Shown here: in pieces, positions 1 through 64,000 of the stretch | How the letters are laid out: the number at the start of each line of letters is the position of its first letter | How positions within the stretch are numbered: the first letter of the stretch is position 1 | Assembly: GCF_000233715.2 (NCBI RefSeq) | Contig: NC_021184.1 | Coordinates: forward strand, 4,584,001-4,648,000 | Source of the DNA: Desulfoscipio gibsoniae DSM 7213 | GTDB lineage: Bacteria > Bacillota > Desulfotomaculia > Desulfotomaculales > Desulfallaceae | DNA length: 64,000 bases | Direction of reading: 5' to 3' | Notes under the pieces: model-generated | What the model was told of the DNA's origin: nothing | The model's input: only the letters and a program-made list of their open reading frames with translations | The model's database searches: none | Translations under genes and position numbers: made by a program

Positions 1-600
1 GGCTTCACCAATAGTGGCAATGAGGGCAGACTTATCAACCACTACTGGACTGGTATCACCCGGTACCCTACTGAACCAACTTTCAAATCCAGTGAAACCC
101 TGCCCGTCTTCGTCTGCTGTGTGCTTCCACTCACCGTCATGCACTCTGGCCATAAAGGTAAACTTCACTTTAGGGGTTTTGTGTTCTACGTTGTCCTTTT
201 TAGTGGAGAAGTCCTCGGCCATGGGCTGGGCTACTCCTTTTAAGAGCCAGACATAGCGGTACTTGCCGTTGGACTTAAGACTCTTGAAACCTAAAGCAAT
301 ATGAGGCGGAACGTCGGTAGCCTTTTCAATGAGCACCCCGTTTTTCAACTCATTGCCTAAAAGTTTGGCCCGGATAGTTAAGGGTAGTTCCGCCGTTTCT
401 ATTTCCACATCCACCTTGCCTAAAGCCGATACCGATTCCCACAGCTGGTCATCAGCGTAAAGCTCCTGAGTATTCACCGCCGGGTTGATAGTGGCGTTAA
501 TGGCTCCCACCAAGGCTTCGGTGGGTTCATAGGTTAACTCATCTTTAGTATCTGCGGTAAGAATAGCAAAGTGTAAATCATTTAATCCTACTTGTGCCAT
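1..600 (-). CDS. Phage major tail (tube) protein, C-terminus cut by window edge
   Basis: The frame is open from an ATG at 600 to the left edge (200 codons, no stop), so the gene is partial at its 3' end. It starts MAQVGLNDLHFAILTAD and resembles phi13-type major tail proteins, which polymerise into the tail tube. An AAGGAGG site precedes the ATG, whose neighbour is the stop codon of the upstream gene, so translation is probably coupled. The last visible residues (VVVDKSALIATIGEA) match the start of the FIVAR-like module repeated in the head fibre gene at 1944-2630, so this protein probably carries a C-terminal display domain. Family assignment is by resemblance and by position after the head-tail connector genes. 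Confidence 0.8.
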   Translation of the reverse strand, partial: MAQVGLNDLHFAILTADTKDELTYEPTEALVGAINATINPAVNTQELYADDQLWESVSALGKVDVEIETAELPLTIRAKLLGNELKNGVLIEKATDVPPHIALGFKSLKSNGKYRYVWLLKGVAQPMAEDFSTKKDNVEHKTPKVKFTFMARVHDGEWKHTADEDGQGFTGFESWFSRVPGDTSPVVVDKSALIATIGEA

Positions 601-927
601 CTACAGCACCTCCTTAAAAAATCGCATGGCTTTGTGATAAATTCCTAAATCCTGTTCGTACAGGTCATAAAAGTTCTGTTTGGTAAAACCGGCAGTCAGC
701 ATCTTTTGATGGATTGATTTGACTAAATCTGTGTAATCGGTTTTGCTCCACACATCAACTTGCACATAATGGCCAGTAATTAACTCCGCATCATCGGCAT
801 GCTGCTCCGGTTTATCCAGGTAGGTGAAAAAGGTGATGTAGCTATCGGCTTTGCCTGTGTAGTTTTGGAATTGTACCGGTACTCCTATATCCTTTAAAGC
901 CGTTATTATATTTTGGTTCATGCTCAT
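601..927 (-). CDS. Phage tail-completion (terminator-like) protein
   Basis: 108 residues, beginning MSMNQNIITALKDIGVPV. It lies between the HK97 gp10-like gene (4-bp overlap) and the major tail protein gene, the usual place of the tail terminator/DUF3168-like protein that caps the tail tube at the head interface. No catalytic motif is seen. Role is inferred mainly from gene order, with weak sequence support. Confidence 0.7.
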   Translation of the reverse strand: MSMNQNIITALKDIGVPVQFQNYTGKADSYITFFTYLDKPEQHADDAELITGHYVQVDVWSKTDYTDLVKSIHQKMLTAGFTKQNFYDLYEQDLGIYHKAMRFFKEVL

Positions 928-1295
928 AGGCCCAGCCCCCTTCGCAGTTCTTCCTTGATGGTTGCTGTGGCCCGGTCTTTACCGTTTTCATAGCCCGGTG
1001 CCATGAAGGGTTTAGCTCTCATTTTGACAGTTCCCAGTTCCAGAAATTTGCCATAATAGGCTTCCTTACTCGGCCCCACTGCTACATACTTAACCCCATC
1101 CTGGGTTCTCACACCGGAAACGGTAATGCTTTCTTTTAGCTTGCCAGTCCGCACTGGAGTTTCGTTTTGGATGGCCTCTTGCATTACAGCACCGGCTTCT
1201 TTTAAGGCTTTGTTTTCTATTTTCTTGCCCTCGCTGCCCAGCCTTTGAACGGCATTGATGAGGGCTTCCAAGCCCTCTAACTCTACCCTAGCCAC
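924..1295 (-). CDS. HK97 gp10-family head-tail component
   Basis: 123 residues. The pattern VRTGKLKESITVSG followed by a KFLELGT-x-x-MRAKPFMAPG segment is the hallmark of the HK97 gp10/putative tail-component family. These small proteins act in head-tail joining or as the tail completion protein. Overlaps both neighbours by 4-8 bp, as expected in a translationally coupled morphogenesis operon. Confidence 0.85.
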   Translation of the reverse strand: MARVELEGLEALINAVQRLGSEGKKIENKALKEAGAVMQEAIQNETPVRTGKLKESITVSGVRTQDGVKYVAVGPSKEAYYGKFLELGTVKMRAKPFMAPGYENGKDRATATIKEELRRGLGL

Positions 1296-1620
1296 TGCTT
1301 ACCACCTCCAGTGCTTTGATTTCCAGATACCGGTTTTGATATTTGATGTTGTCAATAGCGGTGATGTTGTACTGTTTGCCTTGAAAAACAATCCGCATGG
1401 TGGTATCCAGACCCGTTAAATACCTAATGGTAAACTTCACCGTATTCTCTGCCTGGACAGCGGCGGCAGCAAAGTACTCCCGGCCATGCAGGTTGCTCAC
1501 TGCCGCCCATACGGTCTTGAAATCCTCCCAGGTTTCTACCTCAAAGCCGTTCTCATTGACGCTAGTGGTAAGTTTCTGGAAAGTTATCCGGTGTCTTAAA
1601 TCCCCAATCTCCACCTGCAT
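1288..1620 (-). CDS. Phage head closure (head-tail adaptor) protein
   Basis: About 110 residues; MQVEIGDLRHRITFQKLTT is typical of the SPP1 gp16/head-tail adaptor family (IGxLRHRIxFQ), followed by a WAAVSNLHGREYFAA segment common to the family. The reading frame could start at a GTG at 1623, but the ATG at 1620 overlapping the upstream TGA is the more natural start. Closes the capsid after DNA packaging. Confidence 0.85.
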   Translation of the reverse strand: MQVEIGDLRHRITFQKLTTSVNENGFEVETWEDFKTVWAAVSNLHGREYFAAAAVQAENTVKFTIRYLTGLDTTMRIVFQGKQYNITAIDNIKYQNRYLEIKALEVVSSG

Positions 1621-1922
1621 CACCAGCTTTCCCGGCGAAGGTTTGCCAGTATCAGTTTCATCACATTTACGGTTTCAGCCATGCCGCCGCCTTCGTTTTT
1701 AAGATAATAGTGGGTTCCTTCCCTTTTTTCATACAGATTGGCCACACAGTACAAAACCGCTTGCCTGACTACCGCCGGTATTTCTTCAAACTCCGACAAG
1801 GGGTATCTTAAGATATCCTCGCAAATTTCCACGGCGGTAGAAATAAAATTAGTGATGAGTGTATCTTCCTCATCACCGTCTATCCTTAAATACAGTTTTA
1901 CTTCTTCCAGGGTTACCACCAT
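1620..1922 (-). CDS. Head-tail connector (gp6-like) protein
   Basis: 100 residues starting MVVTLEEVKLYLRIDGDEEDTL, the classic opening of the phage gp6-like/DNA-packaging connector family (xLxxVKxxLRIDxDxxDxxL). Mostly helical and forms a ring below the portal. A GAGGTGGTGAG site precedes the ATG. Ends in overlap with the head closure gene. Confidence 0.88.
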   Translation of the reverse strand: MVVTLEEVKLYLRIDGDEEDTLITNFISTAVEICEDILRYPLSEFEEIPAVVRQAVLYCVANLYEKREGTHYYLKNEGGGMAETVNVMKLILANLRRESW

Positions 1923-1943
1923 ACACTCACCACCTCCCGCTGT

Positions 1944-2630
1944 TTATTCCGTGATGACCGCTGCTTCAAAGGTGGATACCGCCGTAGCTAAAGCAGTCAC
2001 AGCATCGTCTACATTGGTTTGGGTGGCATCAGCGTTTTCCACTACTGCCTGTGCTGCACCAATGGCAGTTTCAAAAGCAGTAACAGCCTCTTGCGGATAT
2101 TGGCCAGGCTCGGAGCCCACCTGAGCACCATCCAGTATATCTTGAGCGGCAGCAATAGCCGCTCGAAGAACAGATTTATCTACAGTGATTACTGCTGCTT
2201 CAAAGGTGGATACCGCAGTTGTTAATGCTGCAAGCGCAGTACTAACTTCGTTTTGGGTAGCACCTGTATCATCCACCACACCTAGGGCAGCTTCAATGGC
2301 GCTCTCAAAAGTATCGTAGGCAGCTTGCGGATATTCCCCAACATCCTCGCCAACCACTGCACTATCTAAAAGTTCCAAAGCTGCGGTGATGGCCGCTTCA
2401 AGTGCTGATTTATCCACCACCATCAGACCGGCAGCAAAAAGCCGCCCCAAGAGGGAGTTGAAATCCTCTTTTAGAGCGGCAACAGTGCTGGCTTCACTGT
2501 TAGTTTGGCCTAGTGCTGGTTTTAGTTCGGTTCCCTTGAAGGTGAGCTTACCACCAGCTGTAATCTCCAGCTGGCCACCCACCACCCATTTCTGCCCGCC
2601 TTGTTCGTGATAGTTTTTAACATTACTCAT
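1944..2630 (-). CDS. Phage head fibre-like protein with two FIVAR repeats
   Basis: 228 residues. The first ~45 residues (QKWVVGGQLEITAGGKLTFKG) resemble the head fibre protein family. Residues 71-149 and 150-228 are two near-identical FIVAR-type modules of about 78 residues, each running from VDKS-x-L to TFEAAVIT with internal GQYPQ/GEYPQ and ATQ motifs. FIVAR modules occur on bacterial surface proteins that bind glycans or host matrix. It sits directly after the capsid gene, so it is likely a decoration or fibre protein on the capsid exterior. The same module begins at the end of the visible tail-tube protein. Function as adhesion domain is inference. Confidence 0.75.
   Translation of the reverse strand: MSNVKNYHEQGGQKWVVGGQLEITAGGKLTFKGTELKPALGQTNSEASTVAALKEDFNSLLGRLFAAGLMVVDKSALEAAITAALELLDSAVVGEDVGEYPQAAYDTFESAIEAALGVVDDTGATQNEVSTALAALTTAVSTFEAAVITVDKSVLRAAIAAAQDILDGAQVGSEPGQYPQEAVTAFETAIGAAQAVVENADATQTNVDDAVTALATAVSTFEAAVITE
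1947..2420 (-). repeat. Two tandem FIVAR-coding repeats
   Basis: Two direct repeats of about 237 bp (roughly 2184-2420 and 1947-2183) inside the head fibre gene; a stretch such as ACTGCTGCTTCAAAGGTGG recurs at matching positions near 1970 and 2190. They encode the two 78-residue modules. Confidence 0.8.
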
Positions 2631-2640
2631 CTACCATCAC

Positions 2641-3825
2641 CTACGCTTTCACCTTGAGAATTTTAATGGCTTCTTTAAGGATCAGCTTGCCATCCACCCG
2701 CTGCGCTGCCCTAAACCCTACTTGACCGGTGGCGGCATAGAGTTCGTTCAGCCTTTGAAAAATCCTTCCCTGACGGTCAGCAATCCAGTAGTAGCCCATA
2801 TCACCGAAGGCGATCACTTTTTCCCCAGCGGCAATGGTGGGCACATAAGCCGAGGTCTTGACGGGACGGTTTAACAAAGTGTCCGGGTCGCCTGCAGTGA
2901 GGGAGGGCTGCCACAGGTACACACCGTTACCGTCTTTTAGTTTCCTGATTTCCTTCACCGTGGCATCGTTCATGATAAAGACAGCCTTCTTGCGGTAGGG
3001 GGCTTTTAGGGAATAAAAGAGGTCGAAAACCTCATCCGCTTTAAGAGTAGCCCCGGCAGTGGTTGCTCCAATCTCCCCGCCACTGTCATTGTCAAAGATG
3101 CCGGTGGGTTTCCCCTCACCATCCCCGATTAAAAAGGCTTCTTCTTCCTTGGCCCCAATGCGGCGAGCGAATTCTTTAGCAATGTAGCTTTCCAGGTTAA
3201 AGACGCTGTCGTTTAATAGTTCTTCGGAAACCTTAATCATGGTGGCCACCTTGTAGGCCCCAATGGATACCTGGTCAAAAGCATCATCTTTATCCTGATA
3301 CGGCCCTTCTTCATCTACCCAGGTGGCCACCCCCTTGGAAGCTACCACCGGGATTTTCCGGTCACCGGTAGAGGTGGTAATTACTTTAGCCAGTGTACGC
3401 ATGATGTTTTCTTCTTCCAAGGCTTCAATCAAGGTGCGTTCGAACTCATCAGGCACCAAATATCCACCCTCAGTGCCGTCACCGCCAATGGTTAAAGCGT
3501 TTCTGGCCTCATAGCTATTGCGGTTGCGCATATACTGCCAGAAAGCCTTATCGTATTCATTGGAAGCCCGGCCTTTAGGCTCATCACCAGGAATAGTTTT
3601 TAATGCTGTGCTGGTGGCCTTGGAAAGCTCAAGGTCAATGGCGGTTTGACGTTCCAGGCGTTCAATCTCTTTACCTAAATTGACAACTTCGGTTTCCATT
3701 TTCTCATAAGTGGCGGTATCCTCAGCAGAGAGAAGACCGTTTTCACCACGCTTTTCATCCAGGAAGGCCTTGGCTTGTTCCCACACTTTAGTCCGCTTTT
3801 CCCGCAGTTCGATAATTTTACTCAT
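2641..3825 (-). CDS. HK97-fold major capsid protein
   Basis: 394 residues. Residues 1 to ~95 are a charged coiled-coil delta/scaffold domain (KIIELREKRTKVWEQAKAF). From about residue 110 the HK97 fold begins, with typical segments NALTIGGDGTEGGYLVPDEF, EEEAFLIGDGEGKPTGIF and the C-terminal FGDMGYYWIADR and VGFRAAQRVDGKL. The delta domain is normally removed by the prohead protease encoded just upstream (3832-4530). Start ATG has an AGGGAGGTAATAT leader. Full length for the family. Confidence 0.95.
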   Translation of the reverse strand: MSKIIELREKRTKVWEQAKAFLDEKRGENGLLSAEDTATYEKMETEVVNLGKEIERLERQTAIDLELSKATSTALKTIPGDEPKGRASNEYDKAFWQYMRNRNSYEARNALTIGGDGTEGGYLVPDEFERTLIEALEEENIMRTLAKVITTSTGDRKIPVVASKGVATWVDEEGPYQDKDDAFDQVSIGAYKVATMIKVSEELLNDSVFNLESYIAKEFARRIGAKEEEAFLIGDGEGKPTGIFDNDSGGEIGATTAGATLKADEVFDLFYSLKAPYRKKAVFIMNDATVKEIRKLKDGNGVYLWQPSLTAGDPDTLLNRPVKTSAYVPTIAAGEKVIAFGDMGYYWIADRQGRIFQRLNELYAATGQVGFRAAQRVDGKLILKEAIKILKVKA

Positions 3826-3831
3826 GGTATA

Positions 3832-4530
3832 TTACCTCCCTTTTATTAGTTCCAGCCGTTTAATTAGCTGTTCGTATGGAATGCCATCGTTGTTTACTGG
3901 TTTAGGTTGAGCCTTGACCGGTGGTAGTTTCCGCATCAGTGCATTGACCACTGTTACCCGGTCAAACATGAAGTCAGTGACTTGGGCTGGCGGCTCACTG
4001 TAAAGGATCTCGTCAGCAAAACCAAGCTCCACCGCTTTATTGGCGCTCATCCAGGTTTCAGCGTCCATCATCTTAGCGATCTGCTTCCTGGGTAGTCTGG
4101 CCTTGGCTTCAAAGGCATTAATGATGGCTTCCTTCACCTCGGACAGCATCTCGATTCCCTTTTGCATGTCAGATTCTTCGCCCCAAACAAAAGTGGCTGG
4201 ATTGTGGATCATAAGCATAGAAGTGGGGGACATACAAACCATATCGCCCGCCATGGCAATTACCGCTGCAGCGCTGGCGGCAATACCGTCAATTTTAATC
4301 AGCACTTGGCCGCTGTATTCTTTGAGCATGGTGTAGATTTGGCTGGCTGCAAAAAAGTCCCCGCCTGGTGAGTTGATATAAACTGTGATGTCACCGGTTG
4401 CTGCTTCCAGCTCTTTTTTAAATTCCTTGGGGCTTACTTCATCTTCAAACCAACTCTCCGGGGCAATATAGCCATCCAGGTAGAGGGTTCTCTCGCCTTC
4501 GTTTTTAATCCAGTTCCAGAATTTATTCAT
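3832..4530 (-). CDS. ClpP-like prohead (head maturation) protease
   Basis: 232 residues counted from the ATG at 4530 (MNKFWNWIKN), chosen because a GGAGGACACAG site precedes it; the frame is open further upstream. S14/ClpP-type fold: YINSPGGD oxyanion segment at 51-58, catalytic Ser86 in DGIAASAAAV, His109 in SMLMIHNP. Cleaves the capsid scaffold domain during head maturation. Overlaps the portal stop by a few bases. Confidence 0.93.
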   Translation of the reverse strand: MNKFWNWIKNEGERTLYLDGYIAPESWFEDEVSPKEFKKELEAATGDITVYINSPGGDFFAASQIYTMLKEYSGQVLIKIDGIAASAAAVIAMAGDMVCMSPTSMLMIHNPATFVWGEESDMQKGIEMLSEVKEAIINAFEAKARLPRKQIAKMMDAETWMSANKAVELGFADEILYSEPPAQVTDFMFDRVTVVNALMRKLPPVKAQPKPVNNDGIPYEQLIKRLELIKGR

Positions 4531-5815
4531 CTGTGTCCTCCTTTCTGTATTTTTCAGTCCAAGCCCCGGCATCAGCCATGTCCACGAAATTTCCGTTGAC
4601 TAAATATTTATTTCCGCCTAGCTCATCCGGGATTAGGTTCATGGATTCTAGCTCTCGAATGTCGTTCGCTGACATGATGCCATTTTGCCGCATGGTCTGG
4701 TAAAAGGCGGCCCGTGATTGAGCATCTCCCCTGAGCCTGCCGTTAAGGTTGAACTTGACCAGATATTGCTGTTTTTCTCCACCAAGGAACAAGGCCTTTT
4801 GCATGGCCTGTTCAAAGCGGGCCACCCAAGGAACAATGGTGTTGTCGATAAAACTGATGCTTTGGCTTTCAATGTTGCTAAAGGTTGCCCGCTCTAAATT
4901 AGCCACTAGGTGAGGGGGTACCCTGAATATCCGACATATTTCCTCAATCTGAAACTTCCTGGTCTCCAAAAACTGTGCTTGCTCCGGTGGCATACTCAGG
5001 GTCTTGACGCTCATACCTTCTTCCAGCACCGCTACCTTGTGAGCATTTTCGCTGCCCCTGTAAATCTGGTTCCAGCTGTCACGGATTTTAGCCGGGTCTT
5101 TTAATATGCCGGGATGTTCTAATACCACACTTGGCCGGGCATCGTTGGCAAAAAGTTTGGAGCCGTATTCTTCTGTGGCCAGTGCCATTCCGATGGCATT
5201 CTTGGCCATGGCAATCGGGGAATAGCCCACCAAGCCATCAAAGCTAAGGCCCGGAATGTGCAGCACTTCTTCCCGGCGCAGTAAATACTCCCGGCCTTCT
5301 TTTTGGTAACGGTAGTACAGCTCTCCTTGTTCTGTGCGGCCAACATCCATGCGATCCGGCAGCAGGGGATATAAACCGATGACCCTACCCCGGCCATCCC
5401 TGATAATCTGAGCGTAAGCATTGCCCCAAAGTAAAAGATGACCCATCAGTGTTTCTCTGAACACAAATGAAGTCATCTCGGGGTTGGGCTCATCATGGAG
5501 CAGGTAATATAAATTGTGATCCATGGCTTTTTCCTTCCCTTGGCCTGTGCGCCGGTAAACGTGGAGGGGTAGGGAGGCTATGGTTTCCGAGAGTACCCGC
5601 ACACAGGCATAAACTGCTGATGTGGCCATAGCTGTGCGCTCGTTGACGGTTTTACCGCTAGGTGTGGGGCCAAAGAAAAAAGCCTGGGTATTTTGCCAGA
5701 AGCTGTTCCTAGGACTGGCTCTGGACTTAAACAGGTTTGATAGAATAGGTATTTTCAGAATCTCACCCCCCTTAAAATGAGCATGAAAAAAGCACCTCGG
5801 TTGAGATGCCCTCAT
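4523..5815 (-). CDS. Phage portal protein (HK97/PBSX-type, SPP1 gp6-like)
   Basis: Up to 430 residues; motifs VYACVRVLSETIASLPLHVYRR, HNLYYLLHDEPNPEMTSF and QFLETRKFQIEEICRIFRVPPHL are diagnostic for HK97-type portals, the dodecameric ring through which DNA is packaged. The ATG at 5815 gives an atypical 18-residue extension. A strong AAGGGGGG site around 5766-5775 instead points to a CTG or ATT start about residue 19-20 (LKIPILSNLF), so the true start may be a rare codon. The toxin gene ends only 12 bp upstream. Confidence 0.93.
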   Translation of the reverse strand: MRASQPRCFFHAHFKGGEILKIPILSNLFKSRASPRNSFWQNTQAFFFGPTPSGKTVNERTAMATSAVYACVRVLSETIASLPLHVYRRTGQGKEKAMDHNLYYLLHDEPNPEMTSFVFRETLMGHLLLWGNAYAQIIRDGRGRVIGLYPLLPDRMDVGRTEQGELYYRYQKEGREYLLRREEVLHIPGLSFDGLVGYSPIAMAKNAIGMALATEEYGSKLFANDARPSVVLEHPGILKDPAKIRDSWNQIYRGSENAHKVAVLEEGMSVKTLSMPPEQAQFLETRKFQIEEICRIFRVPPHLVANLERATFSNIESQSISFIDNTIVPWVARFEQAMQKALFLGGEKQQYLVKFNLNGRLRGDAQSRAAFYQTMRQNGIMSANDIRELESMNLIPDELGGNKYLVNGNFVDMADAGAWTEKYRKEDTDE

Positions 5816-5827
5816 GAACCTTAATAT

Positions 5828-6160
5828 TTAAATTTTTGTGCTTGACAGTTGCAGTTCTATATTACGCCCACCATACATTATCCTCACTACTGCAACCAGT
5901 TTTTCTTCTTCAACTACCACATAAAACACCAGGTAATTATCTACCGGAAGGACCCTCAAACCCCTACTGTGCCAAGGTTCTTTTTGGTAAAGTTTATGCC
6001 TGAGGGGCATTTCATCCAGGCCATTAATCGCATCCATGATTCTGTCTGTTTGATTTTTTGCGGTTTCCGGCACAGATAAATTTATGGCAATGTATCTGTA
6101 GATATTTATAAGATCCTGTTCGGATTCTTCTGTATAGATGATCCTATAGCCCATGGCCAT
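5828..6160 (-). CDS. RelE/ParE-family toxin
   Basis: 110 residues; YRIIYTEESEQDLINIYRYI at the N-terminus and LRVLPVDNYLVFYVVVEEEKLVAVVRIMYGGRNIE at the C-terminus are the RelE/ParE plasmid-stabilisation toxin signature. It overlaps the antitoxin gene by 17 bp (start at 6160 or 6154). Such toxins cut mRNA at the ribosome or poison gyrase; which applies cannot be told here. Placed between terminase and portal genes, an unusual position. Confidence 0.9.
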   Translation of the reverse strand: MAMGYRIIYTEESEQDLINIYRYIAINLSVPETAKNQTDRIMDAINGLDEMPLRHKLYQKEPWHSRGLRVLPVDNYLVFYVVVEEEKLVAVVRIMYGGRNIELQLSSTKI

Positions 6161-6455
6161 ATTCCTTACCCATACGTTCGGCTACCTTATCCGCAGATAC
6201 AACCCTGCCTGCTTTCAAATCACCTAGTCCCTTTTCAATTTCATGGTTAAATTCTTCAGGCGTTAAATCCCCAAATGCAAGGGGTCTGTTATGTGTAATC
6301 TTAACTTCAAAGGGCAGCCCGTTTTGTAAAACAACCTGCCTTAAAAAAATATTGATGGCGTTTGACATGGGTATGCCAAGTTTATTCAACACCATTTCCG
6401 CCTGTTCTTTTATTTCCGGCTCAACCCGAGCAAAAATACTTGTGGTTTTGGACAT
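6144..6455 (-). CDS. RelB/DinJ-family antitoxin
   Basis: 103 residues; MSKTTSIFARVEPEIKEQAE followed by LGIPMSNAINIFLRQVVLQNGLPFEV is the RelB/DinJ ribbon-helix-helix pattern. It neutralises the toxin at 5828-6160 and represses the pair. A GGAGGCGGTATGC leader precedes the ATG, and a canonical promoter with a palindromic operator lies directly upstream (6483-6513). Confidence 0.92.
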   Translation of the reverse strand: MSKTTSIFARVEPEIKEQAEMVLNKLGIPMSNAINIFLRQVVLQNGLPFEVKITHNRPLAFGDLTPEEFNHEIEKGLGDLKAGRVVSADKVAERMGKEYGHGL

Positions 6456-6482
6456 GCATACCGCCTCCTTTATGATATTTAT

Positions 6483-6513
6483 ATTTTACCATTTTGTATT
6501 GCGATATGCAATA
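6483..6513 (-). promoter_or_regulatory. Promoter and palindromic operator of the relBE-like pair
   Basis: On the minus strand a TTGCAT -35 box (6506-6511) and a TAAAAT -10 box (6483-6488) are separated by exactly 17 bp. The 17-bp palindrome TATTGCGATATGCAATA (6497-6513) overlaps the -35 box and is a good candidate binding site for the RHH antitoxin. The toxin-antitoxin unit is thus likely transcribed independently of the phage late operon. Confidence 0.7.
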
Positions 6514-6524
6514 TATCTGCAAGC

Positions 6525-8090
6525 CTAGAACACCACCAGCCCTCTCTCATCATAGACCGATTTATCCTTTTCCACCCCTTCATTCCGGATACACCGGTCT
6601 AGCGCCATAATCATAGCCACCGCACCGTCAATCTTCTCTGTTGATTTGGCTTTGTCCGGCTTGATATTACCGGCAGGGTCGGTGCGAATGTGAATGTTAT
6701 CCATCATCCAAGATAAAACCGGGTGGCCGCCATGAGCGATTCTTTTCTCCAGGGTCAGTTTCATCAGTTCTTTGGTGGGTGGGGACATATCTTTAAAGCC
6801 CTGGCCGAAGGGAACCACGATAAATCCGGCACCCTCTAAGTTCTGCACCATCTGCACAGCACCCCAGCGGTCAAAGGCAATCTCCTGGATGTTGTAATCC
6901 TGGCCCAGCTCTTCGATAAATTTTTCAATAAAGCCGTAGTGGATGACATTACCCTCGGTGGTTAAAAGGTATCCCTGGTTTTGCCAAATATCGTAGGGTA
7001 CATGATCCCGGCGCACTCTAAGGTCTAAGGTTTCCTCCGGCAGCCAAAAGTAGGGGAGAATGTAATACTTGTCGTCCCCATCCACCGGTGGAAACACCAG
7101 CACAAAGGCGGTGATGTCAGTGGAACTGGATAAGTCTAGCCCGCCGAAACAAACCCTGCCTTTAAGCTTTTCTGGGTCTACCGGGAAAGCGCATTTTTCC
7201 CAGGTGTCCATGGGCATCCACTTTATCTGCTGTTTCAGCCACATATTAAGCCGCAGCTGTTTGAATAATGCTTCCTCCGCTGGTTCTTGTTTGGCTTGCA
7301 AGAAATGTTCTCTGACCCGCTCTATTTGAATGGTATGGCCCAGGCTTGGGTTGGCTTTATACCAGTTGGCTTCATCTTCCCAATCGTCATCTTCCTCCAG
7401 ACCATAAATGATAGGCAGGAAAGTGGGGTCAATTCTTCTTCCGGCTAAAATATCCTTGGCCTTGCAATGCATCTCCCAGCCGTAGCCCTGCAGCTTGTTA
7501 CCCGCCGTGGTTAAATAGATAAACAGGGGCTGCTCCCTGGCATCACCGGAACCAGTGGTCAACATCTTGGCCAGGTCAGGGTTTGGATAAGTCCAGATTT
7601 CATCGAGGATAACGCAAGATGGGTTAAGTCCTGACTTGGATTTTACATCTGAACTTAACACCTGATAAAAACTACCGGTTCTAGGGTAGACAATTCTTTT
7701 GGTGGACATGATGGTTTTAGTCACCCTCGAAAGGGTCTGATTACCCTCCACGAAATTAACACTGGTATTGAAAATTATACTGGCCTGTTGCCGGTCGCAA
7801 GCGGCTACATAGACCTCAGCGTTTGGCTCTCCGTCCGCTAGAAGCATATATAGGGCAATGGCAGCGGCGATCGAGGATTTCCCATTTTTCTTTCCAATTT
7901 CTGTATACACGGTTCTATACTGCCGGGTGCCGTCTTCCCTTAAGGTGCCAAAGGTTTGTTTTATTAAATCAAGTTCCCATGGAATTAGCTCAAAAGGCTG
8001 TCCTGCCCATTTACCTTTGGTGTGTTTTAGTTGCCGGATAAAATCGACAACGTGCTTTACCTTTTCTTCGCTGTAGAGCAAGGGCATCAC
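6525..8090 (-). CDS. terL: Phage terminase large subunit
   Basis: 521 residues. ATPase domain: variant Walker A GKKNGKSS at 66-73 and Walker B VILDE ending at Asp163-Glu164. C-terminal RNase H-like nuclease: Asp319 in FGGLDLSSSTD and a late Asp in KIDGAVAMIMALDR. Motor and endonuclease for DNA packaging, docks on the portal. The first codons are GTG ATG at 8090; the GGAGG site is so close that a TTG at 8081 (LLYSEEK) may be the true start. Small subunit lies immediately upstream. Confidence 0.95.
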   Translation of the reverse strand: MMPLLYSEEKVKHVVDFIRQLKHTKGKWAGQPFELIPWELDLIKQTFGTLREDGTRQYRTVYTEIGKKNGKSSIAAAIALYMLLADGEPNAEVYVAACDRQQASIIFNTSVNFVEGNQTLSRVTKTIMSTKRIVYPRTGSFYQVLSSDVKSKSGLNPSCVILDEIWTYPNPDLAKMLTTGSGDAREQPLFIYLTTAGNKLQGYGWEMHCKAKDILAGRRIDPTFLPIIYGLEEDDDWEDEANWYKANPSLGHTIQIERVREHFLQAKQEPAEEALFKQLRLNMWLKQQIKWMPMDTWEKCAFPVDPEKLKGRVCFGGLDLSSSTDITAFVLVFPPVDGDDKYYILPYFWLPEETLDLRVRRDHVPYDIWQNQGYLLTTEGNVIHYGFIEKFIEELGQDYNIQEIAFDRWGAVQMVQNLEGAGFIVVPFGQGFKDMSPPTKELMKLTLEKRIAHGGHPVLSWMMDNIHIRTDPAGNIKPDKAKSTEKIDGAVAMIMALDRCIRNEGVEKDKSVYDERGLVVF

Positions 8091-8109
8091 CTCCGATTAA
8101 AAAAACCTC

Positions 8110-8583
8110 CTACTTCGTTACTGTTAACAGCTTTTCCATGGGGTCGTCCGTGTTTACCGCTTCAGTGTCAACACTAATCCTCGTCCTAGCCGCCGGTGTT
8201 AAACCAAACTCGCTGCAGAAATCCTTCATCACTTTCAGGTAAGTTTGGGCGATGGAGACTTGCGGCACCTGCTGAATGTACCCGGATGGGGTTTTAAAGA
8301 TGGTGCCGTGTTTGCTTAAAAACTCCTCGGCTTCTTTCCACCGGGCGTAGGCCTGACAGTACCCGGCAAAGGCAGCTTTATCCACCAGAGTTAAAAGCCC
8401 CATAGCTTCTAAGGTTTTACTCATCCGCCTCCATTCATTTTTGGCCTCTTGCTCCAGCCATGACGGGCAGCGGGGTGCCTTGTTTTCAGGCTTGGGTTCG
8501 TTTTCATTTAATGGCCTTTTGCCGGGGTTTCCTTCCAGGACTTTAAGTGCGGTGGGTTTGGGTTTTCTTCCCCGTGTCGCCAT
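8110..8583 (-). CDS. terS: Phage terminase small subunit, P27 family
   Basis: 157 residues; MATRGRKPKPTALKVLEGNPGKRPLN is the P27 family opening, followed by P-x-CPSWLEQEAKNEWRRM and a C-terminal FGLTPAARTRISV. Recognises the packaging site and hands DNA to the large subunit. Strong GGAGGTGAAAAGCT leader. Confidence 0.94.
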   Translation of the reverse strand: MATRGRKPKPTALKVLEGNPGKRPLNENEPKPENKAPRCPSWLEQEAKNEWRRMSKTLEAMGLLTLVDKAAFAGYCQAYARWKEAEEFLSKHGTIFKTPSGYIQQVPQVSIAQTYLKVMKDFCSEFGLTPAARTRISVDTEAVNTDDPMEKLLTVTK

Positions 8584-8637
8584 AGCTTTTCACCTCCAAT
8601 TGAAAAAGGAGCCTCACTTGGCCCCTTTGTTTTCTAT

Positions 8638-8844
8638 TTATTTTCTAATCCCCGGAAAATTGTAATTCCCCTTCTTTATCTCATCAATATCGGCCTGTAC
8701 CGCCTTCTCGTAATCCCTGTCCTGCTTTTCTTTGGCCTTGCAATCCAAGCAGATGCAGTCCTGGTTGAACATGGACATTGTCCGGCCACCCTTTAAATCC
8801 CCGCCGCACCGATCGCAGTGCCTTTGGGAAAAGAATTTATCCAA
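8638..8844 (-). CDS. Small phage zinc-ribbon-like protein
   Basis: 68 residues with two Cys pairs (CDRCGG at ~10 and CICLDC at ~31) spaced like a small zinc-binding domain, then a charged helix. A TTG codon serves as start after GGGGGCGATTCGA. Position just upstream of terS suggests a DNA- or packaging-associated accessory role, which is only a guess. Confidence 0.65.
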   Translation of the reverse strand: MDKFFSQRHCDRCGGDLKGGRTMSMFNQDCICLDCKAKEKQDRDYEKAVQADIDEIKKGNYNFPGIRK

Positions 8845-8895
8845 TCGAATCGCCCCCTGTTTTGGCCTTATTTACCGCTGTCCGACCTGCCCCCT

Positions 8896-9348
8896 CTACA
8901 GCCGCCATAACCCTTCGCTGTGGCCCACGGGAACTCTCAGGCGACTTCGTTTTAATGCCTCCCGCAGTGGTTTTTGGGGCAGTCCCCAGTCCCGGTAGCC
9001 TTGTTCAATGATGTGATAGTAGCCATCGCTGGGTTCGTTTAAACCCTTGATGGTCAGCACATAAGCAAAGGCCTGGTAAATGTTTCCCAGGTTGTCCTCT
9101 ACCGTTACCGGCATTTTGTTATAAAGGCGGGGATAGCCTTCATAGCGGTCAAGTTTTTTAATATCTTCCGACGAAACGGTGTAAATGGCACCCCAGGTAA
9201 TTGCCTGTTCTTCTTCCACGATATCCGCCACCCGGTTAAAAGTCAGTTGGTAGCCATGCAGTTTTACCCTGGCCACCGGTATTGCATCCGGGCAGCGGCT
9301 CATCATCTGTTCCTTGTTCAGGTTGCTGCCGTAGGCAAAGTAGTACAT
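8896..9348 (-). CDS. Gamma-glutamylcyclotransferase family (GGCT/AIG2-like) protein
   Basis: 150 residues. The YFAYGSNLN motif (3-11) binds the gamma-glutamyl carboxylate, and Glu70 in DRYEGYPRLYN is the predicted general acid/base. The family releases 5-oxoproline from gamma-glutamyl-amines. It lies in a cassette with an amidoligase (9839-10747), the enzyme type expected to make such bonds, so the pair could write and erase a gamma-glutamyl-type modification; that is inference. Its SD (GGGGG) is part of the 3' arm of a structured leader at 9353-9417. Confidence 0.9.
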   Translation of the reverse strand: MYYFAYGSNLNKEQMMSRCPDAIPVARVKLHGYQLTFNRVADIVEEEQAITWGAIYTVSSEDIKKLDRYEGYPRLYNKMPVTVEDNLGNIYQAFAYVLTIKGLNEPSDGYYHIIEQGYRDWGLPQKPLREALKRSRLRVPVGHSEGLWRL

Positions 9349-9352
9349 ACAA

Positions 9353-9417
9353 AAAACCCCCTTTTTTGGCTAAATGGTGTAAACCTATCTATCACTCAAA
9401 AACAGGGGTTTTGCAAG
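9353..9417 (-). promoter_or_regulatory. Structured leader A (before GGCT gene)
   Basis: On the minus strand AAAACCCC (9412-9405) pairs with GGGGTTTT (9360-9353), extended by TTTTTG/CAAAAA. The loop contains AGTGATAGATAG and is preceded by CTTGC. The 3' arm holds the GGGGG ribosome site of the gene at 8896-9348. Same architecture as the leaders at 9789, 10763 and 11852 with different stem sequences. I do not recognise it as a named RNA family. Confidence 0.65.
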
Positions 9418-9439
9418 TATTTTTTATTTAAACCGGGCG

Positions 9440-9778
9440 TTATTCATCACTTCTAAGGCCCGGAATGTTCATCTTGTCTGCATCAGCTTGGGTGAGGCCA
9501 AAATGCTCCAAGGCTTCTTCCTTGGTGATTTCAATCAGAAAGCCATAGTCCACGAATTGGCGAAAGGCACTTTTGGCCTTTTCCGCCAGGGTATCTCCGG
9601 TGACATGCACACCTTTGCCGTAGAAAGTCCAGGCACTATTAGCCATTTCTTGAATATATTCTCCCACAGTCATGGTGTGGGGGACAAAAGCAAAGCTCTT
9701 TAGTTCCTCAAACACTCCCAGTTCATCTTTGGCCACACTGACCCGTTTGCCATCCAAAGTCATTACCCGTAGATACAT
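9440..9778 (-). CDS. Small phage protein of the amidoligase cassette, unknown function
   Basis: 112 residues from the ATG at 9778 (MYLRVMTLDGKRVSVAKDEL), preferred over an upstream ATG because AAAGGGTGGTG sits at proper spacing. No catalytic motif identified. It lies between the GGCT and amidoligase genes and has a degenerate version of their structured leader, so it probably belongs to the same functional unit; it could be a substrate or partner of the amidoligase. Confidence 0.7.
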   Translation of the reverse strand: MYLRVMTLDGKRVSVAKDELGVFEELKSFAFVPHTMTVGEYIQEMANSAWTFYGKGVHVTGDTLAEKAKSAFRQFVDYGFLIEITKEEALEHFGLTQADADKMNIPGLRSDE

Positions 9779-9788
9779 GCCTTCACCA

Positions 9789-9828
9789 CCCTTTTTCCCA
9801 CATATTAACATCTATTTATCAGAAAGGG
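9789..9828 (-). promoter_or_regulatory. Structured leader D (degenerate copy)
   Basis: Minus strand CCCTTT (9828-9823) pairs with AAAGGG (9794-9789); the loop has CTGATAAATAG, close to the AGTGATNNATAG loop of the other three leaders. It precedes the small gene at 9440-9778, whose SD (AAGGGTGGTG) begins inside the 3' arm. Confidence 0.5.
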
Positions 9829-9838
9829 AAGCCGGGCT

Positions 9839-10747
9839 TTAAAGCCCAGCCACCTGTCTGCCGTTTCTAAAGGCGCTGTCGCCTTCCAGGTTCTTTAAAA
9901 GGTGAAGCCTGGCGGTTTCAAATTCTTTGCCGATAAGGCCTAGTCTCAAAAGCCAGGTTCTAAAAGTGTACTTGGGGTTTGAGGTCTCAGTCTTCTTGGC
10001 GCTGGCGTTCTTTTGGCTTAAAGCCTGGTAACTTACCGCCAAGCAAAACTGTATGTAGGCTTTGACTTTCCCGGCGTGGGTGGTTCCGTTGAAAAGCCTA
10101 AACTCTACCGTGGGGCCGTTGAAAGTAGCATGTAAGTTTAACCCGTGGTAGCGGCTGCTGTGGTAATGTTGGCTGCGGCTGCCGCTGTAACCCTGGTACC
10201 AAAGGTCGGCCAGCTGCTCCAGCTCCGTTGGCTTTCGCCGGTTCAGTTCTGCCAAAAAGCTTTCCTTTACCTTTTGGCAGTACCGGCGTTTCCGCTGCTC
10301 GTCCACCTGCAGAGCTTGGTAAATCAAGTCCTCTTTGCTGGCCACAATGTTGACCAGATTCCGTAAAGTTTTGGCGGTGAATCTTTCTTTGCCAATGTGC
10401 AGGTGTATCCCGCAGCTCTTATTAGCGAAGGCCCCGACCTTTCTTAAGGTTCTGATGATCTCCTGCACCGTTTCGATGTCGCCGTAGGTGCAGATGGGGG
10501 AGACTAGCTCCACTCGGTGGTCTAATCCCGCTGCGATTCTTTTGCCTTGCCGCTTGGTTTCCGGCCTGATGCTGCTGTCGTTCATAATAAACCAGCTGCG
10601 GCCTTGGTTGTCCGGCGCTTCCCATTTGTCGTAGCCGCCGCCAAGGTAGTGGGCGCTGGTGCCGAAGTATCCCGCCACTGCTTTGGCCGCCGCTTCCCTG
10701 GAAATCCCCGTTAGCTCAATTTCTATCCCGAAGGTTAAGTTTTTCAT
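9839..10747 (-). CDS. Amidoligase-family enzyme (COOH-NH2 ligase, Amidoligase_2-like)
   Basis: 302 residues. LTFGIEIELTG at 4-14, CGIHLHIGKERF near 115-130 and GPTVEFRLFNGTTHAGKVKAY near 215-235 match the glutamine-synthetase-like amidoligase fold (Glu, His and E-x-R metal/ATP ligands). Members are predicted to form amide bonds between a carboxylate and an amine on peptides, proteins or cell-wall precursors. The last ~40 residues (KYTFRTWLLRLGLIG...GDSAFRNGR) recur in the protein at 11075-11839. The cassette pairs it with a GGCT gene. Substrate unknown. Confidence 0.85.
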   Translation of the reverse strand: MKNLTFGIEIELTGISREAAAKAVAGYFGTSAHYLGGGYDKWEAPDNQGRSWFIMNDSSIRPETKRQGKRIAAGLDHRVELVSPICTYGDIETVQEIIRTLRKVGAFANKSCGIHLHIGKERFTAKTLRNLVNIVASKEDLIYQALQVDEQRKRRYCQKVKESFLAELNRRKPTELEQLADLWYQGYSGSRSQHYHSSRYHGLNLHATFNGPTVEFRLFNGTTHAGKVKAYIQFCLAVSYQALSQKNASAKKTETSNPKYTFRTWLLRLGLIGKEFETARLHLLKNLEGDSAFRNGRQVAGL

Positions 10748-10762
10748 GTTTGGAAAACCCCC

Positions 10763-10815
10763 TGTGTGTTTTTGGTAGTCTATATATCACTCTAAACACA
10801 CATAATAGCAAGGGT
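10763..10815 (-). promoter_or_regulatory. Structured leader B (before amidoligase gene)
   Basis: Minus strand: CCCTTGCTATT, then a perfect 9-bp stem TGTGTGTTT (10802-10794) / AAACACACA (10771-10763) enclosing AGTGATATATAGACTACC. A GGGGG ribosome site abuts the 3' arm and the ATG follows at 10747. Confidence 0.7.
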
Positions 10816-10885
10816 TATTTTCCTTAAAAGTTAATATTTAGGCGGTTGTTTAGCCAGAGAAAAGACCGGTGCTTATGCCCCAGCC

Positions 10886-11074
10886 TTATTCCGCATCCAC
10901 ATATTCCATGATTATCTGCAGTGCTCTGTCGTAGCTTTCGGACTTAAAAATCCGCTCTCGCATTTCTGCCGCTTGTTCCTCCAGCCCGGCATCTTTAAGT
11001 GTGCGGCTGGCGATGCCCATTAGGTTAAAGATGTTGCCGTTTTCACCGACCAATTTGCATCTTGGTTTGGTCAT
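10886..11074 (-). CDS. Small phage protein of the amidoligase cassette, unknown
   Basis: 62 residues, MTKPRCKLVGENGNIFNLMG..., helical and acidic at the C-terminus. Good GGAGGGAGC site; the ATG directly follows the stop of the upstream gene at 11075. I recall similar small proteins beside phage amidoligase-type genes, but assign no function. Confidence 0.7.
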   Translation of the reverse strand: MTKPRCKLVGENGNIFNLMGIASRTLKDAGLEEQAAEMRERIFKSESYDRALQIIMEYVDAE

Positions 11075-11839
11075 TTACGCTCCCTCCTGGACTTGTTTTC
11101 TAAAAGCGCTGTTACCGGGGAGGTTTTGCAAAAGAACCCGGCGGGCTAGCCTGTAGTCATCGCCTATCATCCCTAAGCGCAGGAGCCAAGTACGGAAAGT
11201 ATACTTCTCATTGTCGGTGGCCTTGACCTTGGCCGCTACATTCCGCTGCAGCCGCCTGACATTGATGTTTATCAATTCTAAAAGCTGGGTGGCGGCTTCT
11301 ACCTTCTCCGAGTCATCTCCATCCCGCCCCAGCTTGAAAGTAATGGCTCCCTTGTTGAAATCAAAGTCAATACCGGGGCAGCTTTTGCCTGCCAGTGCAT
11401 TTTGGAAATGCTCCAGAGTTGTCATGGGCTGCTGGTTTAAAGCGTTAATAACTTCCTTGCTCACCAAATCGGTATCAAGGTTTAACGCCTTTTTAATTAA
11501 CGGCTGCTTACTGTAAATCATGTGGAGCAGGTTCCGCAAACTCCGGCCATCGTAGCCTTCCAAAGGTATCCCTACTTCCAAAGCAGTGGGTTTTGTTTCG
11601 ACAGAAGTGTTCGCTTCCGCAGTTTCCTTTTGCTCAGTTACGATCTCCAACTCCGGTTCCTCCTTCCCGCCTGCCAGCAGCGCCTCCAGTTCCAGCACCT
11701 GACCCTCGCTGTCAAGGATATTGCCTTGTCGGTTAACGGTATATTCGCCAACTTGATAAGCAAAGCTGGGGGCAGCTAAATAGACAGGTCGTATTCCTAA
11801 ATGCTCAGCCAGCTTGTGTACAAGCTCTTTTCTGGTCAT
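11075..11839 (-). CDS. Amidoligase-related phage protein, probably non-catalytic (so-called virulence-related family)
   Basis: 254 residues from the ATG at 11839 after GGAGGGG. The N-terminal ~45 residues (MTRKELVHKLAEHLGIRPVYL) form a small domain, then an acidic linker. From ~residue 90 (GRSLRNLLHMIYSKQPLIKKAL) it is colinear with the amidoligase at 9839-10747 (AKTLRNLVNIVASKEDLIYQAL) and shares the C-terminal KYTFRTWLLRLG block, but the E-x-R and HLH catalytic segments are replaced (ITFKLGRDGDD instead of VEFRLFNGTTH). It looks like a pseudoenzyme partner or recognition subunit; that role is inferred. Confidence 0.7.
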   Translation of the reverse strand: MTRKELVHKLAEHLGIRPVYLAAPSFAYQVGEYTVNRQGNILDSEGQVLELEALLAGGKEEPELEIVTEQKETAEANTSVETKPTALEVGIPLEGYDGRSLRNLLHMIYSKQPLIKKALNLDTDLVSKEVINALNQQPMTTLEHFQNALAGKSCPGIDFDFNKGAITFKLGRDGDDSEKVEAATQLLELININVRRLQRNVAAKVKATDNEKYTFRTWLLRLGMIGDDYRLARRVLLQNLPGNSAFRKQVQEGA

Positions 11840-11851
11840 CTTGGGTCCCCT

Positions 11852-11905
11852 CCTGTGATTTTTGGTATGTCTATACATCACTTAAAACCACAGGAATAGC
11901 AAGGG
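11852..11905 (-). promoter_or_regulatory. Structured leader C (before amidoligase-related gene)
   Basis: Minus strand: CCCTTGCTATT then CCTGTGGTTTT (11894-11884) pairing with AAAAATCACAGG (11863-11852), loop AAGTGATGTATAGACATACC. AGG of the AGGAGGGG ribosome site is within the 3' arm, so folding would mask part of the site. Confidence 0.7.
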
Positions 11906-11907
11906 AT

Positions 11908-13131
11908 TTATAGCAGGTCAGCGTATCTAATTTTCTGGCCATCCCGGATTAAATAGACATCATTATCGGAGCCAGTGTGCTCAATGTATCTTTTCACTCC
12001 TACATCTACGAAGCGTTCCTCCAACTCGGTAGCATAGCAAATACGATCCAGCTGTTCGCAAGCAATCCCTGTTGAAAAGCTGCCGGAGAAGGGGTCGAGC
12101 ACGATGCCATTGGGAGCACTGCTGTTTTGGATGGGGTAAGCGCACAGAGCCACTGGCTTCGTAGTTGGATGGAGTTTTGATTTGGCTGGCCGGTCAAAAT
12201 TCCATACCGTCCTATGTTTTCTATCACCGTAAAACTTATGGCCTGCTGTGGGCTTCCATAGATATAAAATGGGTTCATGAGCGTATAAATAGTCGCATCT
12301 ACTAAGCACCGGTGCGTTTTTCACCCAAATGCAGGTTTGGTGACAAAAGAAGCCAGCGTCCCTAAAGGCGGTTCTAAAATTAACGGTTTCCCTGTCTGCA
12401 TGAAAAATATAGGCAACGCCACCGTCTATAACATTTTCATACATATTTGTGGCGGCCTTTAGGAGAAATTCGTAAAATTCCCTGTCTCCCATATTATCGT
12501 TTTTAATTTTCCCTGCCGTTCCTTCGTAGTCCACGTTATAAGGCAAGTCACTGACTATGAGATTGGCCTTCTTCCCATCCAACAATTTCTCGTAAGTTTC
12601 AACTTTGGTACTGTCCCCGCAGAACAGCCGGTGCCTTCCCAGCAGCCACAAGTCACCGGGTTTACTGATGACCGGTTCCTTCAAAGCTCCGTCCACATCG
12701 AAGTCATCTTCTTTGACATCCTTATCGTGTACCTTGGAAAATAAATCCTCTATCTCAGCGGCATCAAAGCCGGTAATGCTCACATCAAATATTCCGTTAT
12801 CCAGTTCGCTGATTAAGTCGGCCAGTTTAGGCAGGTCCCATTCACCAGTGACTTTATTAAGCGTTATGTTCAGGGCCTTTTCCCGCTGCTCATCCAGATC
12901 CACTACTACACACTCAATCTCGGTTTCCCCTTGGTGCTGTAAAACTTTAAATCTCTGGTGGCCCCCTACGATCTGACCAGTGCGTTTATTCCACACGATG
13001 GGCTCCACATAGCCAAAGGTCTCCATGGATTTTTTAAGCTTCTCGTATTCCGGATCTCCGGGCTTTAAGTCTTTCCGTGGGTTATATTTGGCCGGGTTTA
13101 ATTTCTCCAGCGGTAGTTTTTGTATCTCCAA
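11908..13131 (-). CDS. ParB-like N-domain / DNA methyltransferase fusion, divergent catalytic motifs
   Basis: 407 residues, TTG start at 13131 after AGGAGGTGTAAGGA. Residues 1 to ~110 are a ParB/Srx-like nuclease-type domain (GQIVGGHQRFKVLQ). The rest is an N4/N6 amino-methyltransferase domain. Motif IV reads SDLPYNVDY where DPPY is standard, and the SAM motif reads LDPFSGSFSTG where FxGxG is expected, so activity may be altered. Such fusions modify phage DNA against host restriction. It follows a paralogue (13135-14529) by 3 bp. Confidence 0.85.
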   Translation of the reverse strand: MEIQKLPLEKLNPAKYNPRKDLKPGDPEYEKLKKSMETFGYVEPIVWNKRTGQIVGGHQRFKVLQHQGETEIECVVVDLDEQREKALNITLNKVTGEWDLPKLADLISELDNGIFDVSITGFDAAEIEDLFSKVHDKDVKEDDFDVDGALKEPVISKPGDLWLLGRHRLFCGDSTKVETYEKLLDGKKANLIVSDLPYNVDYEGTAGKIKNDNMGDREFYEFLLKAATNMYENVIDGGVAYIFHADRETVNFRTAFRDAGFFCHQTCIWVKNAPVLSRCDYLYAHEPILYLWKPTAGHKFYGDRKHRTVWNFDRPAKSKLHPTTKPVALCAYPIQNSSAPNGIVLDPFSGSFSTGIACEQLDRICYATELEERFVDVGVKRYIEHTGSDNDVYLIRDGQKIRYADLL

Positions 13132-13134
13132 TCC

Positions 13135-14529
13135 TTACACCTCCTGCCTTACTGCCTTCTCCCCGGTGAACTGCTCCCAGCGTTTAACGGCCAAATCACA
13201 ATACCCTGGGGACAATTCCATGGCATAACAGTTTCTACCCAGCTGCTCAGCGGCCATGATGGTGGTGCCAGAGCCGCTGAAGGGTTCGTAAACGTTATCC
13301 CCCACATTGGTAGTGAGCTTGATGAAAAAGGCCGGTAGCTTCACTGGAAATGCGGCTGAGTGTTTTACGGAACTTTGATTGCCGGGTATCTGCAGCACAT
13401 TGCCTGGCCTGGCAATGCCTTTTTTGAATTTACCGCTGACGCTGATGTTGCCGGAGTCGCCTTTGGATTTATTGTTTTTGCTATAGACCCGGATTAAATC
13501 AGACTGTTTCCCTACCGCCCTGGGTTTGAATTTAATTTTCTTAGCTTTGGTGAAGTGGAAAATGTCCTCGTACATTTCCACCAGGTCCGCCGGTAATGTT
13601 GCCAATCTACCCTCATCAACATCTACCAGCTGCACCATCCAGTCGATCTGTTCCTTCTTGGCGAAAAAGTGTACCGGTTCAAAGTCATTTCTCAAGCGGT
13701 TAGACCAGCCACCGGGCAGCCCTGGCTTCGTCCAGATTAGCTGATCCACATACCGCCAGCCACCTTCCACCAAAGCAATGATGGTTTTCATCACGTAAAG
13801 GGAACGCTGGCCGCCCTCAACGTGTTCCTTGATATTGACGAAGAAGGAGCCGCTGTCGTCAAGTATCCGGTAAACATTACTGGCCACATGAAAAAACCAG
13901 ACCGGATATTCCTCTGCCGGTATCCCGCCGTAGTCGTCCTTGCGCTGCATGGCGTAGGGCGGGGAGGTAATAACGCAGTTGGCTTTTTCTCCGTTCATCA
14001 GTTTTTCAACATCGGCAATATTTGTGCTATCACCACAAAGTAACCGGTGATTGCCTAAGAGCCAGATGTCCCCTGGTTTAGTGATGGGCTGCTCCGGTGC
14101 TTCCTCGTCAAAGTTATCCTCCTGGACTTCTTCTTTAAAGCCCAGCAATTCATCTATTTCCTCGGCATCAAAGCCGGTAATATCTTTTAAGTCATCATCC
14201 AAGTTCTTGAGCAGCTCGCTCAGTTTGGGCAGATCCCATTGACCGGCGATTTTATTAAGGGTAATGTTTAAGGCCCTTTCACGGTCAGGTGGCAAATCAA
14301 CCACGGATACTTCCGTTTCGGTATCTCCCCGCTCCAGTAAAATTTTTAGTCGTTGGTGGCCAGAGATGAGCACGTTGCCCCGCTTGTTCATCACCAAAGG
14401 TTCCACCAGGTCAAATTCGTCAATAGATTTCTTTAATTTCTCGTATTCAGCATCCCCCGGCTTTAAGTCCTTACGAGGATTGTATTTGGCCGGGTTAATC
14501 TGGTCTAACGGGATGCGCTGAATCTCCAA
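13135..14529 (-). CDS. ParB-like N-domain / DNA methyltransferase fusion
   Basis: About 464 residues. The frame opens at a GTG (14538), but a TTG at 14529 has the better spacing from AAGGAGG and matches the TTG-GAG-AT start of the paralogue. ParB-like domain at the N-terminus (NVLISGHQRLKILLERGDTE), then a methyltransferase with intact motif IV TSPPY (typical of N4-cytosine or N6-adenine enzymes) and intact SAM motif EPFSGSGTT. N-terminal ~120 residues are clearly homologous to those of 11908-13131, so the two arose by duplication. Between 14530 and 14733 I see no gene. Confidence 0.9.
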   Translation of the reverse strand: MEIQRIPLDQINPAKYNPRKDLKPGDAEYEKLKKSIDEFDLVEPLVMNKRGNVLISGHQRLKILLERGDTETEVSVVDLPPDRERALNITLNKIAGQWDLPKLSELLKNLDDDLKDITGFDAEEIDELLGFKEEVQEDNFDEEAPEQPITKPGDIWLLGNHRLLCGDSTNIADVEKLMNGEKANCVITSPPYAMQRKDDYGGIPAEEYPVWFFHVASNVYRILDDSGSFFVNIKEHVEGGQRSLYVMKTIIALVEGGWRYVDQLIWTKPGLPGGWSNRLRNDFEPVHFFAKKEQIDWMVQLVDVDEGRLATLPADLVEMYEDIFHFTKAKKIKFKPRAVGKQSDLIRVYSKNNKSKGDSGNISVSGKFKKGIARPGNVLQIPGNQSSVKHSAAFPVKLPAFFIKLTTNVGDNVYEPFSGSGTTIMAAEQLGRNCYAMELSPGYCDLAVKRWEQFTGEKAVRQEV

Positions 14530-14733
14530 AAGGGCCACCTCCTTCTTAACCTGCTTAAAATCGCTGTATTTCGTGCCATGTCAAGCATTAGACCTTGACA
14601 ACCCCCATCTGGAATTTTGCGAATTCCCACGCGAAGGCCCGCGCCCGCTCTGGAGCCGCTTAGCTGCAGGGTTTGAGGACCCCCTACCCTAATTTATCCA
14701 CAGCGTTATCTACAGGTCAGGCTGGTAATTATA

Positions 14734-15117
14734 CTAATAACTGTAAATCTTGTTTTTATCTCCCCAGCGGCCTTCTTTGGTGGTCTTGCTGTCATGACAA
14801 TTTTTACAAAGAGCTTGTAAATTGTTCTCATCCCAAAACAGATTCAGATTGCCTTTGTGGGGTTTTACGTGATCAACTATTGTTGCCGGAGTAATCCTGC
14901 CCTGACGTTCACACTCTACACAGAGGGGATGCGCCAGCAAAACTTTCTTCCTTAACCGCTGCCAGCGGGCACTGTTGTAAAGCTGTTTAGAATACTTGGG
15001 TCGCTCTTTCCGGTTGTACCGCCAGTTGTATTCCTGCATGTGTTTGGGGCAGAACCGAGCATCGGTCAGCTCCGGGCAACCGGGATGGCGGCAGGGTGCT
15101 AGTGGCTTCCTTGGCAA
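14734..15117 (-). CDS. HNH endonuclease (phage packaging-associated type)
   Basis: 127 residues, TTG start at 15117 after AAGGTGAAGTCCA. N-terminal zinc knuckle (CRHPGC...CPKH), CVEC, then the HNH core IVDHVKPHKGNLNLFWDENNL and LCKNCHDSKT. In HK97-like phages such nucleases aid terminase at the packaging site. Here the terminase genes lie 6 kb downstream, separated by cargo. Overlaps the preceding frame by 131 bp. Confidence 0.9.
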   Translation of the reverse strand: MPRKPLAPCRHPGCPELTDARFCPKHMQEYNWRYNRKERPKYSKQLYNSARWQRLRKKVLLAHPLCVECERQGRITPATIVDHVKPHKGNLNLFWDENNLQALCKNCHDSKTTKEGRWGDKNKIYSY

Positions 15118-15307
15118 TGGACTTCACCTTCCTCTCACCGTGCTGACACCCGGACCAGGAGATCCGTTTATGTTTGTCACCGTTTACGGAAATGTTAATT
15201 AAGGATTTATGGTACTCGCTCTTTGGATTGCCACACTCGTAAGCCGTCCAATGTTTATCACTGGCGGATTCATCAATGGTGGCAAAGCGGCAGGATATAC
15301 ATTTCAT
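14987..15307 (-). CDS. Small Cys-containing phage protein with overrunning 3' end
   Basis: 106 residues. The first ~62 (MKCISCRFATIDESASDKHW... to CQHGERK) look like a genuine small phage protein with a CxxC start and a good GGAGGTGCC site. The last ~44 residues are the HNH gene read in another frame and are compositionally unlike a protein domain, suggesting that an original stop codon near 15125 was lost. No function assigned. Confidence 0.5.
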   Translation of the reverse strand: MKCISCRFATIDESASDKHWTAYECGNPKSEYHKSLINISVNGDKHKRISWSGCQHGERKVKSIAKEATSTLPPSRLPGADRCSVLPQTHAGIQLAVQPERATQVF

Positions 15308-15324
15308 AATGGCACCTCCATAGA

Positions 15325-15359
15325 AAAAGCCCTGAGAGCAAGTGTGCTGTCAGAGCCTG
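15325..15359 (-). terminator. Terminator-like hairpin
   Basis: Minus strand AGGCTCTGACAGC / GCTCTCAGGGCT hairpin followed by TTTTTCT, just ahead of the ribosome site of the gene at 14987-15307. Could end residual transcription from the abiE unit or attenuate downstream genes. Confidence 0.55.
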
Positions 15360-15445
15360 GTTATTTCCGTTAATAGTCGTGGTGGTATTCTACGGTGAGT
15401 TTAGTCACCTTTCATTATTATTCAGTCCTGTTTTTTGGGCATAGA

Positions 15446-15474
15446 AAAACCACAAGCTTTGTTGCCTGTGGTTT
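15446..15474 (-). terminator. Rho-independent terminator of the abiE unit
   Basis: Symmetric hairpin AAAACCACA / TGTGGTTTT with a following T-run on the minus strand, starting a few bases after the abiEii stop codon. Marks the end of the abiE operon. Confidence 0.75.
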
Positions 15475-15479
15475 TAATT

Positions 15480-16445
15480 TTATTTATTTTTGCCTACGTT
15501 CATAGTTTTCCAAATTGCCATTGGGTGCTGTTTTATATTCTCCAGCGTCTTCCCAGAAAACAATAGCTCCGGCTGGTAGCTTCCCCTGGAGAACTGCTGT
15601 AAATATTCTTTATGCCTTGATGTTAAAACAATACTGTTTACTAGAAATTCCTTGACTTCTGATTTGGTTTTGTCCAATTCAAACCGTTCACTTTTAACCA
15701 GCATGGGATATAAATCCTGATGGACTGTTCTCATTTTTAGCTGGTCCATCCGGTTAGGAGAAAAACTTAATTTTGCCGCTTCTCCTGAAATGGAACCATA
15801 AAAAACTACAGCTTTACAATAGCTGACATAGTCCTTTTCAGAAAGAATACCATACTTTTTCACATTGTATAAATCGTAAAAATCCCTTGCCGCCAGACGG
15901 TTAAACAGAGCCGCTGTTTTGGAAGCCAAAAGTTCAATGCCATCTAAAGTTTTCACTTCTCCTCTGGCCCCAAATAAATCTGTATTTATTCTTCTCATTA
16001 CGGGCGGCCAAATATGATGTCTTAAAGAATAGTTTATCTCAATTTTTATATTATCAAAATTACCTGCGTTGTTTTGAAAACGAGCTACAATTGATTCCAG
16101 AGCAAAATAGTCTTTTGATTTTTTGGATATATCATAACCTTGTCTCTCTAAATGTGCATATAACAATTCTTTTACTTTAATCCGTTCTTCAAGTACCTTC
16201 TCCCGGCTATCATAGGAGTGAAAATCTAGATCTATATCTACAGATAATCTGGGCAAAGCAAAGATAGTAAGGTTTAAGGCAGTCCCACCTTTTAGGACTA
16301 ATCGGTCTTTTAAAAATGCATTGCTATTTATAAATTCTAGTATAACAATTAACCGGTGAACCTTCTCTATTACGTCTTTGTGAAACCCTGTTTTTTCAGA
16401 AAGTTTCAGGTAGTATTTCCGATCTGGACTAAACAAATATATCAT
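15480..16445 (-). CDS. abiEii: AbiEii-family nucleotidyltransferase toxin
   Basis: 321 residues from the ATG at 16445 (MIYLFSPDRKYYL); a TTG at 16457 would add four. DNA polymerase beta-like nucleotidyltransferase: VLKGGTALN with the GG pair near 53-54 and the metal-binding D-x-D at about 70-72 (SVDIDLDF). In type IV AbiE systems this toxin stops growth of phage-infected cells, and related enzymes transfer nucleotides to tRNA. Start overlaps abiEi by 17 bp. Bracketed by terminators and with its own promoter, so it is cargo rather than a phage structural or replication gene. Confidence 0.92.
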   Translation of the reverse strand: MIYLFSPDRKYYLKLSEKTGFHKDVIEKVHRLIVILEFINSNAFLKDRLVLKGGTALNLTIFALPRLSVDIDLDFHSYDSREKVLEERIKVKELLYAHLERQGYDISKKSKDYFALESIVARFQNNAGNFDNIKIEINYSLRHHIWPPVMRRINTDLFGARGEVKTLDGIELLASKTAALFNRLAARDFYDLYNVKKYGILSEKDYVSYCKAVVFYGSISGEAAKLSFSPNRMDQLKMRTVHQDLYPMLVKSERFELDKTKSEVKEFLVNSIVLTSRHKEYLQQFSRGSYQPELLFSGKTLENIKQHPMAIWKTMNVGKNK

Positions 16446-17187
16446 CCCTAACTTCAAGAGTTTTTGGCACTATCAGGGCCCATCTTTTTATAAGCACACC
16501 GCTACCATTTTGTGCTTCTTCACTTAAATACTTTTTTGTATTTCCGGTCTTTTTTTCTATCAGACTTAATAAACCATCTGTTATTCCTAAAGATTGCTGG
16601 TGGCGCTCCAGGAAGTAGCCTGCCTTTTTATAAAGTATCTGTTTATTATACATTTCTAAATAATTTGCCAGCTTTGTTTCATCCAGAACCGTACATATTT
16701 TTAATATCTCATCTAATTCATGGACCCCGCCACAGTAATCCGGCCTGTCTAGAGAGTCAACAACTGTTCTTTCTAGATCTGTCAGTTTAACCTTGTCATT
16801 TAAACGATAATGAGTAACACCCTCTTTAATGCCTTTACCCACATATTTGTATAAAACTCCTTCAAATTCAAAATCGGATATCTTTTGTTCTGAGGACACA
16901 TAAACTACAAAACTTACCTGGTGGGATAATCCATGGACCTCAAAGGCAGAGTGGTATGTCAAATAAGCACTGTCATTTATTTTACTACCCACCAAATATC
17001 GATTAGCCGGCGCATCTCTGTTTTCTAAATTTACAGCACAATACAAATCTCGGCGTACTCGCTTGACAAGGCCATTTTTTACATATGAATTTAATAACAC
17101 CTTGGCGTTTTCTATGCTCCCTACAACTTTTTGGGCATCCTTAAGGTTAAATACTTCCATCTTTAAGAAATCTTCATAATACTTCAT
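16429..17187 (-). CDS. abiEi: AbiEi-family antitoxin/transcriptional repressor
   Basis: 252 residues. N-terminal winged-helix (NLKDAQKVVGSIENAKVLLNSYVKNGLVKRVRRDLY), then the AbiEi body with YLTYHSAFEVHGLSHQ and the conserved DLERTVVDSLDRPDYCGG. The antitoxin counteracts AbiEii and represses its own promoter by binding inverted repeats. Two matching 18-bp inverted repeats flank a perfect promoter just upstream (17225-17313), which fits that known scheme. Confidence 0.92.
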   Translation of the reverse strand: MKYYEDFLKMEVFNLKDAQKVVGSIENAKVLLNSYVKNGLVKRVRRDLYCAVNLENRDAPANRYLVGSKINDSAYLTYHSAFEVHGLSHQVSFVVYVSSEQKISDFEFEGVLYKYVGKGIKEGVTHYRLNDKVKLTDLERTVVDSLDRPDYCGGVHELDEILKICTVLDETKLANYLEMYNKQILYKKAGYFLERHQQSLGITDGLLSLIEKKTGNTKKYLSEEAQNGSGVLIKRWALIVPKTLEVRDDIFV

Positions 17188-17224
17188 GTTAATTGAATCA
17201 CCCAGTTCCTTGTTTTGCCTTTAA

Positions 17225-17313
17225 GTTAATATTAGTATTAACCTTCTAGGTAAATTTGATACCATTATACTTTAAGTTCTTTATTTTTTCAATAGGTTAA
17301 TATATATATTAAC
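17225..17313 (-). promoter_or_regulatory. abiE promoter flanked by two inverted-repeat operators
   Basis: Minus-strand -35 TTGAAA (17292-17287), 17-bp spacer, -10 TATAAT (17269-17264). The distal operator GTTAATATATATATTAAC (17296-17313, perfect palindrome) abuts the -35 box. The proximal one, GTTAATATTAGTATTAAC (17225-17242), lies between the start point and abiEi. Both have TTCTAGG beside them. Likely AbiEi autorepression sites. Confidence 0.8.
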
Positions 17314-17366
17314 TTTCTAGGCAAAAAAGAAACTAAAATGTTTACAGTTCGACTAGTTTCAGGCAT

Positions 17367-17402
17367 AGAAAAAGCCCCGAGGGTTTAATCCCACTAGGGC
17401 TT
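17367..17402 (-). terminator. Terminator upstream of the abiE promoter
   Basis: Minus strand AAGCCCT...GGGGCTT hairpin, with an inner GGGATT/AACCC pairing, then TTTTTCT. It insulates abiE from the phage early transcript arriving from 17556 and beyond. The rest of 17403-17555 holds no gene I can see. Confidence 0.7.
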
Positions 17403-17555
17403 GCTATCAAGAATGCTGCGTTTCCCCGGAGTCGTTGGGCGATCTATCCTAAGGGCCTATTCAAACAGCATCTGGTGCTCTTGATATTTTTCCATGCCTT
17501 TACAGGTATAATATAACACATGTCGGGGGTGGATTCTACTGGATTTTACTCCATT

Positions 17556-17987
17556 TTACTGTATTTTACTACCCTCTTTTTTTATTCTGTTGACTTCTTT
17601 CAGGGCTCTACTATGGATCTTAAAGATTGAGCTGTCCCGGTAATTCAGGCTACTGGAAATCTCATCCCAGCCTTTGCCGTTGATATACCGCATCTCCAGT
17701 ATTATTTGACCGATAGGGTCATCCACCTGGCTGATGGTGTTCATAATTTCAGCTTTGATGGCAATTGACCGGGCAAGGTCCTCTTTGATTTCTTTCTCTA
17801 AATCCACAATTTTAACCACCGTATTTTCCATCTGGCCTTTTTTATTATTGCCACCGGCCACCTTTTCCACTGTCAGGTTAGCCGACACCTTCATGGACAG
17901 TTCCCGCAGTGTTTGCAGCTGCTCTAGCTTGGTGTTAACCCGCTGGTCAAGCCATAGGGCTTGCGATAAATATTCCTTGGCATTCAT
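17556..17987 (-). CDS. DUF1492/ArpU-like phage regulator
   Basis: 143 residues: an N-terminal helical region (NAKEYLSQALWLDQRVNTKLEQL) and a C-terminal sigma-70 region 4-like helix-turn-helix (ILEMRYINGKGWDEISSSLNY...). Phage proteins of this kind sit at the end of the early operon and are thought to switch on late genes. GGGGGTGAAAGAGC precedes the ATG and the upstream gene overlaps by 4 bp. Confidence 0.8.
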   Translation of the reverse strand: MNAKEYLSQALWLDQRVNTKLEQLQTLRELSMKVSANLTVEKVAGGNNKKGQMENTVVKIVDLEKEIKEDLARSIAIKAEIMNTISQVDDPIGQIILEMRYINGKGWDEISSSLNYRDSSIFKIHSRALKEVNRIKKEGSKIQ

Positions 17988-18181
17988 GCTCTTTCACCCC
18001 CGTAATATTTTTCAAAAATATGTTTCTGCCTCTCCGCATCCAAACCACGAATCCGCTCCAATGCCTTTTTTTGACCCAACTCAAACTGCTCCTTGGTTTT
18101 ATAGAAACTGCAGCCTTCACACTTTTTTACTTTTAAGGCCGTGCAGCTGTTTCGTTTGTAAGCAAAACAACCGGTACGCAT
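17984..18181 (-). CDS. Small zinc-binding-like phage protein
   Basis: 65 residues with Cys at CFAYKRNSC and CEGCSFYKT, resembling small phage zinc-ribbon proteins encoded between the SNF2 helicase and DUF1492 genes. No function known to me. Confidence 0.7.
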   Translation of the reverse strand: MRTGCFAYKRNSCTALKVKKCEGCSFYKTKEQFELGQKKALERIRGLDAERQKHIFEKYYGGERA

Positions 18182-18183
18182 GA

Positions 18184-19536
18184 TTACTCCACCTCCTGAT
18201 AAATCCTGGCCTTCACTGCTTCGATTAGTGCATTTTGGGTTTTATCTTTTCTTTTCAAAGCGTTCATAACATCTTCATCAATGGTGCCTTCAGTGATGAT
18301 GTGGTGAATAACAACCGTATCCTGCTGGCCTTGCCGCCACAGCCGGGCATTGGTTTGCTGGTAAAGTTCCAGGCTCCAAGTTAAACCAAACCAGATTAAA
18401 GTGCTGCCGCCTGCTTGCAGGTTTAGCCCATGGCCAGCGGAGGCGGGGTGGATAACAGCCACCGGGATTTCACCTTCATTCCACCGTTTTATGGAAGTGG
18501 TGTCATCCAGCTTTGTAGCCTTAAACCGCTTTAGTATCCGCTGTAGGTCATGCTTGAACCAGTAAGCAATTAATACCGGTTTGCCGTTAGCCGCTTCGAT
18601 TAAATCCTCCAGTGCATCCAGCTTACGGTCGTGTATCTGCACCACGGCACCGTCTTCATCGTATACAGCCCCGTTGGCCATCTGAAGAAGTTTACCGGAC
18701 AGGGCTGCAGCGTTAACGGCATCAATCTCTTTGCCTTTTAGCGGCAGCACTAGTTCCTGCTGCAAGGTACGGTAGTAATCCGCCTCTTTGTCCGATAGCT
18801 TGACGGTTACTTCGTTCATCACCAATTCCGGTAACTTCAGGTAGTCGGTATTCTTCATGGATATCGTGATGTCGGAGATGCGCCGGTAGATGGCATATTC
18901 AGCACCGGGCTTTGGTTTATAGCTGAATACAATCTGCTGATTCCTTTTATCCGGTACAAAGTAGTCCTCTCTATATCTTCCAATAAAGCGGCCCAGCCTG
19001 TGGCCCATATCCAGAAGCCGGAATTCCGCCCATAAATCCATTAAGCCGTTAGCCGATGGTGTGCCGGTAAGGCCCACAATTCTTTTTACTTTTGGCCGCA
19101 CTTTCATCAGGCTTTTAAACCGTTTGGCCTGGTGGGATTTAAAGGAACTTAGCTCATCTACCACCACCATGTCGTAATCGAAAGGCAGCCCGCTTTTATT
19201 AACTAACCAGTCCACATTTTCCCGGTTGATGATATAGATATCGGCTGCTTGCAGTAATGCCGTTTTGCGCTGTGCCTCTGTGCCAATGGCCACTGCAAAC
19301 CGCAGCATATTTAGATGCTGCCATTTAATTATTTCCTCCACCCACACAGCCCCCACCCGTAGAGGGCAAATTACAAGCACTTTTCTGATTTCAAAGTAAT
19401 CAAACAGCAGGTAGAATAAGGCCGTTAGGGTGATTACCGTCTTGCCTAAACCGCAATCAAGGAATATAGCGGCCTGGGGATGGTTTAATATAAAATGGGT
19501 AGTATACTTCTGATAATCATGTGGTCTGTATTTCAT
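18184..19536 (-). CDS. Phage SNF2-type DEAD/DEAH helicase
   Basis: 450 residues. Q-like motif YRPHDYQKY at 3-11; Walker A DCGLGKT at 27-33; motif II VVDELSSFKS; motif III LTGTPSANGLMDLW; motifs V-VI HGLNLQAGGSTLIWFGLTWS and NARLWRQGQQDTV. A compact SF2 translocase typical of Firmicutes siphophages, encoded beside a VRR-NUC nuclease with which it overlaps by 20 bp. Probably acts in replication or recombination. Confidence 0.93.
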   Translation of the reverse strand: MKYRPHDYQKYTTHFILNHPQAAIFLDCGLGKTVITLTALFYLLFDYFEIRKVLVICPLRVGAVWVEEIIKWQHLNMLRFAVAIGTEAQRKTALLQAADIYIINRENVDWLVNKSGLPFDYDMVVVDELSSFKSHQAKRFKSLMKVRPKVKRIVGLTGTPSANGLMDLWAEFRLLDMGHRLGRFIGRYREDYFVPDKRNQQIVFSYKPKPGAEYAIYRRISDITISMKNTDYLKLPELVMNEVTVKLSDKEADYYRTLQQELVLPLKGKEIDAVNAAALSGKLLQMANGAVYDEDGAVVQIHDRKLDALEDLIEAANGKPVLIAYWFKHDLQRILKRFKATKLDDTTSIKRWNEGEIPVAVIHPASAGHGLNLQAGGSTLIWFGLTWSLELYQQTNARLWRQGQQDTVVIHHIITEGTIDEDVMNALKRKDKTQNALIEAVKARIYQEVE

Positions 19537-19798
19537 TTAAAATCACCCCAATCTGCCGCTGCTCGTCCAATACGTATACCTTAAATCCTAGCCGCCTCAG
19601 CTTTTCGTGTCTTTTTACCTGCAGGGGCCGTGGTTTTATGCCATAGCCCTTGATCTCAACGAAGGCTATTTTGCCTTCTGGTAATAACACCAAGCGGTCA
19701 GGCATACCGGCAAGACCTGGACTGATAAACTTTGGCGCTATACCTCCCGCCGCTTTAACTGCTTTGACTAGCTTTTGTTCAATATGTTTTTCACTCAT
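19517..19798 (-). CDS. VRR-NUC domain nuclease
   Basis: 93 residues: EKHIEQKLVKAVKAAGG, then MPDRLVLLPEGKIAFVEIKG containing the D...E-x-K catalytic core, then QVKRHEKLRRLGFKVYVLDE. Stand-alone VRR-NUC enzymes in phages are Holliday-junction-like or structure-specific nucleases. Coupled to the SNF2 helicase. Confidence 0.93.
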   Translation of the reverse strand: MSEKHIEQKLVKAVKAAGGIAPKFISPGLAGMPDRLVLLPEGKIAFVEIKGYGIKPRPLQVKRHEKLRRLGFKVYVLDEQRQIGVILNEIQTT

Positions 19799-19830
19799 AT
19801 TCCCCCTCCTTAGCGTCAGGGATTAGTGGG

Positions 19831-19938
19831 GGTGTGAAGGTCGTGATGGTCAATTACATAACTTTATATATATAGTTTTATTTATTTTTTTTTTGCTATA
19901 GGAAACTCTATGACAAGACCTACATCGACCTTCACACC
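19831..19938. repeat. Perfect 13-bp inverted repeat around an AT-rich core
   Basis: GGTGTGAAGGTCG (19831-19843) and CGACCTTCACACC (19926-19938) are exact reverse complements 82 bp apart; a second pair GGTC (19848-19851) / GACC (19917-19920) is nested. The core includes TATATATATA and a run of ten or more T. It lies between primase-helicase and VRR-NUC genes. Could be a phage replication origin or a regulatory site; nothing decisive. Confidence 0.6.
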
Positions 19939-19950
19939 TAGGAAAATAGC

Positions 19951-22197
19951 CTATTCTAGAAGAAAATCAGACCTTAACCTTAATCCCTTGACAATAACTC
20001 CTGCTCTTGTCCTTTGCCTTTCAAAATCTTCCATTTCAAGCGCCGCGTAGAAATCGGTGGTGCTCCTGGTATACTCACCTGTCCTCATGCAAAAGGCCCG
20101 GTACTCGCTGTATAGTTCACCTGATTTTTCAGTGAAGGTTCTATCCAGCTCACAGCATTCCTCAAGGAAGTGGGCTAGCCAATCGTTGTTTTCCTTGTAG
20201 GCGGAAATGGCATCCTTCACTTTTTCCGGTAGCTCGATCTGGTAATCATCCATAATCACTTTTTTGGCACCTTCGATTATCCAGCTAAGTATGGCCCCGC
20301 CCGCTTGCTCGAACAGGTAATCGCCGTAGTTTTTAATATCGGCGCTGCCTTCAATCTTGGCAGTAAAGGGGATAACGATTAGCCGCCTCCAGGTACCGGT
20401 GTCCAGGGCTCCCACCCTTGGCAAGTGGTTGGTGTATAACACCAAGGTGTGGCTGGGAATATAGCTGAATGGGTCTTTGTATTTCTTTTCCGCATAGATT
20501 TCATCAGTGGAGCAAAGCTGTTTGACGTTGGAGGTATTTAGCCGCATGCCTTCTTCCATCTCCGCTGCAATTAAGAGCCTTTTTCCCTTGGCCTCAGCCA
20601 GTTCTGGCTTTACATTTCTCCGGCAGCCAACGGTCAATATATCGGCGGAAATATTGCCACTATAGGTGCCCAGCACTCTGGAGATTGCGTTCCAGAAGGT
20701 AGATTTACCATTGCGGCCTTCCCCGTGGGCGATAATTAAGGCCTCCACGTAGACCTTGCCAATGGCGGCCAGTCCCACTACCTTTTGCACGTAGTCAATT
20801 AGTGACTTATCATTTAGGAAAAAGGTATTTAAAGCATCCTTCCATTTATCCATACCTGCAGTACCCGGTTCCACCGCAGTTTCTTTGGTAATAAAGTGAC
20901 CAGGATCATGTTTCATTCTGGCCCCGGTTCTTAAGTCATAGGTGGCCTTGGGTGTGTTTAGTAAAAATTCATTGGTATCAAGAGCACTTTGGTTAATCTC
21001 CAGCATGGGCTGAGCTTCTTTTAATGATGCCGCTATATACTTTGAATTCCGGCGCTTGATGGCATATTTCCTATACGCATCGGCGGCTTCAAACTTTTCA
21101 TAGGCATGGGACTGTACATCATTAAAATCAGCTATTGCCTTTTTGGGACCCTTGTCGGCTAATATGTCAAGTGCACCGTTTTTCTCCATCTCATCCATGG
21201 CTTTTTTCATTTCAGCCCTGGCTTCTTTCAGTTGCCTGGTGGTAAGTTCCTGGGCTATGGCCTGGGCTTTGGGCTTTGATTCCTCCCAAAAGCTGCCGTT
21301 GTAGACAATGAAATCTGTAGCCGGGGAGTACCTGAGTTTGTCCTCATATTCCCTGGCTAAAACAACTGCTTGGCCTACATCCGAAAAATCTGATGGCTTT
21401 AAAACACTGTCTGAATTGTAGACCTCCGGTGGGATATACCCGGCCTGGGCAGCTACCTTTTCCCCGAAGCTGACAGCACTGTTCCAAATAATTTGCAGTT
21501 CCTTTTCCTCAAGCGGTGGATTGCATTTTTCCGCCAGGGCTAGAAACTTGGAGTGGGCTTCTTCGGTGTTGCCAAAACGCTTGATGATTCTCCCGGCATA
21601 ACGGGACATGGTGTTGTTGCGCTGCCCTTGGGGTATTTCATCCTGGCTCTCGTCCCAGTCGGTAAAACTGCTGTCCTCCAGGAATTCTTTGATGTTGATG
21701 TCCCCTTCGAAAAGCTCCACATTACCGTTATCCGAGCCGAAGATAAACCTGGCACTGTCAAGGGCGTTGCTATCGAAAAAGGGAAACCTTGATGCCACGG
21801 CAAGCTTTAAGGCGGCGTATTCTTTCGGATCAGTAATTACCGGAATAGCAAAATACACGTGGAACCTGGGCCGGGGTAATTTATCGCCTTTTTGCTTCAT
21901 GTGGTTTCGGCTATAAGATACGACAAAGGGAACCCCTGGGAAGGCCGTGGCAACATCATCGGGGGTAACCCAATCCTTGGGATCATCCGAGTGGTCGTTA
22001 TCGCAATCGAATACGTTATTATCAGCCTTGATGAAATTGGCGTTGCTGCGGTAGTTGCCCTTATACTTCGCACTTACGTGGTCAAACTTGATGGCTTCGA
22101 TGAAGGAGGCCTTGTCTTTGATTACCACCTTGTTTGGGTACAGGCAGTTGGCCAGGTTCCCCGTGCAATTTGCTGTGTAAAGGGTAAATTCAATCAT
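19951..22197 (-). CDS. Phage primase-helicase (AEP-like N-domain, D5/SF3 helicase)
   Basis: 748 residues from ATG 22197, chosen for the AAGGAGG site 7 bp upstream. The N-terminal part has prim-pol features: DCDND at 64-68 and RFHVYF at 111-116. A primase C-terminal-like helical stretch follows (~200-255), then a D5_N region. The C-terminal SF3 helicase has Walker A GEGRNGKST at 492-500, Walker B RLLIAAEMEEG, and sensor motif TLVLYTNHLPRV. Initiates phage DNA replication. An inverted repeat follows its stop codon. Confidence 0.93.
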   Translation of the reverse strand: MIEFTLYTANCTGNLANCLYPNKVVIKDKASFIEAIKFDHVSAKYKGNYRSNANFIKADNNVFDCDNDHSDDPKDWVTPDDVATAFPGVPFVVSYSRNHMKQKGDKLPRPRFHVYFAIPVITDPKEYAALKLAVASRFPFFDSNALDSARFIFGSDNGNVELFEGDINIKEFLEDSSFTDWDESQDEIPQGQRNNTMSRYAGRIIKRFGNTEEAHSKFLALAEKCNPPLEEKELQIIWNSAVSFGEKVAAQAGYIPPEVYNSDSVLKPSDFSDVGQAVVLAREYEDKLRYSPATDFIVYNGSFWEESKPKAQAIAQELTTRQLKEARAEMKKAMDEMEKNGALDILADKGPKKAIADFNDVQSHAYEKFEAADAYRKYAIKRRNSKYIAASLKEAQPMLEINQSALDTNEFLLNTPKATYDLRTGARMKHDPGHFITKETAVEPGTAGMDKWKDALNTFFLNDKSLIDYVQKVVGLAAIGKVYVEALIIAHGEGRNGKSTFWNAISRVLGTYSGNISADILTVGCRRNVKPELAEAKGKRLLIAAEMEEGMRLNTSNVKQLCSTDEIYAEKKYKDPFSYIPSHTLVLYTNHLPRVGALDTGTWRRLIVIPFTAKIEGSADIKNYGDYLFEQAGGAILSWIIEGAKKVIMDDYQIELPEKVKDAISAYKENNDWLAHFLEECCELDRTFTEKSGELYSEYRAFCMRTGEYTRSTTDFYAALEMEDFERQRTRAGVIVKGLRLRSDFLLE

Positions 22198-22224
22198 TCT
22201 AAGACCTCCTTCCCGCCCCATTTG

Positions 22225-22872
22225 TTAGACAACACATTGAGTCACCTCCAGGAAATCTTCCCAAGCAGTGATGGGATAACTGTTAACGGTGCCAAACCTT
22301 TCATCATTCGTTTCGCACGTCCTTATTTCAATAGCACGGGAGCGGCAGTATGCAGATAAGCGTTTGCCGATCCTTTGGCACTGTTTTAAATTCCAGCCCA
22401 TATTAAAAGTCCTGTTATATTTGGCCACGGTATAAAACTTAAGCGATGAATTAAGGGCGATTTCAAGGGTTTCATTTTCCTCAACCAAGGCAAATATCTT
22501 TCTTTCAGCTTCAATGGCTTTTTGCTGGGCGATCTGCAGTGCCCGCTCCATAATTTTTTCAGGGGAGTTCCAGGCTTCCTCGATGGCGATGAAGTGTTCC
22601 CTAAACTTTTTCCCTATTTCATTTCTTTGGATCATGCAGATTTCTTTTGCCATGGATATTGTTAGGGAATGATCAGTTTTTGGTTTACCGGGAAGTCCAT
22701 CCGATCTAACCGTCAAAAATGACGAATAGTCTTTTCCTTCTTTAAAACCGTATTCTGTCATTCGGCTAAACCATTTGGCATACTCGGTTCCTATTTCCAA
22801 AGCCTTGTGAAGTTCACGTCCATTAACCGTAGGGGTATCATTTTTATAATCAATTGCAATTAAATCGTGCAT
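22225..22872 (-). CDS. AntA/AntB-type antirepressor
   Basis: 215 residues. N-terminal AntA/AntB domain (VNGRELHKALEIGTEYAKWFSRMTEYGF...), then the MAKEICMIQRNEIGKKFREHFIAIE helix and a C-terminal DNA-binding-like region (YNRTFNMGWNLKQCQRIGKRLSAYCR). Such proteins interfere with the prophage repressor. Location inside the replication operon is common. Overlaps the next gene by 13 bp. Confidence 0.9.
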   Translation of the reverse strand: MHDLIAIDYKNDTPTVNGRELHKALEIGTEYAKWFSRMTEYGFKEGKDYSSFLTVRSDGLPGKPKTDHSLTISMAKEICMIQRNEIGKKFREHFIAIEEAWNSPEKIMERALQIAQQKAIEAERKIFALVEENETLEIALNSSLKFYTVAKYNRTFNMGWNLKQCQRIGKRLSAYCRSRAIEIRTCETNDERFGTVNSYPITAWEDFLEVTQCVV

Positions 22873-23267
22873 CTCCCAACCTCCTCACCTTTACTGTCAA
22901 AGTACCTAATAGGCATACCCCGCCGTTCCGCTTTAGCGATTTCAGCAGCCATGCCGCTACTGATGTGGCTACCAAATACCCAAAGTTCGTCACATTTTCC
23001 AAGCAGGATTAGAGCAAACCAAAGGCCCAGTTCCCGCTGCTGCCTGTCCCCATCGTCCATAAACTGCGGGTAGTGCAGGTGCGGGGCCAGGGGAATGCAC
23101 CCCAGGCTGACCGCCAATCTGCAATAGCCTCTGGCTCGTTCGATGTTCCTTTCCATATCCCCGGCAAAAGGTGATGCTATATACACCAGTGGCCGATAAA
23201 TCTTGACTGCTTTCAAGGCTTCATATGGTGTCGGGTCGGAGTAACCCTCACTGTTGCGCCAGTCCAT
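22860..23267 (-). CDS. DUF4406 / nucleoside deoxyribosyltransferase-like protein
   Basis: 135 residues; PLVYIASPFAGDMERNIERARGYC, then PLAPHLHYPQFMDD and KCDELWVFGSHISSGMAAEI, follow the fold pattern of nucleoside 2-deoxyribosyltransferase-like proteins (DUF4406/DUF1937). May act on phage nucleotide pools. GGAGGGAGATAG leader; overlaps the upstream gene by 55 bp. Confidence 0.82.
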   Translation of the reverse strand: MDWRNSEGYSDPTPYEALKAVKIYRPLVYIASPFAGDMERNIERARGYCRLAVSLGCIPLAPHLHYPQFMDDGDRQQRELGLWFALILLGKCDELWVFGSHISSGMAAEIAKAERRGMPIRYFDSKGEEVGRCTI

Positions 23268-23470
23268 CTATCTCCCTCCAATCTGACCCGGCTGCACTCC
23301 GAGCAAAATACTTCAGTGCCATACAGGTCGCTATCACCGGTGCCCAATATCTCAGCGAGGTCAACTTCTACTTCACGCCCACAACCGGGGCAGATGCAAA
23401 ACACATTGTCATCATGGATTTCCACAGCAATTTCCACTTCATCACTAAGCTGCGCTTTTACATAAAACAT
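23213..23470 (-). CDS. Small zinc-finger phage protein
   Basis: 85 residues from ATG 23470 after AAAGGAGG. Two Cys pairs (CPGCG and CSEC) in an acidic context (FCICPGCGREVEVDLAEI) suggest one zinc ribbon. Function unknown. First gene after the non-coding stretch 23471-23721. Confidence 0.7.
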   Translation of the reverse strand: MFYVKAQLSDEVEIAVEIHDDNVFCICPGCGREVEVDLAEILGTGDSDLYGTEVFCSECSRVRLEGDRWTGATVRVTPTRHHMKP

Positions 23471-23535
23471 AGGTTTTCTGCCTCCTTTACTTTTCACAGG
23501 ACAGTAAGCAGTGGTTTGGCAACTGACCTTCTAAT

Positions 23536-23677
23536 ATACACAGGACATTTTTGATGGTTTTGAGTACCCATAAGCGGAGAAATAATTCGAACCCCCGCCT
23601 GTTACCTGATGTTGCTGGCAACATGATTTTGTTGTATCGTTAATAAAAATTAATTTATACTGTTGCCAACAACATGA
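23536..23677. repeat. Non-coding stretch with interspersed repeat and two palindromes
   Basis: 23536-23568 matches 28264-28295 almost base for base and 28314-28346 more loosely. On the minus strand it reads GTACTCAAAACC, an 8-10 nt variable part, then ATGTCCTGTGTAT. In addition ATGTTGCTGGCAACAT (23609-23624) is palindromic and a related TGTTGCCAACAACATGA sits at 23661-23677. These look like regulatory sites between the polymerase gene and the downstream operon. Confidence 0.6.
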
Positions 23678-23721
23678 GGCTCCTTACTATCTAAAGGACA
23701 GGTACCAGCCAAAATCCGTAG

Positions 23722-26022
23722 TTAATCTTTCTGGTAAAAATCACATTCGAAGCCCTCCGCCCGAAGTAACAGCCCCTTGGCCCAAGGCGGAATTTGGCTC
23801 ATTTGTTCGCACACCGTCCGAACTGACATTTGCTGTTCAGCTTCGATGACGATTTCGTCATGGATGTGCATCACGATAGGCAAATGCCGCAGGTTCTGCA
23901 TGGCATAACACAGAAGGTCACGGCTGATTGCCTGAATAATGTTTTCAACAATTTTCGCACCGTATGTTTCCAGCCGCTCCCACTTCTTAGCCGCACCAAT
24001 ACCTTCATAAGTCACACTGTCGGAGCCAAAGTGGTTAGTACCAATGCGAGGTTTCACATAGGCCAGCCGTCTGCCAGAAGGCAAGGTGATAAACAGCATT
24101 CCGCTTTGATAAGCAAAACGGATACCGTGAGTTTCTGTGGTGGTGCGTTCCCGAACTGCGGTTAATGCCGCCCGGTCAACGTCCCACCAAAAGCGGACAA
24201 TGTTGGGGTTGGCTGCTCTCCAGGCATCAACCAGTGGTTTTAGTTCTTCCTCTGTAAGTCCCATTTCCAAAGCACCCATGGCCTTTATTGCACCCACCGA
24301 GCCGCCGTAGCCGCAGTTATGAACCAAACACAGCCGCCGTCCGTTCCATACTGCAAACCGGTGCCGCCTGCCGCAGTTCACCAGGTCATATACCCGTTTT
24401 ACCCCGGCGGGGGTAGGGGATAATGCCTGGACAGCACTATTTGGACGATAAACCCCGGCCCAATGAAGGCCGCCACTTTTACCGCTTTCCACCCAGCCCT
24501 GATTAGTTAAAACCAGGTGGTCTGGGGTGCATATCACACCATCAACGTTTACGGTCTCCCGCTGGCCTTTGTGAACTAAACCTCCATGGGTTACCCACCC
24601 TTGGCCATCCCAAACTTTATGTTCTGTGGTAACTTCCTCTATGGGTACAAGTCCTGTATCCGTCAACACCAGTTGCCCTTTCGCTATACAGGCCAAATCC
24701 GCAATTTTACCTTTTTGCCTGAGTGGGTCTTTTTTATCTGTAATAGGCACACCAAACATCTGACTAGCGGTAGCGATGTATAAATCCTTTTTAGCAGCGT
24801 AGGCATCTAGCACCCACCGCTCCCCGGCAAGCCAGGCCAACACTACCCGCTCGATTGATGAGAAATCCGCCACGATGAATTTATAACCGAGTTTGGGAAT
24901 GAAGGCGGTTCTAATTAATTCCGACAGCACTTCCGGCACCGAATCATAGAGCATCTCCAAAGCGGTAAAATTACCGGAGCGCACAAGGCTCCTGGCTTGT
25001 GCCAAACCAGGCATGTCGTTCCTCGGTAAATTTTGTGGCTGTAAAAGCCTGCCTGACCATCGCCCGGTTCGATTGGCACCATAGAATTGAAATATTCCAC
25101 GAGTGCGATTATCTAGACAGGCCACGTTTTCCATGGCCTGATACTTTTTCACTGATGATTTAGCCAGCTGCTGGCGAAGTTGCAGCACTTCATCCAGGGG
25201 TTTAGGTGCTGTTTCCAATAGCTCCGCCACAGCTTTTTTGCCCAGGGTATCTGTCTCAAGCCCATGGTCAGCTAACCATTCTTTTAGCTGTTGTACGGAA
25301 TTGGGATTATCAAGGTCTGTCAGCTCGCCCATTCTCCCTAATAGTTCAGAGCGGGTACGCTCATCGGCTTTAATGGCTTGCTGGACAAGGGTCATATCCA
25401 AAGCCACACCCCGGTCGTTTATCTCCTGATCCAGGTGGAATTCGTCCCAAATGTTCTCCGGCACGGGAAACTTGGCTAACCTTTCCTGAATGGCTATTTC
25501 CACCTCCACATCCCGGCGGTTATAGGCTTTGAACTGTTCCCACTTAGCCGGGTCATGGATGGGCAGATTCCTTGTCCGCTTACCGTTAGCAATAGTTGGT
25601 TTACACGGGGTGCAGAAGTAGCGGATTAAATCTTTCCCTTCCGTTAATTTTTGTTTTTCCAATCCCAGCACCGCACCCACTCCTTCTAAAGAAAGGGGCA
25701 GTCCCATATAGGCCGACCAAACCATGGTGCAGCGCCAGGGCCTTGGATCGAGATATTGAAGTCCCAACCAGCGGGATAAACAGATGCGTTCAAACTGACT
25801 GTTAAAGGCCCACTTGGTAACACCAGGGTCAGTTAATGCATGTATTATTTCATCCGGCAACTTCTCACCGGCGGTAAAATCCACTACCTGAACCTCACCG
25901 CCATCCACGCTGTAGCCAAACAGGAGTATTTCAAAATCGTGTGATTCGGCGTATTTATAAACACCGGTCTTTTTAAGGTCTGCACTGGAAAATGTCTCAA
26001 TATCGATTCCGAGCGTTTTCAT
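23722..26022 (-). CDS. Family A DNA polymerase of phage, interrupted by a mini-intein
   Basis: 766 residues from ATG 26022 (AAAGGAGAATCC leader); an apparent upstream extension to 26364 is the neighbouring gene read in another frame. Exonuclease motif I DIET at 7-10; polymerase motif A FIVADFSSIE with Asp386; motif C IHDE near the C-terminus. Motif B (O helix) is R435-Q-K-G-K439...GYGG and is split after Ala444 by a 125-residue intein (445-569). Lys439 and the Tyr two residues after Cys570 align with Lys758 and Tyr766 of E. coli Pol I, so only the spliced 641-residue product can be active. Confidence 0.93.
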   Translation of the reverse strand: MKTLGIDIETFSSADLKKTGVYKYAESHDFEILLFGYSVDGGEVQVVDFTAGEKLPDEIIHALTDPGVTKWAFNSQFERICLSRWLGLQYLDPRPWRCTMVWSAYMGLPLSLEGVGAVLGLEKQKLTEGKDLIRYFCTPCKPTIANGKRTRNLPIHDPAKWEQFKAYNRRDVEVEIAIQERLAKFPVPENIWDEFHLDQEINDRGVALDMTLVQQAIKADERTRSELLGRMGELTDLDNPNSVQQLKEWLADHGLETDTLGKKAVAELLETAPKPLDEVLQLRQQLAKSSVKKYQAMENVACLDNRTRGIFQFYGANRTGRWSGRLLQPQNLPRNDMPGLAQARSLVRSGNFTALEMLYDSVPEVLSELIRTAFIPKLGYKFIVADFSSIERVVLAWLAGERWVLDAYAAKKDLYIATASQMFGVPITDKKDPLRQKGKIADLACIAKGQLVLTDTGLVPIEEVTTEHKVWDGQGWVTHGGLVHKGQRETVNVDGVICTPDHLVLTNQGWVESGKSGGLHWAGVYRPNSAVQALSPTPAGVKRVYDLVNCGRRHRFAVWNGRRLCLVHNCGYGGSVGAIKAMGALEMGLTEEELKPLVDAWRAANPNIVRFWWDVDRAALTAVRERTTTETHGIRFAYQSGMLFITLPSGRRLAYVKPRIGTNHFGSDSVTYEGIGAAKKWERLETYGAKIVENIIQAISRDLLCYAMQNLRHLPIVMHIHDEIVIEAEQQMSVRTVCEQMSQIPPWAKGLLLRAEGFECDFYQKD
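24316..24690 (-). other. Mini-intein in DNA polymerase motif B
   Basis: 125 residues. Starts with Cys1 (CIAKGQLVLTDTG, block A), block B GVICTPDHLVLTNQG with T-x-x-H, C-terminal blocks F/G VYDLVNCGRRHRFAV...LVHN, with terminal Asn and the downstream extein Cys (+1). Penultimate His present. All residues needed for canonical splicing are there. No homing endonuclease or DOD/HNH motif fits in this length, so it is a minimal, non-mobile or cross-mobilised intein. Extein junctions: KIADLA / CGYGG. Confidence 0.93.
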
Positions 26023-26080
26023 TGGATTCTCCTTTACAGGTGTGGGGCAGCGAGGCAAAACCCCGCCACCCCTGCAGTCA

Positions 26081-26638
26081 CTAGGAAAGGAAATCATCAT
26101 CGTCAGCAGTGGCGAAGTCGTCCTCTGCCCTGGACTTGCCGCCGAGCGGTTCGCCGTCACGGATTTTCTGCAGATTATTGAGCCCACATGCGATCCCGCG
26201 ATTTCCCGAACTATTGTAGGCATAAAAATTGATACTGGCCCGGCCATAAACACCGCTGTAAACCTCGGAGCGCTCCAGGATGGGCTGACGGTCGGCATCC
26301 ACAATGCCCGGTGCAGTGGTGGAATTGGCATTGACGAAATAGGCATTGGCGTATGCCGGATCATCGGGTCTTTCGGTATCGCCGTCCCTAAGCGGTGTCT
26401 TAATAGCGGAAAGAGGTGGTACCGTTTTACCGTTACCCTTCAGCTTTGCTTCCCCCTCACGGTAGGCAGCTTCGATGGCAGCTTTAATCTTGGCCACCGT
26501 TTTGGTGTCGCTCTTTGGGACAATCAAAGATACCGAGAACTTTGGGGTGCCGCCGTTAATTGACTTGGCCTCCCACACATTTGCGTAGGACCAACGAGTA
26601 TTAGGTCCGGTAATAACTTTCATAGGGTTTTTAAACAT
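26081..26638 (-). CDS. DUF2815 ssDNA-binding-like phage protein
   Basis: 185 residues from ATG 26638 (AAGGAGGAAAATCAT leader; the frame is open upstream). RWSYANVWEAKSINGGTPKFSVSLIVPKSD and a late RASINFYAYNSSGNRGIACGLNNLQKI are the DUF2815 pattern, with an acidic Asp-rich C-terminal tail as in ssDNA-binding proteins. Works with the polymerase and DUF2800 nuclease beside it. Confidence 0.9.
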   Translation of the reverse strand: MFKNPMKVITGPNTRWSYANVWEAKSINGGTPKFSVSLIVPKSDTKTVAKIKAAIEAAYREGEAKLKGNGKTVPPLSAIKTPLRDGDTERPDDPAYANAYFVNANSTTAPGIVDADRQPILERSEVYSGVYGRASINFYAYNSSGNRGIACGLNNLQKIRDGEPLGGKSRAEDDFATADDDDFLS

Positions 26639-26651
26639 ATGATTTTCCTCC

Positions 26652-27773
26652 TTAATTTTCACTAAAGTCCTGTTGTGCTGTATTGATAGCCGGGCGTTTA
26701 TCATCCACCGGCACTAAAGTCGGTTTTCCAGGTGGTTTTTCAACCAATCCACCTAGCAGTTCAGTAAATCTGGCTTTGCCGAGGGTTTTTTCCATGACAG
26801 TGATGCCCTTCAATTTTTGTTCATATGGGTCATAACCCGCTGCCTGTACCGCCTGGGCTACCGCATCTTCACTAATGTACTTGCGAACACTTCTACCTGC
26901 GACCAGTTTCCAGCCGTTCCACTCCTTACCGCCCAGGGCCGCTTGCAAAGCGTAAGTCTTGATGTCACCCGCCCAGGATATGAGTTCATCGATTCTGCCC
27001 AGGATGGCTTCCACTTCATCGTCTTCCAATAGTGGTGGCAGCTTGAAGTCAAAACGAGCAAATTCCATGTTGTGTTCAGCCCTGGCCCGGCACTCGTGCT
27101 TGGCCTTACAGAACTGACACCACTCGCCACACAGGAACTCCCCGCCACCGGCGTAGGCCAGTTCAGCGATTGGCTTTAGCTCTTCCTCTGCCCAGCGGTA
27201 GAGGTCTTCCTTGGTCATGATGTAGGTGCTGATGTTGTCCCTGCGGGGCTGGTAGATGGTCATGGATACCGTTTCGATATCAAACAGACAATCAAATATC
27301 TCCAGTGCCCCCAGCCCGTACAGCATCATTTGCGGGTTTCTTTCGGCTTCCACCAGCACCCCTTGACCATGCTTGTAATCAATGATGTGGAGCACCTTAT
27401 CGGCGATAACCAGGGCATCCCCGGTGCCAAAGCCGCCCTCTGCATATCTGGAGTAGTCCAGCCGCTGTTCAATGAGGACAACTGGATCGGTGCAGGTATA
27501 CTTGGCCGCTTCCACCAACTCCATGATGTAGGCTGCGTAACCATCCGCACATTCCTCCATCTCTTGGCTGTAGTAACTTAAGTCAGCAGTTGGGTCTTTT
27601 GCCTCCATGCCCAAGGCCTTTTTCAACTTGTATTCACACAGGATATGAGCGGCTGTACCCTCGGCGGCGTAATCGCTGCCCCTGTCCTCGTAGTTCTGGC
27701 ACAGCCGGGCTGACGGCGGACATTTTAACCACCTGGGGGAAGCTGAAGCCGAAAGCAGTGCGTGTTTACCCAT
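26652..27773 (-). CDS. DUF2800 PD-(D/E)XK nuclease (Cas4/RecB-like)
   Basis: 373 residues. Begins HALLSASASPRWLKCPPSARL; nuclease core GTGDALVIADKVLHIIDYKHGQG (Asp...Asp-x-Lys); C-terminal Cys cluster CGEWCQFCKAKHEC suggests a Fe-S cluster together with an upstream Cys, as in AddB/Cas4 nucleases. Phage recombination exonuclease. Overlaps the upstream gene by 8 bp. Confidence 0.92.
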   Translation of the reverse strand: MGKHALLSASASPRWLKCPPSARLCQNYEDRGSDYAAEGTAAHILCEYKLKKALGMEAKDPTADLSYYSQEMEECADGYAAYIMELVEAAKYTCTDPVVLIEQRLDYSRYAEGGFGTGDALVIADKVLHIIDYKHGQGVLVEAERNPQMMLYGLGALEIFDCLFDIETVSMTIYQPRRDNISTYIMTKEDLYRWAEEELKPIAELAYAGGGEFLCGEWCQFCKAKHECRARAEHNMEFARFDFKLPPLLEDDEVEAILGRIDELISWAGDIKTYALQAALGGKEWNGWKLVAGRSVRKYISEDAVAQAVQAAGYDPYEQKLKGITVMEKTLGKARFTELLGGLVEKPPGKPTLVPVDDKRPAINTAQQDFSEN

Positions 27774-28068
27774 CGCCCAGCACCTCAGCTTCCGCTAAGA
27801 GGGTCTTATAATTTGCCGGGTCAACCTCCGAAAGCCTGGCTGCCCCGTGCTTTTCAATGAGCATTTTAACTTCTCTTGTAAAACCGCTTCTGGATTTCTC
27901 CGCCAGAACTGCCCGGACAGTTTCCAGGGTGATAGGTTTTTCCTCCGGTGCTGATTCTGGTTGGGGTGCTACTTCGCCGCCAAATAAGTCATTAAGTGAA
28001 TCTGCTACACTAATTAGCGATTGGGCTGCATTCCTTAGCTCCGTTACTGCTTGCGAAAAATCACTCAT
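27766..28068 (-). CDS. Small phage early protein (Rrp5-like misannotated family)
   Basis: 100 residues from ATG 28068, which overlaps the upstream stop (ATGAGTGA). N-terminal amphipathic helix, Pro/Glu linker, then ITLETVRAVLAEKSRSGFTREVKMLIEKHGAARLSEVDP, a SAP/HTH-like C-terminal helix pair common in phage early operons upstream of DUF2800. Function not known. Confidence 0.75.
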   Translation of the reverse strand: MSDFSQAVTELRNAAQSLISVADSLNDLFGGEVAPQPESAPEEKPITLETVRAVLAEKSRSGFTREVKMLIEKHGAARLSEVDPANYKTLLAEAEVLGDG

Positions 28069-28222
28069 CCTGTTCACCCACATCCCTTCCTTCCTCTTTA
28101 ATGGCGTCCTGGTGCTGAAGCGTTAACAGCTTCCTTGCTAAACGCCGGGATACGATACTGATGGCGCTTAGGATGCCAGCCAGTTCTTCATCTAGCTCCG
28201 GGTCCCTAAGATTCGTTTGCAT
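28061..28222 (-). CDS. Very small phage early protein
   Basis: 53 residues starting MQTNLRDPELDEELAGILSA and ending GEQDE. A GGAGGTGGCAAT site precedes the ATG at 28222, and the stop overlaps the next start by ATGAGTGA, so translation is coupled. Helical, charged, no known domain. Confidence 0.7.
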   Translation of the reverse strand: MQTNLRDPELDEELAGILSAISIVSRRLARKLLTLQHQDAIKEEGRDVGEQDE

Positions 28223-28263
28223 ATTGCCACCTCCATTTCTAAGGGCCTTTTTATCCCCTCACC

Positions 28264-28346
28264 ATACACAGGACATTTTTGATGGTTTTGAGTACTAAAA
28301 ACTGCCCTTCAATATCCACAGGACATTTGGGGGCAGTTTGAGTACC
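28264..28346 (-). repeat. Two tandem copies of the GTACTCAAA...ATGTCCTGTG repeat, one forming a terminator
   Basis: Copies at 28264-28295 and 28314-28346 relate to 23536-23568. In the second copy CTGCCCCC pairs with GGGCAG across the ATGTCCTGTGGAT segment (28303-28341) and is followed by TTTTT on the minus strand, so it can end transcription of the gene at 28350-28847. The block precedes the operon starting at 28222. Confidence 0.6.
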
Positions 28347-28349
28347 TTT

Positions 28350-28847
28350 TTATCTATAATTTTTTAGGCGCTGGTGAAGCTGACCGAAAATCTTGGCCTT
28401 GCGCTTGTTTACCGTCCTTTGGGAAAGTCCAACCTTATCGGCAATCTGCCGCTCCGACATTCCGTCACCATACAATTCAGCAATTCTTTTATTTTGCGGA
28501 TCTAGTTCATCAAGGGCTGCCGCTAGTTCCTCAAATAAAAGCTTTTCCGCTACCAATTCGGCAACATCAAAGGAACCGGGTATCTCGTAACCATCCTCTG
28601 AGAATTTTTCTAGTGACAAAACGCTACCGATGCGCTGTTTATCACACTGACTGCAATCCTCCATACAACGCTTTGTTTTACCCTTGCCATCACTAATCAA
28701 GCATCTTTTTTCCCGTTCCTGACGTTTCAGCTCTGCCCACACTGGTCGCCTATCGGTCCTATAAACACCCTCCGTCACCGTAATTTTCTTGCCATCAATT
28801 GTCAGGTAATACTCCTTGTTTGACTTCTGGTTGTCACCTTTTGGCAT
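28350..28847 (-). CDS. Phage sigma-70-like HTH regulator
   Basis: 165 residues from ATG 28847 after GAAAGGGG. Middle part has four Cys (RCMEDCSQCD), then a region-4-like HTH: LDELDPQNKRIAELYGDGMSERQIADKVGLSQRTVNKRKAKI. Probably controls phage early or middle transcription. First gene after the lysogeny module. Confidence 0.82.
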   Translation of the reverse strand: MPKGDNQKSNKEYYLTIDGKKITVTEGVYRTDRRPVWAELKRQEREKRCLISDGKGKTKRCMEDCSQCDKQRIGSVLSLEKFSEDGYEIPGSFDVAELVAEKLLFEELAAALDELDPQNKRIAELYGDGMSERQIADKVGLSQRTVNKRKAKIFGQLHQRLKNYR

Positions 28848-29051
28848 AAAAAAGCCCCTTTCCCGGTGAGAAAAGGGCATAGGAATTAGCCAAAAAACTC
28901 ACCGTTTTTTTAAACGGGAGCCGTTTGGCTGCACCAAATTTATTGTGGAATTGCTTCCTTCACCTCTACTATCGTCCATAAACAGGGTGCTGTGGCGGAC
29001 ACTTCATGCCCGCTTTTTTAGGGGCAAAACAGGTTTTTTGGGCAAAAAAAA

Positions 29052-29095
29052 AAGAGCCATACACAAATCCTTGTTTGGATTCATATATGGCTCTT
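29052..29095 (-). terminator. Rho-independent terminator after the ImmA-like gene
   Basis: AAGAGCCATA (29052-29061) / TATGGCTCTT (29086-29095) with inner AAATCC/GGATT pairing, followed on the minus strand by ten T. A second hairpin, GCGGACACGTGGTGTCCG, lies at about 29117-29135. I see no convincing gene in 28848-29152. Confidence 0.85.
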
Positions 29096-29152
29096 AGGAA
29101 TTTAGGAATAAAAAAACCGGACACCACGTGTCCGCTTTGCTAAAAAATATTT

Positions 29153-31015
29153 TTATAATGGCGCATCGTTTTCTTGTAAAAAGGCTCTGATATCATCCAT
29201 TTTCTTGGCGTATAGGTGGTTTAGCGCAAATTTATAATAAACATGGCTTTCGTTAGTGTAGTTTAATGAATATGGAGATCTTTCGATGATATGACTACTG
29301 ATTTCCGGCGGGAGATGCAAGCTGAGGCAAATTGAAACTAATGAATTAATAGAACCCTGCCCCTCACCATTGACGATCCGCCGGATGGTGCGTTCATCAA
29401 TTAGCGTCCTTTCCTCAAGTTCTTTATATGTCACGCCCCTCCATTTCTTTACCATTTTGAGGCAGGCGGTATAGCTATTTGGCAATTCACTATACATACG
29501 AGCATTTTCCGCTAACACATCGGCTAACAATGCTTTCCTTTTTTCCGGTTTAGCATGCTGGTAGCCTTTCCCGTAAACGATATCAAAACTTATGACAGCG
29601 GCTTCATCCCTATTTAGAAAACATTCCCGGTGGTATCTTTCCCGAACACCAGCTCTAACTGATAGGTCAAATACTAAACAACATTCTTCCATATGTGTCC
29701 TGGCATAATCCGTTAGTTCGGTCTCCCCGAATAAATTCTGTGCTACATATTTGGGATGGTTTAATACAAAATGGGCATCTACATACAGGTAGCTGCCGTC
29801 TTTCACCAGGGGGATTAATTCCGGATTGGTTATACTCTGAATTGCCGCATCTTCAGCACCGATGGAGAAGGTCTGATTCTTTAGAAGTGCACCCTTTTTA
29901 AAGCTGTGGGGTTTAACGTAGCGCCCGTCTATGTAGGTGAAAGTACCAATGGCTTCTTCATACCCGGCGTTAATCATGCGGATTTTGGCAGCCTGGCGAG
30001 AGACGCAGAAGAAGATGCCCAGTGCTTCGATGACCGGTTCCATCACATCTATTAGTTCAGTAGTTCCCAGTTCCCTTTGAAATTGCTTGATAAGTTCAAA
30101 GGCCTTGGTTTTAAACGTTCCCAGGGGCATTTGAATTCTAGGGGCTAAGGAGTTAGCCTGCCACTCCATCCAGTCGGTGGCATCCTTTTCACCGTCCTTG
30201 ATGCCGCCAACTGTTTCACACCTAATTCTACTGGCGCTGGCGTTATATAGGCGTTCTAGTTCAAAGGCTTTCCTGTGCTTGTCCCAGTGGACACATTCAT
30301 GGACGATAGTATTATTGACGGCACCCAAATTGCGCATGAAATATGCCTTGGGGTCAACGAATATCGTCTTGGCCCTGACTGATGTTTTTATTAACTGGTC
30401 TACTTCCGAATCATAAAATTCCGCCTCAGCATCGTGAAAATATATCTGGCCGAAGATGGATAAATCCTCGGTGATGTCCCGTACTTCTACCCTGAGCCCC
30501 ATTCGCTCAGCCAATTTTGATGGGTCAAGCGGCATGGGGGTTTTTAAGGCCTCCGGATAATATTTGCTCAGGAAGTCAACAGCTACCTTGTCCAAGTCCT
30601 CTTTATAAATGTATGGAACCAAAGCATCGGAAAGGGGTTTGGGCATCTTTCCCTTTTGATATGGGATAATGCTTCTGATCTGAAAATCATCCAGGTTACA
30701 GGCTAGATCCCCGGTGCATCGGATGGAAAGCCATTGATTGCAGATATCGTAATCATCATAATGGTAGTCGCCCTCTGTAACTTCAATTTCAGCATCCACC
30801 ACGACATCAAATTCTATTTTCAGATCCGGGAGGTCGTAAACCGTCACGAATTTAATTACCATATCCGACATGGCAACCCCGCCAACTTCATGAACATTAC
30901 GCAGATATAAATCTAAACTCTCCCAATTTTGCTCGACATATTCTTCTGCTGCAGGATAAAGGTCATCAAGAAACCGGCTTTTTACATAATCGGTAAAAGA
31001 GCGATCGCCCGCCAC
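29153..31015 (-). CDS. Large ImmA/IrrE-type metallopeptidase with C-terminal HTH
   Basis: 620 residues, much longer than classic ImmA (~130). The zinc motif HECVH is at 239-243 (NTIVHECVHWDKHRK), with IRMPLGTF-like substrate region after it. The C-terminal ~95 residues hold an XRE-like HTH (GVTYKELEERTLIDERTIRRIVNGEGQG). Such peptidases cut the phage repressor to induce excision. It is divergently transcribed from an XRE repressor at 31155, the expected partner. The N-terminal ~150 residues have no domain I recognise. Confidence 0.8.
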   Translation of the reverse strand: MAGDRSFTDYVKSRFLDDLYPAAEEYVEQNWESLDLYLRNVHEVGGVAMSDMVIKFVTVYDLPDLKIEFDVVVDAEIEVTEGDYHYDDYDICNQWLSIRCTGDLACNLDDFQIRSIIPYQKGKMPKPLSDALVPYIYKEDLDKVAVDFLSKYYPEALKTPMPLDPSKLAERMGLRVEVRDITEDLSIFGQIYFHDAEAEFYDSEVDQLIKTSVRAKTIFVDPKAYFMRNLGAVNNTIVHECVHWDKHRKAFELERLYNASASRIRCETVGGIKDGEKDATDWMEWQANSLAPRIQMPLGTFKTKAFELIKQFQRELGTTELIDVMEPVIEALGIFFCVSRQAAKIRMINAGYEEAIGTFTYIDGRYVKPHSFKKGALLKNQTFSIGAEDAAIQSITNPELIPLVKDGSYLYVDAHFVLNHPKYVAQNLFGETELTDYARTHMEECCLVFDLSVRAGVRERYHRECFLNRDEAAVISFDIVYGKGYQHAKPEKRKALLADVLAENARMYSELPNSYTACLKMVKKWRGVTYKELEERTLIDERTIRRIVNGEGQGSINSLVSICLSLHLPPEISSHIIERSPYSLNYTNESHVYYKFALNHLYAKKMDDIRAFLQENDAPL

Positions 31016-31154
31016 GTCATAGCCCCCCTTCCCCCATAGGTAAATTATAGCACATATTGTCGCATGCTCAACCTGATATTTGCATTTGTAAATTTTAATT
31101 GCGCTATAACTCTTTTTGTGTTAGTCTTTATAGGCAGCTAAGTGAGGTGGCAAC

Positions 31155-31358
31155 ATGAGGACAAGTTATAAGAAACTATGGAAGCTCTTGATAGATAGGG
31201 ATATGTTAAAGAAGGATTTGCGGGAGACTGCCGGAATCAGTACAGCATCCATGGCCAAGCTGGGCAAAGGTGAAAATGTGACCACTGACGTCTTGGTTAA
31301 AATATGTAAGGCTCTGGACTGTGATATTTCTGATATCGTGGAGATTGTGGAGGAATAA
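31155..31358 (+). CDS. XRE-family repressor (Cro/CI type, short)
   Basis: 67 residues, nearly all one HTH domain: YKKLWKLLIDRDMLKKDLRETAGISTASMAKLGKGENVTTDVLVKICKALDC. AGGTGGCAAC precedes the ATG. Divergent from the 620-residue ImmA-like gene with a 139-bp shared control region, so it is the likely lysogeny regulator. Followed by a strong terminator. Confidence 0.9.
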   Translation: MRTSYKKLWKLLIDRDMLKKDLRETAGISTASMAKLGKGENVTTDVLVKICKALDCDISDIVEIVEE

Positions 31359-31359
31359 G

Positions 31360-31399
31360 AAAACACCCCACAAATATTTCTACCTGTGCGGTGTTTTTT
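31360..31399 (+). terminator. Terminator after the XRE gene
   Basis: AAAACACC (31360-31367) pairs with GGTGTTTT (31390-31397), followed by T. The right part (CCTGTGCGGTGTTTTTT plus ~70 bp) recurs at 36424 and 41106 as an interspersed repeat. 31400-31607 holds no gene. Confidence 0.8.
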
Positions 31400-31607
31400 A
31401 ATGCCAATTATCACCGACAATTAACCAGCCAACCAGGTAACCAGATAACCCAATCAGGCCAAACTACTGGGCTGCCCAGCGTGATCGACCATCCGAACAA
31501 AAAGAGCTGGTTAATTTCCGAAATTGGAAACCACCCGCACGGCTCTGGTAGACCATTTAGGTAATAGGAAACGACACTATATTATATTTTAAAGGGTGAT
31601 AATTTTA

Positions 31608-32116
31608 ATGTTTGAAAGGATTGTAGAAATTGAAAATGCTAGAAAAGCGAATAAACTTATAAAATACTCTAGGGAAGGTTTAAAGAAAGGTTTTCCTCAA
31701 AAAAATAGTTGTGGATTATACTGGATTTATACTTCCTACAGTATAGCGGAACTTTGTAATGCTCAATCTTCTTCCAAAAAAGGTGCTGTTAATATAGCAG
31801 AGCTGTCAGAAAGTAGAAAAAAATTAAAACACATCATTAAACCCGAAACTGATAATAAATTTTGGATTGTATATAATGGAATTGGGGGAGGTGGCAAAGA
31901 AGATTCTAACTATGATTTAGGGGCTAGGATAATTCAAGAATTTCGAACCACGAAGGAACTGGGTCATTGAAAATCCTAGGATCATCACTAAACGACTTGG
32001 AAAAATGGAGATATTCATATGTTGTCCTGGATAAAGACGATTATGACACCAATAAGATAAACTACGAAACTAACTGGCGTTTGGAATACGGTTGGCCTAT
32101 TTTATCAAGGCGGTAA
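31608..32116 (+). pseudogene. GIY-YIG-like nuclease gene, frameshifted
   Basis: ATG at 31608 after AAAGGGTGATAATTTTA opens 120 codons (MFERIVEIENARKANKLIKY...) with a GLYWIYTSYSIAEL segment resembling the GIY-YIG motif and a GIGGGGKEDSNYDLGARIIQEF block. It stops at 31970. The next frame continues sensibly from 31970 to a TAA at 32114-32116 (SSLNDLEKWRYSYVVLDKDD...LEYGWPILSRR), typical of the missing C-terminus. A one-base shift near 31965 is the simplest reading. Assignment to GIY-YIG is moderate. Confidence 0.5.
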
Positions 32117-32476
32117 AAAGGGACCAGCCAGGGCCATTTTCCCCGCCAAACATAGACGTAAAGCCCGGCAATTAGGCCATCGTCTACCATGGCGCTTATT
32201 AATTTCCAGGACTCTATAAAATTGTTTCACCAGTTGATTGAATAAGGTAGAAAATATTTAACAAATCAGATAACGCCAATGAGGCCTACCTGCCCGGCTG
32301 GTTATATTATTTTCTCCTATAAAAACCCCCATCCTCTTGGTTACCACCAAGGTTTGCCGGGGATAAAACAAAACACCTCCCTAGTATTTTCTAGCTGTGA
32401 GGTATTTTTTAAATTTTAAACCAAGTTCGGTTGACAACTTACACCCTTGCGAAGTAAAGGGCTTTTCCCTGAAATA
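32117..32476. other. Intergenic stretch with terminator-like hairpin
   Basis: No gene seen. Short degenerate matches to interspersed sequences of 31.4 kb and 41.2 kb (ending GGCCTACCTGCCCGGCTGG). At about 32367-32411 ACACCTCCCTAG / CTAGCTGTGAGGT can fold, with T-runs on both sides, a likely bidirectional terminator. Confidence 0.5.
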
Positions 32477-33028
32477 CTATATACTTGATTTCTCTAGTCT
32501 TTCAATCAATTCAGACACATCAGAAAGAATATCTCCAAAAGATGCCTTAATAATAGACGCTTTAACCAATCCATTCTCGTCCTGATGAGTCTTTAAAAAT
32601 TCCAAGGCTGCAAACCACATATAAATATTTTGAAAATCCTTTCTGTTTATATTGCTATGAATTGTTGCCAGTCTGTCTGGCCAACCCTTATCTACCAAAA
32701 ACTGCTGTATTGGATATTTATTTTCAGGATTAGAATTAGCAAAACGATAAATATCATTATAAGTTAATTTTAATTGCAAAACTAACATATCACGCTGTTT
32801 TTCCTTTTCCACACTATTATATAAAGTTATTTTAACACCTATAAAAGTAAATATCCCACCTAGAATAGCCCCTATGTAACTTCCAAAAAAAGATACCCAA
32901 ACCGAATTATCTATATTAGAATACACAGTATTTCCAATTATCCACCTATCCATAATAAGCGGAAATGTAATCACTATACCAATGAAAGCTAGACCAAATA
33001 ATATGTATTTAAAATTTAACCTTTTCAT
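32477..33028 (-). CDS. Small membrane protein, unknown function
   Basis: 183 residues from ATG 33028. Two transmembrane helices: KYILFGLAFIGIVITFPLIM and a second around SFFGSYIGAILGGIFTFIGVKITL, followed by a cytosolic helical domain. This layout (two TMs, then NSVEKEKQRD... coil) is common among small membrane proteins next to mobile elements. The frame is open to 33229 but the upstream part is repeat-derived. Confidence 0.6.
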   Translation of the reverse strand: MKRLNFKYILFGLAFIGIVITFPLIMDRWIIGNTVYSNIDNSVWVSFFGSYIGAILGGIFTFIGVKITLYNSVEKEKQRDMLVLQLKLTYNDIYRFANSNPENKYPIQQFLVDKGWPDRLATIHSNINRKDFQNIYMWFAALEFLKTHQDENGLVKASIIKASFGDILSDVSELIERLEKSSI

Positions 33029-33234
33029 AATCTCTCGCCACCCCTTTGTCCACCATACAACGAAATCCGAAATAATTACCTTCCAATAATTTAGCAACCA
33101 ACTAGGTAAGCTAAACCTACCCGCACCATAGCCTAACTGCTTGGCTGTCATCCCTACCAAAACTGATAATAACTCCGACAACCAATGGCCCCACCCCCGG
33201 CTATGACGCCTACTAGGGATAAAACCCATTAAAC

Positions 33235-33888
33235 CTACCTACCTGGCCGGTTAATTACCGGAAAATAATTCTCTTCCAAACCATACGATAGCAACCGCTC
33301 AATTTCCCTTTTGCTCACCACATTTTGCAATTCATTCAGGGTGTGACCGTTATGCTCCCAGGCCCTAGTGTTATACCGCAGGTTCGTTAACAAAAACAAA
33401 AACTCCTGGGCTTTCGCCCTGTTCTTAATATTAAACCGGTGCTGCGCCCAATAATAACCCATCTGGCTGTGAAAAGTAACAAACGACCAGCAGAACCGGC
33501 GAATTTGTTTACTGAACTCCACCGCCTTTTTGCGGATTAGAAAAAAACTTTTCAGGAATCGCTGCAATTCTTTAAACTCTCCGGTATCTTCAAAGTAATC
33601 CTTATCGGTGTATTTCAGCAGCTCTTCACGATCCGGGACAAAGTGTGGCTTGCCTTTTTGTATTTTAAGCGTGGGCCTTAAGGTTTCCTGTATTATGGAC
33701 ACCCTGACAAGGTGGTCACCTTGGATGGAGGCAAAGCAATTGTAAAGTATGTATTCATGCGATGAGAAATCCTCAACACTGATTTGCTCTTTGTTCTGGG
33801 AATTATAAATTTCCAGGAATTTGGCCTTGTGAATAACACCATAGAGATTTGTGGTTGCTTTTATGTAATCCTTTAGATTTTGGTCCAT
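33235..33888 (-). CDS. Hypothetical protein
   Basis: 217 residues from ATG 33888, preceded by AAGGAGGGGAGGCT. Mostly helical, basic in the middle (SFFLIRKKAVEFSKQIRRFC). No motif recognised. The gene lies just left of the insertion sequence and its end abuts degenerate repeat sequence. Confidence 0.6.
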   Translation of the reverse strand: MDQNLKDYIKATTNLYGVIHKAKFLEIYNSQNKEQISVEDFSSHEYILYNCFASIQGDHLVRVSIIQETLRPTLKIQKGKPHFVPDREELLKYTDKDYFEDTGEFKELQRFLKSFFLIRKKAVEFSKQIRRFCWSFVTFHSQMGYYWAQHRFNIKNRAKAQEFLFLLTNLRYNTRAWEHNGHTLNELQNVVSKREIERLLSYGLEENYFPVINRPGR

Positions 33889-34035
33889 AGCCTCCCCTCC
33901 TTGTCCAATTATACCAGAGTAACCAGGCGAGCAGGTTAGCATATTGGGTTTTGGAGGGGTCCTAAATAATTACCCGCATAGCTGGCTTTATTTATTTTTA
34001 ACCCACCAGCTCGCTGGTAATAAATGTTTTGCACC

Positions 34036-35413
34036 GTCCATTTTACTTCCATATAATAGAGGCCAAAATAAAATAGGATGGTGCATTATGGATTTTGAAG
34101 CTTTGTTTCAATATTTTAAGGAATGGGCCTCTGATCTATATCAGAATTTTGTTAACCTTTTCAAATCTCATGAACAACTGCGACAAGAAAATTTTATGTT
34201 GCGATCACAATTAGCTTTATATGATCATGACGTTAAAACCGGCAAACGGCCTAAACCTAAAGCGACACCCGCCTTTCGGCAAAAGATGGTGCTGCTTTCC
34301 AAACGCTTTGCCCGGTGGAAGGAATGCCTACCTACCTTCAAACCTAAAACAGTTATAAAATGGCATAAAACAGCTTTTAAGCTTTATTGGTTTAAAAAAT
34401 CTAAAAGGATAGGTCGCCCGCCAATTTCCCAGGAGGCCATTGACATTATTAAGCAAATGTATGAAGAAAACCCATCGCTCTCCCCAGAAAAGATACGTGA
34501 AAAGCTACTTTTGAAAAATGTTACTGATGCACCGTCTCCCAACACCATTGCTAAATATCTCCCTTCCATCAGGAAACCCCCAACGGAAAAGCAAATTCAA
34601 TCGTGGAAAATGTTTCTAAAGAATCACGCTCCCGATACTTGGGGAGTAGACTTTTTTACCGCTCCAACCCTCATGTTCAAAGTTTTATACGTTCTGGTAA
34701 TAATAAACCATGGCACCCGGAAAATTGAACATTTTTCTGTTACCACTAATCCTAATGTTTTCTGGCTTAAACAGCAATTCCGAAATACAACGCCTTACGA
34801 TCATAAACCGAAATACTTGGTCCATGATAATGATGCGGTTTTTACCTCTAAAGATTTCCAATGTTTTTTAGCCGCCTCTAGGATAAAATCTAAGAGAACG
34901 GCTATCAAGGCACCGTGGCAAAATCCTTACGCGGAAAGGGTTATCGGTACCTTGCGACAGGAACTTTTGAATCACATTATACCATTTAACGAAAGACACT
35001 TACATTATTTGCTAAGCGAATATGTTCATAAATATTATAATCCACACCGGACTCACCTAGGGCTTGACGGTCAAACCCCAATTCCAACACAAAAATATGA
35101 ATCCACCACTGCGGCGGAGACAAAGTTAAAGTCAACGCCGGTTTTGGGTGGTCTTTATCACACATATGAAAAAGAAGTTGCTTAAATATCAATAGCAGTT
35201 TCCCTTTTGGCAGAAAAGGCCTTCCTCGAAGGTTTGTTTTTTCATGGTGCCTTTTTTTATCTGTAAGTCCAAGAAAGCGTTTCTCAAACCACCGTTAATG
35301 GCAATTTGAAACCCGGAAATTCATATTTTTTTTATGCTATTAGATTACATTATTATACTCATATTGTGTTATCTGGAAGCCAGCTAGCCCAGGATGGAGT
35401 TTTTGAAGTGGAC
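34036..35413 (+). mobile_element. Complete insertion sequence with integrase-core transposase
   Basis: One transposase gene within about 1.38 kb. The right end, GGATGGAGTTTTTGAAGTGG(AC) near 35393-35413, recurs at 38900-38920 and 41740-41758 behind two 3' remnants. GTCCATTTTACTTCCAT at ~34036 is an imperfect inverse of that end. Exact ends are therefore approximate. 35186-35490 contains no other gene. Confidence 0.6.
34088..35185 (+). CDS. DDE integrase-core transposase (IS3/IS481 superfamily type)
   Basis: 365 residues from ATG 34088, following GGATGGTGCATT. Regions: N-terminal coiled coil (LFKSHEQLRQENFMLRSQL), HTH (SQEAIDIIKQMYEENPSLSPEKIREKLL), then the rve core with D in TWGVDFFTAP, D in LVHDNDAVF and E in NPYAERVIGTL. 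Ends HLGLDGQTPIPTQ...GLYHTYEKEVA, a tail repeated in two remnants at 38.6 and 41.4 kb. Appears intact. Confidence 0.88.
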   Translation: MDFEALFQYFKEWASDLYQNFVNLFKSHEQLRQENFMLRSQLALYDHDVKTGKRPKPKATPAFRQKMVLLSKRFARWKECLPTFKPKTVIKWHKTAFKLYWFKKSKRIGRPPISQEAIDIIKQMYEENPSLSPEKIREKLLLKNVTDAPSPNTIAKYLPSIRKPPTEKQIQSWKMFLKNHAPDTWGVDFFTAPTLMFKVLYVLVIINHGTRKIEHFSVTTNPNVFWLKQQFRNTTPYDHKPKYLVHDNDAVFTSKDFQCFLAASRIKSKRTAIKAPWQNPYAERVIGTLRQELLNHIIPFNERHLHYLLSEYVHKYYNPHRTHLGLDGQTPIPTQKYESTTAAETKLKSTPVLGGLYHTYEKEVA

Positions 35414-35490
35414 CACTGTCGGCAAATACGGAGATCGGGGGAGCGGGATGGCTGACTGTACCCGGCGGCCAGGGCACAGGAACAGAAAGA

Positions 35491-35602
35491 AAACAGCCGG
35501 GCGATCCGCATAGGACCTCCCGACCGTTCGAGTTACTTTTCAGTTATTGCGACTGTCATTGCGAACCACAGGAACCGTCCCCCTGGTCCGTCCCCTGGTC
35601 CG
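35491..35602 (+). repeat. Two-hairpin repeat, type B, copy 1
   Basis: Starts AACAGCCGGGCGATCCGCAT, GGACCTCCCG, then a spacer differing from type A (TTCGAGTTACTTTTCAGT) and the REP part CCACAGGAACCGTCCCCCTGG, with one extra partial CCGTCCCCTGGT repeat. Confidence 0.8.
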
Positions 35603-35617
35603 TATGCTTCTTCAGAA

Positions 35618-35866
35618 TTACCTCGTGTAAACATTTTTAGGGAAATTGTAAACAGGCACTTTTATCGTCTTTTTTGCAACTGGCGGGGTATCCCGTAAAC
35701 GATCCAATTCCTCGCATACCTCTGGCTCAAAAAATTGCTCTCCACACGTATCACATACCCAAGCCGGGACATTCTCAATCAGTGTTAATTTTTCACCCCA
35801 CCAGTTTTCTGTGGTTACTATCTTTTTGACGGTTTTTCCGCCGCACATTAAACACTTGCTAATCAT
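35618..35866 (-). CDS. MqsA/YgiT-type zinc-finger antitoxin
   Basis: 82 residues from ATG 35866. Two CxxC pairs (CLMCGGKTVKK and WVCDTCGEQFFEPEV) form the YgiT-type zinc finger. The C-terminus is short and lacks the HTH of full MqsA. It follows a DUF4258 gene by 1 bp, a well-known toxin-antitoxin pairing. Confidence 0.85.
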   Translation of the reverse strand: MISKCLMCGGKTVKKIVTTENWWGEKLTLIENVPAWVCDTCGEQFFEPEVCEELDRLRDTPPVAKKTIKVPVYNFPKNVYTR

Positions 35867-35867
35867 T

Positions 35868-36182
35868 TCATACATCCTTCCCCCGTGTCTTTGGATCTTT
35901 CCATTTGGGCGGTTCTGGAAAGTAAACAGTGATTATTACCAAGGTGCCACATGGGTCAAAACCACATACTGCGTGCAAGGCTTTCCCATCTTTAGTATAA
36001 CCAAGCACCAGGCAGCTATGGCCTCTTTGATCCTCCGGGTAATTCTCTAGAATTTCTCCATTTGCAATTGCAATAACAATTTCAAAATTCTTAACACAGC
36101 GCTGTCCTGCTCTTTTCCTAGCATGTTGACTAAGAACCCACTCGCCAGTTAGTATTTTATTCCGTATCTGTTTTATATCCAA
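35868..36182 (-). CDS. DUF4258 (MqsR/RelE-like) putative toxin
   Basis: About 104 residues; TTG start at 36182 (GGGAG just before) or at 36191. WVLSQHARKRAGQRCV, EILENYPEDQRGHSCLVLG and KALHAVCGFDPCGTLVIITVYFPEP are the DUF4258 pattern, a RelE-like mRNase fold candidate. Operon with the MqsA-like gene. Confidence 0.82.
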   Translation of the reverse strand: MDIKQIRNKILTGEWVLSQHARKRAGQRCVKNFEIVIAIANGEILENYPEDQRGHSCLVLGYTKDGKALHAVCGFDPCGTLVIITVYFPEPPKWKDPKTRGKDV

Positions 36183-36324
36183 TACTCCCAAACCTCGGCA
36201 TTTTTATTTTATTATATCATTACTTTAAAACGTAAACTGGCTTTTTTAAATGAATAAATATTTTTAGACAATACATTTTTTAGTTATTTCCGATAATAAA
36301 CATTACGTTAAAAAGAAAAAAGAG

Positions 36325-36423
36325 AACAGCCGGGCGATCCACGTAGGACCTCCCGGCCGTTCGAGTTACTTTTCAGTTATTGCGACTGTCATTGCGAACC
36401 ACAGGAACCGTCCCCCTGGTCCG
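36325..36423 (+). repeat. Two-hairpin repeat, type B, copy 2
   Basis: AACAGCCGGGCGATCCACGT... to AGGAACCGTCCCCCTGGT; nearly identical to 35491-35590. Directly followed (36424) by the CCTGTGCGGTGTTTTTT interspersed repeat also found at 31384 and 41106. Confidence 0.8.
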
Positions 36424-36507
36424 CCTGTGCGGTGTTTTTTGATGCCAATTATCACCGGCAATTAACCAGCCAATTGGAAACACACACCCGCTAGGCTGCC
36501 AAATAAG

Positions 36508-37266
36508 CTACACCGACCGTATAACCCCAAAACTAACGCCAGTAAGCCGCTCAATCTGCCTAAAAGATAAACCTTTCTCCTTGCATGCCTTAATAATTTC
36601 ATTGCGTTTGCCCTTGTCAAAGCCTTGAACCTCAGTTGGACTTCCAACGCCAGAAATGCTTTTAATGAAATCGGCAGCCTCAGTATCATTCACCCTAACG
36701 GCTTGATCATAATCTAGGCACCGATCTTCATTCTCCGCCAAGTTAAATTCCTTGAACAATTTTACCGCCTTCGTCCGGTCGGTGGAGAACATGTTGAGAG
36801 CAAAATCTGTATCACAAATCCACGGTTTCCCTATGTATTCCCCGTAACTGCTCCACCGGTAATCGGTTATGTCCTTTACGATCCCAGCCTTTAACGGGTT
36901 TTGGTGTATGTAGCGGATCACCGTCAGAAAATAGCTGTCGTCTTCAACGGCTTCACTTTTAAACCGATCCTGGAACAAATGCCCCCGGCGGCCATACTTC
37001 CAATTGTACCAGTACACATAGCTGGCCCCAATCCGCCTGAAAGCAATACCTAAATCCTCGGTCTCTTCTTTTACCAACAAGTGAAGATGATTGCCCATTA
37101 GGCACCAGGCATAGATTATGTAGCCGCTCTTTTCCTGGTAAGTCTTTAAGGTTTGCAGGTATTTTTGGTAATCCTCATCATCCTCGAAAATGATTTGATG
37201 GTTGATACCCCTTAGCATCACGTGATAAATCCCGGTGCTGCTTTTTTCCCTCGCTGCCCTTGGCAT
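36508..37266 (-). CDS. REP-associated tyrosine transposase (RAYT, HUH/Y1 type)
   Basis: 252 residues from ATG 37266 after AGGGGTGAAAAA. HUH pair His60-x-His62 in LMGNHLHLLV, candidate catalytic Tyr119 in VIRYIHQNPLKAGIV, and the RAYT landmarks GRRGHLFQDRFKSEAVED and YRWSSYGEYIG. The C-terminus has an HTH (GLSFRQIERLTGVS). RAYTs are single-copy, domesticated relatives of IS200 and are linked to REP palindromes. Here REP-like palindromes are abundant on its 5' side. Seems intact. Confidence 0.92.
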   Translation of the reverse strand: MPRAAREKSSTGIYHVMLRGINHQIIFEDDEDYQKYLQTLKTYQEKSGYIIYAWCLMGNHLHLLVKEETEDLGIAFRRIGASYVYWYNWKYGRRGHLFQDRFKSEAVEDDSYFLTVIRYIHQNPLKAGIVKDITDYRWSSYGEYIGKPWICDTDFALNMFSTDRTKAVKLFKEFNLAENEDRCLDYDQAVRVNDTEAADFIKSISGVGSPTEVQGFDKGKRNEIIKACKEKGLSFRQIERLTGVSFGVIRSV

Positions 37267-37309
37267 TTTTTCACCCCTGATGTAAATTTTACACCAAGTT
37301 GGGGAGAAA

Positions 37310-37338
37310 AACAACACATAAGAACCGTCCCCTTGTGT
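37310..37338 (-). repeat. REP-like palindrome at the RAYT 5' end
   Basis: Minus strand AACACAAGGGGACGGTTCTT then ATGTGTT: outer arms AACACA/TGTGTT enclose GGGGACGGTT. The same core is in every two-hairpin repeat of the region, tying those repeats to this transposase. Confidence 0.8.
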
Positions 37339-37515
37339 TTCCTCGTCTACTAATTTTTTGTTCCGGGAAGATCGCGGGAAAGTGACAGTTTTTCTCCTGG
37401 GAAGTTGCGGGAAGGAAATTGTTTCTGGAAAAACGGGCCACAGAAACGGCCCAGGAAGGCGAGAAAATGACGTGGCCCTTATGATTGCCTTTTAAAACAT
37501 GCCAGACAGAAAGAA

Positions 37516-37618
37516 AACAGCCGGGCGATCCGCGTGGGACCTCCCGGCTGTTTGGTTGTTTGGTTAGTTAGTGCGCCGGACGGTTATCTACTGCACAACA
37601 GAACCGTCCCCTTGTGTT
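37516..37618 (+). repeat. Two-hairpin repeat, type A, copy 1
   Basis: Part 1: AACAGCCGGG / CCCGGCTGTT hairpin. Part 2: GGACGGTT (37578-37585) / AACCGTCC hairpin with CACAA/TTGTG nested, ending CCCCTTGTGTT. Preceded by ~80 bp (ending GGCCCTTATGATTGCC...AGACAGAAAGAAA) that also precedes copy 39131. Confidence 0.85.
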
Positions 37619-37653
37619 CTTCTATACCTGGCGTTCCTGCGCACCCCACCCAA

Positions 37654-37767
37654 TAAAAAAAAGCCCGGGTGATCCGCTTTTTGGGACCTCCCGGGCTGTT
37701 TGGTTGTTTGGTTAGTTAGTGCGCCGGACGGTTATCTACTGCACAAAAGAACCGTCCCCTCGTGTTC
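37654..37767 (+). repeat. Two-hairpin repeat, type A, copy 2
   Basis: AAGCCCGGGTGATCC / CTCCCGGGCT hairpin with an eight-A run on the left (a T-run on the minus strand), then GGACGGTT/AACCGTCC part. Preceded by TACCTGGCGTTCCTGCGCAC, which also precedes copies 38073 and 41286. Confidence 0.85.
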
Positions 37768-37876
37768 CCGGTGCTGCTTTTTTCCCTCGCTGCCCTTGGC
37801 ATTTTTTCACCCCTGATGTAAATTTTACACCAAGTTGGGGAGAAAAACAACACATAAGAACCGTCCCCTTGTGTTT
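37767..37876 (-). repeat. Duplicated 5' end of the RAYT gene plus its REP
   Basis: About 110 bp virtually identical to 37228-37338: the first ~13 codons of the RAYT, its ribosome site, leader and REP palindrome. Inserted between two type A copies, so the transposase's left end has been copied without the rest of the gene. Confidence 0.85.
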
Positions 37877-37880
37877 CCTT

Positions 37881-37968
37881 CGTGTAGGACCTCCCGGGCT
37901 GTTTGGTTGTTTGATTAGTTAGTGCGCCGGACGGTTATCTACTGCACAAAAGAACCGTCCCCTTGTGT
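37881..37968 (+). repeat. Two-hairpin repeat, type A, copy 3 (5' truncated)
   Basis: Lacks the left arm of the first hairpin (begins CGTGTAGGACCTCCCGGGCT), keeps the full GGACGGTT/AACCGTCC part. Truncation falls at the junction with the duplicated RAYT end. Confidence 0.8.
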
Positions 37969-38072
37969 CCATCACCTACCTGCCGGGCTAGCTACCAAGC
38001 CCCACCCGCCTCAACCCACGCCAGCCCCTTTCCTTTATACCCAGCGTTCCTGCGCACCCCACCCAAAAAATA

Positions 38073-38179
38073 AAACAGCCCGGGCGATCCGTGTTGGACC
38101 TCCCAGGCTGTTTGGTTGTTTGGTTAGTTAGTGCGCCGGACGGTTATCTACTGCACAACAGAACCGTCCCCTTGTGTTT
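38073..38179 (+). repeat. Two-hairpin repeat, type A, copy 4
   Basis: AACAGCCCGGGCGATCC / CTCCCAGGCTGTT, then the GGACGGTT part ending CCTTGTGTTT. The ~95 bp to its left (37975-38070) recur at 41199-41285 before copy 41286. Confidence 0.85.
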
Positions 38180-38200
38180 TCTGGTTTAGTCATCAAATTC

Positions 38201-38566
38201 CTACATTAAGGCTCTCGCTATCTGAACAACACCAAATATTATACCGATTATGCAAATGCCCACACTACTGTTGGCAGCGTAGTGAATCGGTTTCGGTATG
38301 AAGTGTTCGACTTCTTCCGGGTTCACTTGCTCTATGTACACTTCAAACGCATCTTTGAGCGTCGATCCTTCTTCCTTTAGCTCGTCCATCCTGTCTCCAT
38401 ACCCGGCAACACTGGCCGCGATCTGTATGTGTACCTTAGCATACTGCATAAAATAGCATAGGACAGAGTTCATGGCGAAGAATACAAAGATCGCTAAATC
38501 TCCTTTGATATTTAGCACCACCGGCAGCAATAGTATTAACCAAAATGAAAGAGTCAATAAGCGCAC
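38201..38566 (-). CDS. Small membrane protein, unknown function
   Basis: Up to 121 residues; begins at GTG 38566 or, with better spacing to AGAGAGGGG, at TTG 38557. Hydrophobic helices at ~5-20, ~24-42 and ~98-117 flank a soluble acidic part (DRMDELKEEGSTLKDAFEVYIEQV). No family recognised. Sits alone among repeats. Confidence 0.5.
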   Translation of the reverse strand: MRLLTLSFWLILLLPVVLNIKGDLAIFVFFAMNSVLCYFMQYAKVHIQIAASVAGYGDRMDELKEEGSTLKDAFEVYIEQVNPEEVEHFIPKPIHYAANSSVGICIIGIIFGVVQIARALM

Positions 38567-38599
38567 CCCTCTCTCACTATAGTTTACCTTTATTGCCGG

Positions 38600-38920
38600 A
38601 ATTCCTCAACACCGGAAATAGCAAGCCAAACGCCGATTCCTTCACCGGAGTATCCACCAACTACAGCGGCAGAGACTAAGTTAAAGTCAACGCCTATTCT
38701 GGGGGGGCTTTATCACACATATGAAAAAGAAGTGGCCTAGTTAATTAGCTGGCGAGAAATCTTTGTTCCTGCAAAGGTTTGTTTTGTTATGTCTTTTTAT
38801 ATTTTAGGCTTGTTTTTTGGTCAGGTTATTGGCCTTTTTTTATGTCACCGTATTACATTTTTATGTTGCTATTATATTTTTTACTAACCCAATTCCCCGG
38901 ATGGACTTTTTGAAGTGGAC
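38600..38920 (+). mobile_element. 3' remnant of a related insertion sequence
   Basis: Encodes only the tail TPIPSPEYPPTTAAETKLKS ... GGLYHTYEKEVA with TAG at ~38739, matching the end of the transposase at 34088-35185, then a non-coding tail and the IS right end ATGGACTTTTTGAAGTGGAC. The 5' part is missing. Confidence 0.85.
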
Positions 38921-39130
38921 AAGCTATATGATTTATTTTCTTAGGTTTTCACGTTGCCGTAGCCGTCCCGGATTCACCCCGGAAATCTGCCGCTGCCTGC
39001 CGTGTACCGTTCTCTCGTCAGGTGCGACAGTGCCTTGTCCTGAAAAAACGGCCCGCAGAAATGCCCCTAGAAGCCGCGAAATCGGAGCGGCCCTTATGAT
39101 TGCCTATGGAAATGTGCCGGGCAGAAAGAA

Positions 39131-39236
39131 ATCGGCCGGGCGATCCGCGTGGGACCTCCCGAGCTTTTTGGTTGTTTGGTTAGTTAGTGCGCAGGACGGT
39201 TATCTACTGCACAGTAGAACCGTCCCCTTGTGTTTT
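39131..39236 (+). repeat. Two-hairpin repeat, type A, copy 5
   Basis: Variant GGCCGGGCGATCC / CTCCCGAGCT first hairpin, then GGACGGTT...AACCGTCC. Its REP end runs into the 3' end of the gene at 39204-39455 and provides that gene's last codons and stop. Confidence 0.85.
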
Positions 39237-39455
39237 GCCTAATGCTGTAAAGGTGACCCCATCCGAATCTTGCTTTACATTGTAGACCCGCAATATTTCC
39301 ACATGATCCAGTGAGGCGCTCAGTATTTCATTGACCACATTAGTTCTGGTCTCCAGGTCATACCGGTCGTAGTTATCGGATATCTCGTTATTCATGGCGC
39401 TGTAGATATCGTCATAACATCGCTCTTCGATCATGTGTTTAAACATTTCGATCAT
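39204..39455 (-). CDS. Hypothetical protein whose C-terminus comes from a REP repeat
   Basis: 83 residues from ATG 39455 after AAGGAGGGTGCCT. MIEMFKHMIEERCYDDIYSA... is acidic and helical; unknown family. The last ten residues (KTQGDGSTVQ) and the TAG are encoded by the repeat copy at 39131-39236, so the original 3' end has been replaced. 11-bp gap to the XRE gene upstream, likely one operon. Confidence 0.55.
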   Translation of the reverse strand: MIEMFKHMIEERCYDDIYSAMNNEISDNYDRYDLETRTNVVNEILSASLDHVEILRVYNVKQDSDGVTFTALGKTQGDGSTVQ

Positions 39456-39466
39456 AGGCACCCTCC

Positions 39467-39832
39467 TTATTCCTCATCCAGTTTTTTAATGACTTCCTCC
39501 CAAAAAGCATCGGAGGCATCCATTCTGCGAGCTTTTCTAAGAGCAATTCTAGCCGATGGTTTCCCCATGATGTAGTCGGGAAGATCGGGGGATATTTCTT
39601 CCCGGTCTTTTCCCGCCAGGTCAAACATGGTGTCTTTTTGATCTTGGCTCATATTTAGCTCACTAGCCATCCTTTCAAGCATGGTTAGGTCGGGCGGATT
39701 TCTCCTGCTTTTTTCAATGTCACTTAAGTAGGCTGGCGAAATATCCAGTCTTTCGGCCATACCTCTTAAGGTAATACCTCTTGATTTCCTTATTTTGGCA
39801 ATAAATTCACCGAACTTTTCCATGTTATCCAC
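39467..39832 (-). CDS. XRE-family transcriptional regulator
   Basis: 121 residues. HTH_3 at ~8-62: FGEFIAKIRKSRGITLRGMAERLDISPAYLSDIEKSRRNPPD. Then a tail typical of XRE proteins paired with ImmA peptidases. GGTGGATAAC leader. Operon with the ImmA-like gene 39867-40661. Confidence 0.9.
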   Translation of the reverse strand: MDNMEKFGEFIAKIRKSRGITLRGMAERLDISPAYLSDIEKSRRNPPDLTMLERMASELNMSQDQKDTMFDLAGKDREEISPDLPDYIMGKPSARIALRKARRMDASDAFWEEVIKKLDEE

Positions 39833-39866
39833 CTCTCTATGCTAACTTCTTCGTTAGCCTTTGTGC

Positions 39867-40661
39867 TTATACAGTGCTGTCAAATAGGAGATGCGGCCCC
39901 ACTTTGGGCTCCACGATGATTCCTAGTTTTTTAAGCCTAATTCTGGCGGCTGCAACTGAAACATTAAAGATGTCCGCAAGGTCCCGGGGTAATTGTAAAG
40001 CCCACAAATCCAAATCATGATCAGTACCGAGCCGGTAGTAGCTATCCAATAACCCCACCTGCATAAACATTTTTTGGACTGCCTTTTTGAAAGTTGTTTT
40101 AGGCATTAGCAGGGCTGATGCAAAGTAATCGGCATGCCACTCCATCCAGTCGTCATCCGTTTCAAGTTTCCTGCCAGGGTTTTCAATGTCGTTATTGCGG
40201 CATTTTATGATTGGTTCTGTTTCTGGCAGATCGTCAAACAGGGTTATTTGGTTTTTATCAACGATATACATATGGCGATGAAATAACCAGTGGCCTATTT
40301 CATGTCCTAGAGTAAACCTCCCCCGGCGAAGCTGCTCCGGGTTCAAGAGCGAGTTATCAATAATGACGGTTCCTTCTACTACAGGTATTGGCACCATTTC
40401 GCCTTTATCAAAATCATACACCTTTGTATACCCATCACCAAACACCGTGGCACCTAAGATCGATTGGTCGGGGGTTAAATCCTTGTAATCCATCTCCAGC
40501 TCTACATAACTTTCGGAAAACATCTCAATGTCTAAACTAGTAGGCTGCTCCAGCAATTCCGGATCATAATCCATTAAGAGTGCCTCAGCCATATTATCAA
40601 TTTCCTGTTGGCTCAGTATGGGCACACCGTTCTTTTTCTTTCGGAAATCCAGATGTAGCAC
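39867..40661 (-). CDS. ImmA/IrrE-family metallopeptidase
   Basis: 264 residues; GTG start at 40661 after GAAAGGAGTGTCAGA. Zinc motif HEIGH in FTLGHEIGHWLFHRHMY, then DDWMEWHADYFASALLMPKTTF, the conserved ExxxxFA block of ImmA proteins. The C-terminus has a possible HTH (LADIFNVSVAAARIRLKKLGI). The pair XRE-ImmA recalls phage/ICE repressor-protease modules and may be a remnant of one. Confidence 0.9.
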   Translation of the reverse strand: MLHLDFRKKKNGVPILSQQEIDNMAEALLMDYDPELLEQPTSLDIEMFSESYVELEMDYKDLTPDQSILGATVFGDGYTKVYDFDKGEMVPIPVVEGTVIIDNSLLNPEQLRRGRFTLGHEIGHWLFHRHMYIVDKNQITLFDDLPETEPIIKCRNNDIENPGRKLETDDDWMEWHADYFASALLMPKTTFKKAVQKMFMQVGLLDSYYRLGTDHDLDLWALQLPRDLADIFNVSVAAARIRLKKLGIIVEPKVGPHLLFDSTV

Positions 40662-40684
40662 TCTGACACTCCTTTCAAAAATTA

Positions 40685-40912
40685 TTAGGCTAATGTATCC
40701 CACTCATGGCCATTCTCGCAGGTTAATATTTGGTGTCCAATTCCAAGAACTTTAACTTTCTTGACTACCTCTCCACATGTCGGGCATTTAAAATGCTTGA
40801 AATGCCCTGGGCATGCGGGATTATTGCAAATAAATTTTTCCGATTCACCCAAGCCAGATATGTCAAATAGATTATGGTTGCAGTGCGGGCATCTTACACC
40901 TATAGGTCTCAC
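40685..40912 (-). CDS. Small zinc-ribbon protein
   Basis: 75 residues with three Cys pairs: CPHC near 8, C-x5-C (CNNPAC) near 29, CPTC near 44 and a final C-x3-HEW. Probably two zinc ribbons. Immediately upstream of the ImmA gene (23-bp gap); function unknown. Confidence 0.65.
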   Translation of the reverse strand: MRPIGVRCPHCNHNLFDISGLGESEKFICNNPACPGHFKHFKCPTCGEVVKKVKVLGIGHQILTCENGHEWDTLA

Positions 40913-40998
40913 AAGCTCACCTCCTCCATATTATTTTGCATGTATGCTTGCCAGCTAACATGATTATACATTCAAATTCTTTCCATGTCAACAAAAAA

Positions 40999-41104
40999 AA
41001 CAGCCCGGGCGATCCGCGTGGGACCTCCCGAGCTTTTTGGTTGTTTGGTTAGTTAGTGCGCTGGACGGTTATCTACTGCACAACAGAACCGTCCCCTTGT
41101 GTTC
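40999..41104 (+). repeat. Two-hairpin repeat, type A, copy 6
   Basis: AACAGCCCGGGCGATCC / CTCCCGAGCT, preceded by an A-run, then GGACGGTT...AACCGTCCCCTTGTG. Followed by the CCTGTAAGGTGTTTTTT interspersed repeat (41106-41200). Confidence 0.85.
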
Positions 41105-41285
41105 CTTTCTACCTGTAAGGTGTTTTTTCATGCTCAACTATCCCCCGCAATTAACCAGCCAACCCGGTAACCAGATAACCCTTATCAGGCCTACCTGCTG
41201 GGCTAGCTACCAATCCCCACCCGCAATCAAACCCACGCTGGCCCCTTTCTTTTATACCTGGCGTTCCTGCGCACCCCACCCAATA

Positions 41286-41394
41286 AAAAAAAGCCCGGGC
41301 GATCCGCTTTGGGACCTCCCGGCCTGTTTGGTTGTTTGGTTAGTTAGTGCGCCGGACGGCTATCTACTGCACAACAGAACCGTCCCCTTGTGTT
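41286..41394 (+). repeat. Two-hairpin repeat, type A, copy 7
   Basis: AAAAAAAAGCCCGGGCGATC / CTCCCGGCCT; second hairpin has GGACGGCT instead of GGACGGTT (one mismatch). Directly abuts the IS remnant at 41397. Confidence 0.85.
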
Positions 41395-41396
41395 TC

Positions 41397-41758
41397 CCCA
41401 ATACCCACCGGACGCACCAGGGGATTGATGGTAAAACACCGATTCCTTCACCGGAATACCCACAGACAACAATGGCGGAAACTACATTAGTTGCCAAGCC
41501 GGTTTTGGGTGGGCTTTATCATACTTATGAAAAAGCAGCTTAATTGGTTGGGTAGTTTGGCCAATTAACGGGTAAGCTATTTTTCTTGACTGCCAATATG
41601 GTGGTCTATTTGTGTTGTCATTTTTGAGTTTTAACAGTTCTTCTGCAGATTCCGAGACCAAATTGCTGGTCTTTTTTTATGGGTTTGGTTTACTTTAAGT
41701 GCTATTCCTTGCTTATTTTAACAGGTGTTTTGACCCGAATTGACTTTTTGAAGGCGAC
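41397..41758 (+). mobile_element. Second 3' remnant of an integrase-core insertion sequence
   Basis: Encodes THRTHQGIDGKTPIPSPEYP...GGLYHTYEKAA with TAA at 41541-41543, then a non-coding tail and a right end TTGACTTTTTGAAGGCGAC. It diverges more from the intact IS than the 38.6-kb remnant, so it derives from a different element. Confidence 0.82.
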
Positions 41759-41861
41759 AACCTGGCCCTTCCCGTCTCTGATGGAATTTTTGGATGGCTA
41801 GGCTTTTTTTCTGTTGGCAAGCAGCCTTACCTCCTTGGCTGCTCCTTTTCCCAACAAAGCA

Positions 41862-41965
41862 AACAGCCAGGCGATCCGCGTGGGACCTCCCGGGCTGTTT
41901 GGTTGTTTGGTTAGTTAGTGCGCTGGACGGTTATCTACTGCACAACAGAACCGTCCCCTTGTGTC
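41862..41965 (+). repeat. Two-hairpin repeat, type A, copy 8
   Basis: AACAGCCAGGCGATCC / CTCCCGGGCTGTT (one mismatch in the stem), then the GGACGGTT part ending CCCCTTGTG. Confidence 0.85.
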
Positions 41966-41969
41966 CCCC

Positions 41970-42120
41970 CAAAAGAACCGTCCCCTTGTGTTTTCCCTTG
42001 TGTTTTCTCGCCGGACGGTTATCTACTGCACAACAGAACCGTCCCCTTGTGTTTCACCCTTGTGTTTCACATGAAGGCGACAGGTTAGTTACTGCACAAA
42101 AGAACCGTCCCCTTGTGTTC
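41970..42120 (+). repeat. Cluster of REP-half fragments
   Basis: Three partial copies of the second half only: 41970-41994, 42009-42053 and 42091-42120, each containing AGAACCGTCCCCTTGTGTT. The middle one keeps the full GGACGGTT/AACCGTCC hairpin. Shows that the REP half can occur without the first hairpin. Confidence 0.8.
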
Positions 42121-42130
42121 TGCTTGTGTT

Positions 42131-42511
42131 CTAACTTCCCCAATGGCGTCGACTCCACTGGGTAGTATGGCGTCTGCTGACTTCTCATGATAAATCTTGT
42201 TTCAACCGTGATTTGAAGTTTATCTCTTCACGTCCATGAGATCTCCCCGGGTAAGAGCGCAGTCTTTCCTTCCATCTATCTGCCACATCTACACCGTAAG
42301 CTTCCGGATAGTTTCGGGCTTCAGTTTGTTATGCAACCTTACCCAGCTTACGATGCCTTATGTGATTCCTGTTCGTCAGACCAGAAGTTTGCCTCCGGCT
42401 TCCTTCAGATTCCACCTCGCGTTGGACACCCTTGCCTTTGGCTATGTGCTTGGCACTATCAACCTGCACTCGGGACTTGCACCCGTTAGACTACGCCCAT
42501 GCCGGGCGCAC
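42131..42511 (-). mobile_element. Group IIC intron, 5' fragment
   Basis: On the minus strand it begins GTGCGCCCGGCATGGGCG and continues through segments such as AAGGGTGTCC, GGAATCTGAAGGAAGC, TCTTACCCGGGGAG and AGAAGTCAGCAG, which I recognise from group IIC ribozymes like the Oceanobacillus iheyensis intron (domains I to III and the edge of domain IV). The reverse transcriptase gene and domains V-VI are absent; REP fragments follow. The upstream sequence is the hairpin and T-run of the repeat at 42513-42622, the kind of terminator target used by IIC introns. Confidence 0.85.
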
Positions 42512-42512
42512 A

Positions 42513-42622
42513 TAAAAAAAGCCCGGGCGATCCGCTTTGGGACCTCCCGGCCTGTTTGGTTGTTTGGTTAGTTAGTGCGCCGGACGGTTATCTACTGCAC
42601 AACAGAACCGTCCCCCTGTGTT
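42513..42622 (+). repeat. Two-hairpin repeat, type A, copy 9 (intron-bearing)
   Basis: AAAAAAAGCCCGGGCGATCC / CTCCCGGCCT, then GGACGGTT...AACCGTCCCCCTGTG. On the minus strand the hairpin ends in TTTTTTTAT directly before the group IIC intron's GTGCG. Confidence 0.85.
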
Positions 42623-42638
42623 CCCCTTCCTATGTTTC

Positions 42639-45600
42639 TTAAGAGTTAACAACGGTAATTGTTACAGTTTTATCTGCGGCTGGTGCTGCTGCGGTGAACA
42701 CTACATCTGCAGAACCAGGAGTATTTGTTACAGTCCAACCAGTTGTTCCAGCAAATGCTGTTGCAATTTTAGCAGCTACTTGTGCAGCTGTTTCACCATT
42801 AGCAACGGCAACTGTTTTCACAACATCGGCACCGCCATCATTGAATGTTACTGTAATATTACCAGCTGCTGTTGCCGGTCCAGATATGGTTAATGTATTA
42901 ACTTCGGCCGTTCCTGGTGTGGCTGGTACTTCTGGGGCACCCACTGTAATGGACGCTGCAGTTACTGTTCCTTGGCTTGCCGAAGTAACTGCAGTTAATA
43001 CTGCGGCTGTTTCTTGGCCAGCCTTTTCAGTAAAGGTCAACACGCCAGCCGAATTATCAGTGATTGTGTATTTCGCATTTAAAGTTGCATTTGCTTCAGC
43101 AAGTCCTTTTACTTCAGTCGCTGTTACAGCTGCAGTTCCTCCTGTAGCCAATGTTAGTGCTTGACCATCAATTGTTACAGTTTCTGCAGCATTAAAGTTA
43201 CCTGCAGTAGTATCAAATGTAATTGTATCAACACCAGCTACAGCCGGAACTAATGGTGTTGGAGCAACACCAGCTGCAGTTTGAGCGTTTGATCCAGTGA
43301 TACCAGTTACTACTGGAATATATATAGAATCCTTGGATTCAGTCGCTGCAAAGTCATTTGCAAAGTTTCCTATAACATCTTTAAGTGTCACGTTATTTGC
43401 TAGAGATACAGAAACTTTATCATTAAAGCCAGCTTTAACGATTTTTAGCGCTAAATCTTTATTGCTGTTTGCGTAAGCCACTGTGTAATCAGATGTTGGG
43501 ACTAATTGATTACCCTTTGAATCCTTCACAACTAAAGCATTAGCTGCAGTAGTAACAGTAGCATCCAGTGCTTCATCAAATTTCACTGTAACTGTATCGC
43601 CAGTTACAAGGAACTTACCATCAACCGGCTGAACGGTAGGTTTAACCTTGTCAACAACTGCTACACCTGAACCAGTAGCTACTAATGCAGATTTAACGCC
43701 TGTTGATGTTGCTACTGCATCTGCGTCGGCATAAACAGTCAATACTCCACCATCTACACTAGCGTCAGCACCTAGATTATTGTTCAGGGTTAGCACTGCA
43801 GATTTCTTATCAGTTGCTAATGTTACACCAGTGACCTGAAGTGCTGCATAAGCAGCTCCACCCTTATCGAACTTAACTTTGTTAGGATCAATTGATTCGA
43901 TTAAGGTTCCAGCTACAGCGTAAACTTTAATTTGGTTTTTGGCTATCACTTCAACTTTTGTTACATCAATTATGGTGTTGAATGCTGCGTTGGAAACAAA
44001 TCCTGAAATTAAGCTTTTGCCGCCTGTTCCAAGATCAGCATTTACAAAACTGCTATCAAGAGTATTTCCAGCTGCATCTTTTACTGCGATTACTCTTAAA
44101 TCTGTAGTAGTTGCAAAAGCAAACTGGGTATCCGGAGCCGCTCTATTAATGGTTATTGTAACAGCCTTATTATCAGCTGCTGCTGCCAGCGATGCACCTT
44201 TTACATCTGCTAAAGGACTTCCGCCTAATAGATAGTTAGCGGAACTTGTAAGTGTAGCTGCATCCATAGCCTTATCAAAATAGATGGTAATTTTGCTATC
44301 TAATACATCGCCATCGGAATTGAAGTCAGCTCCTGCAGTTTCGTTTACAAATACTGCACTTAATACCTTTGGAGCAACCTTGTCGTTGAAGGCGATTGCC
44401 TTAGTTGCTTCCACTAAGAAGTTTTCCCTTATACTATTGTCTTTTACCTGCTCTTTGACAAATTTAAGAGTGTAATTGCCTGCAAGGGTAGCTCCTCCGG
44501 TAATTGACACATTGTACACTTTTAAGCTTGGCTTGCTGTCAATGGTTTTTGATGCAATAGCTAAGGAGGTAACAACTTTCTTGTTGTCCTTGTCGTAAAG
44601 TTCTAATGCATTGGCATTTCCTGCAAAATTAGTTACATCTTCCGAGAATGTTACCTCTAAAGTGTTGTCAGTGTTTACTTTTACATCTGATACTGTTGGT
44701 GCAACTTGGTCATCAGTGGCGGTAAACTTGAACACTTGTTCTTCCTTAATTTCATTACCGTAAGCATCTTTAACGCCTTTTACCTTGATGCTTGCATCAA
44801 CTAAAGATGCTAATCCTAAATTCGCTGTTAAAGTGAGTTCGAATGTTTGGTTGTCTTTTGTTGCAATACCACCAGCGGCTGTACTAATAGCTTTTGCAGT
44901 AGTACCTTCAAACACTTTAATGGTTCCATCTGTTCCGGTGCCTGCTGTTACTGTCGCTCCATCTACTGGCTTGTTGAATTTTACAGTAACTTTGTCTTTA
45001 GATGTTGCTGAGGCACTCTCAACTGCCGGTGCGGTAGTATCAGCAACAACAGTTACAGTAAATTCTTTTTCAGCTACAGGTAGATTAGCATAGTCGTTTA
45101 ACCCTGCAATCTTAACTTTATGATCCCCGACAGTCAAAGCAGTTCCTAATGTTACAGTGACTGTGTTCTCTGTGTCCATTTTTGTCTGATCTATTGTTGC
45201 AAAGTAAGCGTTGATTCCATCAATTTTCACCTTGTCTGTTACACCCGCTACAGTTGGGAAATCTTTAATTGGTTCGGAAAAAGTTAGTTCTAAAGTCTTA
45301 GGTGATTTAACCGCAATACCTTCAGCTGTCGGTAAGGTTGTATCCATAGCCTGAACAGTGTTTTCAGTCTTAGCTACTTTTTTAGTAGCGTCTGCTTTTG
45401 AAGCAACATTTTCTACTACTACCTTGTAGTTTTTCAACTGTGTATAGGTATTAAGTAAGTATGCGGTTTTGTTATCAGCAGCAAGCTTAACTGTTACCCC
45501 TGCAATTTGGTTGTTGTTTGCTGCGTCATAAACTCTCAGGTTGGTAGCATTAACAGTGTTTGAAGCAACTTCTTCATTAAATGTTACTGCAATCTGCCTA

Positions 45601-46256
45601 AGGTTAATAGCACTTACCGATACAACCTCTAAATTAGCCGGGGTTACATCCTTAACAGCTGCTACAGTGGTTTGCCAGGTAAGAGGGGCTAACTTATCCT
45701 TAGCATATACAATTACCTGCCTGGCTGATTGAGGAACTGTAACAGTTTTTTCAGCACTGTAACTACCATCACCTAATAACGTATAGTTAGTTCCATCAAA
45801 GGCCCAAAATGCATACCATACTTCGGAACCAAAGCATCCAATGTTATTTGCATTGGCCGTGGCTGTGTAGGTGCCGTCAGCATTGGGAGTAACATCCAGG
45901 GATACGCTACCTCCCACGTTGAACATTTGACGTTTACCAACTTGCGAGAAAAATGGGTAAGCATCAACAATGTATGTGCCGGGTTTAACATCAGTTAGTG
46001 TTAAAGTGTCACTGGCGCTGCCCTGGGCTATATACCAATCTTTGTCCGGGCCAAGTACATAAAATCCATAACCTTCTGCATTAGGTGCTGTCGCCTTAAG
46101 GGTTACACTGCTTCCAGCCGCAACCATCTGCTGACCTGGAAACTCGGGCACAAAATCAAGCTGTACTTCATCAGCAGCAAATGCGGGGGCAACTGCAAAC
46201 AGCATACAAACCATGGCGAAAATTAGCGTTACACTAATTTTTTTACTTAGTTGCAT
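42639..46256 (-). CDS. Large secreted surface protein with SbsA-like Ig domains
   Basis: 1205 residues. Signal peptide 1-28 (KKISVTLIFAMVCMLFAVAPAFA, cut before ADE). N-terminal domain ~29-205 is shared with the 217-residue paralogue at 46861-47514. From ~208 follow about seven SbsA/Big_5-type Ig-like modules, recognisable by strands such as LRQIAVTFNEEV, TLELTFSEPI, KVTVKFNKPV and TLEVTFSEDV. The C-terminal ~200 residues are Ala/Thr-rich beta repeats. No SLH domain or LPXTG anchor, so attachment is unclear. Candidate S-layer or cell-surface fibre protein; substrate for the glycan locus nearby is speculation. Confidence 0.85.
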   Translation of the reverse strand: MQLSKKISVTLIFAMVCMLFAVAPAFAADEVQLDFVPEFPGQQMVAAGSSVTLKATAPNAEGYGFYVLGPDKDWYIAQGSASDTLTLTDVKPGTYIVDAYPFFSQVGKRQMFNVGGSVSLDVTPNADGTYTATANANNIGCFGSEVWYAFWAFDGTNYTLLGDGSYSAEKTVTVPQSARQVIVYAKDKLAPLTWQTTVAAVKDVTPANLEVVSVSAINLRQIAVTFNEEVASNTVNATNLRVYDAANNNQIAGVTVKLAADNKTAYLLNTYTQLKNYKVVVENVASKADATKKVAKTENTVQAMDTTLPTAEGIAVKSPKTLELTFSEPIKDFPTVAGVTDKVKIDGINAYFATIDQTKMDTENTVTVTLGTALTVGDHKVKIAGLNDYANLPVAEKEFTVTVVADTTAPAVESASATSKDKVTVKFNKPVDGATVTAGTGTDGTIKVFEGTTAKAISTAAGGIATKDNQTFELTLTANLGLASLVDASIKVKGVKDAYGNEIKEEQVFKFTATDDQVAPTVSDVKVNTDNTLEVTFSEDVTNFAGNANALELYDKDNKKVVTSLAIASKTIDSKPSLKVYNVSITGGATLAGNYTLKFVKEQVKDNSIRENFLVEATKAIAFNDKVAPKVLSAVFVNETAGADFNSDGDVLDSKITIYFDKAMDAATLTSSANYLLGGSPLADVKGASLAAAADNKAVTITINRAAPDTQFAFATTTDLRVIAVKDAAGNTLDSSFVNADLGTGGKSLISGFVSNAAFNTIIDVTKVEVIAKNQIKVYAVAGTLIESIDPNKVKFDKGGAAYAALQVTGVTLATDKKSAVLTLNNNLGADASVDGGVLTVYADADAVATSTGVKSALVATGSGVAVVDKVKPTVQPVDGKFLVTGDTVTVKFDEALDATVTTAANALVVKDSKGNQLVPTSDYTVAYANSNKDLALKIVKAGFNDKVSVSLANNVTLKDVIGNFANDFAATESKDSIYIPVVTGITGSNAQTAAGVAPTPLVPAVAGVDTITFDTTAGNFNAAETVTIDGQALTLATGGTAAVTATEVKGLAEANATLNAKYTITDNSAGVLTFTEKAGQETAAVLTAVTSASQGTVTAASITVGAPEVPATPGTAEVNTLTISGPATAAGNITVTFNDGGADVVKTVAVANGETAAQVAAKIATAFAGTTGWTVTNTPGSADVVFTAAAPAADKTVTITVVNS

Positions 46257-46323
46257 TTAATTATCCATGCCTCCTTATAAATCTTTTGACCTACTGTCAG
46301 GGTCCCAACCTTGCTTAATCATG

Positions 46324-46524
46324 TTAGCCTTCGTCAACGTTGTCTTGGTCATCTTCCCTGGGGTCCCTTTTTGCGGAGAAATAGTGCTTCAGCGCACTTG
46401 ATACAATTGAAGCCTGACTGACTCCAGTCTCATAGGACAAGCGCACCAGCTGCTCCTTGAGCTCAGGGGTGACCCTTACTTGAAAAGATACATACGCTTT
46501 GGAGCGGCTATATGCATTAGCCAA
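46324..46524 (-). CDS. Ribbon-helix-helix regulator
   Basis: 66 residues: KAYVSFQVRVTPELKEQLVRLSYETGVSQASIVSSALKHYF is a CopG/Arc-like RHH, followed by an acidic tail. GGAGGTGAGGAGTGAGTC leader. It lies 67 bp upstream of the big surface protein gene and shares its leader, so it may regulate that operon. Confidence 0.8.
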   Translation of the reverse strand: MANAYSRSKAYVSFQVRVTPELKEQLVRLSYETGVSQASIVSSALKHYFSAKRDPREDDQDNVDEG

Positions 46525-46860
46525 TTTGACTCACTCCTCACCTCCCAGTGGAATTTTGAATCTTTGTTTATCACCCCCTAAGCAGGTATCTTGTATTTTT
46601 CAGGGACTCATAAACAGCCCTCATTAAGCATGGCTTGAACAAGGGCCGCCTAAGACTTAATAACACTTTGATCAATTAACTAAAAGGATAAAGCTTATTA
46701 ACAGTTAATGGATTGTATGTTTGTTTGTTTGTATCAACTATTATTCTACGTAAAAATGGTTATTCCTCCAACTAAGTCTATAAAATTCAAATAAATATTT
46801 AAACCCCAAAATTCCGTATTAAATGCGTTTCTTGGCAACCGCAATAGAGTTAGCTAATAA
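46525..46860 (-). promoter_or_regulatory. Conserved leader region of the RHH/surface-protein unit
   Basis: No gene. Two blocks are shared with the region upstream of the paralogue: 46584-46613 (minus strand TTATGAGTCCCTGAAAAATA then CAAGATACCT) with 47613-47642, and ~46728-46765 (TTTACGTAGAATAATAGTTG then ATACAAACAA) with ~47757-47795. The distance between blocks is similar in both. Likely promoter plus 5' untranslated control element; no known riboswitch consensus recognised. Confidence 0.55.
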
Positions 46861-47514
46861 TTAACTTATTGATATAACCTCTAATTCATCTGAAGAAACT
46901 TCGGCTACATCGGCCACACAGGTTTTCCACATTTCGTCTTTCAGTGGAGCTTGTTTGTCCTTGGCATATACGATTACTTGCTTGGCACCACTGGGAATAA
47001 TAGCAGTATTGCTTGCACTATAGCCATCGCCCATCAGCGTGTAATTTGTTCCGTCAAAGGAATAGAAGGCATACCATACTTCGGAGCCATAGCACCCCAG
47101 ATTCCGGGCATTGGCTGTAGCAGTGCAGGTTCCGTCAGCATTGGATGTAACATTCAATGATACGCTGCTGTCCACGTTGAACATTTCACGTATACCAACA
47201 GTTAAGCCGTATGGGTACATATCAATAATGTACGTACCGGGTTTAACGTCGTTTAAGGTTAAATTGCCGCTTTGGCCGCTATCCACGATCATCCAATCTT
47301 GGTCCGCGCCAAGTACGTAATATCCATAGCCGGCCGCATTAGAAGCCGCTGCCTGCAGAGTTACATTACTCCCGGCCTGTACCATCTGCTGGCCGTTAAA
47401 CGGAGGGACAAAATTCAGCTGCATGTCGTCAGCGGCAAATGCGGGGGCAGCTGCCAGCAGCATATAAGCCATTGCGAAAATCAGCACTATACTAGTTTTT
47501 TTATTTAGTTGCAT
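46861..47514 (-). CDS. Short secreted paralogue of the surface protein N-terminal domain
   Basis: 217 residues. Signal peptide (KKTSIVLIFAMAYMLLAAAPAFA), then a domain about 65% alike to residues 29-205 of the 1205-residue protein (VWYAFYSFDGTNYTLMGDGY versus VWYAFWAFDGTNYTLLGDGS). It ends at LEVISIS, exactly where the Ig modules begin in the long protein, so it is either a truncated copy or a single-domain secreted protein. Confidence 0.8.
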   Translation of the reverse strand: MQLNKKTSIVLIFAMAYMLLAAAPAFAADDMQLNFVPPFNGQQMVQAGSNVTLQAAASNAAGYGYYVLGADQDWMIVDSGQSGNLTLNDVKPGTYIIDMYPYGLTVGIREMFNVDSSVSLNVTSNADGTCTATANARNLGCYGSEVWYAFYSFDGTNYTLMGDGYSASNTAIIPSGAKQVIVYAKDKQAPLKDEMWKTCVADVAEVSSDELEVISIS

Positions 47515-47987
47515 TTAATTATCCATGCCTCCTTATAAATCTTTTGATCTACCAATTCAACTAACTGCCAACCTCCCGTGAACTTGGATCTATCTCATCC
47601 CCCCCCTAATATAGGTATCTTGTATTTTTCAGGTACTCATAAGCCGTCCTCGTTAAACGCATTTCCAACAAAAACTGCTTAAGTTTAATATCACAATCAA
47701 TCGACCCAAAAGAATAGATTTATTAACAATTTGCAGGGTTTCGGGATTTATGTGCTTGTTTGTATCAACTATTTTTCTACGTAAAAATGGTTAATCCTCC
47801 AGCAAAATCTGTAAAATAAAAATCCTAAGAAATTTATGTTTAATGCATTACTTGGAAACAACATTATGACAAACCGGCGAAGATGGTGGAAAATATAAAA
47901 AGGTAATTTAAAAAAACAGTCGAATTAACTACTAGGCGTTTAATAAGACTGTTTTATTTACCATTTACCATAAGGTGGTATAGCTAG
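47515..47987. promoter_or_regulatory. Divergent control region with conserved leader and hairpin
   Basis: No gene. Holds the second copy of the leader blocks (47613-47642 and ~47757-47795) reading toward the paralogue, and a hairpin AAAACAGTC (~47914-47922) / GACTGTTTT (~47946-47955) that can act as terminator or leader for the MBOAT gene. Confidence 0.5.
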
Positions 47988-49439
47988 GTGCTATTTAATT
48001 CTTATAGCTTCATATTCGTTTTTATACCGCTAACCCTGGGCGCTTTTTACCTTCTGGCCAAATTTAAATTAACCAATGCGGCATTGGCCTCGCTGGTTAT
48101 AGCATCCCTGATTTTCTACAGCTGTTGGAATATTAAATACCTGCCGTTGCTATTAGCTTCCATATTATATAATTATTATATTGGCAAGCATATTGAAATG
48201 GCAAGTACAAAGTCCCGAGCAAAGTTATTTTTAATTATAGGCATTACCGTGGACCTATTGTTATTAGGCTATTTTAAGTACGCTAATTTTTTTGCGGATT
48301 CAATTAATAACAGCTTGAATGTACATATTTTCATACCGTCTATTGTGCTTCCCCTGGGTATTTCATTTTATACGTTTACCCAGATTGGCTATTTGGTTGA
48401 AGCATATAAAGGTGAAACCAGGAATCAAAGTTTTATTTCCTATTGCCTGTTTGTAACCTATTTTCCCCACCTGATAGCGGGGCCTATTTTAGATCATAAA
48501 AAAATAGTTTACCAGTTCCACCAGGCCAAAACTTTTATTTTTACGCACGAAAACATGTCCAAAGGATTAGTTATGTTCATCCTGGGGCTTTTTAAAAAGG
48601 TGGTTATGGCGGATAGTCTTATACCGTGGGTTGAGGCCGTGTTCAATCATGCGGATAAGGTTACTTTTGTTGACGCCTGGGTGGGAGCACTTGCTTATAC
48701 CTTCCAATTATACCTGGATTTTTCGGCCTATTCGGATATGGCTATTGGCCTGGGGTTAATGCTCAATACCCGGCTGCCAATAAACTTTGATTCGCCCTAT
48801 AAATCCAGGTCAATCATTGAATTCTGGCGGCGCTGGCATATCACATTATCTAATTTCCTTAAAGATTATATTTATATTCCTCTGGGCGGCAGCCGTAAAG
48901 GTTATTCCTGCAAAATGTTTAACTTATTGATAACTATGCTGTTGGGAGGGCTGTGGCACGGTGCGGGCTGGACTTTTGTAATATGGGGCGGTATGCATGG
49001 CCTCTACTTGGCAGTTAACCATACCTGGCGCAGGCTGCAGCTAAAAATGCCCGGCCTGCCAGCCTGGTTCTTAACTTTCTTTTCCGTTATTATTGCCTGG
49101 GTGTTTTTCAGAGCCAATACCATAGCTGATGCTTTAATGATAGTAAAAGCCATGCTTGGGCTGAACGGTATCGTGTTACCGGCCGGGTATCAAGCTTTAT
49201 TACCTGAACTGGGCGGACTTGGGGTAAAGTTTCAGGATTCTCTGTGCTTGGATGTAGGCATAGTCCACTTGGCAGCGTTGGCGGGGCTGATTTTGTGGGT
49301 GACCGTTTTACCAAATACCAATCAGCTTTTAGAAAAATTCCAGCCCAGGTGGTGGTATGGCCTGGCAGCCGGTTTATTGGCCGCCACCAGCATACTGTTT
49401 CTTAATAAAATTACCCAGTTCCTATATTTCCAATTCTAG
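47988..49439 (+). CDS. MBOAT-family O-acyltransferase (AlgI-like)
   Basis: 483 residues, GTG start after AAGGTGG. Ten or more hydrophobic segments. Landmarks: SFYTFTQIGYLVEAY, FPHLIAGPI, FQLYLDFSAYSDMAIGLG, FWRRWHITLSNFLKDYIYIPLGGSR and the catalytic His in LLGGLWHGAGWTFVIWGGMHG. Carries acyl (usually acetyl) groups across the membrane to decorate an exported polysaccharide. Overlaps the next gene, its likely periplasmic-side partner. Confidence 0.92.
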   Translation: MLFNSYSFIFVFIPLTLGAFYLLAKFKLTNAALASLVIASLIFYSCWNIKYLPLLLASILYNYYIGKHIEMASTKSRAKLFLIIGITVDLLLLGYFKYANFFADSINNSLNVHIFIPSIVLPLGISFYTFTQIGYLVEAYKGETRNQSFISYCLFVTYFPHLIAGPILDHKKIVYQFHQAKTFIFTHENMSKGLVMFILGLFKKVVMADSLIPWVEAVFNHADKVTFVDAWVGALAYTFQLYLDFSAYSDMAIGLGLMLNTRLPINFDSPYKSRSIIEFWRRWHITLSNFLKDYIYIPLGGSRKGYSCKMFNLLITMLLGGLWHGAGWTFVIWGGMHGLYLAVNHTWRRLQLKMPGLPAWFLTFFSVIIAWVFFRANTIADALMIVKAMLGLNGIVLPAGYQALLPELGGLGVKFQDSLCLDVGIVHLAALAGLILWVTVLPNTNQLLEKFQPRWWYGLAAGLLAATSILFLNKITQFLYFQF

Positions 49440-49459
49440 TGCAAAAGGAAAGAGCCATA

Positions 49460-50515
49460 ATGACCTATAAAAAATGGAATTATCTTACAGGATTGACTTT
49501 TCTAATTGTTATTTTGTTGGTCGGCACTTTTAATTATGTAATTGACCCGATTCAATTTTACAGAAAGGCCTTTTACCCGCCTTTTTTTAATACTCAGCAG
49601 CGCTATCAAAACCCCGGCCTGGCCAGAAATTATGATTATGACAGCATTATTATCGGTACATCCGTTACCGAAAACTTTTTACCTTCCCAGATTCACGAGC
49701 AATTGAGGTTTAATACTTTAAAACTTTCCATCAGCGGGTCCACAGCCAAAGAGCAGCACTTAATGGCCGACGTGGCCATTAGAACAGGCAAGGTTAAGAA
49801 TGTTATTTGGAGTATTGATTATATCACCCTGATCGGCAGCACTGACAGAGTAGCGGATGAGTTCGGGCCTTTTCCCGATTATTTGTATGACAATTTGTTT
49901 TACAGCAAGGCGAAGTATTTATTAAACGCATCAACCACCTATGAGTCTTATAAAATATTGCCCGTAATTATGTCGGGCGCCCAGCCCCATAAGCCGAATC
50001 TGGAGCTTTTATATAACTGGAACTCGGCCTTCGAGTTTAGCAAGGCATCGGTGGTTCAAAACTGGGATATCTTTAAATACATGGCTTTTGACCCCAATCT
50101 TTATGCCCGGCAAAAGCTCAAGGATAATTTTAAGCACAATATCCTCCCCGTTGTTCAAGAGAACCGGGATATCAATTTTTATTTCTTTTTCCCGCCTTAC
50201 TCGATTTTATTACAGAAAGTTTACTATAATAATGATGTTTTTGACGATTGTATGTATATGAAAGGTTATATAGTTAAGACCTTAAGCCGGTATCCGAATG
50301 TTAAAGTATATGATTTTCAAGACTTGGATGATATCACTTTCAACCTTGATAATTATAAAGATGCCATGCATTATTCAGGTGACATAAATGAATACATCAT
50401 TACTTCCATAGCAGCGGATCAACACCGCTTAACCATGGATAATTATGAAAAACGTATCCATACACTGAATAAACAAGTGCAAAAGCTGGATTTGGACAAA
50501 ATGTTGGCCAATTAA
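49460..50515 (+). CDS. SGNH-like partner of the MBOAT acyltransferase
   Basis: 351 residues from ATG 49460 (AAGGAAAGAG leader; a GTG at 49439 is possible). One N-terminal TM (YLTGLTFLIVILLVGTFNYVI), then DYDSIIIGTSVTENFLPSQI in the position of the SGNH Ser block and a late DAMHYSGDINEYI supplying Asp/His. Resembles AlgJ/DltD-like proteins that finish acyl transfer to the glycan outside the membrane. Family by pattern and context. Confidence 0.7.
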   Translation: MTYKKWNYLTGLTFLIVILLVGTFNYVIDPIQFYRKAFYPPFFNTQQRYQNPGLARNYDYDSIIIGTSVTENFLPSQIHEQLRFNTLKLSISGSTAKEQHLMADVAIRTGKVKNVIWSIDYITLIGSTDRVADEFGPFPDYLYDNLFYSKAKYLLNASTTYESYKILPVIMSGAQPHKPNLELLYNWNSAFEFSKASVVQNWDIFKYMAFDPNLYARQKLKDNFKHNILPVVQENRDINFYFFFPPYSILLQKVYYNNDVFDDCMYMKGYIVKTLSRYPNVKVYDFQDLDDITFNLDNYKDAMHYSGDINEYIITSIAADQHRLTMDNYEKRIHTLNKQVQKLDLDKMLAN

Positions 50516-50597
50516 AAGGATTCATAAAGCTTTTCGCAGGCCGCGAACATATGCTGCCCGGTATGGCGTAAGCATTACCCGCCGGTCTAAATAATCC

Positions 50598-51419
50598 TTA
50601 ACCAACCTTGGATATAAGGTTTTTGATTTTGCTGCATATACCGGATCTCGCGCACCAAGCGGAGAATACCTTGTTCCACAGCGTGCCCGTTAACATTTTG
50701 AGCCTGGTCAGGGGATTATAATATAAAACTTTATGTTTTCCGTGTATATACTTTATCAATTCACGGCTTGATTTATTGCTTCCGGCCAGCATGGAAGGGC
50801 CGTGTTTCCGGTAATAAAACAGGGTGTCCTCCACCCTGTAGCCTACATGCCCGTGCCGGCCAAGCCTGATCCAGAATTCCCAGTCTTCGTATCCGCCCCG
50901 CATTTTTTCATCATAGCCGCCCGCTTCTTCCCAGGCGCTTTTGCGGACCAGGGCCGTAGCGGGAATGTAATTATGCTGCAGCAGTTCATAAAAATTGTAC
51001 CGGCTGGTATACCAAATATAATTTTCCCGTCCGAAAATTTGAGCATAACAGTAAATAAAAGCAAATTCCGGGCGATTTTCCAGCAGCCAGGCACCCAGTT
51101 CGATATAGGTTTTGGCTATAACGTCATCGGCATCAAGAGGCAGCACATATTTGCCTTTGGCCGCACGGAAACCGGTGTTCCTGGCCGCCGAAAGGCCCTG
51201 GTTTTCCTGGTAAATCACAGTTATACCGCGGTCTGCCAGCCTGCGCAGCACCTCCACCGTATAAGCGTCGGTAGACCCGTCATTAACAATAATAACTTCC
51301 ACATTGGAATAAGTTGACTGCAGGGCGCTTTCAACCGCTTCTTCAACATACTGTCCATAGTTGTAGCAAGGAATAACCACCGAAACCAGCGGCAGCTCAA
51401 AATTTTCCTTAATGTTCAA
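50598..51419 (-). CDS. GT2 glycosyltransferase
   Basis: 273 residues: VSVVIPCYNYGQYVEEAVESAL, IVNDGSTD, NQGLSAARNTGFRAAKGKYVLPLDADDVI (the DxD), and RGGYEDWEFWIRLGRHG. The C-terminus ends abruptly at KNLISKVG. The alternative frame from about 50640 down to a TGA at 50522 reads KTLYPRLVKDYLDRRVML..., a plausible native tail, so a late frameshift may be present. Confidence 0.88.
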   Translation of the reverse strand: MNIKENFELPLVSVVIPCYNYGQYVEEAVESALQSTYSNVEVIIVNDGSTDAYTVEVLRRLADRGITVIYQENQGLSAARNTGFRAAKGKYVLPLDADDVIAKTYIELGAWLLENRPEFAFIYCYAQIFGRENYIWYTSRYNFYELLQHNYIPATALVRKSAWEEAGGYDEKMRGGYEDWEFWIRLGRHGHVGYRVEDTLFYYRKHGPSMLAGSNKSSRELIKYIHGKHKVLYYNPLTRLKMLTGTLWNKVFSAWCARSGICSKIKNLISKVG

Positions 51420-51457
51420 GCACCTCCCGTAGTACGTTATTTACCGGTCAGAGCTGT

Positions 51458-52207
51458 TTACTCCTCTACACCCATAAAATTCATGTAAGAATCCAGCACT
51501 TCACCGGACGGCCCGAGTTTCATGGGTTCACCTTTATGAAGCCACAGCGTCCGCCTGCAGATGCGGCGAATATCATCGGTGCCGTGAGATACCAGCACCA
51601 GACTTATTCCCCGCCCGAGCATTTCCTCAATCCGCCGGGCGCATTTTTGCTGAAAGGCCATATCACCCACCGCTAAAATTTCATCAACAATCAGTATCTC
51701 GGGCTCAACTGCCGTAGCTACGGCAAAACCCAGGCGCGCATACATGCCTGAGGAATAGTATTTTACCGGAGTATCAATAAATTGCTCTATTTCAGCAAAT
51801 TCAACAATTTCATCAAACTTCTTGCGAATTTGGTTTTTATCCAGCCCCAGGATCATGCCGTTGAGATAAACATTTTCACGCCCGGAAAAGTCGGGGTGAA
51901 AGCCCGCTCCCAGTTCAATCAACGCTGAACGACGCCCATTGACGGTTATCCTACCGCTGGTGGGGCGCATAGTACCGGTGAGCAGCTTTAGCAGCGTACT
52001 TTTACCCGAACCGTTTACCCCGATTACCCCCAGGCTGTCGCCTGCTTCCATCTGGAAAGAAACCCCGTTTAGCGCCCAAAAGTCTTTCATTTCTGAGAAA
52101 GCGCGGCGCTCGATAAATTGGTGGATTATTTTGGAAAGCGAATACGCCCTCTGCTGGCGCAGTTGAAATTTTTTGCACAGGTTTTCAACTTCAATATGCA
52201 GGCTCAT
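51458..52207 (-). CDS. ABC transporter ATPase for polysaccharide export (Wzt/TagH-like)
   Basis: 249 residues. Walker A GVNGSGKST, signature YSSGMYARLGFAVA, Walker B LIVDEILAVGD, H-loop SHGTDD. The YSSGM-x-x-R signature is typical for O-antigen/teichoic-acid exporters. Lacks the C-terminal glycan-binding domain of long Wzt proteins, so recognition of chain ends must lie elsewhere. Adjacent to its permease. Confidence 0.93.
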   Translation of the reverse strand: MSLHIEVENLCKKFQLRQQRAYSLSKIIHQFIERRAFSEMKDFWALNGVSFQMEAGDSLGVIGVNGSGKSTLLKLLTGTMRPTSGRITVNGRRSALIELGAGFHPDFSGRENVYLNGMILGLDKNQIRKKFDEIVEFAEIEQFIDTPVKYYSSGMYARLGFAVATAVEPEILIVDEILAVGDMAFQQKCARRIEEMLGRGISLVLVSHGTDDIRRICRRTLWLHKGEPMKLGPSGEVLDSYMNFMGVEE

Positions 52208-52984
52208 TCACATCACCTCGGCAAAGAGGGGCTCCAGCCAATGAAAAACCAGCCACCCCAGAATAAACACGCCTATGGAAATAAGCAGGGAAATTAGCAC
52301 CAAATGCCAGTTTGCGCCGTCACCGGCCAGCAGGACGTTCCTCTGCATGTCCACCAGCAGCCCTATTGTATTATAGGCAAAATAGCTGCGTATTTTTTCC
52401 GGTACTTGTTCCAGAATATAAAAAATAGGTGATAAGTACAGCCAAAACATAAGAATTATATTAACCAACTGGGCTACATCGCGGTATAGCACATTTAAGG
52501 AAGCAACGATATAAGCCAGTCCGAGCGTGTAAAAAAATTCTATGGCCAGCAAGGGCAGCAGTACCAGAGGGTCCCAAACCGGGGTCAAATTATAGTACCA
52601 GATGATTAAAACCAGCACCAGCATGGAAAAGGCAAAGTCCACCAGCCTGGCGATTACAGCCGCCGTGGGTAAGATTATCCTTGGGAAGTAGACTTTGGAA
52701 AGCAGCATGGCGTTGCCGGTTAAAGAAGTGGCCGCATTGCTCAACGAATTGGCGAACAGGTTCCAATAGGTGAGCCCACAGAACAAGAATACCACATAGG
52801 GTATCCCGTTCAGGCCGGTCGCCCGGAAAATATATGAGAATACAAAAGACCAAATAATGGCCATCAGTAGCGGGTTGATTATCGCCCAGTACAACCCCAA
52901 TACGGAAAGCTGGTAGCGCACCCGTACATCCCGCCAGGCCAGGGCTATGGTGAGATTACTGTAAAGAATTAATTTTTTGTACAA
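52208..52984 (-). CDS. ABC-2 permease for polysaccharide export (Wzm/TagG-like)
   Basis: 258 residues, six predicted TM helices; ALAWRDVRVRYQLSVLGLYWAIINPLLMAIIWSFVF at the N-terminus and LNVLYRDVAQLVNIILMFWLYLSPIFY in the middle are hallmarks of the TagG/KpsM family. The stop codon is one base from the ATPase start. Exports a lipid-linked glycan. Confidence 0.93.
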   Translation of the reverse strand: MYKKLILYSNLTIALAWRDVRVRYQLSVLGLYWAIINPLLMAIIWSFVFSYIFRATGLNGIPYVVFLFCGLTYWNLFANSLSNAATSLTGNAMLLSKVYFPRIILPTAAVIARLVDFAFSMLVLVLIIWYYNLTPVWDPLVLLPLLAIEFFYTLGLAYIVASLNVLYRDVAQLVNIILMFWLYLSPIFYILEQVPEKIRSYFAYNTIGLLVDMQRNVLLAGDGANWHLVLISLLISIGVFILGWLVFHWLEPLFAEVM

Positions 52985-53016
52985 GAGTAGTCCTCCCGCG
53001 CTATTTGTCAGCGTTT

Positions 53017-55347
53017 TTACCTGTTTGCGAATTTAGCAAATAATTGCCTGCTTTTTCTTTTCAGTCCCTTTCCCAGGCTGTGCAGGGATTTTTTTATACC
53101 TATGTCTTCTATATCGCCTGCATCGGAAATATAGCCGGCATCTGCCGCAAGATATTGGATGCGGGCCAACTGATCATTTAACGTCGCTATTTCTCTTTCC
53201 AGGTGTCGTGCCCTTAATTCCGCGCTCTGCCAGTTATTGCCGGGTGAATTCCAGGTATAAGATGCCCCGTTTGTGTTTAGCAAGCTAAATAACTCTGTCC
53301 CGTACCGCTGGTAAGACTCGGCATGCAAACGCGTTATTTCATCATACATACGCAGCACCTGGTTGTCGTTCATCCCCCTGATCATGGAATCGGTCCGTAC
53401 CCGGTAGCTGGTCAAAAATTCCGGAATGCACACGCCTAGCCGGCCGGATTCATACAGAGAAATCCAGCTTTCGTAATCTTCCAGACCGTAAAGCATTTTC
53501 GGGTTGTTCCGGGCAAAATTTATAAAATCGGCTTTCTTCAGCACGCAAATCGCAGCCAGCATGTTGTGCGCCAGCAAAAAGGGGAATTCCAGGTTATAGG
53601 CAATGAAACAACCGTGGGCCGCGTCAAAGTAGCGCACCCAGGCATAGACCAGAGAAACATTGTCATACTGATTTAATATTTTAATAGCCCGGCCGTAAAA
53701 GTCCGGTTCCACCAGATCGTCCGCGTCCAGCAGCGCCAGAAATTCCCCCCGGGCGTGGGCGGCGCCGGTATTGCGGGCACTGGCCAGACCCATATTCTCG
53801 GTATGCACCACCCGCACTTCAGCCGGACCGGTGGCCTCGACTTCGCGCAGTTTATTTATACTGGGCTGATCATTGCTGCCGTCGTTGACAATCACAATTT
53901 CCAGGGGCCGGTAGGTGCTATTCAAAGCGCTTTGCAGTGTTTCATCAATATATCTGCCCATATTATAAAACGGAATGACCACGGAAAGCAGTCCCGCCTC
54001 CGCCCCGGACTCCACCGGTCCCCGCTCGCGCAATACCGGCCAGGGGTCAAACTGGTTGACGGACGGAAAAATTCGTTTGTCCGCCGCCCGTTTTTTTAAT
54101 GCTTCAAATACTTCCATGCGTCGGGGCAATACATTTTCATAAGCGGTCATAGACTGTATTTTAGCCCGCGCCCGTCTACCCGTGGCCTGAATCTCAGCAG
54201 TTGACATGGATAGTATTTCCTTGATGCTGCGCTCCAGGGAACCGGATTCAGACCAGTCGAATATACGACCGCATTCCGCGCCGCCCACCATCTCTGCCTG
54301 GCCGCCCGCCGAAGATGCAATCACGGGTTTGCCCGCATGCATAGCTTCCACACAGGTGAGCGGAAAGTTCTCATATAGTGAAGGCACCAGTACCGCCCGG
54401 GCCAGAGCCACTTGCCGTGCGCATTCTTCCGGGGGCAGGTTGCCGGTAAAATGCAAAAACCCCGCATCCACCCAATGACCGTAACACTGCCGCAGGTAAT
54501 CACCGACGGACATACCCCGGGTATAAAAATCGGTGTCACCGCCCACCATCAGTATTTTAAATTGCTCACCGCTTTGCCACAGCCTGTCGCAGGCAGCGAG
54601 CATGGGCACTACACCTTTGCGCAGTTCCATCCGCCCCACATAAACCAGTGTATTTAACTGTTCCGGCGGTTGTTCCGTTAGCTCGGTATTCAACGGCTGC
54701 GGTTGTTCAAAGGGCAAGCGAATTACTTTTATATCCAGATTCTCTCGTCCACCGGTAATGGTTTGAGTTACTTTATCCTTTAAAAAATTGCTGGGGCATA
54801 TAAGGGCATCAGCCGCCAGTATGCTGAACTTTTCCATTCTACCCGCCCAGTATTCGGGCAGTCTGTACGCCGGATACTGATCCAGCGTCAGTATTTCAAA
54901 GGTAGGTGTGTGCAGGTGCACTAAAACAGGTACTTGTGAAATACCGGCATAGCCCAGCCATTTTTGCTGCAGCAGGTAATAACCCAGGCCGCCATAATCC
55001 TGCACCTCAATTACATCCGGCAACCCCTCCCGGTCCATGTAGCGCCGCACCTGCATGGCATAACAGTAACTGAGCGCCGGCCAGTGGGACATGATATTAA
55101 ATGGGTAGGCCGGGTGATCATCGGGCTCCGGGCCGGCAGTCTCCTGCCCCAGGTCGTCACAGCCGGAACGGAAGCGTACCACTCTGACCCGCTCCGTCTG
55201 GCGCAATTCCTGATTTTCCTGTCCGTGGACAAATACCGTTACTTCATGGCCCGCACCGGCAAACATTTGCACGGCATGTTTCATGTAAGTACCGATGCCG
55301 CCACCAAAAAAGGGAGGATATTCTGTCGTTAGAAACCATAACTTCAA
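53017..55347 (-). CDS. GT4-GT2 fusion glycosyltransferase
   Basis: 776 residues. GT4 half ~1-420: EYPPFFGGGIGTYMKHA, YVGRMELRKGV, PSLYENFPLTCVEAMHAGKPVIAS. GT2 half ~450-690: LSVVIPFYNMGRYIDETLQSAL, NDGSNDQPS, LALLDADDLVEPDF (DxD). A short coiled coil (LRARHLEREIATLNDQLARI) precedes a basic tail. Two active sites suggest it adds two different sugars in sequence. First of two such genes reading into the ABC exporter operon. Confidence 0.9.
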   Translation of the reverse strand: MKLWFLTTEYPPFFGGGIGTYMKHAVQMFAGAGHEVTVFVHGQENQELRQTERVRVVRFRSGCDDLGQETAGPEPDDHPAYPFNIMSHWPALSYCYAMQVRRYMDREGLPDVIEVQDYGGLGYYLLQQKWLGYAGISQVPVLVHLHTPTFEILTLDQYPAYRLPEYWAGRMEKFSILAADALICPSNFLKDKVTQTITGGRENLDIKVIRLPFEQPQPLNTELTEQPPEQLNTLVYVGRMELRKGVVPMLAACDRLWQSGEQFKILMVGGDTDFYTRGMSVGDYLRQCYGHWVDAGFLHFTGNLPPEECARQVALARAVLVPSLYENFPLTCVEAMHAGKPVIASSAGGQAEMVGGAECGRIFDWSESGSLERSIKEILSMSTAEIQATGRRARAKIQSMTAYENVLPRRMEVFEALKKRAADKRIFPSVNQFDPWPVLRERGPVESGAEAGLLSVVIPFYNMGRYIDETLQSALNSTYRPLEIVIVNDGSNDQPSINKLREVEATGPAEVRVVHTENMGLASARNTGAAHARGEFLALLDADDLVEPDFYGRAIKILNQYDNVSLVYAWVRYFDAAHGCFIAYNLEFPFLLAHNMLAAICVLKKADFINFARNNPKMLYGLEDYESWISLYESGRLGVCIPEFLTSYRVRTDSMIRGMNDNQVLRMYDEITRLHAESYQRYGTELFSLLNTNGASYTWNSPGNNWQSAELRARHLEREIATLNDQLARIQYLAADAGYISDAGDIEDIGIKKSLHSLGKGLKRKSRQLFAKFANR

Positions 55348-55352
55348 TTTCT

Positions 55353-57662
55353 TTACCTCCTGAACTGTTCTAAATCCATAAGCCCGGATAATTTCATCAA
55401 TCGAAGAATTTTCTTGTTTTCCAGGTAAGTAAACAGTCGGTCCATAGTTAGCTTACATTTTTCCAGCTCATCGCGCAGTTCTTCATTCTCACTGCGCATT
55501 TCCTCACCCCTGGCAACCGATTTCTGCAAATCGTCCCATAGGCGCGCGCATTCCTGCTCTTTACTGATGATATATGCTTTCTGTTCTTCCCAGCCAGCCG
55601 TCAATCTTTTTATTTCCAACCACATATCCTCACTGGATTTTTCCAGCCCGCCAATATGATTTTGCATAGTCAAATTATTTTTTTGGGCCTCGTCCAGCAA
55701 ATTTAACAGCAGCCGCATTAGTTCCGGAGCATGCTTTTTTATATACGTACTCTGGTTTTGCACCAGTGCTGGATTAATGCCCGGCCGATCATCGCTGCGC
55801 GCAACATCCAACAGCACACAAGGCAATACAGCTATCTTCTTCCCTGCCACTGCCAGCGCACAATAATAAGACCATAGCTTGTAGGGATCCGCGTATTCAT
55901 CCGGACTTAGCGCTTCCGCCGCTGCACGGCGCCATAGTACGGACAATGAACCAATCGGGTTTTCGGTAAAAATTAAAAAACGATTGAGATCATAGGGGAC
56001 AATATGTTTTTCTCCCGCGGGGGAAGGACTGTCAAGCGCCGCCCAACCGGTTACCCCCACCGTTTCGCCATCTTCCGACATGGCGGCTGCCGCTCGCCTT
56101 AAAAAGTCCGGGCGCAGCTGCGTACCGGGGGTAAGAAAAACAATAAATTCGGCATTTAGCTTATCACTCCAACAGCTTTTCTGGTAACCATCCGATCCGC
56201 TGAAAATATCCTCGTCCAAACTAATCCGGGCATCATTAGACAGCGAACCAGGCTCATCATCGAAAGCACCGCCGCCCGCATACCACGCCCGCCAATTGTG
56301 GTAATTTAGTGCTGCAAGAGAGTCCATCGTTTGTTGAGGCGGTTTTTTTCCCGTAATAAAAATAGCCACCCGGGGTTCGTGCACCCGACCACCTGGCACG
56401 GCAGGTTTAACAACGGTTATCTCCCTCGTATCACTTAGTTTGTGATAAAGCTGTGTTATCGAATTGCCCCTTTCCGGGGTCTGCCAGCGCAGGCTATCCA
56501 CGATATCCGGCCCGCTAAAAAAATTTTTTATGCCGTGGTAAAGACCTTCCACCGTACCATCGAATTTAAAACAGTTTACACCGGCTGTAAAAAAATCCAG
56601 CCCCGGAATATCGCTCACCAATAGCGGTATGCCGATCCAATTTAATTCATGAGCTGCCAGGCAAAAGGTTTCCACCCTGGATGGGAAAATCGCCAGGTCA
56701 CATTTATTGGCCAGCCGCGGCAGCATACCAGGGTCTATTTTACCGGTAAAAATGAAATTGCGGCTAAATTGCTCCGGTATTAGTTGTTCCAGCCAGGCCC
56801 GCATTGACGTTCCGCCGGCCATCGGCACGTCCGGCCCCACCAGGTAAAATTCCGCATGCGGATCATCGCTCCGCAGGTATTCCAGGGCTGCCCGCACCAG
56901 CAGGTCCGGGCCTTTGATTCTTTGCATTTTCCCGTAAAACAGCACCCGTCGAGGGCGGTTCGGGTCCGACCTGCGCGGGTGGGTTAATCCCGGCCCCAGT
57001 CGCTGGAAATTTGGTGGTGCTGTTAAACAAGGTTTTTCAATATGATAATAACTGCTGTACCAGCGCCGCACTCCCTCGGAAGAAGCCACCCAGCGGTCGC
57101 ATTTGGCCAAACAGAAGCGTTCCATATCTTTAAGTTGAATATCCGCCGGTGCCATACCGGGTTTACCGTCGGCGGCATCCCAGAGCTCCGCGCTGCCGTG
57201 CAAGCGTACCCAGGCCGGGATATGTAGACTGTTTTCTCTGAGCCGGCGCAACTTGAAATATACATAGCCCTGCCCCAGATAGTCGGCAAATTCAATACCA
57301 TCTACGCTTTCTCTATCCAGTATGTATTGCAGGCATAAGTCTATCAAATAAGACCGCCAGTAGTGATAAAAACGAAAACTACGGCTTTCGATGGCAATTT
57401 CGCCATAGGCACTTAATTCCTGCCTGTGGTTGGCTAACAGTTCATTGACCGCGTACACCCTGGCCCGGGGAATATGCTCCACAGCATAGGAATTAAACAA
57501 ATCACGCGCCTGTTCATCCACATCCAGCAAGAATACGGGTGTAGCACCGTTTTCGGCAAGCAGGCGAGCGTTTTCACTGATCATCCTGCCTATACCGCCG
57601 CCGGTGCCCGGCCATATTTCTGTTGTTACGAAGCATATGGTTAAACAATTATTCTTCTCCAT
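55353..57662 (-). CDS. GT4 glycosyltransferase fused to a degenerate GT2-like domain and coiled coil
   Basis: 769 residues. GT4 half: CFVTTEIWPGTGGGIGRM, FYGKMQRIKGPDLLVRAA, FPSRVETFCLAAHELNWIGIP. The second half (~415-640) has a GT2-like layout (VAIFITGKKPPQQTMDSL... FIVFLTPGTQLRPDFLRRA), but the DxD position reads TPGTQ, so it is probably inactive. C-terminal ~100 residues are a long coiled coil. Paralogue of the plus-strand gene at 58999-61104, whose GT2 half is intact. Confidence 0.88.
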   Translation of the reverse strand: MEKNNCLTICFVTTEIWPGTGGGIGRMISENARLLAENGATPVFLLDVDEQARDLFNSYAVEHIPRARVYAVNELLANHRQELSAYGEIAIESRSFRFYHYWRSYLIDLCLQYILDRESVDGIEFADYLGQGYVYFKLRRLRENSLHIPAWVRLHGSAELWDAADGKPGMAPADIQLKDMERFCLAKCDRWVASSEGVRRWYSSYYHIEKPCLTAPPNFQRLGPGLTHPRRSDPNRPRRVLFYGKMQRIKGPDLLVRAALEYLRSDDPHAEFYLVGPDVPMAGGTSMRAWLEQLIPEQFSRNFIFTGKIDPGMLPRLANKCDLAIFPSRVETFCLAAHELNWIGIPLLVSDIPGLDFFTAGVNCFKFDGTVEGLYHGIKNFFSGPDIVDSLRWQTPERGNSITQLYHKLSDTREITVVKPAVPGGRVHEPRVAIFITGKKPPQQTMDSLAALNYHNWRAWYAGGGAFDDEPGSLSNDARISLDEDIFSGSDGYQKSCWSDKLNAEFIVFLTPGTQLRPDFLRRAAAAMSEDGETVGVTGWAALDSPSPAGEKHIVPYDLNRFLIFTENPIGSLSVLWRRAAAEALSPDEYADPYKLWSYYCALAVAGKKIAVLPCVLLDVARSDDRPGINPALVQNQSTYIKKHAPELMRLLLNLLDEAQKNNLTMQNHIGGLEKSSEDMWLEIKRLTAGWEEQKAYIISKEQECARLWDDLQKSVARGEEMRSENEELRDELEKCKLTMDRLFTYLENKKILRLMKLSGLMDLEQFRR

Positions 57663-57921
57663 AATGTTTGTAAATACTACATTTTAACGATAATCCCTGC
57701 TGCAGCCTTTCCCCGGGCACAAGAAAAATGAAGGAACACCAGGACAAATAAACCTGCTATTCCCTTGGTACCGGGTATTGAAAGTTGCTAAACCCAGCGG
57801 GGCAGGACAATATTGCGCATTGCCTCCTCTTTTTATATTTACCTGCTTGTTTACCTACAACTACAGATGATAATATATCCGTAATACCCTGTACTATCAT
57901 AGAATCAGGAGGATTAATGTT
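57663..57921. other. Divergent intergenic region
   Basis: 259 bp between two divergent glycosyltransferase genes; no gene supported. It holds an AGGAGG at 57907-57912 for the plus-strand gene and must contain promoters in both directions, but I see no convincing -35/-10 pair. Confidence 0.4.
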
Positions 57922-58983
57922 TTGTCGTTTAATTTTAAAAACACTACCTCTTGTTTTTTTCATTTACTTAAAAACAGATTAACTTTTAAAGAACGTGACA
58001 TAAAATGGATACAGACTATGCAACAGGATCAACCATTGGTTATATCCATTATGCATCCGGACTGGAGAGGTATACGCTCATCTACCCTACAGCTTTATCC
58101 CTACCATTATTTTGTGGACGATAATGTTAGCAAACAAGACAGCAAATATATTGCTAATGTTCTAATTGAAAGCGGTTGCCAAAAATTCTTGTTTAGTGGC
58201 CTTGCCAACGGGCATATTAGAGTGCTTAAAGAATTACACAGAATCTCCCCGAACAGCAAAAAGTATATTCTCTGGCATGCCAATTTCCTTCAATCAGCGG
58301 AGAAATATGTTTGGAATAGTTTTAAAACTATATTGAGTTTTCACAAGCAAGGAATATTTTATAAGATTGGATTTGTTAAAAAGGGCATGGCGGAGGTATT
58401 ATCCAAGCAGGGATACAGGACAGGTTTTGTTATGAATTTTGTACCTATGTCGGTTGAATCTCCTTCTATCCCGCAAGAGGGCGGTCCTCATCTAGGGATA
58501 TGGTATATCGAAGAAAATTGGCGCAAACAACCGTTTGCCATGATGGCGGCCACAACATTAATTAAAGATGCGGTTTTGCACATGCCCAAGGTATCTAAAC
58601 GTTCAAAAGATTTTATTTCTACTATGGGGCTGAATGCAACATATACGAATGAACCTATCCCCCAGCAAGACATGCCTTCTGTACTTGGCAAAATGCACCT
58701 AAACCTATATGTGACATTATCTGAATGTGCACCCATGCTGCCCCTGGAAAGCTTGAGCGTGGGGGTGCCTTGTCTTGTCGGACCATCATCTCACCTGTTT
58801 ACCGATGACCAGTATTTAGCGCAAAGGCTGATCGTTCCATATCCGGATAGTGCTCACATTATTGGCCGGTACATAGAAAAAGCATTACCTGAAAGAGACA
58901 AAATAGTAAAGCGCTATATAGAATATTCCAAGACATACAACGTCAGAGCCAGAGAATCTGCACTAGCGTTTGTAAATGATTAG
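57922..58983 (+). CDS. Glycosyltransferase-like protein (GT4-type C-terminal half)
   Basis: 353 residues; TTG start at 57922 with AGGAGG nine bases upstream. An ATG at 57917 opens only 21 codons. The C-terminal region PQQDMPSVLGKMHLNLYVTLSECAPMLPLESLSVGVPCLVGPSS is the donor-binding GT4 pattern (E...E with P-E-S/G). The N-terminal part is poorly conserved. Lower GC than the flanking minus-strand genes. 15-bp gap to the next gene, one operon. Confidence 0.72.
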   Translation: MSFNFKNTTSCFFHLLKNRLTFKERDIKWIQTMQQDQPLVISIMHPDWRGIRSSTLQLYPYHYFVDDNVSKQDSKYIANVLIESGCQKFLFSGLANGHIRVLKELHRISPNSKKYILWHANFLQSAEKYVWNSFKTILSFHKQGIFYKIGFVKKGMAEVLSKQGYRTGFVMNFVPMSVESPSIPQEGGPHLGIWYIEENWRKQPFAMMAATTLIKDAVLHMPKVSKRSKDFISTMGLNATYTNEPIPQQDMPSVLGKMHLNLYVTLSECAPMLPLESLSVGVPCLVGPSSHLFTDDQYLAQRLIVPYPDSAHIIGRYIEKALPERDKIVKRYIEYSKTYNVRARESALAFVND

Positions 58984-58998
58984 TACAGAGGTGTTAAC

Positions 58999-61104
58999 AT
59001 GCGCAAGGTGTGCTTCGTGACTAACGAAATATGGCCGGCAACCAGTGGCGGCATAGGCAGACTGATTACGGAAACATCCATAGAGCTAAGCAGGAATAGT
59101 ATTATTCCGGTAATCTTGCTTGAAAACATGGATAAGCCTACAATCCAGGCTTTTAGGGATTATGCCCTTGCCAATATACCTAACGCAAAGGTTTACAGTG
59201 TGGAAGAGTTACTGGCCAAAGAGGGTGATATTATACCCCTATGGGCTTTTCATTTCTCTTTTTACCACCGTTCCTATAAAATTGCCATGGCTCTGCATAA
59301 ATTAGCTGCAATTGAACAAATAGACGGTATTGAATTCCCTGATTATTTAGGGCTGGGATATGTATTTATAAAAATGCGCCGACTTTGGAAAAAGGATAAT
59401 ATCTTTTCTATACCAGTTTGGGTCAGGCTTCACGGCACCAAGGAACTTGTTGATAAAGCTGACGATAGAGAAGAGTTTTGGTTGGAGAGCCTGCATGTGT
59501 ATGACATGGAAAGGTATAGTTTAAAGCATGCGGATTTTTTAATCGCACCTTCACAAGGAGTGGCCAAATGGTATCTGGCCGAATACAAAATTAATAAAAA
59601 ATATTTCTATAACGCACCCAAGTTCCAAAAATTAACCGATGGGGGTATCCATCCCAGGCAGTATGCTTCCCGGGAGCAAAAGCAAATTTTGTTCTATGGA
59701 AAACTACAGCCTGTAAAAGGCCCTGACCTTTTTGTTAAGGCAGCAGTTGAATTCCTGGACAAAGTGGATAATGATGCTCAATTTGTGATCATTGGGCAGG
59801 ACTACCATATATTCAGAAAACACAAAACCATTAAGGAAGAGTTGCTAAGCCTGATACCGGATAAATATAAAGAGAAAATTATATTTACCGGCAGAATAAA
59901 ACCGGAGATGTTAAAGGAATATACCAGCAAATGCCATATAGCAGTTATACCATCCAGAATGGAAACATTCTGCTTGGCGGCTCATGAATTAAACTGGATT
60001 GGTATACCCTTAATACTTAATGACATCCCCGCTTTTCAAGACTATTTTATCAATGATATAGATTGTTTAAAATTCAACGGCACCCATGTTAACCTTTACC
60101 AAACCCTGGCCAAGTTTTATACCCAAAAACAGCACCTGAAATGGAATGCTAAAGAGATAAATACCAACCAGAAAGATTTGTATGCCAAAGCACTGGAATA
60201 TAAACAAGAACCAACCAACACCTGCAGCTCGTCAGGAACTCCCATGGTTTCTGTAATTGTACCTTACTTTAACATGCAGAAATATATTAAACAAACCGTT
60301 AATTCTGTTTTCAGCCAGACATATAGCAACTGGGAGTTAATAATTGTGGATGACGGTTCAACCCAGGTTGAAGCAAAGGCTGAGCTGGATAATTTAAGAA
60401 GCTTATACAGGGATAACAAAAAAGTAAGGATAATTGAAAAAGAAAACGGGGGCTTGGGCAGCGCAAGGAACCATGGTATTAAGTACTCGAAGGGTAGTTA
60501 CATTCTGCCGCTTGATAGTGACGATATTATTCACCCGAAATATCTGGAACTCGGGGTCAGGGCATTGGAGAACAACCCGGATCTGGCGGCTGTTAGTTGC
60601 TATGTGAATTTTTTTAATGATGGTGAGGAACCGACATCTATAATTGATTACGTTATACCCTATGATTTAAATGAAGTTATGATTACATGCGAAAACAGAG
60701 CGGGAGTAGCAACAAGTTTATTTAGAAAAGATATTTTTTCGTTCATATCTTATGATGAAAGCCTGTTTTCCTACGAAGACTGGGACTTATGGTGGTCCCT
60801 GGCGGAAAAAAATTACCAAGTTGAGGTTATGCCAGAAATATTGTTTCATTACCGGCGACGTAAAGCAAGTATGGTCAATACTATAGGACGAAGCAACCAT
60901 GCCTATTTGTTGACAAAGATAGCCCAAAAGCATCCTGATCTCTTAAAACGGGTATGTTTAACAAGTTACTGCTATTTTGTATATGGTAATAAAGAAACTC
61001 TATTTTATAAAGATCAACTTGATAAAATTCTTATGTCAAGAACATTTAAGATAATAAGTTATTTTGGTAAATTGCTCTACAAAGTATTAGGCTATAAAAA
61101 ATAA
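58999..61104 (+). CDS. GT4-GT2 fusion glycosyltransferase
   Basis: 701 residues. GT4: CFVTNEIWPATSGGIGRLI, FYGKLQPVKGPDLFVKAA, IPSRMETFCLAAHELNWIGIP. GT2: VSVIVPYFNMQKYIKQTVNSVF, VDDGSTQ, GSARNHGIKYSKGSYILPLDSDDII (DxD intact), SYEDWDLWWSLAEKNY. Homologous over its length to 55353-57662 but AT-richer and on the other strand; no coiled coil at the end. Confidence 0.9.
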   Translation: MRKVCFVTNEIWPATSGGIGRLITETSIELSRNSIIPVILLENMDKPTIQAFRDYALANIPNAKVYSVEELLAKEGDIIPLWAFHFSFYHRSYKIAMALHKLAAIEQIDGIEFPDYLGLGYVFIKMRRLWKKDNIFSIPVWVRLHGTKELVDKADDREEFWLESLHVYDMERYSLKHADFLIAPSQGVAKWYLAEYKINKKYFYNAPKFQKLTDGGIHPRQYASREQKQILFYGKLQPVKGPDLFVKAAVEFLDKVDNDAQFVIIGQDYHIFRKHKTIKEELLSLIPDKYKEKIIFTGRIKPEMLKEYTSKCHIAVIPSRMETFCLAAHELNWIGIPLILNDIPAFQDYFINDIDCLKFNGTHVNLYQTLAKFYTQKQHLKWNAKEINTNQKDLYAKALEYKQEPTNTCSSSGTPMVSVIVPYFNMQKYIKQTVNSVFSQTYSNWELIIVDDGSTQVEAKAELDNLRSLYRDNKKVRIIEKENGGLGSARNHGIKYSKGSYILPLDSDDIIHPKYLELGVRALENNPDLAAVSCYVNFFNDGEEPTSIIDYVIPYDLNEVMITCENRAGVATSLFRKDIFSFISYDESLFSYEDWDLWWSLAEKNYQVEVMPEILFHYRRRKASMVNTIGRSNHAYLLTKIAQKHPDLLKRVCLTSYCYFVYGNKETLFYKDQLDKILMSRTFKIISYFGKLLYKVLGYKK

Positions 61105-61228
61105 TTTATTCTATAAGAAAAGTAATGACAGCGGTATATTCTGTCGTTTCTTTGTTATATACACTTTTTATTATTAGACCATAAACGCTACCTACAACTA
61201 AATTTTCGTCGATATACCGGTATCCGGT

Positions 61229-62671
61229 CTATTTAGGCAACGACACTGTGGAGGTCGGCATCTTGCTGCCATCGGTTCCGCTACCAGGTCTCTGGTACAC
61301 GGCAATGAAAGTACTTGCATCATGCTTTATGCCGCCTGCGCTTTCCCGGCTGAATAATACCGGTATGGTTTGCAAAATAATCTTAAAATCCATCAACAAT
61401 GAGTAATTACGCATGTAGTACAGGTCAAATTTTAATTTATCCTCTGGAGAGGTTGTATATTTTCCGACCACCTGGGCCAGCCCGGTGATGCCGGGCTTTA
61501 TTATGTGGCGCATATGATAATCGGGATATAACTGGGCAAATTCCTGTACAAAAACCGGACGTTCCGGCCTTGGGCCGACGATACTCATCTCGCCCTTTAA
61601 TACATTAAACAATTGCGGTAGTTCGTCCAACCTGGTAGCTCTAAGAAACCTCCCTATACCGGTGATACGCGGGTCATTGTCCACCGCCAGCACGGGACCG
61701 GTTTCTTTTTCCGCGTCTTCCACCATGGTACGAAACTTCAGCAGGTGAAAAACTCGTTTTCCCCTGCCGACACGCTTTTGGGTATAAAAAGCCGGTCCGG
61801 AGGTGGACAAGCGTATCAGCAATGCGCATGTTACTGTTATTGGTGCTGTTAATATTAAGCCCAGCAGGGCCAGGGCAATATCAAATATCCTTTTTATGAC
61901 TTGTTGAAATTCAGTTAAGCCAATATCTTTGATTTCCATGACCGGCAAATCGGATAGCTGGCCCATCCGCGCGTTTAACAGCAAAATATCGTAAAAATCC
62001 GGCACCAGAAAGACGTCGCAGCCGGCCCCGCGGCAATCAGCCAGCAGGCGGGCTCTTTGTTCCGAAGGAAATGGCGGCACCAGCAAAACCGCATCTATTT
62101 CTTCCAGCCATTCGTCCAGCTGATCAACTGATGTATAATCAATCACTTTATGTACTTTAAACCAGCCACGGGGGAAATCAATTACCTGCTCCAACAATTT
62201 TTCTTTCTCTTCACGCGGGCCGATTATTAAAAGTCTGCGCAGGCCATGTATTTTTTTCTCCAGATACCAGCAGGCGTAGCGCCATAATGAGATCAACAGC
62301 ATTTGCAAAATACTACTCAGCAGCAATACACTGCGGGGAAACGCAAAGCCGCGCAGCCAAAAGGTTAAAGACAGGGTTATCATAAATATCCCGGCGACAC
62401 CGGTCAGCGACGCCCGCAAGACGCTCATATAGCCGTTGCGCCGTTTTTCGTAGAGGCCCAGGCCGCTGAAAATGACAATGGTGGCTATGCCCAGCCAGGG
62501 GGCTATGTCCCAAAAAGGTTCTATATTATAATCCGGCACGTTGCCCCAAAAACGCAGTTCAAAAGCCAGAAATAAACCGGCGTTTACCCAAAAAGCATCC
62601 AACAGCGCCAGAATATAGGGAGACAAAAATATATTTTTTTTCCTGGTCTGCTTTTGGTTTACTTTAAGCAT
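61229..62671 (-). CDS. Polyprenyl glycosylphosphotransferase (chain initiation, WbaP/WcaJ-like)
   Basis: About 480 residues from ATG 62671 (or TTG 62683). N-terminal four TM helices, a Rossmann-like middle domain (RRLLIIGPREEKEKL), a fifth TM near KRIFDIALALLGLILTAPITV, and the catalytic bacterial sugar transferase domain: LLKFRTMVEDAE, RLDELPQLFNVLKGEMSIVGPRPE, HIIKPGITGLAQV. Transfers a sugar-1-phosphate to undecaprenyl phosphate, the first step of the glycan made here. Overlaps the upstream GT4 gene's end. Confidence 0.94.
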   Translation of the reverse strand: MLKVNQKQTRKKNIFLSPYILALLDAFWVNAGLFLAFELRFWGNVPDYNIEPFWDIAPWLGIATIVIFSGLGLYEKRRNGYMSVLRASLTGVAGIFMITLSLTFWLRGFAFPRSVLLLSSILQMLLISLWRYACWYLEKKIHGLRRLLIIGPREEKEKLLEQVIDFPRGWFKVHKVIDYTSVDQLDEWLEEIDAVLLVPPFPSEQRARLLADCRGAGCDVFLVPDFYDILLLNARMGQLSDLPVMEIKDIGLTEFQQVIKRIFDIALALLGLILTAPITVTCALLIRLSTSGPAFYTQKRVGRGKRVFHLLKFRTMVEDAEKETGPVLAVDNDPRITGIGRFLRATRLDELPQLFNVLKGEMSIVGPRPERPVFVQEFAQLYPDYHMRHIIKPGITGLAQVVGKYTTSPEDKLKFDLYYMRNYSLLMDFKIILQTIPVLFSRESAGGIKHDASTFIAVYQRPGSGTDGSKMPTSTVSLPK

Positions 62672-62676
62672 GGAAT

Positions 62677-63816
62677 TTACCAATCCTTTGATTTATTTAA
62701 TACCTGGTTATATACCATGGCTGTTTTAGCCAGCATGGCTTGTAGAGAAAAATTTTGCCGGTACCTGCTGTAGCCGTTTTGCCCCATCGCCAGGCGCCAC
62801 CCGGGGTTATCTATCAGCTCCTGCAACCGGGCTTGTAAATTTGCCATGTCATTGCGATTGACCAGGAAGCCGGTTTCTTCATCTACTACCGCTTCATTGA
62901 TCCCGCCCACATCGGTGGCAATTACGGGCAGGCAGGCCCGCATAGCCTCCAGGATACTAATGGGAAAACCCTCCCATTGAGAAATCAGCACGAAAATATG
63001 CGCCCTGGCCAGCAGTGCCGGAACATCGTTTCTGGCACCCAAAAAATTGACCTTGTCCTCCAGTCCCAGCCCGGCGGCTGTTTCCCTGCACTTTTCCCAC
63101 AGCGGGCCATCTCCTACCAAGTCCAGCTGATAATTTTTATCCGCCGGCAGTGCACCGAGAGCCTGCAAAAGCAACTGTTGATCCTTTTGTTTTGAAAAAC
63201 GGGCCACCATGATTAAACGCACCGGATTGGCACCATTGGGACGGGCCCGGTATTTATTTCCAATGTCGGATGCTCCATTATGAATGGTTACCAGCTTTTC
63301 CGCCCGCCCCACACCATATTGCAGGGCCAGCAGCCGGTCATATTCCGAAACGCAGATTATTCTATCAGCCCAGCGGGCGGCCAGCCGCTCAATCTGCCGA
63401 TAAAGCTGCCTTTGCCGACCGGGCACCCCCTCGGTAAAGGCCCAGCCATGGGCCGTAAATATAGCGGGAATGCCGCAAAGGCGGGCGGCCAATCGACCCA
63501 GGATGCCCGCCTTGCTGGAGTGTATGCATATTAAATCAGGCCTTACACTGTTTATAAGCTTGATTACCTGTATTATACACTGTATGTCGGTACGCGGAGA
63601 TATTGGCCTGATCAGGCTGGGTACCCGGTAAACCGGTATATTTTGTTCCTTGAGATTGTTCCAGAGAGGCCCACCTGTACCCATAGCCACATGCATATCA
63701 AACTGCTGCCGCAGGTTGGTCGCTAAATCATAAACATGTGTTTGCGCGCCACCCGCCTGGCCGTTAGTAATTAAATGCATGATTCTTTTACGTTGTACAA
63801 TATGCAAAAGGATCAC
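62677..63816 (-). CDS. GT4 glycosyltransferase
   Basis: 379 residues from a GTG at 63816; the family's usual opening MHLITNGQAGGAQTHV starts at ATG 63780, which may be the true start, though neither has a clear ribosome site. Motifs: IHSSKAGILGRLAA, FTAHGWAFTEG, VSEYDR, MVARFSKQKDQQLLLQAL and ISQWEGFPISILEAMRACLPVIAT. Likely adds the second sugar after the initiating transferase encoded downstream. Confidence 0.92.
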   Translation of the reverse strand: MILLHIVQRKRIMHLITNGQAGGAQTHVYDLATNLRQQFDMHVAMGTGGPLWNNLKEQNIPVYRVPSLIRPISPRTDIQCIIQVIKLINSVRPDLICIHSSKAGILGRLAARLCGIPAIFTAHGWAFTEGVPGRQRQLYRQIERLAARWADRIICVSEYDRLLALQYGVGRAEKLVTIHNGASDIGNKYRARPNGANPVRLIMVARFSKQKDQQLLLQALGALPADKNYQLDLVGDGPLWEKCRETAAGLGLEDKVNFLGARNDVPALLARAHIFVLISQWEGFPISILEAMRACLPVIATDVGGINEAVVDEETGFLVNRNDMANLQARLQELIDNPGWRLAMGQNGYSRYRQNFSLQAMLAKTAMVYNQVLNKSKDW

Positions 63817-63828
63817 CTGAAAGGATTA

Positions 63829-64000
63829 TTATTTAAGCACGGGCAATTTTTTAACCTTTTCAAACTCCGCCGATGCATTAGGCATTAATTGTTCGGCCTG
63901 GCTGCGCAGTTCCATAGCCCGGCTGGTTTGCCCCTTTTTATCCGCTGCCAGTGAAAGCCACAACAACGCCCGGCCGCGAATATCCCGGCTGTCGCTTTTT
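63829..64000 (-). CDS. TPR-like protein, C-terminal end only
   Basis: 57 codons from the right edge to a TAA at 63829-63831. The sequence SRDIRGRALLWLSLAADKKG then QTSRAMELRSQAEQLMPNAS fits a tetratricopeptide helix pair and ends VKKLPVLK. Probably part of a membrane/TPR protein of the glycan locus; the start lies outside the window. Confidence 0.5.
   Translation of the reverse strand, partial: KSDSRDIRGRALLWLSLAADKKGQTSRAMELRSQAEQLMPNASAEFEKVKKLPVLK

Follow-up and report, generated by a model that had tools for sequence, protein, structure and literature searches.

The 125 residues that interrupt the family A DNA polymerase of a prophage in Desulfoscipio gibsoniae DSM 7213 are confirmed, by sequence and structure prediction, as a class-1-type mini-intein. 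As a whole, the evidence is very probably best explained by a splicing mini-intein (splicing being predicted) that belongs to a dual-coding family, in which an HNH endonuclease is translated separately from the splicing domain and mini-inteins arise by in-frame deletion. The polymerase gene lies in the window, i.e. the whole stretch of 64,000 nucleotides that was analysed, and comprises the following features:

23722-26022, minus strand: family A DNA polymerase precursor gene in the prophage replication module (766 aa; PF00476, 3.1e-18; phrog_17 DNA polymerase, 2.9e-138)
24316-24690, minus strand: 125-aa mini-intein, a Hint domain only, without endonuclease (from motifs, empty sites and predicted fold)
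24688-24690, minus strand: Cys1 codon, first intein residue, block A (Cys1 invariant in 21/21 rows of alignment A4)
24517-24528, minus strand: block B TPDH, residues 55-58 (T55 and H58 invariant in alignment A4)
24403-24456, minus strand: low-confidence loop region, about residues 79-96 (AlphaFold2 mean pLDDT of 62 for residues 81-90)
24316-24321, minus strand: block G, with the codons of the penultimate His and the terminal Asn (the last Asn codon being 24316-24318)
24313-24315, minus strand: +1 Cys codon, first C-extein residue (from the sequence, homologue comparison and Klenow alignment), which we take to be position 764 of Pol I

The intein boundaries proposed in the initial annotation proved exact, with the Cys1, TPDH, HN and +1 Cys codons all located, and removal of the intein (375 nt) from the 766-aa precursor is predicted to leave a 641-aa product. 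In alignment A4 (21 rows), D102 and N125 are also invariant and H124 is nearly so; H110, replaced by Asn in some relatives, is present. The insert therefore carries the residues of a class 1 intein: Cys1, the block B TxxH motif, the block F Asp and His, the terminal HN and the +1 Cys. The AlphaFold2 model of the 125 residues (pLDDT 92.9, pTM 0.84) supports a Hint fold, as does a Foldseek search of the PDB with this model, in which all 37 matches at E<=0.001 are titled inteins, intein-like domains or splicing intermediates. No Pfam family is found in the 125 residues and NCBIfam TIGR01445 scores 13.7 bits, below its cut-off of 24.5, so that standard annotation would overlook the mini-intein. 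The absence of an endonuclease, already claimed in the initial annotation, holds: the 125 codons contain neither an endonuclease domain nor another minus-strand ORF of at least 60 aa, and PHROGs names no HNH family in them. The match to phrog_93 'endonuclease' (1.8e-5) covers residues 20-63 only, which correspond to a Hint block.

The insert is in frame and interrupts the polymerase at one exact point where homologues have none. Among the 80 best viral homologues (out of 462), 70 lack an insert at the junction and 10 carry a 309-aa insert at the identical point. One empty site is that of L362 (G105:C24), from a genome of the same order, whose polymerase is 95% identical in amino acids over residues 1-445 and 90% over residues 570-766 and reads GKIADLA|CGYGGSVGA, leaving intact the KIADLA/CGYGG junction that the initial annotation had expected of intein-free phage homologues. 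That the 125 residues could instead be an integral, unspliced polymerase domain has nothing in its favour beyond the open frame; it is contradicted by the insert-free homologues, L362 included, by the variable length of the insert at a single point and by the intein motifs and fold, and is barely credible.

Using phmmer, query residues 367-442 were aligned with positions 363-438 of the Klenow chain. With this chain presumably starting at residue 324 of Pol I, the alignment places the insertion between the equivalents of Pol I residues 763 and 764, inside the O helix and within the Lys758-Tyr766 bracket given by the initial annotation. It is reasonable to predict from this position that polymerase activity needs splicing. 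The initial annotation had gone further and seen in the intein a natural switch for phage replication, an idea to which the O-helix position lends some appeal but which we consider very unlikely. Inteins usually sit in conserved active-site motifs of their host proteins, a preference that homing would explain. Moreover, a 90-95%-identical polymerase does without the intein, no regulatory sequence feature was found, and a relative of the mini-intein occurs in just 3 of the 113 genomes of the order (own included), where a polymerase relative at E<=1e-60 occurs in 13. In a search of the host's taxonomic family, 1 of 16 genomes had the intein, namely that of the window.

This sporadic distribution would also fit a decayed, non-splicing intein in a dead prophage polymerase, the more so as no HNH gene is left and hence no homing to maintain the element. 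Yet the catalytic positions are kept, the frame is open and the fold is predicted with high confidence. The comparison with L261, a 128-aa mini-intein at the same site, gives 61% identity and a low pN/pS of 0.28 (pN 0.225 and pS 0.804, the latter being saturated). Decay is thus improbable, and we retain a mini-intein that is predicted to splice.

The full-size relatives at the same site carry an HNH endonuclease in a second reading frame, and this is the main point that goes beyond the initial annotation. We collected 117 non-redundant full-size inteins (251-332 aa), all found with baits from this family and chosen for Hint N and Hint C within one open frame. The HNH sequence is out of frame in every one of them, in +1 relative to the intein in 100 and in +2 in 17; in-frame HNH inteins may exist elsewhere. 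HNH was likewise out of frame in 52/52 full-size inteins found with a Hint alignment; the bait of another search was the whole precursor, and one of its six search peptides falls in the intein. All six HNH ORFs scanned have phrog_374 'HNH endonuclease' as best match (1.1e-19 to 1.6e-69), Pfam names no HNH family in 7/7 HNH ORFs (weak matches only), and a PDB sequence search with HNH query A1 gave 0 matches at E<=0.01. The HNH ORF is shorter than 200 codons in 10 of the 117 inteins, L092 among them.

Synonymous shuffling of the HNH frame predicts 1067.5 stops in the intein frame of the 117 inteins, as compared to none observed, and stop avoidance is significant (P<0.05) in 116 of them, the exception being L099 (P=0.11). 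In the 11 non-redundant, ungapped inteins of 309 codons, the most variable codon position is the third in codons 1-60 and 301-309 and the first in codons 61-300, and over codons 95-265 the polymerase frame shows an amino acid identity of 0.317, versus 0.665 for the HNH frame. Along the insert, constraint thus passes to the HNH frame and then returns to that of the intein. A divergent in-frame endonuclease was also considered for the central part of the 309-aa inserts, which all-frame translation and the codon-position and shuffle tests refute; in L001, this filler (residues 86-281) has pLDDT values below 50 and no predicted fold. As a control, in a LAGLIDADG-like in-frame intein found in this polymerase family, alternative ORFs do not exceed 76 codons and variability is highest at position 3.

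The mini-intein of the window shares Hint homology and insertion site with members that have an out-of-frame HNH gene, and its loop at about residues 79-96 marks the point at which the 309-aa relatives are longer by 184 codons, which for the most part overlap that gene. No out-of-frame HNH was found in the window copy among minus-strand ORFs or with PHROGs, nor any HNH remnant. Its sequence is most readily interpreted as that of a dual-coding family member without a HEN. The bare Hint domain would use Cys1, the block B Thr and His, His124-Asn125 and Cys+1 to restore the 641-residue polymerase. In full-size members, the polymerase frame encodes the Hint domain, and the gene of the HNH endonuclease, a putative homing enzyme, is nested in +1 or, less often, +2. 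With the polymerase frame kept stop-free across the HNH gene, the precursor would hold nearly 200 residues of apparently unstructured filler.

Most likely, the endonuclease itself is made as a separate product whose translation begins inside conserved Hint codons, the candidate starts being an ATG overlapping Tyr49 for +1 and an ATG overlapping the x-Trp32 junction for +2. At the +1 site, TAT is found in 51/57 rows versus 74/111 elsewhere (p=0.0013), and at the +2 site, ATG in 14/16 versus 23/78 (p=2e-5), both p values being optimistic because the rows are related. A Shine-Dalgarno-like stretch is present in 48/57 rows versus 12/21 in mini-inteins (p=0.017, rows again related). The +1 start is less regular at other insertion sites (ATG in 11 of the 19 with the motif, which 19 of 39 have) and also occurs in mini-inteins (13/21). 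Alternatively, two programmed frameshifts could make the relatives' endonuclease, a minority of precursors then having the two Hint halves joined by a classical HNH domain, and indeed many copies have an HNH ORF that extends into both Hint ends. We regard this as unlikely: the expected overlaps are enriched in start codons, many of them accompanied by a Shine-Dalgarno-like stretch, and 11 split arrangements have HNH as an ORF of its own, flanked by the two pieces.

These split arrangements emerged from 100 loci with HNH and an upstream Hint N that were not selected for openness, of which 88 are open, 11 split and 1 frameshifted. Hint C is in the same frame in 87 and in a separate ORF in 11; L224 ends before Hint C and L182 is the frameshifted locus. 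Each of the 11 loci interrupted by stops has a split-intein layout built around this same HNH, with IntN, HNH and IntC ORFs in a row, the HNH ORF overlapping both halves and lying in +1 relative to IntN. At 59 of 159 HNH loci there is no upstream Hint N, and one of these, L103, is a rearranged copy. Taken more generally, a large class of phage inteins is probably dual-coding, with splicing domain and endonuclease made as separate proteins coupled only by the ban on stops in the intein frame, and with endonuclease starts drawn from conserved Hint codons. As long as no stop arises, the precursor would excise a filler devoid of meaning; deletion of the HNH stretch would yield mini-inteins, whereas a stop could yield three overlapping ORFs for IntN, HNH and IntC, i.e. 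a split intein.

In-frame deletion of the HNH stretch would account for mini-inteins, and two deletion derivatives, L266 (124 aa) and L295 (150 aa), retain HNH remnants; when the pooled search was made stricter, an HNH match persisted in just 1 of 28 mini-inteins. The window intein may descend from an HNH-bearing ancestor, but it has no HNH remnant and its position in the Hint-block tree is weak (support of 91 for the pair with L261 and 52 for the next node). This tree is too weak for an order of events, so that only the pair and the distance ranking were drawn on; counts of 23 mini/HNH, 3 frame and 16 site changes, likewise obtained from the tree, are not relied upon as results. The initial annotation called the intein small even for a mini-intein: small it is, but not exceptional, as 9 of the 28 mini-inteins in the family have fewer residues, the smallest measuring 110 aa (with ends assigned automatically by rule). 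The shorter relatives also rule out the label of smallest known intein. A passage of PMC7765530 calls Mxe GyrA the smallest intein, with which the Foldseek-matched intein chains of 127-142 residues disagree.

The dual-coding family amounts to a natural, repeated experiment on overlapping genes within a protein predicted to be self-splicing. If our reading is true, it offers a concrete, testable route to both mini-inteins and split inteins. Protein engineering could also draw on the Hint domains of this set, which are very small (110-150 aa).

Among known systems, gp41-1, Npu DnaE and the Spl DnaX mini-intein rank among its best Foldseek matches (TM by query of 0.72-0.81) and resemble the window intein in Hint fold and size class but share only 18-25% sequence identity with it and, from their entry titles, interrupt other host proteins. 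L362 bears at another site, ANRTGRW, a LAGLIDADG-like intein (Pfam LAGLIDADG_3, 19.1 bits, below the cut-off of 22.5) that combines intein and homing endonuclease as the dual-coding relatives do, except that its endonuclease domain is in the same frame. The inteins of APSE-1 P45 and of Salmonella phage DNA polymerase I occupy the same host gene as that of the window. Salmonella phages PIZ SAE-01E2, LP31, S55 and BPS11T2 are annotated with an 'intein-containing DNA polymerase precursor', the APSE-1 record has an HNH CDS inside the polymerase CDS in another frame, and PMC549080 names the DNA polymerase I of bacteriophages in its list of polymerases that carry inteins. The insertion sites in APSE-1 and Salmonella T102, however, differ from that of the window, and the inteins there are of full size, with an out-of-frame HNH, as opposed to 125 aa and HEN-less.

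The usual expectation is that an intein and its endonuclease share one reading frame. None of the literature matches listed describes an intein whose endonuclease is out of frame, and in the text open to searching, the only out-of-frame HNH genes described are those of methylase inserts that are not inteins, the ShiLan domain (Arsenault, Gosselin and Gogarten 2025, PMC11855218). In that paper, ShiLan is an insertion in a phage methylase with an out-of-frame HNH and a stop-free host frame; its authors detect no splicing domain, and in their view it belongs to no known kind of intein and remains in the methylase. The dual-coding relatives share with it the hidden out-of-frame HNH, the stop-free host frame and the question of how HNH is translated. 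They differ by their complete Hint blocks, through which the filler can, as predicted, be spliced out, and a splicing domain does surround the HNH gene, with Hint C in the same frame (87/100) or as a separate ORF (11/100). In the Felix O1 genome paper, a passage rules out inteins since the frame of the HNH genes does not match that of the sequence around them (PMC3185647). The dual-coding family shows that such a frame test is unsafe.

In 'fractured genes', the two halves of a split intein are separated by an endonuclease gene, and they resemble the 11 loci of this family with IntN, HNH and IntC ORFs in a row. Unlike in fractured genes, the HNH ORF of the family overlaps both halves, which links its split forms to the dual-coding cis form.

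The polymerase gene that carries the insert lies in the window (G000:C1:4584001-4648000; G000 is a single contig of 4.86 Mb) together with phage genes for portal, exonuclease, helicase and primase-helicase. It spans 23722-26022 on the minus strand and encodes a 766-residue precursor (N-terminus MKTLGIDIETF) of a family A polymerase (PF00476; phrog_17), which amounts to 641 residues once the insert is removed, as computed from the translation. Translation of the minus strand bore out the insert described in the initial annotation:

24316-24690, minus strand: mini-intein, 125 residues from Cys1 to Asn125, with the polymerase frame unbroken
24313-24315, minus strand: codon of the +1 Cys, directly after Asn125

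The polymerase was aligned by phmmer with the Taq and Klenow fragments as far as the start of the O helix; in Klenow numbering, the insertion point would separate the positions corresponding to residues 763 and 764, in agreement with the O-helix position first proposed. Elsewhere in the window, 9839-14538 holds two adjacent pairs of related genes: two for ParB/DNA methyltransferases (phrog_498) and two amidoligase-like (phrog_2443).

Cys1, T55, H58, D102 and N125 are invariant across 21 alignment rows, and H124 nearly so. Given these 21 rows, AlphaFold2 modelled the window intein with a pLDDT of 92.9, a pTM of 0.84 and a single weak loop (approximately residues 81-90), and the top Foldseek matches in the PDB were inteins and intein-like domains (Spl DnaX, Npu DnaE, Ssp DnaB, gp41-1; TM by query 0.74-0.81 for the first seven rows). 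The closest relative found (tblastn; best 80 of 514 loci) is L261, a mini-intein of 128 residues that shares the insertion site and is 61% identical. Between the two, pN is 0.225 and pS 0.804: the protein is conserved despite synonymous saturation. Taken together, the retained motifs, the predicted Hint fold and a pN below pS lead us to expect that the window mini-intein splices.

A search of viral sequences with the whole precursor yielded 462 stretches encoding a relative, the best 80 of which were analysed. The insertion site is vacant in 70 of them, with Leu (62) or Cys (8) as the +1 residue, and the other ten carry an insert of exactly 309 residues; the +1 residue is Cys in 11 of 11 occupied alleles (the window and these ten). 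The site is also vacant in a genome of the same order (locus L362, genome G105), whose polymerase is 95% (residues 1-445) and 90% (residues 570-766) identical to that of the window and whose nucleotide flanks align ungapped over the junction. The proposed alignment with intein-free homologues gave an empty junction in these 70 viral relatives and in L362. The initial annotation had also seen in the intein a regulatory switch of phage replication; nothing in the present analysis speaks for this idea, and a homing element that targets conserved DNA would be expected to insert into the O helix.

The DNA of the 309-residue inteins (n = 10) also encodes, in the +1 frame, a conserved protein whose motifs include NYGxRGIxF and E-x-DRI(D/N). 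In a PHROGs scan of six ORFs (two from 309-residue inteins, plus related ORFs from other sites), the top family was the HNH endonuclease phrog_374 in all six (1.1e-19 to 1.6e-69), and the sole matches of the intein frame at loci L001 and L097 were Hint-type stretches of phrog_26005 and phrog_93. Among the 192 phage records matching the window intein, 13 were examined in detail: ten (phages of Streptococcus (2), Gardnerella, Pseudomonas, Shewanella, Caulobacter, Hamiltonella (APSE-1), Vibrio, EBPR and Salmonella) have a full-size intein whose DNA also contains an HNH-like ORF in a different frame (+1 or +2), at several polymerase sites, and the remaining three comprise two mini-inteins and one intein in another gene. 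The APSE-1 record has an annotated 'HNH endonuclease' CDS within the polymerase CDS.

With a Hint alignment as bait, 79 new loci among the best 80 of 514 were classified as 25 mini-inteins, 52 full-size inteins and two cut by contig ends; the HNH match was out of frame in 52 of 52 full-size inteins. With an HNH alignment as bait, 159 loci were examined (best 80 of 565 from viral contigs; best 79 of 278 bacterial loci, from genomes that include Clostridia, Gardnerella, Peptoniphilus, Selenomonas, Synergistales and Actinomycetaceae). Hint N lies upstream of HNH in 100 of them, the intein frame being open over HNH in 88 (78 in +1, 10 in +2), interrupted in 11 and frameshifted in one (L182); the other 59 are free-standing, other or rearranged (e.g. 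L103). When all loci were pooled (non-redundant at 95% nucleotide identity, Hint N and Hint C required in a single ORF), the 117 full-size inteins had HNH in +1 (100) or +2 (17), with none in frame and none without HNH, counts that are not informative on other inteins, all baits being from this family. Judging from flanking motifs, further polymerase subfamilies and a helicase presumably host such inteins; the host gene at L113, L116, L240, L241, L244, L296, L329 and L332, all with an out-of-frame HNH, is presumably helicase-like. Note that the polymerases of L264, L282 and L133 contain two inteins simultaneously at different sites, and that at L364 (G105:C69) a polymerase with a full dual-coding intein has a shortened C-terminal part running into unrelated sequence. 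An apparent mini-intein, 30% identical to that of the window, occurs in a small non-polymerase gene, presumably resembling ThyX, of Moraxella phage Mcat21 (L098:2159-3091).

Several tests bear on dual coding. Synonymous shuffling of HNH-frame codons in the 117 inteins predicted 1067.5 intein-frame stops inside the HNH ORF vs 0 observed (P<0.05 in 116 of 117; P=0.11 for L099). This set was selected as open; among the 100 loci of the unselected set, 88 are open. Across 11 non-redundant ungapped 309-codon inteins, the most variable position of the intein frame is position 3 in codons 1-60 and 301-309 and position 1 in codons 61-300, the latter being the pattern that constraint on the +1 frame would produce. 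Amino acid identity over codons 95-265 is 0.317 in the intein frame (0 stops), 0.665 in +1 (1 stop) and 0.313 in +2 (114 stops). For the +2 arrangement, represented by 13 site-a inteins, variability is highest at the third HNH-frame position (0.531 vs 0.423 and 0.341). For the 309-residue intein-frame protein of L001, AlphaFold2 (9-sequence alignment) gave pLDDT block means of 73-87 at the Hint ends and a pLDDT under 50 over residues 86-281. As a control, we used an in-frame LAGLIDADG-like intein at another site (ANRTGRW) of the same polymerase family (L362 and L363, both from G105; 306-308 residues; Pfam LAGLIDADG_3 at 19.1 bits, below the cut-off of 22.5): none of its alternative ORFs exceeds 76 codons, and variability peaks at position 3. 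L363 carries, together with this intein, a mini-intein of about 137 residues at the window's site.

The start codons of HNH may lie within Hint. In 14 of the 14 first-examined 309-codon members, a +1-frame ATG overlaps the codon of Hint Tyr49. In the +1 site-a set (61 inteins), 57 have the motif, with ATG in 49, and Tyr is TAT in 51 of 57 at the ATG site vs 74 of 111 elsewhere in the same Hint blocks (p=0.0013, optimistic since rows are related). Eight nucleotides upstream of that ATG, GGAGGT or AAGGAGGT is present in 3 of the 14; most others have a shorter such stretch, and L087 has none. The x-Trp32 junction reads ATG in 14 of 16 inteins of the +2 set, compared with 23 of 78 for the +1 set (p=2e-5, again optimistic for related rows). 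This enrichment points, as a correlation, to internal initiation of HNH translation inside Hint codons; against such a role, we counted that the ATG is less regular at other +1 sites (motif in 19 of 39 only, ATG in 11 of these) and also occurs in 13 of the 21 mini-inteins that have the motif.

Lengths of 145 non-redundant family inteins (window excluded; ends set by an automatic rule) are bimodal, with 28 at 110-168 residues and 117 at 251-332. The window intein, initially called small even for a mini-intein, does lie in the low range of the former group, but 9 of the 28 are below 125 residues. The shortest, L268:3001-3330 (110 residues) and L303:3001-3342 (114 residues), occupy the window's polymerase site, show Cys1 and VHN-C at their ends and are candidates for very small natural inteins. 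In block F, L268 carries a Cys at a position that is Arg in most relatives.

Mini-inteins L266 and L295, which retain pieces of HNH in its former frame, show deletion of the HNH stretch; in the stricter pooled search, only 1 of 28 mini-inteins retains an HNH match. The interrupted loci number 11, several of them nearly the same (e.g. L124-L126), and are arranged as follows:

L120, L122-L127, L130, L132, L135, L145: IntN, HNH (+1) and IntC overlapping in a row

In all 11, on the basis of stop-to-stop ORFs, IntN is on the upstream polymerase piece, whose end is overlapped by the +1 HNH ORF, and IntC and the remainder of the polymerase are in another ORF overlapping the HNH end; by this layout, they are split-intein arrangements in phage polymerases. 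The window intein contains no HNH remnant. In a weak tree, its closest row after L261 is L085, an intein with HNH in +1 at another polymerase site, and both have the C-terminal block FAVWNG. In our interpretation, the window copy belongs to the dual-coding family as a HEN-less member that has possibly moved between polymerase sites.

We found no report of an intein with an out-of-frame endonuclease in the literature searched. The Felix O1 paper uses frame agreement as a criterion for excluding inteins (PMC3185647), and the APSE genomics paper (PMC8579659) has no occurrence of 'intein' and no mention of an endonuclease in its p45 passages. Out-of-frame HNH in phage inserts is known from other reports: an insert in a methylase of phage Applejack (PMC12613952), and the ShiLan domain along with another methylase insert, Pacc40 (PMC11855218). 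The present family consists of inteins, in contrast to the ShiLan domain, which that report explicitly does not identify as one (PMC11855218).
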